From assembly GCA_026196105.1 (NCBI GenBank), contig JAPHRK010000026.1, positions 1-36,931 of the forward strand: 36,931 nt of DNA, written 5' to 3'. Under the pieces are notes generated by a model. That model was not told the DNA's origin. It searched no databases and saw only the letters and a list, made by a program, of their open reading frames with translations. Below, piece after piece: positions 1 to 36,931 of the stretch (position 1 is its first letter; every line of letters starts with the position of its first letter). Source of the DNA: Rhodospirillales bacterium (GTDB lineage Bacteria > Pseudomonadota > Alphaproteobacteria > Rhodospirillales > JAPHRK01). Made by a program: the position numbers and the translations under genes.

Positions 1-1
1 A

Positions 2-796
2 GGCGTCGGTAAGACCGAACTCGCCAAGGCCACTTCTGAGTTCATGGACCTGCCTCTCATTCGCTTACAATGTTATGAAGGCTTGGATGAATCTAAAGCC
101 CTTTATGAGTGGAAATACGGCAAGCAATTGCTTTATACCCAAGTCCTCAAAGAAACTCTTGGCGACCTTTTAGAAGGCACCAAGGGACTTGAAGAAGCCA
201 TGGACCGTCTGCACCAATTCGGCGACAGCTTTTTCTCTGAGCGCTTCCTGGAGGCAAGGCCTTTACTTAAAGCCTTGAATGAAGAAAACGGAGCCGTTCT
301 GCTGATTGATGAGGTTGATAAATCGGATCATGAATTTGAAGCCTTCTTGTTGGAAATTCTTTCCGATTATCAAATTTCTGTCCCCGAGATCGGCACTATC
401 AAAGCCAAAAGCCGTCCCATTGTTTTCCTAACCAGTAACAATACCCGGGAAATGGGAGACGCTCTTAGACGCCGTTGTCTGCACCTGCACATTTCTTTCC
501 CAGACTCCAAACTGGAAAGAAAGATTGTCCAATCACGGGTACCGGATATTTCAGAGACTCTACGCAACCAACTCGTTGCCTTTGTTCAGCAATTGCGGGA
601 TATGGAGTTGAAAAAGCTTCCTGCCGTGAGCGAAACCATTGATTGGGCCAGAACCCTTGTTCTACTCCATGTGGATAGCCTGGATGCAGATATGGTGCGT
701 AACACGCTTAATGTGTTGCTCAAGTTCCAGGAAGATATCGAGACTGTCGATAAAGAGCTCTATAACCTGACCTCTAAGGCCCTGAAAGGCGTTTAG
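2..796 (+). CDS. MoxR-family AAA+ ATPase, 5' end cut by the window
   Basis: The reading frame is open from base 2, so the gene starts before the window. The first codons give GVGKTELAKA, the end of a Walker A P-loop, and AVLLIDEVDKSD is the Walker B segment. A sensor-1-like SNN in VFLTSNN follows, then an arginine-rich ALRRRCL segment. This is the AAA+ core of MoxR-type ATPases, which act as chaperones that remodel or insert cofactors into partner proteins, usually with a VWA protein. The next gene, two bases downstream on the same strand, is such a VWA protein, so the pair is almost certainly co-expressed. The ATG at 44 is internal to the P-loop region and is not the real start. The client protein is not visible here. 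Confidence 0.93.
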   Translation, partial: GVGKTELAKATSEFMDLPLIRLQCYEGLDESKALYEWKYGKQLLYTQVLKETLGDLLEGTKGLEEAMDRLHQFGDSFFSERFLEARPLLKALNEENGAVLLIDEVDKSDHEFEAFLLEILSDYQISVPEIGTIKAKSRPIVFLTSNNTREMGDALRRRCLHLHISFPDSKLERKIVQSRVPDISETLRNQLVAFVQQLRDMELKKLPAVSETIDWARTLVLLHVDSLDADMVRNTLNVLLKFQEDIETVDKELYNLTSKALKGV

Positions 797-798
797 GG

Positions 799-2241
799 AT
801 GGATCGGACCCTTTCAGATTTTGTCAGGGTTTTGCGCGGTGTCGGTGTGCGCGTGTCGACATCTGAAACCATCGACGCCTTTAATGCTGTCCAACTGGTC
901 GGTTATAGCCAAAAAGAACTGCTAAAAACCACTTTAGCCTCAACCCTTGCCAAGACCTACGAGGAAAGCGAAATCCTTGATGGTTGCTTCGACCGCTTCT
1001 TTGCTTTCCAAAATTTTTCCTTAGAGGATAAAAGCATAGAAGAAGCTGATGCAGGGGAAGAAAACAAATCAGACGCAAATGCCCAAAATGAAAATGCTAT
1101 TACGCCTCCCCCTGATACCGAAGGAGGCGGCGGTGGTGGCGGTGGAGTAGGAAGCGGAGAAGGCAGTGAAGGGGGGGAAGCGACGAGCCCTCTTGGACAG
1201 CTTCTTCTCTCAGGTGACACCAATGCCCTGACCCAGGAAATGGCTGCAGCAGCACAAGCGGCTGGAATTGGGGATATTATGAACTTCACCCAGCGAGGGC
1301 GGTTTATCCGCGCCATTGCTGAAGGTATGGGGTTACTAGAGCTTGATAAAGAAATTAGCCAACTGAATGCTGAAGAAGAACCAGGCCCCTCAACGGCGCT
1401 CGCTTTAGAGCAGGCCAGAGAAAAATTGATTGAGCAGGTCAAAGATTATGTGGAAGAGCAAATAGCTCTCTTTGCGACTGCTGCCGGGGAACAACTTCGC
1501 CGACGTTACCTGCCTAAGATAAAACTCAACAATGTTGACCGCCGCAACCTCAAGGATATGCAGGAACTGGTTCGTAAAATGGCGAAACGGTTAATTGCTT
1601 TAAATTCCCGCAAACGCAAGAAAGCCAACCGAGGTCAGCTAGATTTTCGCAAAACAATGCGCCGGGGCCTTCCCCATGGTGGATTAATGTTTGAGCCCCA
1701 CTGGAAGTCTACCAAAATTGACCGGCCCAAGGTTTACGCTATATGCGATGTCAGTGGCTCCGTGGCTGCCGTCGCTCGGTTCTTATTGATATTTCTCTAC
1801 AGCATGAATGAAGTGCTGCCCAAAGTGCGTTCGTTTGCTTTCTCAGCCCGACTAGGGGAAGTGACTGAACTGTTTGAGAAGCACGACATTGAAGAAGCCG
1901 TCGCCATCGTTCAACAACGCTTTGGCAATATGTCTACGGACTATGGAAAATCATTTCAGGACTTTGAACGCCTTTGCCTTGATGAGCTAGACTATCGTTC
2001 TACAGTAATTATTCTCGGTGATGCCCGCAGCAACTACGGCAATCCCCGCTCTGAAATCCTCAAAGAGGTTTATAACCGCGCTAAGCAAGTGATCTGGCTT
2101 AACCCTGAAACCAAACCGCTTTGGTCACTCGGTGACTCTGAAATGATGGCTTATAAGCCTCATTGCCACAGAGTTGATGTATGTAACTCCCTTTCTCATC
2201 TGGAACGCACCGTGAGCGATTTATTACGAAGCGCTAGTTAG
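799..2241 (+). CDS. VWA domain protein, CoxE-like partner of MoxR ATPase
   Basis: This 480-residue protein has a C-terminal von Willebrand A domain with a complete metal-ion-dependent adhesion site: DVSGS at residues 317-321, a conserved Thr near 380 and Asp408 in LGDAR. Residues 240-300 are very basic (RKRKK near 271-275) and lead into the VWA fold as in CoxE-like proteins. The N-terminal third is helical and ends in a low-complexity linker, an acidic and Asn-rich stretch followed by a run of glycines near residues 109-116. No signal peptide is seen, so it is probably cytoplasmic. It starts two bases after the MoxR stop codon. Known MoxR/CoxE pairs mature metalloenzymes such as CO dehydrogenase; which enzyme is served here is unknown. 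It converges with and overlaps the next gene by 8 bp. Confidence 0.9.
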   Translation: MDRTLSDFVRVLRGVGVRVSTSETIDAFNAVQLVGYSQKELLKTTLASTLAKTYEESEILDGCFDRFFAFQNFSLEDKSIEEADAGEENKSDANAQNENAITPPPDTEGGGGGGGGVGSGEGSEGGEATSPLGQLLLSGDTNALTQEMAAAAQAAGIGDIMNFTQRGRFIRAIAEGMGLLELDKEISQLNAEEEPGPSTALALEQAREKLIEQVKDYVEEQIALFATAAGEQLRRRYLPKIKLNNVDRRNLKDMQELVRKMAKRLIALNSRKRKKANRGQLDFRKTMRRGLPHGGLMFEPHWKSTKIDRPKVYAICDVSGSVAAVARFLLIFLYSMNEVLPKVRSFAFSARLGEVTELFEKHDIEEAVAIVQQRFGNMSTDYGKSFQDFERLCLDELDYRSTVIILGDARSNYGNPRSEILKEVYNRAKQVIWLNPETKPLWSLGDSEMMAYKPHCHRVDVCNSLSHLERTVSDLLRSAS

Positions 2242-3127
2242 GGGCTCTTATAACCATCGCCACACCAACTACGGCGACGGCCATCCCCAAGATCGCTAAG
2301 AGACCAAGTTGTTCATCAAATAAGAAGAAGGCAATGAGGGCCACTACGGGAGGTACCAGATAAAAGAGGCTTGCCACTTGAGCCGCAGCTCCACGACGGA
2401 TGAGAATGAACAACAGGCTGATGGCCCCTAAGGAAAGCACAATCACCAACCAACTAAGAGCGAAGATAAATTCACCTGTCCACTGGACTTCCATGGTTTC
2501 AAACAACGGGGCAATAATCGCCATAGCAGCAGCACTGGACATAAACTGGATAGCTGATCCAGTGCGTAAATCCATCTCACCGCCGTGCTTCTTTTGATAG
2601 AGTGTCCCGAGGGTGATTCCTAAAAGAGCAACAAGAGATGCGAGAACCCCATAACCTCCTAAAGTATCAAAGGACACTTTCTGAGCGACGACCAAGGCAA
2701 CCCCACAAAATCCAAGAACGAGACCAAGCCATTGTCTCGTCGTGATCTTTTCACCTAGTATCGGGCCAGCGATAAGAGCCGTTAACAAAGGCTGCATCCC
2801 GACAATTAAAGCCGAGACACCAGCAGAAAGCCCAAAGCTAATCGCCGCAAAAACACCGCCTAAATAGGTACCATGTACAAGAAGGCCGATCAGAGCCAAA
2901 CGCATTACCTGTCCCCAGCTAGCAGGCCATGGGGCTCTAAGCGCTAAGCTTGCTATGACAAGGATAACTGAAAGGATTGAGTATCGGATAAGTAGAAAGG
3001 TAAAAGGCTCTGCATAGGGTAATCCGAGTTTTGCCCCAATGAAGCCCGTGCTCCACAGCAAGACAAAAACGCCAGGCATAGCAGCAATCCATAAGTTTTG
3101 GGCAGAGAGTTTGCTTTCTGACGACAT
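2234..3127 (-). CDS. EamA/DMT-family transporter
   Basis: The product is about 297 residues and almost entirely hydrophobic, with roughly ten membrane segments arranged as two EamA repeats. Typical signatures are LLWSTGFIGAKLGLPYA near the N-terminus and LGEKITTRQWLGLVLGFCGV at the start of the second repeat. It is an inner-membrane drug/metabolite transporter of the DMT superfamily, probably an exporter; the substrate cannot be told from sequence. An in-frame TTG lies three codons upstream at 3136, but the ATG at 3127 has a GAG six bases before it and is the more likely start. A 14-bp perfect palindrome sits about 17 bp upstream and may be an operator. The 3' end overlaps the convergent VWA gene. 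Confidence 0.9.
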   Translation of the reverse strand: MSSESKLSAQNLWIAAMPGVFVLLWSTGFIGAKLGLPYAEPFTFLLIRYSILSVILVIASLALRAPWPASWGQVMRLALIGLLVHGTYLGGVFAAISFGLSAGVSALIVGMQPLLTALIAGPILGEKITTRQWLGLVLGFCGVALVVAQKVSFDTLGGYGVLASLVALLGITLGTLYQKKHGGEMDLRTGSAIQFMSSAAAMAIIAPLFETMEVQWTGEFIFALSWLVIVLSLGAISLLFILIRRGAAAQVASLFYLVPPVVALIAFFLFDEQLGLLAILGMAVAVVGVAMVIRAPN

Positions 3128-3144
3128 TAAGCTCAATTCAAATT

Positions 3145-3158
3145 GTTTGATATCAAAC
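3145..3158. promoter_or_regulatory. Perfect 14-bp palindrome upstream of the EamA gene
   Basis: GTTTGATATCAAAC is a perfect palindrome placed just before the transporter start. A TTGCAA at 3172-3177 on the minus strand is 16-17 bp from a TGATAT that lies inside the palindrome, so the site could overlap a weak -10 box. TTTGATATCAAA resembles operators of MarR-type regulators; that link is inference, and no MarR gene is present in the window. Confidence 0.4.
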
Positions 3159-3271
3159 TAATTTAAAGGAGTTGCAATCTGAAAGAAAGTGAAGTTTTTA
3201 GAAAAGATGTAAAAAGCCGAACCCCAACCCGAGAGGGCTACCCCTCAAAGATTTCGTAAGATATTGGAATT

Positions 3272-3640
3272 CTATCTTGCGTAAGCCAATCTACGAGCAC
3301 CATCAAAAGCTTGGCGAGGAAGGTCTTTGAGGTTTTCTTGGGCTAATTGGAGCCAATTCCGAGCCATACGAGCTCCCTCTGGGCTTGAACCACTACCTCC
3401 CTCTAAGCCTTCAACAAGGCGTTCAAGGACGTTTGTAAGAAAAACATTCCAACTATCTGGGACATCCTCAGAACCGGACCGCCATTCATTGAGTTGCTCT
3501 TCAGGCAAATCAATCATTCTGGCTAAATCGCTTTCTTCAATCCCTAGAGCTTCGTACCCTCTGAGAACCGGGGGAACGCTTGAGATTGACGGGGCTAAGG
3601 CGTCTATACGATGATGATATATAATGCTCATAATAAACAC
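3272..3640 (-). CDS. Small Cro/C1-like HTH protein, function unknown
   Basis: I do not recognise a named family. Residues about 28-55 (GIEESDLARMIDLPEEQLN followed by EWRSG) match the pattern of a Xre/Cro helix-turn-helix, with the typical L-A-x-x-x-x-L spacing and W-x-S-G after the recognition helix. The C-terminal half is helical and ends in a basic segment. The frame opens with GTG at 3640, preceded by GAGG four bases upstream; an ATG three codons later lacks a well-placed ribosome binding site. It stands alone between a transporter and a kinase. Near-identical repeats about 30 and 60 bp upstream of the start may be its own operators. It may be a small regulator, but the fold call is by eye. 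Confidence 0.6.
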   Translation of the reverse strand: MFIMSIIYHHRIDALAPSISSVPPVLRGYEALGIEESDLARMIDLPEEQLNEWRSGSEDVPDSWNVFLTNVLERLVEGLEGGSGSSPEGARMARNWLQLAQENLKDLPRQAFDGARRLAYAR

Positions 3641-3669
3641 TATACCTCAAAACTCTTCTAAAGTGAAGT

Positions 3670-3712
3670 ATATATAGTACCAACGCGATAACTTTCCGCA
3701 ACATATAGTGCC
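3670..3712 (-). promoter_or_regulatory. Spaced direct repeats upstream of the small HTH gene
   Basis: On the minus strand GGCACTATAT (3703-3712) and GGTACTATAT (3672-3681) are 9/10 identical and lie 31 bp apart, close to three helical turns. A further CACTATA is present in the opposite orientation next to the start codon at 3638-3644. The arrangement suits a DNA-binding protein that occupies one face of the helix. No good -35 box is seen. Confidence 0.35.
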
Positions 3713-3868
3713 TATGCGGTTTATGGGGCTCAAAATAGCCGAAGACATAAAAACCACAATTTCAGGAAAACCCTTTTCAACTCACTGCCTTGGCGAGGTT
3801 ATCCACAGAAATTTATTAAATTGATTTGAGGAAAGTTTAAATCAGAAAAAATAATGTAGTTTGTTTAT

Positions 3869-6421
3869 TTATTCTTCATCTAGAGCTTGACGAATTGCTT
3901 GAGCCATCTCTGATTGGGTATAGGGCTTCTTTAGGAGGTTCGTCGCTAATGCAGCCATATATTTGTTATCCCCTTTGATATAAGCCTCACGTTTCTCCGT
4001 AAACCCACTCGCCAGGAGAACCTTAAGGTTTGAGTGCGTTTCATTTACAGCGAAGGCAAGTTGATAACCGTCCAAATCGTCCGGCATAATTACATCGCTA
4101 AATAAGAGATCAATGTCGCTATTATCTTCTAAAACTCTAAGAGCCTCTTTCCCATTAAATGCAGAGTGCGTTTTATACCCAAGTTCCTCTAGTTGTGAGA
4201 CTGCAATATCAAGTAAGGCCTGTTCATCATCAACGACCAAAATTGTTTCTGTTCCTCGAGGTAGGGTAACTTCCTCACTAGCCCCTTGCTCGTTTTGTTC
4301 TTCCTTCAGAGCTCTTGGCAGATAAATTCTAAAAGTCGTTCCTTTGTTTATCTCTGAGATAATTTTAAGATGACCATTTGAGCGTTGTACAAAGCCATAG
4401 ACCATACTCAAACCAAGCCCAGTCCCTTTGCTCTGGTCTTTGGTAGTAAAGAAGGGCTCAAGAATTTTTTCTTTTACCTCAGTAGACATCCCCACCCCAG
4501 TATCTTTTAAAGAGATCATTACGAAGTCGCCTACTTTACTCCCCGGGTTTTGACTGACATAGTCCTCATCAAGGGTAACATTACTTGTTTCAACCGTCAG
4601 GGTACCCCCATCAGGCATAGCATCACGAGCGTTTAGAGAAAGGTTCAAAATAGCATCTTCAAGATCACTTGGGTCTATCTCAACGGGCCACAAACCAACA
4701 GAAAGTTTCGTCTCGACGTTGATTGAAGCCATCAAAGATTTTGCGATGAGGTCTTCCAAACTACCAATGAACTCATTCACCTGAGTTAAGATCACCTCTT
4801 CAGGTACCTTACGGGAGAAGCTCAATAATCTGCGGGTAAGCTTAGCCCCCCGTTTAGCTCCGTTTAAAGCTTTTTCAACTCGCTTACTTGCTTTCTCATT
4901 ATCCGAAACCATACGTTGTAAAAGCTCAAGATTACCAAGAATAATCCCCAGAATATTGTTGAAATCATGAGCAATACCGCCCGTCAATAGACCGACAGCT
5001 TCCATTTTTTGTGAGCGCCGAACTTGCTCCTCAAGATGTTTACGCTGGTCAATATTGGTGATAAAGCCATGCCATAAAGTCGACCCGTCCTCTAAACGCT
5101 GAGGTATTGCCCGACCTTCACGCCAAGAAGAGGGTTGCCCTGATAAAATAACCCGGAACTCATCGTGCCATGGCGTCAAGTTTTCTGCTGACTGAATTAT
5201 TTTTTGAGCTATCTTTTCAGCCTCCTCAGGGTGCCCAGTCGCAAACACAGCGTCGGCATTTTCTTTAATACTCTCAGGGGCTAAACCAAAAATTTCATGG
5301 ACAGCATCGCTGACATAAGGGAAGCACGAAGTACCATCAGGTCTTAAAAGGTATTGATACAGAAGACCAGGGGCTTGAGCCGTGAGGTTTGACAACAACT
5401 CTTCATTCGCTCGTAAAGTTTCTTCTACTTTTTTGCGCTCTGTGATGTCTTCTTTTACGGCTAAAAAATTGGTTATCGATCCATCTGGAGCTTTGATCGG
5501 GGAAATGATGGAATTTTCCCAATAAAGGGTACCGTCTTTACGTCTGTTGCGGAATTCTCCTTGCCAATCGTTACCTGACAAAATGGTTTGCCAAAGTTCT
5601 TTGTATTCCTCTTTAGACTTTTGCCCAGAACTCAACATACTTGGGTTTTGGCCTAATGCGTCATCGAATGAATACCCCGTTATTTCTTCAAATTTTGGAT
5701 TCACATACTCGATCAATCCATTAGCGTCGGTGATAATCACCGTCGCAGGGCTTTGCTCAACAGCCTGCGATAACTTCCGTAATGACACTTCTTTCTCTTC
5801 GGCTTTCTTTCTCGCCTGATTGCCTCTCTTCAAAGCAAAGATCAATAACACTACGAGGCAGAGAAGAAAGATGAGCGACCCCCCCATAATGATCACGGTC
5901 TGAAAAGCTTTTTTCTCAATAATATGAGTTTGGGCCTCAACCATCTGCTCAAGGTTAGATTGGTAGTGCCATATATCCTGCAAGAGGGCACGCTCTTTGG
6001 AGATATCCCGGATGATGGAATAGAGCAGGGTTCGACCACCAAAATCTAGTGGGACAGAGTGAACTTCAACTGTTTTTATTTCTCCATCCGCAACTCGGTG
6101 ACGAAAGATAAAAAAATTGCGGCCTTCTATGCGCGCCTGCTTTCTTTCTTCAGCAACCTGTTCAGGAGTTAGCGTATTGATTTCCTGAATCGTCATGGTT
6201 CTTAGATAGTCACGAGGATATCCATAGAACTTACTTGCGGCCTGATTGGCATCAACAATATTGCCTGTTGTGGGTTCAATCAGAAGCATGATCGATATTT
6301 GTTTGTCAAAAGCTTCCTGGAATGTTGGGTTTGCATACCCTGCCCTGGGACTGACCAGAGCTATTGCCATCAGTATTGCTAAATAAAAGCAATGTTTGGC
6401 AGGTAGGGTATGGAAATCCAT
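3869..6421 (-). CDS. Membrane hybrid sensor histidine kinase with PAS domains and receiver
   Basis: The 850-residue protein has a hydrophobic N-terminus at about 10-28 ending near a possible cleavage site, a PAS-like region (about 35-145), a membrane helix at 175-198, a short coiled coil, a PAS/PAC domain (about 215-335), a second PAS-like region (340-465), HisKA with His485 in IAHDFNN, an HATPase ([15 protein letters not shown] at 592-606; DTGVGM; GTGLGLS) and a C-terminal receiver with Asp776 in FSDVIMP and Lys832. The layout places the first PAS-like domain outside the cytoplasm. The kinase would autophosphorylate on His485 and pass phosphate to Asp776 and then to an HPt protein. It begins 21 bp after apt with a GGAG site before the ATG, so it is probably co-transcribed with apt. 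No output regulator adjoins it. Confidence 0.93.
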
Positions 6422-6442
6422 TTTTACTCCAATAAAACGGCT

Positions 6443-6958
6443 TTATTCGTCGTAAGCGACCAAGCTTGTAAAAGGCACATCTAATTTGTTGCGGCCCTCA
6501 AGGAAGGACAATTCAACAATTGTGCTAGCAGCAACAACTTCACCACCGACCTGGCGTATGAGCTCAATGCCTGCGAGCATGGTGCCACCAGTCGCCATGA
6601 GATCATCTAAAACAACAACGCGCTGACCTTTTTCGATGGCATCTTCCTGCATTTCAACAACGTCACTGCCATATTCCAAATCATATTCATAGGAAACAGT
6701 TTTACCGGGGAGTTTACCCTGTTTGCGGAGCATCGCAAAACCACAACCAAGTTTTAACGCTAGAGGAGCCGCAACGAGGAAGCCACGGGATTCAATACCA
6801 ACCAGCATATCTGGTTGGAAGCGGCTAATATCACGGGCCATACGCCCCATGGTTACTTGCCACGCATCTGGATGGGCGAGAAGAGTTGAAATATCGTAAA
6901 ACAGAATACCTGGTTTTGGAAAATCTGGAATGCCACGAATATGATCTTTAATGTCCAT
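6443..6958 (-). CDS. apt: Adenine phosphoribosyltransferase
   Basis: This 171-residue protein matches Apt in length and motifs. The N-terminus carries [14 protein letters not shown], the hood region GIESRGF follows near 54-60, and the PRPP-binding loop [13 protein letters not shown] spans about 114-126. It salvages adenine and PRPP to AMP in the cytoplasm. The ATG at 6958 is the family start, although the ribosome binding site is weak. The hybrid kinase gene follows 21 bp downstream in the same direction. The 83-bp space upstream towards the TRAP receptor gene is AT-rich and contains a CTTTTTAAAAAG palindrome at 6967-6978. Confidence 0.97.
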
Positions 6959-7041
6959 TTTAATCGCTTTTTAAAAAGTTAATGAGTCTGCTGCATCCTA
7001 CCTACCTAAATCTGCCTGTGCAATCATAGTGCAGCCCTATT

Positions 7042-8190
7042 TCAGTCTAAGCGATTAATTTCATCCCACAGAGCAAAGTCCTTACGGAACTGGACTAAAT
7101 CACCCCAAAGCAACTTAAACTCTTTATCATTTTCAGCTTGTTCAACAGCTACTTGCTCCCAAGACTCTTTAAAAGCTGCAATCACTGCAACAGGCCAACG
7201 ACGCACATTAACACCTTTGTTCTGCATCCGGTTAAGAGCCGCAAATTGTTCGGCTTCTATGGCTGCATAACCTGCCAACAAATTATCGCCACAAGCCGCT
7301 TTAATCGTTACCTGATGGGTAGGGGAAAGCGACTGCCATTTTTTAAGATTAACCAAAAGGTCAACGATACCAGCTTGGCGTTGCCATCCAGGAAAATAAG
7401 CAAAGGGCGCAAGCTTTTGAATATCAAGGTGCTGGTCGATGGCAGGTGTATGAAAAAGGGCGCCATCTAGTTTACCGCTTTCGAGCCCGACAAAAATTTG
7501 TCCCCCACTATCTTTCATGGGGATCATTCCAATTTTCTCAACCACCATTGCTCCTAGGCCTTGGATGGCAAAAGACTTACCTTTCAAATCATCAACGGTA
7601 ACAATTTTTTGTCGGAACCATCCACCACTCTGAGCTGGGGTAAGCCCACAAGGTATGCCATGAACATTTTGCAGGTGGTAAATTTCTTCATAGCTTTTTT
7701 GGATGTTTTCTTGGGAAAGCCAAGCTAGCAATTCATGGGGAGACGGACCAAAAGGAATACCCCCAATTAAATTTAGAGCGGCAGATTTATCTGCCCATTC
7801 TAGCGGGCTAAGAAACACAGCATCCAATGTTCCAGCAGCAACAGCAGAAAAAACTTCATCATTTGGAACCAGAGAACCCGGCTCACGATATGGAATATGC
7901 AAATCTCCCCTTGAAATCTCTTCAAGAATAGATTGCAAACGTGAGGATAGAGGACCTAAATGAGGCAAAGTAGAGGTATGTAGTCCCGTAAAGCGCCAGA
8001 CCTTTTGTATTTCCTCAATCGGTTTTGGAAGGGGAGCCTTCCACTCAATCTCTTTAGAGGCGGCGATAGCCTTGTCGCTTACTTTAGCATTCTGGGTAGA
8101 AATTTCAGGCAAACTAGGAGCAATAACCCGTGCCCCAACTACAACACCGATCACAAGCCCAATTACTATACCAACAATAGCGCTACGCAT
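7042..8190 (-). CDS. TRAP-type substrate-binding protein, DctP-like
   Basis: About 382 residues. The body has the features of TRAP solute receptors: LDAVFLSPLEWADKSAALNL in the first lobe, a GIPCGLTPAQSGGWF segment, the DLKGKSFAIQGLGAMVVEKI hinge region and QIFVGLESGKLDGA. Family members bind carboxylates or other small acids in the periplasm and hand them to DctQM membrane subunits. The N-terminus is a long hydrophobic helix (about residues 3-25) with no clear cleavage motif, so it may be a signal anchor. The ATG at 8190 has GGGGG six bases upstream; a TTG eight codons earlier is less likely. No dctQ or dctM gene is next to it, so partners must be elsewhere. Confidence 0.85.
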   Translation of the reverse strand: MRSAIVGIVIGLVIGVVVGARVIAPSLPEISTQNAKVSDKAIAASKEIEWKAPLPKPIEEIQKVWRFTGLHTSTLPHLGPLSSRLQSILEEISRGDLHIPYREPGSLVPNDEVFSAVAAGTLDAVFLSPLEWADKSAALNLIGGIPFGPSPHELLAWLSQENIQKSYEEIYHLQNVHGIPCGLTPAQSGGWFRQKIVTVDDLKGKSFAIQGLGAMVVEKIGMIPMKDSGGQIFVGLESGKLDGALFHTPAIDQHLDIQKLAPFAYFPGWQRQAGIVDLLVNLKKWQSLSPTHQVTIKAACGDNLLAGYAAIEAEQFAALNRMQNKGVNVRRWPVAVIAAFKESWEQVAVEQAENDKEFKLLWGDLVQFRKDFALWDEINRLD

Positions 8191-8280
8191 TTTCGCCCCC
8201 ACGTTTTGACACAAACAAGTTAGCCCTCAAGTGTCAAAGTGACAAGGTGGCACTTAACCAATTAATTGAGATGATTGTCG

Positions 8281-8661
8281 CTAGCTTTGCTTTTCCTTTA
8301 GTAAAGTTACGCTTTGACCTTCAAGACGGTCTAATTCACTAAGAATAGAATCAATGTCTTCACGCTGGCTAAGCAAGGCGTCACGGCGTTCTTTAATTTT
8401 GCTGAGGAAGAGCTTCAGTTGTGCGACTTCGCTGGTATCAGCATCATACATATCAACCATCTCTCGGATTTCCTTTAAAGAAAACCCAAGGCGCTTGCCC
8501 CGCATGATCAATTTTAGTCGCACCCGGTCCCGGGCAGAATAAACCCGCCTCTGCCCCTTACGTGAGGGGGAAATCAGACCCTCGTCTTCATAATAGCGGA
8601 TGGTTCGGGTGGTAACCCCGAACTCGCTCGCAAAATCAGCAATGCTAAAAATAGTAGTCAT
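8281..8661 (-). CDS. MerR-family regulator, LiuR-like
   Basis: The 126-residue product starts with a winged HTH typical of MerR: FSIADFASEFGVTTRTIRYY, then EDEGLISPSRKGQRRVYS. The second half is a dimerisation coiled coil without the cysteine pattern of metal sensors. LiuR-type MerR proteins in proteobacteria control branched-chain amino acid and acyl-CoA catabolism, and this sequence fits that group by eye. A palindrome, TTGACGTTTACGTTAA, lies 14-29 bp upstream of the start and resembles LiuR-type sites, suggesting autoregulation. The gene sits 56 bp downstream of maeB in the same direction. No liu/acyl-CoA genes are in the window, so its targets are unproven. Confidence 0.87.
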   Translation of the reverse strand: MTTIFSIADFASEFGVTTRTIRYYEDEGLISPSRKGQRRVYSARDRVRLKLIMRGKRLGFSLKEIREMVDMYDADTSEVAQLKLFLSKIKERRDALLSQREDIDSILSELDRLEGQSVTLLKEKQS

Positions 8662-8674
8662 ACGGTTAGATTAA

Positions 8675-8690
8675 TTGACGTTTACGTTAA
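8675..8690 (-). promoter_or_regulatory. Candidate LiuR-type operator of the MerR gene
   Basis: TTGACGTTTACGTTAA is an imperfect inverted repeat (arms TTGACG and CGTTAA around TTTA) located between the maeB stop and the merR start. ACG-TTTA-CGT is the core described for LiuR-like MerR regulators in proteobacteria. Assignment to this particular regulator rests on proximity. Confidence 0.5.
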
Positions 8691-8717
8691 GGTAAAGCGT
8701 AATGTTAATAACCGAAA

Positions 8718-10991
8718 CTATTCACCTAACGTATTGGCATCGACTACAGCTAGAGCACTAATATTTACAATAGCTCTGACTGTCGCTGAGGGGGTCAGAA
8801 TGTGGGCGGATTTTTTAACACCGACCAACATAGGACCAACCGGCAGACCATCGCCAAGCATTTTGATCATATTATAGGAGATATTCGCCGCATCCAGAGT
8901 TGGTAAAATCAATAAATTTGCTGAACCGCGCAAACGGGAATTTGGGAAAATATTTGAGCGAATATGTTCGGACAAAGCCGCATCCGAGTGCATCTCACCT
9001 TCAACTTCCAAACGAGGTGCCTGTTCATGAAGAATAGCTAGGGCTTTCCGCATTTTAATAGCAGACTCAGAATCCTCACTACCAAAGTTAGAATGGCTGA
9101 GCAGAGCCACTTTAGGTTCAATACCAAAGCGACGAATTTCATCACAAGCCAACAGAGTCATTTCAGCCACTTGTTCAGCAGTAGGATTGTAAGTGACGTT
9201 GGTGTCACAAATAAAGACTGTCCCTTTTGGCATAATCAGCATACTCAGCGCAGACGCTTGAGTAACACCTTCTTGCAGCCCAATAATTTCCTGAACGTGC
9301 TCTAAATGGCGACTATAACGCCCACTGGTCCCACAGACCATTGCATCAGCTTCACCACGGCGAACCATCAAAGCCGCAATGACTGAGTTACGAGAGCGCA
9401 CAATGGCATAGGCTGCATCAGGAGAAATGCCACGGCGCTGCATAATGCGGTGATATTGATCTGAAAGAGTATGTAGCCGTGCGTCTCGGTTAACTTCAAC
9501 AACCTCGAAATCAACAACTGGATCAATCCGGAGGCCTAATTCCTTAACCTTCCGTTTAATAATATCCAATCGACCAATTAAGATAGGTTTTGCCAACCCA
9601 TCATCAATCACAACCTGAATTGCTCTCAGAACCCTGTCATCTTCACCTTCGGCATAAACGACCCGTTTAGGGTTAGCCTGAGCCGCTTCAAAGACGGGCT
9701 TCATCACCAAGCCTGATTTATATACAAACTGGCTCAGTTTCTGGATATAAGCATCAAAATCTTCAATTGGTTTGGTCGCAACACCACTATCCATCGCCGC
9801 TTTAGCAACAGCAGGAGCAACGTTAACAATAAGTCTGGGATCAAAGGGTTTTGGAATCAGATATTCTGGCCCAAAAGTAAGACTTTCTCCGCCATAAGCC
9901 TGGCTAACTTTTTCATCAGACTCTGCCATAGCAAGATCAGCCAAAGCTTTCACGCAGGCCATTTTCATTTCCTCATTAATTTCCGTTGCGCCAACGTCGA
10001 GCGCACCTCTGAAAATAAACGGGAAACATAGAACGTTATTCACTTGGTTGGGATAATCAGAACGACCCGTTCCAATAATAGCATCGTCACGAACAGCTTT
10101 TACAGCTTCAGGACGTATTTCAGGCTCAGGGTTTGCTAGGGCCATAATAATGGGCTTGTCTGCCATATCAGCAACCATTTCAGGTTTTAAGACCCCTGGA
10201 GCAGAAAGACCAAGAAAAATATCCGCGCCTTTAATAGCGTCCGCTAAAGTCCGCTTATCCGTTTTCTGTGCATATCGGGCCTTATAAGGGTCCATCTCTT
10301 CTGTGCGACCTTCATAGACAACACCCGCGATATCAGTAACCGTGATATTTTCTTTGGGAAGTCCCATGAACACAAGAAGGTCAAGACAGGCTAAGGCAGC
10401 AGCACCGGCTCCTGATGCTGTTAGCTTAACGTCTTTAAATTCTTTTTCGACGACACGAAGCGCATTGAGGATTGCAGCATTAACGATAATGGCTGTACCG
10501 TGCTGGTCATCATGAAAGACCGGAATATTCATCCGTTCACGGAGTTTACTCTCTACAATAAAGCACTCCGGGGCTTTGATATCTTCCAGATTAATCCCAC
10601 CGAAGGTCGGCTCCATTGAGGCAATAATTTCAACAAGCTTATCTGGGTCTCTTTCTTCAAGCTCAATATCAAAAACATCGATGTCGGAGAATTTCTTAAA
10701 GAGGACCGCCTTTCCTTCCATCACTGGCTTAGAAGCCAAGGGGCCAATAGGCCCTAACCCAAGAACGGCCGTTCCGTTGGTTATAACGCCAACCAGGTTA
10801 CCTCGCGCCGTAACTTCAGCAGCGGCCCCAGCATCCTTAACGATCTCTTCACAGGCATAAGCAACACCAGGAGAGTAGGCTAAAGCCAAGTCGCGTTGGT
10901 TAGCAAGTGGCTTTGTTGCTGAAACAGCTAGTTTACCAGGTACCGGGTAACGATGGTAATCCAGCGCACCTTCACGAAATTTGTCCGACAT
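8718..10991 (-). CDS. maeB: NADP-type malic enzyme with C-terminal phosphotransacetylase-like domain
   Basis: The 757-residue length is that of the MaeB fusion. Residues 1-430 form the malic enzyme part, with [16 protein letters not shown], the [10 protein letters not shown] motif near 158-167 and a Rossmann region around [19 protein letters not shown]. Residues from about 435 to the end match the PTA fold, including [12 protein letters not shown] and [13 protein letters not shown]. The enzyme decarboxylates malate to pyruvate with reduction of NADP+ (or NAD+). In known fusions the PTA-like domain is regulatory, sensing acetyl-CoA, rather than a phosphotransacetylase; that is family knowledge. 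GGGGGAG lies before the ATG. The 56-bp gap to merR means the two could share a transcript. Confidence 0.96.
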
Positions 10992-11033
10992 GTGATACTC
11001 CCCCGAGCTATAATGTCTTTATGCAAAAGCAGA

Positions 11034-11045
11034 AATATCGATATT
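11034..11045. promoter_or_regulatory. 12-bp AT-rich palindrome upstream of maeB
   Basis: AATATCGATATT is a perfect palindrome about 43 bp before the maeB start codon. It is in the only sizeable space upstream of maeB, so it could be an operator, but a 12-bp palindrome is expected several times by chance in a window of this size. Confidence 0.2.
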
Positions 11046-11175
11046 CAAAAGAATACCGATTACTATAATCCAGATAAAACGTTAAAGAATCAAACGCTGT
11101 TGTGTGAATTTTTGTGTAGATTGTAATGACAGTTGTAAATTACTACATAATTTACTGCCAAAGTGATTAGATATT

Positions 11176-11262
11176 TGGTGCGGTCGAGAAGACTCGAACT
11201 TCCACCCGTGTTACCGGACAGCGACCTCAACGCTGCGCGTCTACCAATTCCGCCACGACCGC
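11176..11262 (-). tRNA. tRNA-Leu(GAG)
   Basis: On the minus strand the sequence folds as a class II tRNA: acceptor stem GCGGTCG/CGACCGC (11256-11262 with 11180-11186), anticodon stem CAGCG/CGCTG around loop TTGAGGT, a long variable arm (CCGGTAACACGG) and a T arm with TTCGAGT. The anticodon GAG is at 11226-11228, giving leucine (CUC/CUU codons). A 3' CCA is encoded at 11176-11178. An AT-rich inverted repeat follows about 20 bp downstream. Confidence 0.97.
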
Positions 11263-11354
11263 ACTAAACATCTTAATCAACCAAAGGGCTTGCCCTCGGC
11301 TGCGAAGGGGAATAGCAAAACAATCAGGAGCGATCAAGGCGCATATTCATAAAT

Positions 11355-11999
11355 ATGAAGAATACTGAAATGAACCAAAAAATTGAGTGGAAGATTAGTT
11401 CTTCGCAAGTCCCCTATGAAGAAACCTTAGCCACCATGGAGAGTCGTGTTGCCGCTATACGCAAGGGAGAAAGCCCTGAGCTTACTTGGCTCCTTGAGCA
11501 CCCTCCTCTCTACACTGCTGGTACGAGCTCCGACCCCTCAGACCTGATCGACAAGGACCGTTTCCCAGTCTATCAAACAGGTCGCGGGGGGCAATATACC
11601 TATCATGGCCCAGGCCAGCGAGTTGGTTATGTAATGCTCGATTTAAAAGCACGAAACCCAGATGTCAGAGCCTATGTCCATGACCTGGAAGAATGGCTCA
11701 TTCAAACGATTGCAATCTTTGGAATTCAAGGAGAACGCAGAGAAGGACGAGTCGGTATTTGGGTGGTTGGAAAAGATGGCCGAGAAAACAAAATCGCCGC
11801 TTTGGGGGTTCGAATTCGTAAATGGGTCACTTTCCACGGAGTCGCCCTCAATGTGAATCCTGACCTTTCTCACTTTGGGGGAATTGTCCCCTGTGGAATT
11901 TCACAATTTGGCGTCACTTCCTTAGCGGATCAGGGAATAGACACTTCAATGGAAGAAGTGGATCAGGTGCTTCAAAAAACTTTCAGCAAAATTTTCTAA
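11355..11999 (+). CDS. lipB: Octanoyltransferase LipB
   Basis: The 214-residue protein has the LipB signature [13 protein letters not shown] at about 77-88 and the catalytic pair Lys146 ([13 protein letters not shown]) and Cys180 (GIVPCGI). It transfers octanoyl from acyl carrier protein to lipoyl domains of 2-oxoacid dehydrogenases and GcvH, the first step of lipoate assembly, in the cytoplasm. The ATG at 11355 is used; an in-frame ATG five codons later is an alternative. Length fits the family. It stands alone, divergent from the tRNA, and is followed by the promoter region of the iron-binding protein gene. LipA is not in the window. Confidence 0.96.
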
Positions 12000-12005
12000 A
12001 ATTAT

Positions 12006-12023
12006 TTTGCGAATCATTCTTAA
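12006..12023 (+). promoter_or_regulatory. Fur-like operator copy 1 upstream of the Fe3+-binding protein gene
   Basis: TTTGCGAATCATTCTTAA contains the symmetric core GAATCATTC and agrees at 11 of 15 positions with the 7-1-7 Fur consensus TGATAATNATTATCA. Its reverse complement matches the second copy at 12067-12084 at 16 of 18 positions. It lies immediately upstream of the candidate -35 box. Confidence 0.55.
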
Positions 12024-12029
12024 TTTCCC

Positions 12030-12058
12030 TTGACCCTTCCAAAAGCATCCCTTAAAAC
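12030..12058 (+). promoter_or_regulatory. Candidate promoter of the Fe3+-binding protein gene
   Basis: TTGACC (12030-12035) and TAAAAC (12053-12058) are spaced 17 bp, with 5/6 and 4/6 matches to the sigma-70 boxes. The pair falls exactly between the two inverted operator copies, which supports it. The predicted start point near 12065 would place copy 2 in the first transcribed bases. Confidence 0.45.
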
Positions 12059-12066
12059 CCCCTCAG

Positions 12067-12084
12067 TTAAGAACGACTCGCAAA
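12067..12084 (+). promoter_or_regulatory. Fur-like operator copy 2, inverted relative to copy 1
   Basis: TTAAGAACGACTCGCAAA is the inverted counterpart of copy 1, with two C-for-T differences. It sits just downstream of the candidate -10 box. If a transcript ran through both copies they could also pair as an 18-bp imperfect stem with a 43-base loop, so an RNA role is an alternative. Confidence 0.5.
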
Positions 12085-12112
12085 GTTAAACATGGGCTAT
12101 TGGAGGAAACCA

Positions 12113-13147
12113 ATGAAGACCGTCCTTAAGACTCTTTCTACCGCCGCAGTTGCGGCGGGCATATCTCTTTCTGTTATTGCTCCAGCGAGCGCAGAAGGTG
12201 AAGTTAATATCTACTCATACCGTAAAGAGGTTTTGGTTAAACCCTTACTTGATGAGTTCACCAAACAATCAGGTATTAAGGTGAATCTAGTCAGTGGTAA
12301 GGCAGATGCACTGCTACAACGCCTCAAAAGTGAAGGCATGAACAGCCCTGCTGATGTACTTCTTACAACTGATGCCGGGCGCTTGATCCTTGCACAAGAA
12401 GCAGGCGTCCTCCAGGCGACAAAGTCTGAAAAATTAACCAACCTTATTCCCACTCAATACCGTGACCCTGAAGGCTTTTGGTACGGTCTCTCCATGCGAT
12501 CTCGGGTGATTTACTATTCAAAAGACCGTGTTAACGCCACCGAACTTTCCGATTACGAAGATCTGACCAACGAAAAATGGAAAGGGCGCATTTGTATCCG
12601 CTCTTCAGGCAACATCTACAACCAATCCCTTCTCTCATCTCTTGTTGCTCATATGGGTGAAAAAAGAGCTGAGAAATGGGCAGCTGGAATTGTTGCTAAC
12701 CTCGCCCGTAAACCTCAGGGGGGTGACAGAGACCAAATCAAAGCGGTTGCTGCTGGTGAATGCGACATTGCCGTGGGCAACTCGTACTACTTCGGTCGTA
12801 TGCTGACCTCTAAAAAGGATAAGGAGCTTTCTGCAGCTTTAAAAGTATCTCTGTTCTGGCCAAACCAACATAACCGTGGCGCTCACGTTAACGTCAGTGG
12901 TGCAGGCTTAACCAAAAGTGCCAAAAACAAAGAGAATGCACTTAAGTTGATTGAGTTCTTAGCCAGCGACGCAGCGCAAAAAATCTACGCAGACCAAGTT
13001 TTTGAATACCCAATCCGCAACAACATTGCACCATCTGCCGTTGTAGAAAAATGGGGACCATTCAAAGCTGATCGCCTACCCTTGGCAACCTTTGCCCAAC
13101 ATCAACAAACCTCTATCAAGATTTTTGATCGGGTTGGCTGGCGTTAA
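12113..13147 (+). CDS. Periplasmic Fe3+-binding protein of an iron ABC transporter
   Basis: From the ATG at 12113 the protein has 344 residues. GGAGG lies six bases before this ATG, while the upstream in-frame ATG at 12092 has no such site and would add residues ahead of the signal peptide. The signal peptide is basic then hydrophobic, ending ASA-EGEVNIYS. The body is that of FbpA/FutA/IdiA receptors: VNIYSYRKEVLVKPLLDEF, SPADVLLTTDAGRL, and the tyrosine pair in VGNSYYFGRML that ligates ferric iron in characterised relatives. It would deliver Fe3+ to an FbpBC-type permease, which is not encoded next to it. Flanking Fur-like sites suggest iron repression. A hairpin and T-tract follow the stop. 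Confidence 0.93.
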   Translation: MKTVLKTLSTAAVAAGISLSVIAPASAEGEVNIYSYRKEVLVKPLLDEFTKQSGIKVNLVSGKADALLQRLKSEGMNSPADVLLTTDAGRLILAQEAGVLQATKSEKLTNLIPTQYRDPEGFWYGLSMRSRVIYYSKDRVNATELSDYEDLTNEKWKGRICIRSSGNIYNQSLLSSLVAHMGEKRAEKWAAGIVANLARKPQGGDRDQIKAVAAGECDIAVGNSYYFGRMLTSKKDKELSAALKVSLFWPNQHNRGAHVNVSGAGLTKSAKNKENALKLIEFLASDAAQKIYADQVFEYPIRNNIAPSAVVEKWGPFKADRLPLATFAQHQQTSIKIFDRVGWR

Positions 13148-13172
13148 ACCTGAATTTATTCTGATATGAAGA

Positions 13173-13202
13173 AGGGTGGCTCGTAAGGAGTCGCCCTTTT
13201 TT
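13173..13202 (+). terminator. Rho-independent terminator of the Fe3+-binding protein gene
   Basis: AGGGTGGCTC and GAGTCGCCCT form a 10-bp stem with two G-U pairs around GTAAG, followed by TTTTTT. It starts 25 bp after the stop codon and stops short of the convergent HPt gene. Confidence 0.88.
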
Positions 13203-13593
13203 ATGATATTTTTTTAATAACCTTCTCAAGCCCTTCAACCAGCTTGCGGCCTTGTTCTCCTCCATCACCCACAATTTTTCCTTTGATGACGGTCTGTAAA
13301 GCTTCAACATGAAGCCGAACAACTTCAATATCTAGTTGGTTTAGAGTATCTTTTTCGTGGGCAAATTTACCCAGCAAAGAACCAATACTGGTCATTAAGG
13401 GGAAATCATAATTCCCCCCCTGCCCTTCAATATCATGGGCAACTTTTTCAAGCTCTCTTACAGTCGCTGTCTTTTGGCCTTTTTCATCGATCAAATCGAG
13501 ATAAGAACCTCGAAGCCTGTTTAAGTCTTCAATAGCCCAATCGACATAGACGGTCTCCGTCTCTTCCACAGCCCCCTCCGTAATTCTAGGCAT
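13201..13593 (-). CDS. HPt-domain-like phosphotransfer protein
   Basis: The 130-residue helical protein contains VAHDIEGQGGNYDFPLM at about 51-67, which matches the HPt phosphorylation helix (A-H-x-x-K/E-G-x-G-x-x-x-G/D-F) with His53 as the likely phospho-acceptor. Further helices with LGKFAHEKD and VEALQTVIKG complete a bundle. HPt proteins pass phosphate between receiver domains. The CheY-like gene lies 38 bp upstream in the same direction, so the two are probably co-transcribed and act together. The usual Lys after the His is Glu here, which is unusual but tolerated in the motif. No other domain is present. The assignment is by motif, not alignment. Confidence 0.78.
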   Translation of the reverse strand: MPRITEGAVEETETVYVDWAIEDLNRLRGSYLDLIDEKGQKTATVRELEKVAHDIEGQGGNYDFPLMTSIGSLLGKFAHEKDTLNQLDIEVVRLHVEALQTVIKGKIVGDGGEQGRKLVEGLEKVIKKIS

Positions 13594-13631
13594 TAGGTTT
13601 TTTATTTTGAAGCATTAGTCTTTAATAAATT

Positions 13632-14168
13632 CTATAGGGAAATGCGTTTTCTTTTCATCACAGGTGGAAACAAAAGGTGTAGTTGGGCTGTCCGACGGTC
13701 ATCCTCAAGAAGAGGAAGGTTTATCCGCCGACGATCCGGACCAAAATAATTATCGGTATCAACAAAAACATTTTGCCGTTCCATAACCCGGACAAAACAG
13801 GACAAAAGTGACCTTGCTGAAATAGGCTTAATCAACACTTCGTTGACCCCCACATCTCTTGCCTCAGCAATGAGTTCATCACTCTGATGACCTGTGATCA
13901 TAATAATCGGGATAAATTTATCGGACAAGCTGGGTTCAGAACGAATTTTTTGGACACACTCAATACCGTTAAGACCTGACATTTTCCAATCCATAAAAGC
14001 GATATCAATTTGGTGTTTATCCAGCATTTCAATGGCTTCATAGCCATTTTCAGCCTCAACAATATTCTCAATATCTAAGGTCGTCAGAATCGTTTTTAAC
14101 AGTTCGCGAAAATGCACATCGTCTTCGACGAGCAAAACCGTTAGGTCTTTTAAGTCCACACTAAACAT
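13632..14168 (-). CDS. CheY-like response regulator with short C-terminal tail
   Basis: Residues 9-128 are a receiver domain: acidic pair Asp16/Asp17 in LLVEDDVHF, phospho-acceptor Asp60 in FMDWKMSG, Thr92 and Lys114 in VLIKPIS. After it comes a tail of about 45 residues with YFGPDRRRINLP, a motif common at the end of alphaproteobacterial single-domain regulators, and a basic end. There is no DNA-binding domain, so output is by protein interaction or phosphate transfer. It precedes the HPt gene by 38 bp. The hybrid kinase 7 kb away has a receiver that could feed this HPt and regulator, but that link is inference. Confidence 0.92.
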   Translation of the reverse strand: MFSVDLKDLTVLLVEDDVHFRELLKTILTTLDIENIVEAENGYEAIEMLDKHQIDIAFMDWKMSGLNGIECVQKIRSEPSLSDKFIPIIMITGHQSDELIAEARDVGVNEVLIKPISARSLLSCFVRVMERQNVFVDTDNYFGPDRRRINLPLLEDDRRTAQLHLLFPPVMKRKRISL

Positions 14169-14244
14169 AATGAGTATTAAACGCCTTTATCCCACTTCCC
14201 ATTCCTACTATACACTTCTGTAGGTAAATAAGAAGGTTTATGGA

Positions 14245-14517
14245 ATGCTATTTATCACTATTTTTGTTGCTATATCCGGCGTAAGTGCACTTTCACTGGC
14301 GATGATCTACAATCTTCTTCCGTTTGATGGTAGGTCTTCAGACATCAATCCCTTTATTTTTTTAGGGCTTGGCGCGGTCGTAACCTATTTGCTGATGCTG
14401 TATTATCGTAAGCAAACAGGGCACTGGCCTAACTTTGCAAACCCTGATGAAGACAAGAAGAATATGCCAACGAATACTGCTGGCGGGACTCACCCAGATA
14501 AAGGTGAAGATTCTTAA
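14245..14517 (+). CDS. Small two-helix membrane protein, unknown
   Basis: I do not recognise this 90-residue protein. Two hydrophobic helices are clear, at about 2-23 and 37-54, separated by a short loop with LLPFDGRSSD. The remainder is a polar, Pro/Asp/Lys-rich tail (TGHWPNFANPDEDKKN onwards), expected on the cytoplasmic or periplasmic side depending on topology. AGAAGG lies about eight bases before the ATG. It is divergent from the response regulator and converges with atp12, the two overlapping by four bases at the stops. The ribosome binding site and membrane pattern argue that it is a real gene. Confidence 0.72.
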   Translation: MLFITIFVAISGVSALSLAMIYNLLPFDGRSSDINPFIFLGLGAVVTYLLMLYYRKQTGHWPNFANPDEDKKNMPTNTAGGTHPDKGEDS

Positions 14518-15239
14518 GCACTGCGGTAGAGAGAGAAAAAACGTTCTGCATCAAGCATGTCTTCTTTTAGGGCTTGAGCGAATTTTGCTGCCTCTTCATC
14601 TTCGCCCCATTGCTCAATTTCATGTTCTTCATCCAGACGGGAGCGGTTAAAGGCGGTTTCAGCGTCTATCTCACCAGCCAGCACTGCTAATGCCAGAATC
14701 ACTGAGCCAAGGCCTGCGGTTATGGTATGAGCTACGGTTAGCTCAAAGGCATCAAGTGCTGAGACAGCCTTATTGATTGCCTGAAGAGACTCTTCAGGTT
14801 GGGCAACAAACATAATACCTGATGTAACATTCAGTTTGGCCCCATAGGTCTTTTCAGCCCAACCCAACAAAGGAAGCCACTGTTGTTTTTGTCGTTCAAC
14901 CAACTCCGTTGGATGTTCAGCTAAGTAACAAAGGTGATCACTCCCGCCAAATTTAGCAACTTCAACAACAACGGCCTCTTGCTGAGGTATCACCCGGTCA
15001 ATTGCGGTGCTGATTAGCTGCATCATTCCCATGGTTGAGGGATTAATGGCTTCTTTTTGTGCTTCCCACTCTCCAGCAACAGCTTCTGCAAGCGCTTCTG
15101 TAGGAAGAATTAGGGGTGCCTTGGCGGGTGTTTTAATCACCCGCCCATCAAGGGTTACAGAATACCCAGAACCATCCTCAGCAGCGCAATAGCTTGCAGC
15201 TTTATAAAACCGCTTGGCAGGTTGTTTTTCGTCAGACAC
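14514..15239 (-). CDS. ATP12-family F1-ATPase assembly chaperone
   Basis: The 241-residue protein matches the bacterial ATP12 family: KRFYKAA near the start, YSVTLDGRVIKTPAKAPLIL at about 26-45, then EWEAQKEAINPSTMGMMQL and the conserved DHLCYLAEHP segment. Yeast Atp12 binds the F1 alpha subunit during assembly; alphaproteobacterial homologues are thought to do the same. The start is GTG at 15239, with GAGG five bases upstream. It lies downstream of AsmA and the HAD phosphatase in one direction, a neighbourhood often seen in alphaproteobacteria, although the AsmA gene between them is less usual. Confidence 0.93.
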   Translation of the reverse strand: MSDEKQPAKRFYKAASYCAAEDGSGYSVTLDGRVIKTPAKAPLILPTEALAEAVAGEWEAQKEAINPSTMGMMQLISTAIDRVIPQQEAVVVEVAKFGGSDHLCYLAEHPTELVERQKQQWLPLLGWAEKTYGAKLNVTSGIMFVAQPEESLQAINKAVSALDAFELTVAHTITAGLGSVILALAVLAGEIDAETAFNRSRLDEEHEIEQWGEDEEAAKFAQALKEDMLDAERFFSLYRSA

Positions 15240-15302
15240 GTCACCCTCACTTTATTCTACATTAATACGAAGCAGATAAAGGACGGATGACGTCACCCGA
15301 GC

Positions 15303-17363
15303 TTAGTTACCAAACAAGTTTTTGAGACCACTTGTAATCCCGCTTATAGGATTTGCAGGCTCTTCCTTTTTCGGCGCTTCGTTCTTTGCTGGTGCGGAAG
15401 TAGACGATTTCTGCTCTGACTTCAAGCCAAGAGCCGTCATGCATGGTTCTTGGTCTGTCGTAACTTTATCTGTCAAAGCACCAACGAGAAGAGAAACCCC
15501 TCCGGTAGCAAGAGCGGTTCCGATCTTTGCACCAGCAGCGACGGTGTTAAGTAAATCAAGGCCAACACTTGGTTCAGCTAAAGTCCCTTGCAGTTTGACC
15601 AACTTGGCAAGATCACCCGCACCGATGCCAACGCCACCTTTAGCAGATGTGTTAACAGAGACATCAAGGGTTTCTTTTGCAAGGTTAACTTCACCATCAC
15701 CGATCACATTCATTTTTGAGGTCTCAAAGGCAATCCCTTTATCAATAGTCACCATACCTTTTTTGATACCGGCTTTAACAATTCCGCATTTCATAATGGT
15801 AAAGGGTTCTTTGGAACCAAAGGGATTAAGCTGACTGAAAACATCTGCACCAGCCCAATCAATTGCTGAATTATTGATCTTGCCTTCCCCAACTTTAATT
15901 TCAGCGCCACCGTTCAAGCCAGCCATCAACTTAGCTACCGATTTGCCATTGCCTGAAAGATTTATGGCAATGTCCATATCACCACCATTCATCAGGTCAG
16001 AAGAGCCAGACTCTTTAAGTAATTTGCCTAACCCCAGAGATTTACCATTCACCTTAACCGACAGAGAAGGAGTTGCTTTAGACCCATCTAGAATAATATC
16101 CGTCTTGAGCAAACCACCACCAAGACCAGCATTCAAAGGTGAGACTGCTAAACGGCCATTCTGCAGAGAAAGATCAACGGACATATCGTTGATACCCATA
16201 GGTTTGGCAATGAATTTCGTAGCTTTGTATGCAATCGTAGCATTTACAGACTTCAGAGCATCTAAAGGAAGTGGGTCAGCAGGAAAAACTTTTTGTCCTT
16301 TTTTAGCTGGCTCTGCTTTCTCTTCAGGAGCTTTGGCTTTATCCCCTTCTTCTGATTTAGGGAGGAAGTCAGCAATATCCATCAAGGTTGATTTAAGAGA
16401 GGCATTAATAATAGGTTTTTTGCCAGCCAAAGACACAGCAACATTACCTGTCAAATCACTACTACCAACTTTTACATTCAGATTATTGAGTGCATAACCG
16501 CCTTTAGGATCACTAACCGAAGCAGTTACTTTATAAGGGCCGATAGCATGGAGTTTAGCCCCCGCAACCGCAGCGACATCAGCAATATTTTGGCCATCTG
16601 CTGTCAAAGCTAAAGTTATGTCTTTGCCTTCCATAGGCTTTTCAATTTTACCTTTGACCGTAAACACACCACCACCTGCTTTTGCGGTGATGGAAACAGG
16701 AAGTGGGTTACCATCCATAATATCTTCAGCTGAACCAAATGCACCGCTCACTTCAACAGCGTTCCCATTGAAAGTCCCTTTAAGGGCAAGGTTAAGGGGG
16801 CTGGAAAGACTATCAGCGCTTGCTTTTAAGTTATCGAGGCCCAATGCAGTGGTTTTGCCTGTCACGCCATCTTTATAGGTGAATTTAGCATTCTGAATAT
16901 CAATAAGCTTAACAACTGGAATTGTTCCAGCTCCACCGCCTTCATCTTTTTTCTTTGCTTCTTCTTTCTTGGCCCCTGGATCAAACACCCAGTTGCCAAC
17001 GCCTTCTTTATTGGTTTCTAATAAAATATCTGGCTCAATGATAATAAGTTTTGCAAGAGAAATGGTTCCCGTTAGAAGCGGGAAAAGCTCCACTTGGGCT
17101 TCGAACCGCTTTACTTTGACCATCTCGGGCCGTGAGCCCCATTTGGCATTGGACAGAGAAATTTCCCGGGCAACGATGGCTGGCGAGAACGAAACTTCCA
17201 GCTCCAATTCCCCCCCCAACTTCAAGTCTCTACCTGTTGCTTTTTTAGCTTCTTCAGCAATCATGCCACGGTATTGGTTGATGTCTGTAGATTTTAACAC
17301 CACCACTCCGGCAACAATGACACCGACAATGAGGACAACGACACCTATCAGTATTTTTTTCAT
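15303..17363 (-). CDS. AsmA-family protein
   Basis: The 686-residue product has an N-terminal membrane anchor (residues about 4-25) followed by the AsmA N-terminal domain, with INQYRGMIAEEAKKATGRDL and KRFEAQVELFPLLTG. A long periplasmic body rich in beta-strand repeats follows, and the AsmA_2-like end shows AEIKVGEGKINNSAIDWAG and NTVAAGAKIGTALATGG. A Lys/Glu/Pro-rich linker lies near residues 345-368 and another at the C-terminus. AsmA-like proteins are linked to lipid transport between membranes and outer-membrane biogenesis. The ATG overlaps the HAD stop as ATGA, so the two are translationally coupled. Confidence 0.92.
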   Translation of the reverse strand: MKKILIGVVVLIVGVIVAGVVVLKSTDINQYRGMIAEEAKKATGRDLKLGGELELEVSFSPAIVAREISLSNAKWGSRPEMVKVKRFEAQVELFPLLTGTISLAKLIIIEPDILLETNKEGVGNWVFDPGAKKEEAKKKDEGGGAGTIPVVKLIDIQNAKFTYKDGVTGKTTALGLDNLKASADSLSSPLNLALKGTFNGNAVEVSGAFGSAEDIMDGNPLPVSITAKAGGGVFTVKGKIEKPMEGKDITLALTADGQNIADVAAVAGAKLHAIGPYKVTASVSDPKGGYALNNLNVKVGSSDLTGNVAVSLAGKKPIINASLKSTLMDIADFLPKSEEGDKAKAPEEKAEPAKKGQKVFPADPLPLDALKSVNATIAYKATKFIAKPMGINDMSVDLSLQNGRLAVSPLNAGLGGGLLKTDIILDGSKATPSLSVKVNGKSLGLGKLLKESGSSDLMNGGDMDIAINLSGNGKSVAKLMAGLNGGAEIKVGEGKINNSAIDWAGADVFSQLNPFGSKEPFTIMKCGIVKAGIKKGMVTIDKGIAFETSKMNVIGDGEVNLAKETLDVSVNTSAKGGVGIGAGDLAKLVKLQGTLAEPSVGLDLLNTVAAGAKIGTALATGGVSLLVGALTDKVTTDQEPCMTALGLKSEQKSSTSAPAKNEAPKKEEPANPISGITSGLKNLFGN

Positions 17364-18046
17364 TTTTCTTTCTCCACCAACGCCTTTACCACTTCGGGAA
17401 GGCTTTCAAAACTCTGAACAACGGCATGAGCACCTGCCGCTTCTAATTCTTCAACTTCGTGATACCCCCATGCTACGCCAATGGCGTGTATTCCCGCATT
17501 GCGCGCCATTTCCATATCAAAGGTCGTATCGCCAATCATAACTGTATGTTCTTTCTCAACCCCTGTCTCTGTCATAGCTCTAAACAGCATCTCAGGGCTC
17601 GGCTTACCAGGCCCCCGATCTGCCGTTTGCAAGGTGACAAATCGCTCTAATAGATTGTAGGGTTCTAAAGAACTTACAAGTCCTCGATGAGGTTTCCCCG
17701 TCGCAATTCCTAAGAGCCAGCCATTATCGTCTAAAGCTTCTATAGCTTTGCCTGCTCCTGGATAGAGAGGCTCTTCTGCTTTGCCAGCCTTTCGCATCGC
17801 AATAATAGCCTCACGATAGCTATTTGTAATGTCATCATGAAGATAACCGTCACTCTGAGGAAATAATCTTTCGACAGCAGTACGAAGAGGTAATCCAACA
17901 ACCCGTTTCACATCATGGGCTAGGGGTAATTTCTCTCCATGGACTTTGCCAGCTTGGTGCATTCCCGCGACAATAACATTCTGGCTATCGACAATGGTTC
18001 CATCTAAATCAAATATAGCTAGGCGAAGCGGCTCGTTATCGAACAT
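17360..18046 (-). CDS. HAD-superfamily phosphatase, phosphoglycolate phosphatase-like
   Basis: The 228-residue protein has all HAD motifs: motif I DLDGTIVD with nucleophile Asp13 and Asp15, motif II Thr in GIATGKPHRGL, a lysine in GPGKPSPEML, and motif III MIGDTTFDMEMARN. The alpha-helical cap after motif I places it in subfamily IA with Gph and related phosphatases; the substrate is not certain. GGGATGGA precedes the ATG. The stop overlaps the AsmA start by four bases. In many alphaproteobacteria a HAD gene of this kind lies between the Rlu-type synthase and atp12, as here apart from the extra genes on both sides. Confidence 0.93.
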   Translation of the reverse strand: MFDNEPLRLAIFDLDGTIVDSQNVIVAGMHQAGKVHGEKLPLAHDVKRVVGLPLRTAVERLFPQSDGYLHDDITNSYREAIIAMRKAGKAEEPLYPGAGKAIEALDDNGWLLGIATGKPHRGLVSSLEPYNLLERFVTLQTADRGPGKPSPEMLFRAMTETGVEKEHTVMIGDTTFDMEMARNAGIHAIGVAWGYHEVEELEAAGAHAVVQSFESLPEVVKALVEKEK

Positions 18047-18119
18047 TCCATCCCTTTTTTGCGCCTTCTTATGTGACGCTCAGTCGCGCTCTGTGGGCAT
18101 GAAAGGAATGTTACGCTAT

Positions 18120-18140
18120 GCCTTTCCCTCAGGTAAAGGC
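18120..18140. repeat. Inverted repeat upstream of the HAD gene
   Basis: GCCTTT (18120-18125) and AAAGGC (18135-18140) can pair, with two further C-G pairs inside the loop. No T-tract follows on either strand, so it is not a typical terminator. It lies about 75 bp before the HAD start and may be an operator or leader structure. Confidence 0.3.
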
Positions 18141-18203
18141 CAATAACAAATTAAGCGCAAAGGATTATACGGAGATTATTTGGTGAGACGGAAAGAGTAG
18201 GAG

Positions 18204-18314
18204 TTAGTAAAACAATGCTGCAATAACAGCGAAAGAAAACGTATATAAGGCGACCTTGCGAATCTTCTTCTTGCGTGCAAGAACACGATACCTTGATTCA
18301 ACCCCTGTTTTCAT
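18204..18314 (-). CDS. Possible 36-residue membrane microprotein
   Basis: A 37-codon frame encodes a basic N-terminal half (RVLARKKKIRK) followed by a hydrophobic helix (VALYTFSFAVIAALFY) that ends at the stop, the layout of a single-span membrane microprotein. The ATG overlaps the TGA of the upstream small ORF as ATGA, which would couple their translation. There is no convincing ribosome binding site of its own. It lies in the 533-bp space between the HAD and Rlu-type genes. It could be chance; conservation in relatives would decide. Confidence 0.4.
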   Translation of the reverse strand: MKTGVESRYRVLARKKKIRKVALYTFSFAVIAALFY

Positions 18315-18523
18315 AAGATTACCATTTTCCCAAGCTTAGAAATTTTGTTTGATGACTGTTTCAGTCTATCAAATTCATTTCCGTTCCTTATAAGAGCATT
18401 ATTATTGGGCATTAGTTTACAAACAATGAACTCAATATTCAATACTATAAATTCTAAATAAGAAATATCTTTAGAAATGAGGGTTGCACAAAATTTATTT
18501 AAAATTTCATCAAATTCTGACAT
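18311..18523 (-). CDS. Possible 70-residue small protein in a low-GC gap
   Basis: This frame gives a helical, moderately hydrophobic peptide starting MSEFDEILNKF with two cysteines, of no family I know. Base composition is far more AT-rich than the neighbouring genes, roughly 30 percent GC by eye. No strong ribosome binding site precedes the ATG at 18523. The case for it rests on its ATGA overlap with the 36-codon frame downstream. AT-rich non-coding DNA that happens to lack stops is the alternative. Confidence 0.3.
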   Translation of the reverse strand: MSEFDEILNKFCATLISKDISYLEFIVLNIEFIVCKLMPNNNALIRNGNEFDRLKQSSNKISKLGKMVIL

Positions 18524-18556
18524 CGTTACTAGTCAAGAATGAATCCAAACTGACAA

Positions 18557-18611
18557 ACAAAAAAGCCTCTTGTCGAACTTTAATCTACAAACACTGAAAA
18601 ATCAGAGGCTT
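18557..18611 (-). terminator. Long-loop terminator-like hairpin at the end of the Rlu gene
   Basis: On the minus strand AAGCCTCT (18604-18611), within the last codons, pairs with AGAGGCTT (18563-18570) and is followed by TTTTTTGTT. The 33-base loop holds the stop codon. The T-tract and position favour a terminator, the long loop weakens it. Confidence 0.55.
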
Positions 18612-19575
18612 CTGGATTGCCAGCATCAAATTCAAGAAACTTCCAAGTTTGCAACATGTGCTCAGCAAGAGGTGCGAATACTTCAACTTGTTTTCCGGTC
18701 GGCGATCTAAACTTAATTCCTCGTGCATGAAGGTGCATTTTTGACTGTACCGAGTCGCCTAAAGCAAAGGACTCAGCTCCACCATACTTGCCGTCACCAA
18801 CAATCGGCGTATTCATAAGTTGGCAATGTACTCGCAGCTGATGTGTCCTTCCGGTCATCGGCTCCATCACCAACCAAGAAGCAATTTTTGCTGCATTCTC
18901 AATAACTTGATAGTACGTTAGAGCGCGCTTACCGTTCTCTTCATCATAGACAACTTTCTCACCACCAGCCCCACCAACCTTATTTAGAGGTGCAGATATT
19001 TGGCCTTTAGGAGGCCTTGGCGTGCCAACAACAGCCGCCCAGTATATTTTGCGAACCTCTTTCGTTTTAAACAGCTTAGCCAACTCCCCAGCAGCCCGAA
19101 CGGTACGAGCGAGGACTAACACCCCTGAAGTATCTTTATCTAACCGATGAACCAAGCGAGGGCGCTCAAGCGCATCAAACTGCAGGACATCAAGCATGGC
19201 ATCCAAATGTTTTGTTGTTTTACTCCCCCCCTGGACAGCAAGGCCGACAGGTTTGTTGATAACCAATACATGATCATCTTTGTATAAAACCCGGTTCCTT
19301 AATTCTTCGGCTTCTTCTTCCGATACATAAATTTTTGCCTGTTGCTTCTTTTGCTGAGAGTGCTCCGTGACTTTAAAAGGAGGGACGCGAATTTCTTGGC
19401 CTTCTTCTAACCGTGTATTCGATTTTGCTTTTTTGCCATCGACTCGGACTTGTCCTTTGCGCAAGAGCTTCTCTAGCCCACCATGTGTAAGGGTTTCATG
19501 ATGGCGTTTAAACCATCGATCCAACCGAATTCCCGCTTCATCAGCGGTAACTTTAACTAGGGAAACACCGCTCAT
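18580..19575 (-). CDS. RluC/RluD-family pseudouridine synthase
   Basis: The 331-residue protein has an N-terminal S4 RNA-binding domain (about 15-65, with RLDRWFKRH and LLRKGQVRVDGK) and a RluA-type catalytic domain. The catalytic aspartate is Asp146 in RLVHRLDKDTSG, and GRTHQLRVHC is the second family motif. Enzymes of this family convert uridines of 23S rRNA to pseudouridine; RluC is the more likely assignment from alphaproteobacterial context, but RluD cannot be excluded. The ATG overlaps the crcB stop by four bases. A terminator-like hairpin spans its own stop codon. Confidence 0.92.
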   Translation of the reverse strand: MSGVSLVKVTADEAGIRLDRWFKRHHETLTHGGLEKLLRKGQVRVDGKKAKSNTRLEEGQEIRVPPFKVTEHSQQKKQQAKIYVSEEEAEELRNRVLYKDDHVLVINKPVGLAVQGGSKTTKHLDAMLDVLQFDALERPRLVHRLDKDTSGVLVLARTVRAAGELAKLFKTKEVRKIYWAAVVGTPRPPKGQISAPLNKVGGAGGEKVVYDEENGKRALTYYQVIENAAKIASWLVMEPMTGRTHQLRVHCQLMNTPIVGDGKYGGAESFALGDSVQSKMHLHARGIKFRSPTGKQVEVFAPLAEHMLQTWKFLEFDAGNPEASDFSVFVD

Positions 19576-19958
19576 GGAAATAAGTACCTAAAAAGAGAAA
19601 TCGCTGCAAAAAATGCACCGATGGAAAGAAAGACGGAAACGACTATATAAAGCCATGCAGCCCCTATATCTCCCCTATCCATCAATGTGAAAGCATCAAA
19701 AGAGAAAGCCGAAAAAGTCGTAAAGGCCCCAAGCATTCCTATAACCACCATGGCTCTAATTTCTGGTGACGGAGACCAAATCAGAGTTGAGGTTTCTAGG
19801 AATGCCCCAAGAGCAAAAGATCCAACAATATTTACGACCAACGTCCCATAAGGAAAGCCGTGACCAATCATTTGACCGATTTGGCTCATGAGCAAAAATC
19901 GACCTACGGCCCCAAGGGCACCACCAGCAGCGACATATAGAAGCATATTTCCAGACAT
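19572..19958 (-). CDS. crcB: Fluoride channel CrcB/Fluc
   Basis: From the ATG at 19958 the protein has 128 residues with four membrane segments. All CrcB motifs are present: GGALGAVGRF at the start, GTLVVNIVGSFALG with the pore Asn, and GMLGAFTTFSAFSFD with the phenylalanine and threonine pore track. It exports fluoride as a dual-topology dimer in the inner membrane. An in-frame TTG at 19967 has AGG only one base before it, so the ATG is preferred. No fluoride riboswitch is seen; the gene follows rarA after a short space and overlaps the Rlu gene by four bases. Confidence 0.95.
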   Translation of the reverse strand: MSGNMLLYVAAGGALGAVGRFLLMSQIGQMIGHGFPYGTLVVNIVGSFALGAFLETSTLIWSPSPEIRAMVVIGMLGAFTTFSAFSFDAFTLMDRGDIGAAWLYIVVSVFLSIGAFFAAISLFRYLFP

Positions 19959-19990
19959 AAAGGGCAACCTATACTTCTAAGAGCCTAGGC

Positions 19991-21289
19991 TCAACTGTCT
20001 TTATCACGTTCTTTGCGTAGTGTTTCCCAATATACCAAGCGTTTTGACACCTCGCGCTCAAATCCACGCTCTCCAGGTTGATAAAACTTCTGACGGCTCA
20101 TACCTTCCGGCAAATAGCTTTGCCCAGAAAACCCATCTTCAGCATCATGATCATATTCATAGCCCTTGCCGTAATCCATCTCTTTCATCATCTTGGTCGG
20201 TGCATTGAGAATATGCTTAGGTGGGCTAACAGAACCAGTTTGTTTCGCTACTTTCCTCACAGTTTTATAAGCTGTGTAGGCCGCATTAGATTTTGGCGCC
20301 GTTCCTAAATATATAACCGCCTGTGCAAGAGCCAACTCCCCTTCAGGGCTCCCTAGGCGTTCATAAGCTTCCCAAGCTGAAAGCACCTGAGCAAGAGCTG
20401 TTGGATCAGCCAGACCGATGTCTTCAGATGCAAACCGGGTAAGGCGGCGAGCAATATAGCGGGGGTCTTCCCCGCCATCCAGCATACGCGCAAACCAATA
20501 GAGCGCCGCATCTGTATCTGAGCCACGCAAGCTCTTATGCAATGCACTGATAAGGTTGTAGTGTCCCTCTTGGCTTTTATCGTAGAGGGGCATACGTTTT
20601 TGAATAACTTTGGCGAGGTCAGCCGTCCCCAGAAGGGGTTCTTCTGGTAAAAGGAAAAGTCGTTCTGCCATATTGAGTAAATAGCGCCCATCTCCATCGG
20701 CCATAGCCTTTAGAGCGGTACGAGCATCTGGTTCAATAGGTAGGGTTTTGCCTTCTTCCTCTTCAGCCCGAGCGAGCAAAGTTTCTAAAGCGGCTTCATC
20801 TAAACGATTAAGCACTAACACTTGGCAACGAGAAAGCAACGCCGCATTTAGCTCAAACGAGGGGTTTTCAGTCGTAGCACCGACCAATACCACGGTTCCA
20901 TCTTCAACATATGGCAGAAAGCCATCTTGCTGAGCGCGATTAAAGCGGTGGATTTCATCAATAAACAAAAGGGTTCCCCCTCCTGCTTCTCGACGTCGCT
21001 TGGCAGCTTCAAAAATTTTACGTAGGTCAGCAACCCCTGAAAATACTGCGGAAAGAGGTTCGAAGGCTAAATCCGTATGTTCTGCCATCAAACGAGCTAT
21101 CGTTGTCTTCCCGCAGCCTGGCGGCCCCCAAAAGATAACCGAGACTAAACGACCGCTGCCTTCAAGCATCCGTGTCAGAACCCCTTCTTCCCCCAGCAAA
21201 GCATCCTGCCCAACGACCTCAGTCAAATGCTGAGGGCGCAACTTGTCAGCTAAGGGGCGGTCTGCTTGAGATTGGAAGAGAGTGTTCAT
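19991..21289 (-). CDS. rarA: Replication-associated recombination protein A (AAA+ ATPase)
   Basis: The 432-residue protein matches RarA/MgsA: RPLADKLRP near the N-terminus, Walker A GPPGCGKTT at 55-63, Walker B LLFIDEIHRFN at about 107-117, and the sensor-1 GATTENPSFELN. The C-terminal half holds the tetramerisation region (SALHKSLRGSDTDAALYW) and YKTVRKVAK. Known RarA acts at stalled replication forks with SSB and RecA. It follows htrA by four bases and precedes crcB by 32 bp, so it is part of the htrA-rarA-crcB-rlu string. Length and motifs are complete. Confidence 0.96.
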   Translation of the reverse strand: MNTLFQSQADRPLADKLRPQHLTEVVGQDALLGEEGVLTRMLEGSGRLVSVIFWGPPGCGKTTIARLMAEHTDLAFEPLSAVFSGVADLRKIFEAAKRRREAGGGTLLFIDEIHRFNRAQQDGFLPYVEDGTVVLVGATTENPSFELNAALLSRCQVLVLNRLDEAALETLLARAEEEEGKTLPIEPDARTALKAMADGDGRYLLNMAERLFLLPEEPLLGTADLAKVIQKRMPLYDKSQEGHYNLISALHKSLRGSDTDAALYWFARMLDGGEDPRYIARRLTRFASEDIGLADPTALAQVLSAWEAYERLGSPEGELALAQAVIYLGTAPKSNAAYTAYKTVRKVAKQTGSVSPPKHILNAPTKMMKEMDYGKGYEYDHDAEDGFSGQSYLPEGMSRQKFYQPGERGFEREVSKRLVYWETLRKERDKDS

Positions 21290-21293
21290 AGGG

Positions 21294-22706
21294 TTATCTA
21301 AAGACCTGACTCAGGACTTTACCATTACGGCGAATAGATATTTTCCAGTCCCGAGAACCTTTCTTTAGAACATGCTTCGCTTTAGCCACTGTCCTTATGG
21401 GTTTCCCATTAACCTCAACGAGAATATCTCCTGGTTTAAACCCTAATCGAGCAGCCGTCTCTCCCCGCTTAAGTCCCAGAATAATCACGCCTTGCTCCAA
21501 CATGTCCATCCCAAGTTCATCCGCGAGCGCAGGGGATAGATTAGCAATTTTTGCTCCGGCGAAGGGGTGACGGCCTGAAAGTATAGTCTCATGGCGTTTT
21601 GGGTTTTCGGGCGGTGGAGACACACCCATAAATATTTTTTTGCGTTTATCATTCCGCCAAACAATTAATTGTGCCTGACTGCCCAGCTTTAAAGTTGCCA
21701 CACGGTAGCGCATATCATGGCCATCATTAATGACCTTGCCATTGACCTTAAGAACCACATCACCAACCCGAATACCTGCCCGTTCAGCTGGCCCATCTTT
21801 ATAGAGGCGATTAATCAACACACCACCGGGACGGTCTAGGCCTAGCGATAGGGCGAGATCATGGGTAACTCCCTGCCCTTCAGCTCCAAGCCATGGGCGT
21901 ATAAGTCGATCACCATTGGCTAAACCAGAAACAACCGAGCGCACCATATTAGCTGGAATGGCAAACCCAATACCATTTGAGCCACCACCCTTGCTAAAAA
22001 TAGCCGTATTGATCCCTAGCAGTTTTCCATCCATAGAAACAAGAGCACCGCCAGAGTTGCCAGGATTGATCGAGGCATCTGTCTGAATAAAGGAGTTTAT
22101 ATTTGAAATCCCAGTATTGGCCCGAGCTACTGCAGAGATAATGCCACTGGTAACAGTCTGGCCAACTCCAAAAGGATTGCCTATAGCAAGAACCAGATCG
22201 CCAACTTCAGCGCCATCAGAATCTTTTAAATCTAAGAATGGAAGTTGCCGACCTTCAGGATCAATTTGGAGAACCGCTAAATCTGTCCGGTCATCACTCC
22301 CAACCAATTTGGCTTCATACTCTCGGCGATCAGCTAAAATCACCGTAATATCATCAGCCCCTTCAATCACATGATGGTTGGTAATCACCAAACCATCACT
22401 ACGTACAATTACGCCAGAACCAAGAGAATTCTGTACTCGTTTACGAGTTCCTCCAGGAACTCCTCCCAACTCAGGGCCAAAGAAACGACGAAAGAAGGGG
22501 TCATTGAACAAAGGGGAGTAAGCACGGGTACGAACAGTCTTACGAGTATAGATATTCACTACGGCTGGGGCAGTTTGTTTAACCAACGGTGCAAAGGAAA
22601 GTGACATTTCCGTTTTACTGGAAGGCACACGTTTTTCAGCGAAAGCTGGATAAGCAGCTAAAACAGCGGCTAAAGCCACCAAACATACCTTAAACGCTTT
22701 TCTCAT
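21294..22706 (-). CDS. HtrA/Deg-family periplasmic serine protease
   Basis: The 470-residue protein begins with a signal peptide ending AFA-EKRVP. The trypsin-like domain has the triad His112 (VITNHHV), Asp142 (DDRTDLAV) and Ser218 (NPGNSGGAL). Two PDZ domains follow, at about 265-355 (RAGIRVGDVVLKVNG) and 390-470 (ARLGFKPGDILVEVNG). It degrades or refolds damaged periplasmic proteins; the exact member (DegP, DegQ or MucD type) is not certain. AGAAGGG precedes the ATG. The upstream region carries a heat-shock-like -10 box, consistent with stress control. rarA starts four bases after its stop. Confidence 0.95.
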   Translation of the reverse strand: MRKAFKVCLVALAAVLAAYPAFAEKRVPSSKTEMSLSFAPLVKQTAPAVVNIYTRKTVRTRAYSPLFNDPFFRRFFGPELGGVPGGTRKRVQNSLGSGVIVRSDGLVITNHHVIEGADDITVILADRREYEAKLVGSDDRTDLAVLQIDPEGRQLPFLDLKDSDGAEVGDLVLAIGNPFGVGQTVTSGIISAVARANTGISNINSFIQTDASINPGNSGGALVSMDGKLLGINTAIFSKGGGSNGIGFAIPANMVRSVVSGLANGDRLIRPWLGAEGQGVTHDLALSLGLDRPGGVLINRLYKDGPAERAGIRVGDVVLKVNGKVINDGHDMRYRVATLKLGSQAQLIVWRNDKRKKIFMGVSPPPENPKRHETILSGRHPFAGAKIANLSPALADELGMDMLEQGVIILGLKRGETAARLGFKPGDILVEVNGKPIRTVAKAKHVLKKGSRDWKISIRRNGKVLSQVFR

Positions 22707-22754
22707 GAATACCCTTCTCTCTAACCCTTAACTGGTTTTAGTGCATGACCTAAA

Positions 22755-22783
22755 ATATAGGTCTATCAGCTTAGTTTGGAAAG
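22755..22783 (-). promoter_or_regulatory. Possible RpoH-type promoter of the htrA gene
   Basis: On the minus strand CTTT (22780-22783) is followed after 18 bp by CCTATAT (22755-22761), close to the alphaproteobacterial RpoH pattern CTTG-N17/18-CYTATNT but lacking the G of the -35. GACCTA-N5-TAGGTC (22747-22763) is an inverted repeat over the -10. Confidence 0.35.
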
Positions 22784-22791
22784 CTTTGCAC

Positions 22792-22824
22792 AAAAGAAAA
22801 GGGCAGTTCCAAGGAACTGCCCTT
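22792..22824 (-). terminator. Terminator at the end of the ribosomal protein cluster
   Basis: AAGGGCAGTTCC and GGAACTGCCCTT form a perfect stem (22799-22810 with 22813-22824), followed on the minus strand by TTTTCTTTT. It is 26 bp after the rplQ stop and marks the end of the long translation operon before htrA. Confidence 0.93.
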
Positions 22825-22849
22825 TCTAACTTTATCTGAAATACGATGC

Positions 22850-23281
22850 TTATGCATCATCCTCATCAGCAGCTTCGAGTTCTGCTTCAACACGGGCTTT
22901 GTCGGCAGCGCCTTTGGCGTCTACATCGCGGTCAACATACTCAATGATTGCCATTGGAGCACTGTCACCATGACGGAAGCCAGCTTTAAGAACGCGGGTG
23001 TAACCACCTGGACGTTCTTTGTAACGTTCAGCTAACACGTCAAACAGTTTCTTTGCAGCAGCTTCATCACGAAGATAGGCAACGGCTTGGCGACGGGCAG
23101 CAAGAGTGCCTTTTTTGCCAAGAGTAACCATTTTGTCAGCAACAGAACGAAGGTCTTTTGCCTTTGGCAAAGTGGTCTTGATTTGCTCATGAGTAATCAG
23201 AGCTACAGCCATATTTGCAAACATGGCTCTGCGGTGAGAACTGGTACGATTAAGTTTACGTCCACTCATACGATGGCGCAT
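22850..23281 (-). CDS. rplQ: 50S ribosomal protein L17
   Basis: The true start is the ATG at 23281, giving [20 protein letters not shown], the invariant L17 N-terminus, with AGGAG about nine bases upstream. The open frame extends 18 codons further but without family similarity. At 143 residues it carries the KVVTLGKK-like segment [15 protein letters not shown] and [20 protein letters not shown], with an acidic C-terminus. L17 sits near the exit side of the large subunit. It is the last gene of the rpsM-rpsK-rpoA-rplQ group and is followed by a strong terminator. Confidence 0.97.
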
Positions 23282-23303
23282 AACGGTAACTCCTTCAAAC
23301 ATT

Positions 23304-23321
23304 GATCTCGCGCACGAGATC
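23304..23321 (-). repeat. Hairpin in the rplQ leader
   Basis: GATCTCG and CGAGATC pair perfectly around a CGCA tetraloop, 22 bp upstream of the rplQ start. It may be a leader structure or processing site between rpoA and rplQ; 7-bp repeats are common by chance. Confidence 0.35.
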
Positions 23322-23406
23322 GAACAAAAAACCAAGCCGCCACCCTTAAAAAGGATGTACGGCCTAGCAGACCATCATGGTCAATTTAGTCTAGTTTCGA
23401 AGAAAC

Positions 23407-24423
23407 CTAGAAAGGCTCTTCTAATCTCTTCGCCAAATCTTCAACATTCTCTGGTGGCCAGTTAGGAATTTCCATTCCTAAGTGAAGTCCCATCTGAGCC
23501 AAGACTTCCTTGATCTCGTTGAGGGATTTACGACCAAAGTTCGGCGTGCGTAGCATTTCGGCTTCGCTCTTAAGAACTAGATCACCAATGTAGATGATGT
23601 TGTCGTTCTTAAGACAGTTGGCGGAACGAACAGAAAGTTCGAGTTCGTCAACTTTACGCAGAAGATTTTTATTGAATGGTAGTTCGTCTTCAGCTTTCTC
23701 TTCCGTTTTCGCTTCTGGCTCTTCAAAGTTAATGAATTGACGAAGCTGGTCTTGAAGAATGCGAGCAGCCAAAGCAACGGCATCTTCAGGGGTTACGGAA
23801 CCATCCGTATCCACGGTGAGGGAAAGTTTATCATAATCGGTATCTTGTCCAACGCGAGTATTGTCCACTTTGTAAGAAACCTTACGAACGGGAGAATAAA
23901 GAGCGTCGACAGGGATAAGACCAATCGGTGAGTCTTCGCTGCGGTGAGCAGAAGCAGCCACATAGCCCTTACCGGAATCGACCGTAAGTTCCATGGATAC
24001 TTTAGCACCGTCATCAAGAGTACAAATCACCAAATCAGGGTCCATGACTTCGATATCGTGACCGGTATCAATGTCGCTGGCTTTAACAACGCCAGGGCCT
24101 GTTGCGTCAAGACGCATACGTTTGGTGCCTTCGCTACCAATGCGAAGTCCCATGTTCTTGATGTTAAGGATGATATCGGTAACGTCTTCATGAACGCCCG
24201 GAATGGACGAAAACTCATGCAATACGCCTTCGATCTGAATTGCCGTAATTGCAGCACCCTGCAATGACGAAAGAAGGACACGGCGTAAAGCGTTGCCGAG
24301 AGTGAGACCGAATCCACGCTCTAAGGGCTCAGCAACGAGAGTAGCCGTACGGCTTGCATCGTTACCAGGCTTGATATCCAGCTTGGTCGGTTTAATCAGT
24401 TCTTGCCAGTTGTTCTGAATCAC
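23407..24423 (-). CDS. rpoA: RNA polymerase alpha subunit
   Basis: The 338-residue protein has the alpha N-terminal assembly domain ([19 protein letters not shown] near 33-51 and [13 protein letters not shown]) and the C-terminal DNA-binding domain ([14 protein letters not shown] and [12 protein letters not shown]) joined by an acidic linker near 235-250. It nucleates polymerase assembly and contacts activators. The start codon is GTG at 24423. Downstream of rpsK by 108 bp, a longer space than elsewhere in the cluster, which holds a direct repeat and a short inverted repeat. A small stem-loop overlaps its stop codon. Confidence 0.98.
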
Positions 24424-24474
24424 GAGGTGACCTCAAGCACGAGTTTCTAGTACATGGCGCTTTAACACGCCAAT

Positions 24475-24503
24475 GACCGGCCCCAAAAACGGCGACCGGC
24501 CCC
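24475..24503 (-). repeat. Tandem GGGGCCGGTC repeats in the rpoA leader
   Basis: GGGGCCGGTC occurs twice, 19 bp apart (24494-24503 and 24475-24484), in the 108-bp gap between rpsK and rpoA. A short inverted repeat TGGCG...CGCCA at 24455-24472 follows it. These may be protein binding sites or leader structures. Confidence 0.4.
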
Positions 24504-24531
24504 GAAATAAAAGCGTCGGTAATGCCGAGGG

Positions 24532-24924
24532 TTAAACCCTACGACGTTTACGCGGACGACACCCATTATGAGGGATCGGTGTTACATCACGAATAGATGT
24601 GATGGTAAACCCAACCGCCTGCAGGGCACGAAGAGCAGATTCCCGTCCCGATCCTGGACCTTTGACCTCAACTTCGAGAGTCTTCATTCCATGATCCTGG
24701 GCTTTTTTCCCAGCGTCTTCACCAGCTACCTGAGCAGCATAAGGGGTGGATTTACGAGATCCCTTGAACCCTTGTGCACCCGCTGAAGACCATGCAATTG
24801 CATTGCCTTGAGCATCGGTAATGGTAATAACGGTGTTATTAAACGTTGCGTTAACATGCGCAACACCTGAGGCAATATTTTTACGTTCGCGTTTTTTAAC
24901 GCGTCCCGTTGTAGCTTTAGCCAT
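24532..24924 (-). CDS. rpsK: 30S ribosomal protein S11
   Basis: 130 residues, the family length. The conserved segments are [15 protein letters not shown] near 23-37, [20 protein letters not shown] at 48-67, and the C-terminal [18 protein letters not shown]11 is part of the platform of the small subunit and contacts the mRNA near the E site. It follows rpsM by 15 bp and is translated from ATG. Confidence 0.98.
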
Positions 24925-24939
24925 CTTAAACCCCTACCC

Positions 24940-25308
24940 TTACTTCTTCTTGCCGGGAATAGCGCGAGCCTTCCCTTTGCGTGTACGAGCGTTGGTGGAC
25001 GTCCTTTGACCGCGAACCGGAAGCCCGCGACGATGACGCAAACCACGGTAACAACCGAGGTCCATCAAACGCTTAATGTTCATCGCCACTTCACGACGGA
25101 GATCGCCTTCTACCTGATAATCAGCATCAATGGTTTCACGAATACGAACCACTTCATCATCTGTCAAATCAGATACACGACGTTCAGCAGTAATGCCGAC
25201 TTTACCGCAGATTTCCTGCGCTTTAGCCTGGCCAATGCCATGGATATAGGTAAGCGATATTACAACTCTTTTTTGAGTTGGAATATTTACGCCAGCAATA
25301 CGAGCCAA
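24940..25308 (-). CDS. rpsM: 30S ribosomal protein S13
   Basis: 122 residues starting with the canonical (M)ARIAGVNIP; the central THIHGIGQ-like segment is [13 protein letters not shown], and the C-terminus has [20 protein letters not shown] and a basic tail. S13 lies in the head of the small subunit at the bridge to 5S/L5. The start codon is TTG at 25308, supported by AGGAG eight bases upstream and by the fixed N-terminus. It is the first gene after a perfect-consensus promoter in the adk-rpsM space. Confidence 0.98.
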
Positions 25309-25372
25309 AGCTGGTACTCCTCAGTACGAATTTCAAATACAAAAACGATGTCTAGGTACGACAAGAGGCGCG

Positions 25373-25400
25373 ATTATAGGGAGGAAATCCTCCCTGTCAA
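25373..25400 (-). promoter_or_regulatory. Perfect-consensus promoter before rpsM with palindromic spacer
   Basis: TTGACA (25395-25400) and TATAAT (25373-25378) are both perfect sigma-70 boxes with a 16-bp spacer. The spacer, GGGAGGATTTCCTCCC, is itself an inverted repeat whose arms reach one base into each box (AGGGAGGA and TCCTCCCT). The start point would be near 25366, giving a leader of about 57 bases before rpsM. Confidence 0.88.
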
Positions 25401-25409
25401 CACACTCTC

Positions 25410-26054
25410 TTAACCAAGTATCGCATTCAACTCTTTAGTGACCTCGTCTATAGGGGCCATGCCATCCACAGTCCTCAGCAAATCCCGTTCTTCATAGTAA
25501 GGCAGGATAGGTGCCGTCTCATTGTGGTAGGCTTCCAACCGGGAACGAACAGTTTCTTCATTGTCGTCTGCCCGGCGAGAAAATTCAGTAGCGCCACACT
25601 TATCACAAACACCTTCTTTCGAAGGTTTTTCAAATTCATCATGATACCCTTGGCCACATTTAGCGCAGGTATAACGACCAGTGATTCGTGCAACGAGTAA
25701 TTCATCATCAACTTTCAGCGACACACAATAGGTGAGCTTCAAGCCTTTTTGTTCCAGCATGTCGGTCAGAGCTTCAGCTTGATTAACTGTTCTCGGAAAA
25801 CCGTCAAGAATGAAACCATTCTTACAATCATCTTGATCAATACGATTGGCGACAATCGATATGATCATTTCGTCTGAAACAAGTTTCCCTGCTTCCATCA
25901 ATCCCTTTGCTTCAACACCAAGGTCACTTCCTGAAGTGACTTCAGCCCGCAGCATATCTCCAGTGGAAAGTTGCACAATGCTATAGCGGTCTTCTATTCG
26001 TTTAGCTTGTGTGCCCTTTCCGGCCCCCGGAGGGCCCAGAAAAACTAAATTCAT
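25410..26054 (-). CDS. adk: Adenylate kinase, zinc-type LID
   Basis: 214 residues with P-loop GPPGAGKGTQ at 7-16, STGDMLRAEV and DGFPRTVNQAE in the core. The LID is the long form with four cysteines (CAKCGQGYHDEF and CDKCG), the pattern of zinc-binding adenylate kinases. It interconverts ATP + AMP and two ADP. It overlaps secY by four bases (ATGA), as in many alphaproteobacteria, and is followed by the rpsM promoter. Confidence 0.98.
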   Translation of the reverse strand: MNLVFLGPPGAGKGTQAKRIEDRYSIVQLSTGDMLRAEVTSGSDLGVEAKGLMEAGKLVSDEMIISIVANRIDQDDCKNGFILDGFPRTVNQAEALTDMLEQKGLKLTYCVSLKVDDELLVARITGRYTCAKCGQGYHDEFEKPSKEGVCDKCGATEFSRRADDNEETVRSRLEAYHNETAPILPYYEERDLLRTVDGMAPIDEVTKELNAILG

Positions 26055-27394
26055 TTACGCTTCCCCCGAAGCTTCGATTTCTTAATAAGCCCCTCATACT
26101 GGTGTGCCAGCATATGGGACTGAACCTGAACAACTGTATCCATCGTAACTGAGACCACAATCAGCAAGCTGGTTCCACCGAAGTAGAAAGGCACAGAAAA
26201 CTTAGAAATCAGAATTTCAGGTAATAAACAGACGAGAGCCAGATAAGCAGCACCAACTACCGTCAGACGTGAGAGTACATAGTCCAAGTACTTCGACGTA
26301 TTTTTACCGGGGCGAATGCCAGGCACAAAGCCCCCATGTTTCTTCAAGTTATCCGCAGTTTCAACAGGATTGAAAACAATCGCAGTATAGAAGAATGCAA
26401 AAAATACGATCAAGCCAATATAGAGGGCCAGATAAACTGGCTGTCCATGACCGAGATAAGCTGCAACCGTGTTCAGCCACTCAGGTCCTTGCCCTGCAGA
26501 AAATCCAATAACAGTAATCGGCAGAAGCAAAATTGAACTGGCGAAAATCGGAGGAATAACACCAGCGGTGTTAATCTTCAGGGGCAGGTGAGAACTCTCA
26601 CCGCCAGTTTGTTTGTTGCCTTGTTGACGCTTGGGATACTGAATAAGAATTCGGCGCTGAGCACGTTCCATAAAGACGATGAAAGCAATTACAGCAGCAG
26701 ACATAACGAACAGGAAGATGATGAACAGGGTAGAGAGCGCCCCAGTCCGTCCAAGTTCCAACGTTCCGGCGATAGCTGACGGCAGGGCGGCAACAATACC
26801 AGAGAAGATAATCAGTGAAATACCATTACCAACGCCACGGGCAGTGATTTGCTCACCAAGCCACATGAGGAAGACTGTACCGCCAACTAACGTAATAACA
26901 GTCGTAAACTTAAAGAACCAACCGCCTTCAATAACCGCAGAGCCAGCGCTTGATTGCATCCCTTCAAGCCCGGCAGCAATACCGTAAGCCTGGAGTGTCG
27001 CAATAATCACCGTTCCGTAGCGGGTATATTGGTTGATCTTTTTTCGTCCGGCTTCGCCTTCTTTCTTTAATGCCTCAATCGTAGGAGAGACAGAACCCAT
27101 CAACTGCATAATAATCGAGGCAGAGATATAAGGCATAATATTCAAGGCGAAGATTGTCATCCGGGACAAAGCGCCACCAGCAAACATATCAAACATCCCA
27201 AGAATACCACCCGCTTGTTGCGAGAAGATATCCTTCAACACCACTGGATCAATACCAGGGATCGGGATGTAAGCACCAATACGATAAACAATAAGAGCAC
27301 CCAGGGTAAACCAGATACGTTGCTTAAGCTCAGTAGCCTTGGAAAAAGCTCCAAAGTTAATGTTTGCGGCCATTTGATCGGCAGGTGACGCCAT
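26051..27394 (-). CDS. secY: Protein translocase subunit SecY
   Basis: 447 residues with ten membrane helices. The N-terminal TELKQRIWFTLGALIVYRIG precedes TM1; the plug helix region follows IPIPGIDP; the cytoplasmic loop with YPKRQQGNKQTGGESSHLPL and the loop FNPVETADNLKKHGGFVPGI are invariant. SecY forms the channel for Sec-dependent export with SecE and SecG. It follows rplO by 21 bp and overlaps adk by four bases. The rpmJ gene that follows secY in Escherichia coli is absent here. Confidence 0.98.
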   Translation of the reverse strand: MASPADQMAANINFGAFSKATELKQRIWFTLGALIVYRIGAYIPIPGIDPVVLKDIFSQQAGGILGMFDMFAGGALSRMTIFALNIMPYISASIIMQLMGSVSPTIEALKKEGEAGRKKINQYTRYGTVIIATLQAYGIAAGLEGMQSSAGSAVIEGGWFFKFTTVITLVGGTVFLMWLGEQITARGVGNGISLIIFSGIVAALPSAIAGTLELGRTGALSTLFIIFLFVMSAAVIAFIVFMERAQRRILIQYPKRQQGNKQTGGESSHLPLKINTAGVIPPIFASSILLLPITVIGFSAGQGPEWLNTVAAYLGHGQPVYLALYIGLIVFFAFFYTAIVFNPVETADNLKKHGGFVPGIRPGKNTSKYLDYVLSRLTVVGAAYLALVCLLPEILISKFSVPFYFGGTSLLIVVSVTMDTVVQVQSHMLAHQYEGLIKKSKLRGKRK

Positions 27395-27415
27395 AGATTG
27401 GGTTCTCCGAACCTA

Positions 27416-27895
27416 TTATGCTTCCGGTGCCGCAGCAGTTTGTGCTACGACGACTTTACCGCCAGCTTTTTCTACGGCTGCAACAGCAGCAGCAGAAGCA
27501 CCAGCAACTTCAAGATTTACTTTCGCTTTAATCTCACCTTTGGCAAGAAGACGAACACCATCTTGAACACGACGAATAATACCAGCTTCTAAGAGAGCGT
27601 CACTGTTGATGCTCTTCTTAATGTCTAGCTTGCCATCATCAATAGCTTTCTGAAGACGGCCGAGATTAATCACGTTGAATTTCAAACGGAAAGGTTTGGT
27701 GAAGCCGCGCTTAGGTAAGCGACGGTAAAGTGGCATTTGACCACCTTCAAAACCAATCAATGAAACACCGCTACGGGATTTCTGACCTTTGACACCACGT
27801 CCGGCAGTTTTACCTTTACCGGAACCGATACCGCGACCGACGCGTTTGCGATCTTTGCGCGCTCCAGCGTTGTCACTAATTTCGTTGAGTTTCAT
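27416..27895 (-). CDS. rplO: 50S ribosomal protein L15
   Basis: 159 residues: the Gly-rich basic N-terminus [20 protein letters not shown], then [20 protein letters not shown] and a C-terminal L18e-like domain ending in an Ala-rich tail longer than in E. coli. L15 is an early-to-middle assembly protein of the large subunit. It lies 46 bp after rpmD and before secY. Confidence 0.97.
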
Positions 27896-27941
27896 TTCTC
27901 AATACCTTTGTACGAAGCCTGTTTCGTGAGAGAGGACCGGA

Positions 27942-28139
27942 TTAACCGGCCTCTTCGACACGAACCAGATGGCTCACTTTGTTGATCATGCCACGAACAG
28001 AAGGAGTGTCTTCCAATTCGCTGGTACGATGCATCTTGTTGAGCCCAAGTCCGACGAGTGTAGCCCGTTGATCTTTACGGCGGCCAATGGGGCTACCAAT
28101 CTGGGTTACTTTGACGGTCGATTTTTTTGTAGCAGCCAT
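27942..28139 (-). CDS. rpmD: 50S ribosomal protein L30
   Basis: The start is the ATG at 28139, giving a 65-residue protein, [20 protein letters not shown], with [20 protein letters not shown] and a C-terminal VSHLVRVEE. The frame stays open upstream into rpsE but those residues are not L30. The gene lies four bases after the rpsE stop, so translation is probably coupled. Confidence 0.96.
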
Positions 28140-28143
28140 GATC

Positions 28144-28761
28144 CTACTCCTTCGCAGCAGCGACAGCAGCAAGACCACTGTCACGACGGCTTACGATCTC
28201 GCCAACCTTCATGCCCCGCTTGGAAGCAATTGCACGTGGAGATTTTGAATTCTTCAGTGCTTCAAAGGTAGCTTTAATCATGTTGTAGGGGTTCTGAGTG
28301 CCTTGCGATTTGGCGACAACATCCTGCACACCCATCGTTTCAAAAACAGCACGCATTGGACCACCAGCAATGATACCAGTACCAGCTGGTGCTGCACGAA
28401 GCAGAACCTTACCAGCACCGAAGTGACCGCGGATGTCATGGTGAAGAGTACGACCTTCACGCAGAGGAACCCGGATCATGTTCCGTTTAGCTGATTCAGT
28501 TGCCTTACGAATTGCTTCGGGAACCTCACGAGCTTTACCATTACCAAAACCGACACGGCCTTTGCCGTCGCCAACCACAACTAAGGCCGCAAAGGAGAAA
28601 CGACGTCCACCTTTAACAACTTTAGCAACCCGGTTGATGCCGACAAGCTTGTCGAGCAGTTCGGACTCTTCACGAGCCTCGGGACCGCGTTTATTATTGT
28701 CGCGATCACGGCCTCGACCGCGTCCGCCTTCTTTGGCATTATTATTTGGAGTACGAGCCAT
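28144..28761 (-). CDS. rpsE: 30S ribosomal protein S5
   Basis: 205 residues. An N-terminal extension rich in Arg/Gly/Asn ([15 protein letters not shown]) precedes the double-stranded RNA-binding fold [20 protein letters not shown] and the C-terminal [20 protein letters not shown]5 is at the mRNA entry site and affects decoding accuracy. It lies between rplR and rpmD with spaces of 11 and 4 bp. Confidence 0.98.
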
Positions 28762-28772
28762 ATCAAATATCC

Positions 28773-29126
28773 TTAGAACTGAAGACCGGCTTCACGGGCG
28801 GCGTCGCCTAACGCCTTGACACGGCCGCGATACATATAACCACCACGATCGAAAACAACATCTGTAACGCCAGCTTTTACGGCGCGTTCAGCGATCAGTT
28901 TACCAACAGCAGCAGCAGATGCAACATCAGTGCCTCTTCCCTTGAAATCTTTTTCAAGGGAAGAGGCAGCAACCAGAGTTACGCCTTTGCTATCGTCAAC
29001 AAGCTGAGCATAGATGTGTTTGCTCGAACGAAATACGGATAAACGGGGGCGTGAGCCAGCCGCTTTTCTGATTTTGTTGCGGGTCCGCATTGTGCGGCGC
29101 GCAAAAAGTTCTCTCGATGATTTCAT
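28773..29126 (-). CDS. rplR: 50S ribosomal protein L18
   Basis: 117 residues with [17 protein letters not shown] near 26-42 and the C-terminal [21 protein letters not shown]18 binds 5S rRNA together with L5. The middle segment [11 protein letters not shown] is encoded by a perfect 17-bp inverted repeat, yet the protein aligns with relatives through this part without an obvious insertion. It follows rplF by two bases. Confidence 0.97.
28931..28968. repeat. Perfect 17-bp inverted repeat inside rplR
   Basis: Bases 28931-28947 (TGCCTCTTCCCTTGAAA) pair with 28952-28968 without mismatch, around a four-base loop TCTT. On the rplR transcript it would form a very stable hairpin in the middle of the coding region. 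A stem of this length is not expected by chance in 37 kb. Confidence 0.9.
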
Positions 29127-29128
29127 GG

Positions 29129-29662
29129 CTATTTCTTCTTGCCTTCCTTGCGCAGAACCTGCTCGCCTTTGTAGCGAACGCCTTTGCCTTTGTAAGGCTC
29201 AGGTGGGCGGTAAGCCCGGATTTCAGCAGCAATTTGACCAACGGCCTGTTTGTCAGCACCTGAAATGGCAATCGCTGTTTGCGATTCACATTTAATGGTG
29301 ATTCCCTCAGGAATTGGATGAATCACATCGTGGGAGAACCCAAGCTGCAATTCCAGATTTTTACCCTTTACAGCGGCACGATAACCAACGCCCTGGATTT
29401 CCAGTTCTTTGGTAAAGCCTTCTGATACACCAGTGACCAAGTTTTGGGCACGGGAGCGAGCGGTTCCCCACATCTTACGAGCAAAAATGCTGTTAGAGAT
29501 AGGTTTAAACGATAATTCGTTACCATCGAGCTTAATATCGATATCGTTGGTAAGTGTCATGCTGAGTTGACCAAGTTTACCTTTGGCACTCACAGACTTA
29601 CCTGCGACTTCGACGGTTACACCCTCGGGTACGATTACCGGGTTTTTACCGACACGTGACAT
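29129..29662 (-). CDS. rplF: 50S ribosomal protein L6
   Basis: 177 residues with the N-terminus [15 protein letters not shown], two L6 repeats and the C-terminal [21 protein letters not shown]6 lies near the sarcin-ricin loop and is needed late in large-subunit assembly. It follows rpsH by 12 bp. Confidence 0.98.
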
Positions 29663-29674
29663 ACCATCCCTCTC

Positions 29675-30073
29675 CTAGAATACCGTACAAAGGATTTCGC
29701 CGCCGACGTTGGCCTCACGGGCCTCCGCGTCGGACATAACACCCTTTGGAGTGGAAAGGATTGAAATACCGAGACCATTATAGATCTTTTTGAGATCTGT
29801 AATTTTGGAATACACGCGCTGGCCAGGAGTGGAAACCCGAGAGATTTCCTGAATGACTGGTTCACCTTCGCTGTATTTCAGCTCGATTTTAATTTCTTGA
29901 ATACCGGTTTTGACTTCATAACGGTCAAAGCTCCGGATATAGCCTTCACGCTTAAGCACCTCAAGCACATTGCTGCGCAAGTTTGAGGCCGGTGAAACGA
30001 CGCTTGTTTTACGAGCGCGTTGACCGTTGCGAATGCGGGTTAGCATATCCCCCAGGGGATCGCTCATTGACAT
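29675..30073 (-). CDS. rpsH: 30S ribosomal protein S8
   Basis: The ATG at 30073 has GGAGAG eight bases upstream and gives [20 protein letters not shown], the S8 N-terminus, for a product of 132 residues. The frame continues upstream through the rpsN space but is not S8 there. The C-terminal [20 protein letters not shown] is the family signature. S8 binds the central domain of 16S rRNA and, in E. coli, represses the spc operon by binding its mRNA; no matching site is assigned here. Confidence 0.97.
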
Positions 30074-30089
30074 ATTCGTATCTCTCCAG

Positions 30090-30395
30090 TTACCAGCTCG
30101 ACTTAACCAAGCCCGGGATTTGACCGGCGGAACCAAGTTCACGCAACGCAATACGCGAAAGCTTGAACTTACGATAGTTACCGCGCGGACGTCCGGACAA
30201 CTCACAGCGAAGTCGGACACGCACTTTGGAGCTGTCACGTGGCATTTTAGCCAGTTTCAGACTCGCGTTAAAACGATCCTCAGGCGACGCATTTTTATCG
30301 TTCGCCTGAGCCTTCAATTCAGCCCGTTTAGTCGCTGATTTTGCGACTAGAGCTGCACGTTTCTTGTTCTTATCAATCGCGCTCTTTTTTGCCAT
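30090..30395 (-). CDS. rpsN: 30S ribosomal protein S14, zinc-independent
   Basis: 101 residues: [19 protein letters not shown] at the start and [20 protein letters not shown] followed by [13 protein letters not shown] at the end. The long form and the lack of CxxC pairs mark it as the zinc-free type. It is in the head of the small subunit. It follows rplE by 15 bp. Confidence 0.98.
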
Positions 30396-30410
30396 CTGCG
30401 CAATCCTCGC

Positions 30411-30950
30411 TTATTTAGTAAACGGCATATCGAAACCTTTAAGAAGCGAGTGTGCTTCTTGGTTCGTCTTAGCCGTAGTACAAATGATGATGTCGAGACC
30501 CCGAATGGTATCAACTTGATCGTAGTCGATTTCCGGGAAAATAATCTGTTCTTTGATGCCCATAGCATAGTTGCCACGGCCGTCAAAGCTTTTAGATGAA
30601 ATTCCACGGAAGTCCCTTACACGAGGCAAAGCAATATTTACCAAGCGGTCTAAGAACTCATACATGTGGGCCCGGCGCAAAGTCACTTTGCACCCTACCG
30701 TCATACCTTCACGAAGTTTAAATCCAGCAATGGATTTTTTCGCTGTGGTTTTTTGCGGTTTTTGACCCGAAATCAATTCCATCTCTTGCAGAGCGGATTG
30801 AATTTTTTTCTTATCTTGAGAAGCTTCACCGACACCCATATTGATGACGATCTTTTCAAGCTTCGGCACTTCCATGACGTTCTTATAACCGAACTCTTCA
30901 AGGAGTGCTGGCTTCACGACAGTGTCGTAATGTTCACGTAAACGTGTCAT
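30411..30950 (-). CDS. rplE: 50S ribosomal protein L5
   Basis: 179 residues; [17 protein letters not shown] near 27-43, [20 protein letters not shown] and [17 protein letters not shown] are invariant. L5 binds 5S rRNA with L18 and forms the bridge to S13. Follows rplX by 10 bp. Confidence 0.98.
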
Positions 30951-30960
30951 TTACCAATCC

Positions 30961-31284
30961 TCAGCTATCAATGACTTCGCCAGACCGCTTAGCAAAGCGG
31001 ACCTTGCGGCCGTCATCTAGAGATTTGAAACCAACCCGGGTCGGCTTGCCGTCCTTAGGGTCAACGTGGGCTAGGTTGGAGATATGAATCGCTGATTCTT
31101 TCTCCACAATACCACCGGCAGCTTGTTGTGTGGGCTTGGTATGGCGCTTGACCATATTAACACCCTGGACAATGACGCGGGAATCTTTGGTAGAAACGCC
31201 TAAAACGTCCCCTTCCTTACCTTTGTCTTTACCGGTCAGAACGACAACGCGGTCGCCTGTTTTGATTTTATACTTAGTCGCCAT
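30961..31284 (-). CDS. rplX: 50S ribosomal protein L24
   Basis: 107 residues with the KOW motif [18 protein letters not shown] at 8-25 followed by [14 protein letters not shown]24 starts large-subunit assembly. Its ATG overlaps the rplN stop by one base (TGATG), suggesting coupled translation. Confidence 0.98.
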
Positions 31285-31652
31285 CAGAGCACCTCCGGTG
31301 CAAGCGAAATGATCTTCATGTATTTTTTAGCGCGCAGTTCACGAGTAACTGGGCCAAAAATACGTGTACCAATAGGCTCACCTTGGGCGTTGATCAAAAC
31401 AGCAGCGTTCGTATCGAACCGAATAGCGGAACCATCTTTACGCTGAATGTCTTTCGCTGTGCGAACGACAACTGCTTTTAGAACATCGCCTTTTTTGACT
31501 TTGCCCCGTGGAATCGCTTCTTTAACAGAAACGACAATAACGTCACCAACAGATGCTGATTTCCGTTTTGAGCCACCAAGCACTTTAATGCACTGGACTC
31601 GACGGGCACCTGAATTATCGGCTACGTCTAGATTTGTTTCAGACTGAATCAT
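31284..31652 (-). CDS. rplN: 50S ribosomal protein L14
   Basis: 122 residues, [20 protein letters not shown] at the N-terminus, [19 protein letters not shown] and a C-terminal [11 protein letters not shown]-like [20 protein letters not shown]14 contacts the small subunit. It follows rpsQ by 29 bp and overlaps rplX by one base. Confidence 0.98.
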
Positions 31653-31681
31653 GGTCTAATTCCTACATTCACCTGGCTAAG

Positions 31682-31915
31682 TTAGCCTTCGGTGACGACT
31701 TCCCAAGTTTTGTTCTTGGAAATCGGCCGACATTCCTGAATAAGTACTGCGTCCCCTTGCTTACAGGCGTTAGCCTCATCATGGGCAGAGTACTTCTTAG
31801 ACTTCCGGATGTATTTCTTGTAAAGCGGATGTTTAACTTTCCGTTCTACTTTAACCACCACGGTTTTGTCCATTTTGTCGCTTACGACGACACCTTGAAG
31901 AATACGTTTAGGCAT
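31682..31915 (-). CDS. rpsQ: 30S ribosomal protein S17
   Basis: 77 residues starting [20 protein letters not shown] and ending [13 protein letters not shown]17 is a primary 16S-binding protein with an OB fold. It follows rpmC by 12 bp. Confidence 0.98.
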
Positions 31916-31927
31916 TCGTCTAGCTCC

Positions 31928-32128
31928 TTATGACGCGGCGCTGGCTTGCTGGTTCAAGAGAGTCTTGATCCGAGCAATGTCGCGGCGCACCTGTTTTACT
32001 CTGGCAGTATTTTCCAACTGTCCACTCGCGGCTTGGAAACGAAGATTGAACGCTTCCTTATTGAGATCGATGAGTTGATCGTTCAACTCGTCTTTACTCT
32101 TAGCCCGCAAATCACTTGCTGCAGTCAT
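31928..32128 (-). CDS. rpmC: 50S ribosomal protein L29
   Basis: 66 residues, two helices: [20 protein letters not shown] followed by [21 protein letters not shown]29 is at the exit tunnel near the signal recognition particle site. It follows rplP by three bases. Confidence 0.97.
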
Positions 32129-32131
32129 TGT

Positions 32132-32548
32132 CTACTCCTCACCGAAACGGGTTACGAAGCGGGTTTTGATGGGCAGCTTTGCAGCAGCAAGTTCAAAAGC
32201 TCTTTCAGCGATTTCCCTTGAAACACCATCCACCTCAAACATGATCCGACCGGGTTTTACTTTAGCTACCCACTTCTCAGGGGTACCCTTACCTTTACCC
32301 ATCCGAACTTCAGCTGGTTTAGAGCTGACAGGAACATCAGGGAAAATCCGGATCCACACACGACCGGCACGTTTCATATGACGAGTAATCGCCCGACGAG
32401 CTGCTTCGATCTGTCTTGCAGAAATACGCTCTGGCTGTACGGCTTTAAGGCCGAATGAACCAAAGTTCAACTTAGAACCGCCTTTGGCTAGGCCGTGGAT
32501 ACGACCCTTATGCGCTTTGCGGAATTTTGTACGTTTTGGACTGAGCAT
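32132..32548 (-). CDS. rplP: 50S ribosomal protein L16
   Basis: 138 residues with [17 protein letters not shown] at the start, [18 protein letters not shown] and [15 protein letters not shown]16 organises the A-site region of the peptidyl transferase centre. It lies 14 bp after rpsC. Confidence 0.98.
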
Positions 32549-32562
32549 GGTTACTTACCTTC

Positions 32563-33264
32563 TTAGCTCCGGCCGCCGCGACTTGACGTCACTGCACCTT
32601 GGCCCTGCTCGGCACGTTTATCTTGAGCCATAGGATCGTGGGCCATAATTTCGCCCTTAAATACCCAGACTTTGATACCGCAGATGCCGTATGTTGTAGA
32701 AGCTTCAGCCGTTCCATAATCGATATCAGCACGGAGCGTATGAAGAGGAACGCGACCTTCGCGGTACCATTCGGTACGAGCGATCTCGGCTCCGCCTAAA
32801 CGACCAGCACAGTTGATCCGAATGCCTTGGGCACCGAGGCGCATGGCGTTCTGAACAGCCCGTTTCATTGCCCGTCGGAAAGCGATACGGCGTTCCAGTT
32901 GGTTAGCAATGTTGTCAGCAATCAGGTTAGCATCTAATTCAGGTTTGCGAACCTCAATGATATTGAGGTGAACGTCTGAGCCAGTGATATTGGAAAGATC
33001 CTTGCGGAGTTTCTCAATGTCGGCGCCTTTTTTACCGATAACCACACCCGGACGCGCCGAGTAAATGGTGATACGAGCGCGTTTGGCAGGACGTTCGATA
33101 ACGATGCGGCTAATACCAGCTTGTGCCAGACGCTTGGTCAAGAATTTCTTGATTGCAAGATCTTCATGCAAGATGCGTGCATAGTCGTCATCAGCGAACC
33201 AACGTGAATCCCACGTGCGGTTAATGCCAAGACGCAGCCCGATTGGGTTAACTTTTTGTCCCAT
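32563..33264 (-). CDS. rpsC: 30S ribosomal protein S3
   Basis: 233 residues starting [22 protein letters not shown] domain near 40-110 with [17 protein letters not shown], then [21 protein letters not shown]3 forms part of the mRNA entry and helicase site. The ATG overlaps the rplV stop by one base (TAATG). Confidence 0.98.
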
Positions 33265-33644
33265 TAGGCGGTCTCCTCACGTTCACGCAAAATTACGGTA
33301 ACGTTGCTGAATGGTTTCATAATTTTACCGGTACGACCGCGGGCACGAGCGCGCCAGCGCTTCATAACCATAGCCTTACCGACGGTAGCTTCTGCAATAT
33401 ACAAGCGATCAACATCAAGCTGATGATTGTTTTCTGCATTAGCAATTGCGGTTTGCAAAATCTTTTTCAAGTCTCCGGCAATGCGACGACGAGAGAAGGT
33501 CAAAGCCGCGAGAGCTTTGTCACAATCAAGACCGCGAATTGACTGAGCTACCAGATTAAGTTTCTGGGGGCTCGTGCGGAGCATTTTGATTGAACTTTTT
33601 GCCTCGTTATCGGCAAGGCGGCGTGGTGCTGCTTTCTTACCCAT
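33264..33644 (-). CDS. rplV: 50S ribosomal protein L22
   Basis: 126 residues with [19 protein letters not shown] and the beta-hairpin region [20 protein letters not shown] that lines the exit tunnel. It follows rpsS by two bases and overlaps rpsC by one. Confidence 0.98.
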
Positions 33645-33646
33645 GA

Positions 33647-33925
33647 CTATTTCCTTTTCGCCTTCTTGTCGGCGGCATGCCCGAAGTAAGTCCGGGTTGG
33701 AGAAAATTCACCGAGCTTGTGACCGATCATATGTTCGGTAACAAGAACAGGAATAAATTTCTTGCCGTTGTAAACGCCGAAAGTAAGTCCCACAAATTGT
33801 GGCAGAACTGTTGAACGACGTGACCAGGTCTTAATGACCGTGTTACGAGTGGCCTCGCGGGCAGCTTCTGCTTTCTTAAGCAGATTGCTATCAACGAAAG
33901 GGCCTTTCCATACGGAGCGTGGCAC
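33647..33925 (-). CDS. rpsS: 30S ribosomal protein S19
   Basis: 92 residues, starting (M)[19 protein letters not shown], with [20 protein letters not shown] and [15 protein letters not shown]. The start codon is GTG at 33925, with AGAGGA eight bases upstream and the conserved N-terminus in support. S19 is in the head of the small subunit. Confidence 0.98.
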
Positions 33926-33937
33926 TGGTTACATCCT

Positions 33938-34765
33938 CTACTTAGCGTGACGGCGGCGCATGATGAGCCGGTCCGTTTTTTTGTTGCTACGGGTACGTTT
34001 ACCTTTAGTCGGTTTGCCCCAAGGGGTAACCGGGTGACGACCACCTGAAGTCCGACCTTCACCACCACCATGTGGGTGATCAACCGGGTTCATGGCGACA
34101 CCGCGAACTGCAGGGCGCTTACCAAGCCAGCGTTTACGACCAGCTTTACCTAACTTAATGTTCTTTTGGTCTTGGTTAGACACAGCCCCAATTGTTGCCA
34201 TGCATTCACCGCGAACCAAACGAAGTTCACCAGAGCTCAAACGAAGTTGAGCGTAACCTTGGTCTTTACCAACCAATTGAGCGTAAGTGCCGGCAGAACG
34301 AGCGATTTGAGCGCCTTTGCCAACCTTCATCTCAATGTTATGGATGATGGTACCAACTGGGATATTCGCCATCGGCATTGCGTTGCCAGGTTTGATATCA
34401 GCGTGGGTATCAGAGATAACCGTATCGCCAGCTTTCAAACGCTGAGGAGCAATGATATAGGCCAATTCGCTATCTTCATATTTGATGAGAGCGATAAAAG
34501 CTGTCCGGTTAGGATCGTATTCGATCCGTTCAACGGTAGCTGGCATACCCAGTTTATTCCGTTTGAAGTCGATTTGACGATAACGACGTTTATGACCACC
34601 ACCGATACGGCGAGCCGTAATACGTCCGGTGTTGTTACGTCCGCCATTTTTGGTCAAACCTTCGGTTAGAGCTTTAACAGGTTTCCCTTTGTAAAGTTCT
34701 GCACGGTCAACAAGGACCAGACCACGTTGGCCAGGAGTTGTTGGTTTATACTGTTTTAAAGCCAT
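33938..34765 (-). CDS. rplB: 50S ribosomal protein L2
   Basis: 275 residues with [17 protein letters not shown] at the start and the C-terminal [18 protein letters not shown] that holds the essential histidine. L2 is needed for subunit joining and peptidyl transfer. It follows rplW by five bases. Confidence 0.98.
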
Positions 34766-34770
34766 TGTAC

Positions 34771-35094
34771 TTAAACTCCCGTCGTCACGTCGATGGAATC
34801 ACCATCGGCGAGTGTGACGATAGCTTTTTTGACGTCGTTACGTTTTCCAACAACACCTTTAAAGCGTTTGACTTTACCCTTCTGACGAAGCGTATTTACA
34901 GCCGTCACTTTCACGCTGAAAAGTCCTTCGATCGCAGCTTTGATCTCAAACTTTGTCGCATCAAGAGGAACATTGAAGCCCACTTGATTGAACTCGGAGA
35001 TAGTTGTGGTTTTTTCCGTGATAAGCGGGTTACGGATTACTTGGTACATCCGCTCTTTGCTTATGGAAATGTTTTTTCCGCTATGTTTACTCAT
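34771..35094 (-). CDS. rplW: 50S ribosomal protein L23
   Basis: 107 residues; [20 protein letters not shown] near 16-35, [20 protein letters not shown] and [16 protein letters not shown]23 is the docking site for trigger factor and SRP at the tunnel exit. Its ATG overlaps the rplD stop by four bases. Confidence 0.97.
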
Positions 35095-35711
35095 TTCAAA
35101 CGCTCCACCAACTTCTCGGCTGCCTCTTTGGTCAGGACAAGTTTTTCGCGGCGTAGAATGTCATAAACGTTAGCACCTTGCTGAGGCAGCACATCGAGAC
35201 CGATGATATTGCGAGCAGCGAGAGCGAAACCGTTATTGACTTCATTGCCATCGATAACCAGAGCTGATTTCCAACCTAAGGCTTGCACCTTCTTGGCCAG
35301 ATCAGCTGTTTTACCTGATTCAAAGGCTGCATTGTCGAGGATAACCAAATCGCCAGAGTTAAGTTTGCTGGATAGAGCTGTTTTCAGCGCTAAACGACGA
35401 ACTTTCTTCTGTAACTTGAAGCCGTGGTCACGAACAACAGGACCGAAAGCCTTGCCGCCGCCGCGCATGTGAGGAACTTTTTTAGAACCTTGACGCGCGC
35501 TACCCGTACCTTTTTGCTTGAACGGTTTAGCACCGGTACCAGTAATTTCGGAACGACCTTTGGTTTTGTGAGTACCAGCTTGGCGTTTGGCAAGTTGCCA
35601 GTTAACCATGCGGTGAAGAATGTCTGCGCGAGGCTCGAGACCGAATACGGTTTCTGCGAGATCGATATCGCCGACTTTCTTATTTTCGAGGCTAATAATA
35701 TCGCACTTCAT
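35091..35711 (-). CDS. rplD: 50S ribosomal protein L4
   Basis: 206 residues from the ATG at 35711 ([20 protein letters not shown]), which has AAGGA nine bases upstream. An in-frame GTG two codons earlier touches the rplC stop and is too close to that site. The loop [19 protein letters not shown] reaches into the exit tunnel. In E. coli L4 represses the S10 operon; no such leader can be assigned here. Confidence 0.97.
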
Positions 35712-35716
35712 AGCCA

Positions 35717-36451
35717 CTATTCCTTCGTCTCGGTGGTTTCAGCTTCAGCCGGAGCTTCTGCTTCTACCGGAGCTGCAGTAGCACGAAGAGCAGCTGGGAA
35801 CGGTAAGTCACCAGGCATCTTACGCTTAACAGCATCTTTGATCAGAACATAGCCGCCTTTGGAGCCAGGAATAGATCCCCGAACCATAATAAGACCACGC
35901 TCTGCATCGGTAGATACTACCTGCAGGTTCTGAACGGTGACGCGCTCGGCACCCATGTGACCAGCCATTTTCTTGCCTTTGAATACCTTACCGGGATCCT
36001 GACATTGACCAGTTGAACCATGAGAACGGTGTGAGATAGACACACCGTGCGAGGCACGAAGACCACTGAAGTTGTGGCGTTTCATTGCGCCAGCAAAACC
36101 TTTACCAATGCTTGTTCCGGTCACGTCCACGTGTTGTCCAGCGACAAAGTGATCAGCGGTGATTTCAGCACCAACTTCCACTAACGCATCTGCACTTACA
36201 CGGAACTCAACCAGCTTACGTTTTGGCTCAACTTTCGCTTTCGCGAAGTGGCCACGCATTGGCTTGCTGACATTCTTTACTTTGGCCGTACCGACACCGA
36301 GTTGGATAGCTGTGTAGCCGTCCGTCTCTTCGGTACGATTTGCAATCACTTGGCAATTGTCGACTTTGAGAACAGTAACCGGAAGATTCCGACCGCTTTC
36401 CTCAAAGACACGGCTCATGCCGAGCTTTTGCGCTATTAAACCAGAACGCAT
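35717..36451 (-). CDS. rplC: 50S ribosomal protein L3
   Basis: 244 residues with [37 protein letters not shown] and the loop [20 protein letters not shown] that approaches the peptidyl transferase centre. The C-terminus has an Ala/Glu-rich tail of about 25 residues seen in many alphaproteobacterial L3 proteins. It follows rpsJ by 12 bp. Confidence 0.98.
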
Positions 36452-36463
36452 AATTTCAAAGCC

Positions 36464-36772
36464 CTAAAGTTTGATCTCAACATCCACACCAGCCGCAAGG
36501 TCGAGCTTCATCAGCGCGTCTACGGTTTGAGGTGTAGGATCTACGATATCTAAAACCCGTTTATGTGTACGGATTTCAAATTGTTCACGAGACTTTTTAT
36601 CGATGTGCGGAGACCGCAAAACGGTAAATTTCTCAATTCTATTCGGCAGAGGAATTGGCCCCCGCACTTCCGCACCAGTTCTCTTAGCGGTATTAATGAT
36701 TTCACGAGCGGACTGGTCCAACACGCGATGATCAAATGCCTTGAGGCGGATACGAATATTTTGACTGTCCAT
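36464..36772 (-). CDS. rpsJ: 30S ribosomal protein S10 (NusE)
   Basis: 102 residues: [40 protein letters not shown] and [15 protein letters not shown]10 acts in the small subunit and, as NusE, in antitermination. The ATG at 36772 lacks a good ribosome binding site; the nearest purine-rich run, GGAGGGG, is about 25 bp upstream in the stem of a hairpin. It is separated from tuf by 60 bp. Confidence 0.98.
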
Positions 36773-36792
36773 TTTATGGAACCCATCTAAAT

Positions 36793-36820
36793 GTCGACCC
36801 CTCCCAAAGGAGGAACCGAC
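36793..36820 (-). repeat. Stable hairpin between tuf and rpsJ
   Basis: On the minus strand GTCGGTTCCTCC pairs with GGAGGGGTCGAC around TTTG, a 12-bp stem with three G-U pairs. It covers nearly half of the tuf-rpsJ space and contains the only strong Shine-Dalgarno-like run upstream of rpsJ. No T-tract follows. Confidence 0.6.
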
Positions 36821-36832
36821 GTTTTAACAATA

Positions 36833-36931
36833 TTACTCAGAAATCTTAGATACGACACCAGCACCCACGGTACGACCACCTTCGCGGATAGCGAAACGTA
36901 GGCCTTCATCCATGGCAATCGGGGTCAGCAA
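36833..36931 (-). CDS. tuf: Elongation factor Tu, C-terminal end only
   Basis: The last 32 codons and stop of EF-Tu are present, reading [20 protein letters not shown] then [12 protein letters not shown]. This is the invariant C-terminal beta-barrel end. The rest of the gene lies beyond the window, upstream in transcription order. Position before rpsJ is the usual str/S10 arrangement. Confidence 0.96.

Follow-up and report, generated by a model that had tools for sequence, protein, structure and literature searches.

The site studied lies where the spc ribosomal-protein genes meet the alpha ones, in the 101-bp gap (25309-25409) between adk and rpsM of the window, i.e., the whole stretch of 36,931 nucleotides that was analysed. 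According to the preliminary description, this gap contains an exact TTGACA-16-TATAAT promoter on the minus strand, and the promoter spacer is an inverted repeat that reaches one base into each box. All of these features were reproduced at 25400-25373. Both boxes are exact and are separated by 16 bp, and the dyad is an 18-mer with perfect 8-bp arms that takes in the last base of the -35 box and the first base of the -10 box. The features of the locus, in the direction of transcription, are as follows:

25410..26054, minus strand: adk, the upstream gene; its stop codon TAA (25412-25410) lies 9 nt before the -35 box
25362..25412, minus strand: larger imperfect hairpin in read-through RNA, from folding of the sense RNA
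25395..25400, minus strand: -35 box TTGACA, exact match; of the 317 genomes of the order, 176 keep TTGAC 5' of rpsM
25378..25395, minus strand: spacer dyad AGGGAGGA-TT-TCCTCCCT, arms 25395-25388 and 25385-25378; as RNA, 7 pairs and a 4-nt loop
25373..25378, minus strand: -10 box TATAAT, exact match, conserved in relatives
25367..25372, minus strand: discriminator CGCGCC, G+C only, shared with the 3' arm of the outer stem; mostly G/C in 101 divergent relatives
25363..25366, minus strand: TCTT, predicted to contain the start (+1 near 25366); the pyrimidine tract is kept among relatives
24940..25308, minus strand: rpsM, the first gene behind the promoter, with a TTG start at 25308

Perfect boxes with a spacing of 15-18 bp were expected 0.02 times in the window on the basis of dinucleotide shuffles, so the chance figure of approximately 0.01 given earlier was adequate for the window. 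It did not hold when carried to the genome. The whole genome (3.9 Mb) contained three perfect sites versus two for the pattern read backwards, which served as the control. Because the genome-wide count was near chance, perfect boxes alone prove little and were rejected as stand-alone evidence. Position and conservation were more informative. The exact motif TTGAC-(17-18)-TATAAT was found 50-80 bases before the rpsM start in 176 of the 317 genomes of the order, and the reversed control was found in none. A search of 60 relatives for TTGAC-17-TATAATSNCG gave 38 matches, 36 of which were placed by position just 5' of rpsM, and in the class sample exact boxes preceded rpsM in 48 of 385. Both boxes with 16-18 bp between them, together with a position before the gene that is conserved in relatives, are what is looked for in a sigma-70-type promoter. 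Therefore, from its position and order-wide conservation, the site, which immediately follows adk, is predicted with confidence to be a real primary-sigma (sigma-70 type) promoter serving the alpha operon, rpsM-rpsK-rpoA-rplQ. These observations also support the earlier suggestion that this group of genes could be expressed apart from the spc genes.

In the 101 divergent relatives, six mostly G/C positions after the -10 box were followed by positions 7-10 that were 94-97% pyrimidine. The start region of relatives approximates YYTT behind a nearly exclusively G/C discriminator, and C or U as the first nucleotide would be unusual.

The main alternative to a functional dyad is that the site is a plain promoter and that the symmetry is a coincidence, aided by the G-rich sequence after the -35 box, the C-rich sequence before the -10 box and the choice of target. 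Indeed, promoters of this family often have G following TTGAC and CC preceding TATAAT, and the window contains 13 dyads with arms of 8 bp or more (loop 2-8), which are thus not rare. The unusual part is that this dyad is centred on the single perfect promoter of the window. Furthermore, approximately 20 of the 27 families lack the spacer dyad. However, the coincidence was poorly compatible with a test on 153 distinct spacers, whose left and right halves were re-paired with column composition retained. Stems of at least 5 pairs were observed 23 times (8.5 expected), stems of at least 6 pairs 10 times (1.5 expected) and stems of at least 7 pairs 5 times (0.14 expected); for an 8-pair stem, approximately 0.05 were expected among the 153 re-paired spacers. 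After removal of near-identical spacers (63 left), there were 5 stems of at least 6 pairs versus 0.57 expected and 3 of at least 7 pairs versus 0.07 expected. The coincidence also has to contend with dyads with altered arms, which recur in the same frame in approximately 7 families. It was judged to be rather unlikely.

These dyads were compared at the order level; this genome was the only member of the window's family and genus in the comparison. Family f4 contains, in the shared 18-nt frame, both AGGCGTGAAATCACGCCT (AGGCGTGA-AA-TCACGCCT) and AGGCGCGAATTCGCGCCT, a T:A to C:G change, and family f16 contains AGGAAGGATTTCCTTTCT and AGAAAGGATTTCCTTTCT, which differ by a G-U versus an A-U pair; the dyad AGGGCGACGAATCGCCCT of family f22 also occupies this frame. 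Among the dyads with changed arms are AGAAAGGA-TT-TCCTTTCT and AGGAAGGA-TT-TCCTTTCT, both in one family other than f4. Slightly further in are set the dyads AGGGAGCACACTCCCT (f10), AGGCACTTTGTGCCT (f19) and CGCAATGTCATTGCG (f31). The arm sequences recorded also include AGGGAG-CACA-CTCCCT and AGGGCGA-CGAA-TCGCCCT, and one additional family has CGCAATG-T-CATTGCG. When the flanks of six dyad loci and of the window were read, rpsM was found to follow in all 7.

In an alignment of carrier families only, which had been picked for having the dyad, 30 double-change cells were counted versus 12.0 (sd 2.9) expected, and controls with slid partners gave at most 17. Compensatory changes were thus present on both sides of pairs, and the unselected re-pairing test and the chimera test described below agree with this. 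Covariation of the spacer arms across the adk-rpsM space of relatives, proposed earlier as a check, was therefore seen in the carrier families, but most families have no dyad at all; at the family level, among order-level relatives, the symmetry is lost while the boxes persist, a pattern that the preliminary description had named, for close relatives, as a refutation. The signal of spacer symmetry was gone once families f1, f4, f16, f22 and f10 were dropped. The spacer dyad thus characterises only a minority of families.

Nor do promoters of this type have it in general. A stem of 6 pairs or more was seen at only one of 38 other TTGAC-17-TATAAT sites, and this site was itself another rpsM promoter, which leaves 0 of 37; general occurrence was rejected on this basis. 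The contrast between rpsM and other sites gave a Fisher p of 0.08-0.13, with few controls, many of which are perhaps not promoters, and so dyad enrichment at rpsM promoters relative to other sites of this type is suggestive only. In other orders of the class, there was a weak excess of stems of at least 4 pairs (p 0.005) and no clear excess of stems of at least 5.

Complementarity was found to extend beyond the spacer. The sense RNA of 25420-25361 folded with -25.7 kcal/mol (z -4.85), and none of 200 shuffles was as good. The fold is two-tiered: the spacer arms form the inner stem, 25412-25401 pairs with 25372-25362 in the outer stem, and TTGAC lies opposite ATAAT in a 5x5 internal loop. In absolute energy, this hairpin ranks 11th among the non-overlapping 60-nt folds of the same strand of the window. 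In some relatives, other registers are used. One locus (L144) has a perfect stem of 11 pairs, GAGGCGCGATT-TCATAT-AATCGCGCCTC, with the -10 bases in the loop, another (L104) has 9 pairs in a similar place, and in a third (L199) 9 pairs surround the -35 box (ATTTGCGCA...TGCGCAAAT).

The halves of 101 divergent loci were then compared with GC-matched chimeras in which the true partner half was replaced by a foreign one. At the promoter, the real halves folded 1.92 kcal/mol better than the chimeras on the sense strand (p=2e-5) and 1.24 kcal/mol better on the antisense strand (p=0.016, split +4), whereas no effect was found 15-25 nt upstream in the same loci. Two earlier scans of 48 loci agree with this test, and the structure scan peaks at the promoter. 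Without the spacer-dyad families, the effect was weaker (p=0.003), and it was absent once the spacer-dyad families and those with a hairpin around the -10 box were both dropped. Therefore, the property is recurrent and not universal. In a strand test of RNA versus DNA, G-U and A-C were counted 6 and 2 times, respectively, in few cells. Hairpin strength did not correlate with the distance from adk to the promoter (Spearman 0.04). In relatives, structure and matched halves were also in excess, though more weakly, close to where adk ends, 60-80 bases 5' of the spacer centre.

The position of the signal bears on a purely mutational origin, in which template-switch correction of imperfect palindromes would produce the symmetry without selection. 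Free variation of the arms and drift of the register between families are in line with such a bias. However, little or no signal was found 15-40 nt upstream or 40-90 nt downstream, and the signal 60-80 nt upstream was weaker; this origin was considered improbable.

An operator, the first of the two options in the preliminary description, fared worse. A dimeric repressor or activator would bind the spacer dyad in this lineage, and a perfect 8-bp dyad between the boxes is the type of site where operators are known. However, the genome of 3.9 Mb contains no second site with at most one mismatch, the arms vary between families and even inside one family, and the 16-bp spacing lacks the stretch expected of MerR-type sites. 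Arms that change while pairing stays argue against a conserved protein site. The option was not supported, as the arms have no further copy in the genome, vary from family to family and are missing from most families although the boxes persist, and an operator with a regulon was rejected, its half-site being neither conserved nor reused; binding of a dimeric regulator is very unlikely. Equally unlikely is an action of the symmetry in DNA, as a supercoil-driven cruciform or a spacer shape tuning promoter opening: the spacer complementarity does sit between the boxes, and the antisense advantage over chimeras is expected if complementarity itself matters, but arms of 7-8 bp are short for cruciforms, the hairpin lies around one box instead in some families, and the effect is larger, if modestly so, on the sense strand.

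The other option of the preliminary description, a hairpin formed in RNA that continues from adk through the site, is tentatively favoured by the co-variation of the halves and the somewhat larger effect on the sense strand. Transcription from the upstream spc genes would yield an RNA stem-loop with the spacer arms as the inner stem and the sequence flanking the boxes as the outer stem. RNA begun at the promoter, with +1 near 25366, would not contain the spacer stem or the left arm of the outer stem, and so the hairpin could form only in adk read-through RNA. That the site combines an alpha-operon promoter with a selected hairpin in spc-adk read-through RNA is put forward tentatively, from sequence comparison, as the best explanation, at slightly less than even odds. 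The conservation of the promoter and the excess and co-variation of complementary halves were computed; that the hairpin acts as RNA, and in what role, is inferred.

The likeliest and most economical role for such a stem-loop would be to mark or protect the 3' end of the spc-adk message, or to insulate the alpha-operon message at its start; it could, for instance, block 3' exonucleases following factor-dependent termination or processing. It is proposed that the stem-loop was placed in promoter DNA because the gap is short. This role as the end or insulator of the spc-adk message is possible, and is held with somewhat less confidence than the selected hairpin itself. The reading in full, namely, that one stretch both drives a ribosomal operon as its promoter and, in read-through RNA, supplies a stem-loop ending or insulating the previous message, the boxes being fixed and the hairpin being rebuilt with new letters and registers in different families, must be regarded as doubtful.

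Should the stem-loop act in read-through RNA, compact ribosomal-protein clusters could fit the end of one message inside the promoter of the next, which would be a simple means of separating tandem operons 101 bp apart. The drift of the register around fixed boxes makes the idea of a dual role testable. The case would then also caution against taking every promoter-spacer dyad for a repressor site. No report of such an element was found in the literature searched, from which subscription papers were mostly absent.

Other structures were observed in the cluster and in relatives. The rpsK-rpoA gap (24424-24531, z -2.6) and the rpoA-rplQ region (23320-23410, z -4.3) are both strongly structured on the sense strand, and neither contains an Rfam family at threshold. 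Therefore, intergenic hairpins are usual in this cluster. The alpha operon ends in a canonical intrinsic terminator behind rplQ (22797-22826), consisting of a 13-bp hairpin and a T run. Inside an rplR-like ORF (28773-29126, minus strand), there is a perfect 17-bp hairpin with a 4-nt loop (28931-28968, TGCCTCTTCCCTTGAAATCTTTTTCAAGGGAAGAGGCA); on either strand, no other 60-nt fold of the window is as stable. In three f16 relatives (L102, L103 and L107), the rpsM leader contains an attenuator-like hairpin with a U-run, GGTAAGT...ACTTACCTTTTTTATTTTT, approximately 30-60 bases after the -10 box. In L085, L087 and many other relatives, a CCAAAG motif 5' of the ribosome binding site is able to pair with CTTTGG at the TTG with which rpsM begins; this may be a leader structure that covers the start. 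This pair of motifs is absent from the window, which has GTACT-GAGG-AGTAC around the rpsM ribosome binding site instead.

In E. coli, the alpha-operon promoter lies just before rpsM, and the alpha genes can be expressed apart from the spc genes. The site described here resembles it in the presence of a promoter just before rpsM that would separate alpha from spc genes; it differs in that adk lies upstream, the boxes are perfect, the spacer is a dyad and no rpsD follows rpsK. MerR-type operators likewise have a dyad in the promoter spacer, between the -35 and -10 boxes, with a spacing of approximately 19, whereas here the spacing is 16 and there is neither a conserved half-site nor a second site. 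The Alpha_RBS or S4 ribosomal leader (RF00140) shares the location upstream of rpsM. This candidate was rejected, with 25 bits against a gathering score of 38 and an alignment that covered only the ribosome binding site and the rpsM start and contained no pairs. No Rfam family reached the gathering score in the window, Alpha_RBS, FsrA and FinP being below their thresholds. A survey of ribosomal leaders (PMC7247131) includes leaders of rpsM from Clostridia and Fusobacteriales; from Alphaproteobacteria, it lists none for this gene. Finally, intrinsic terminators and 3' stabilising stem-loops between tandem operons are similar in that a G+C-rich stem-loop stands directly behind the upstream stop codon. 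A stem is present here, but no terminator was called there, and the stem is followed by a pyrimidine tract of only 4 nt; a canonical intrinsic terminator was rejected for want of a U-tract. A further difference from these elements is that here the stem is made of promoter DNA.
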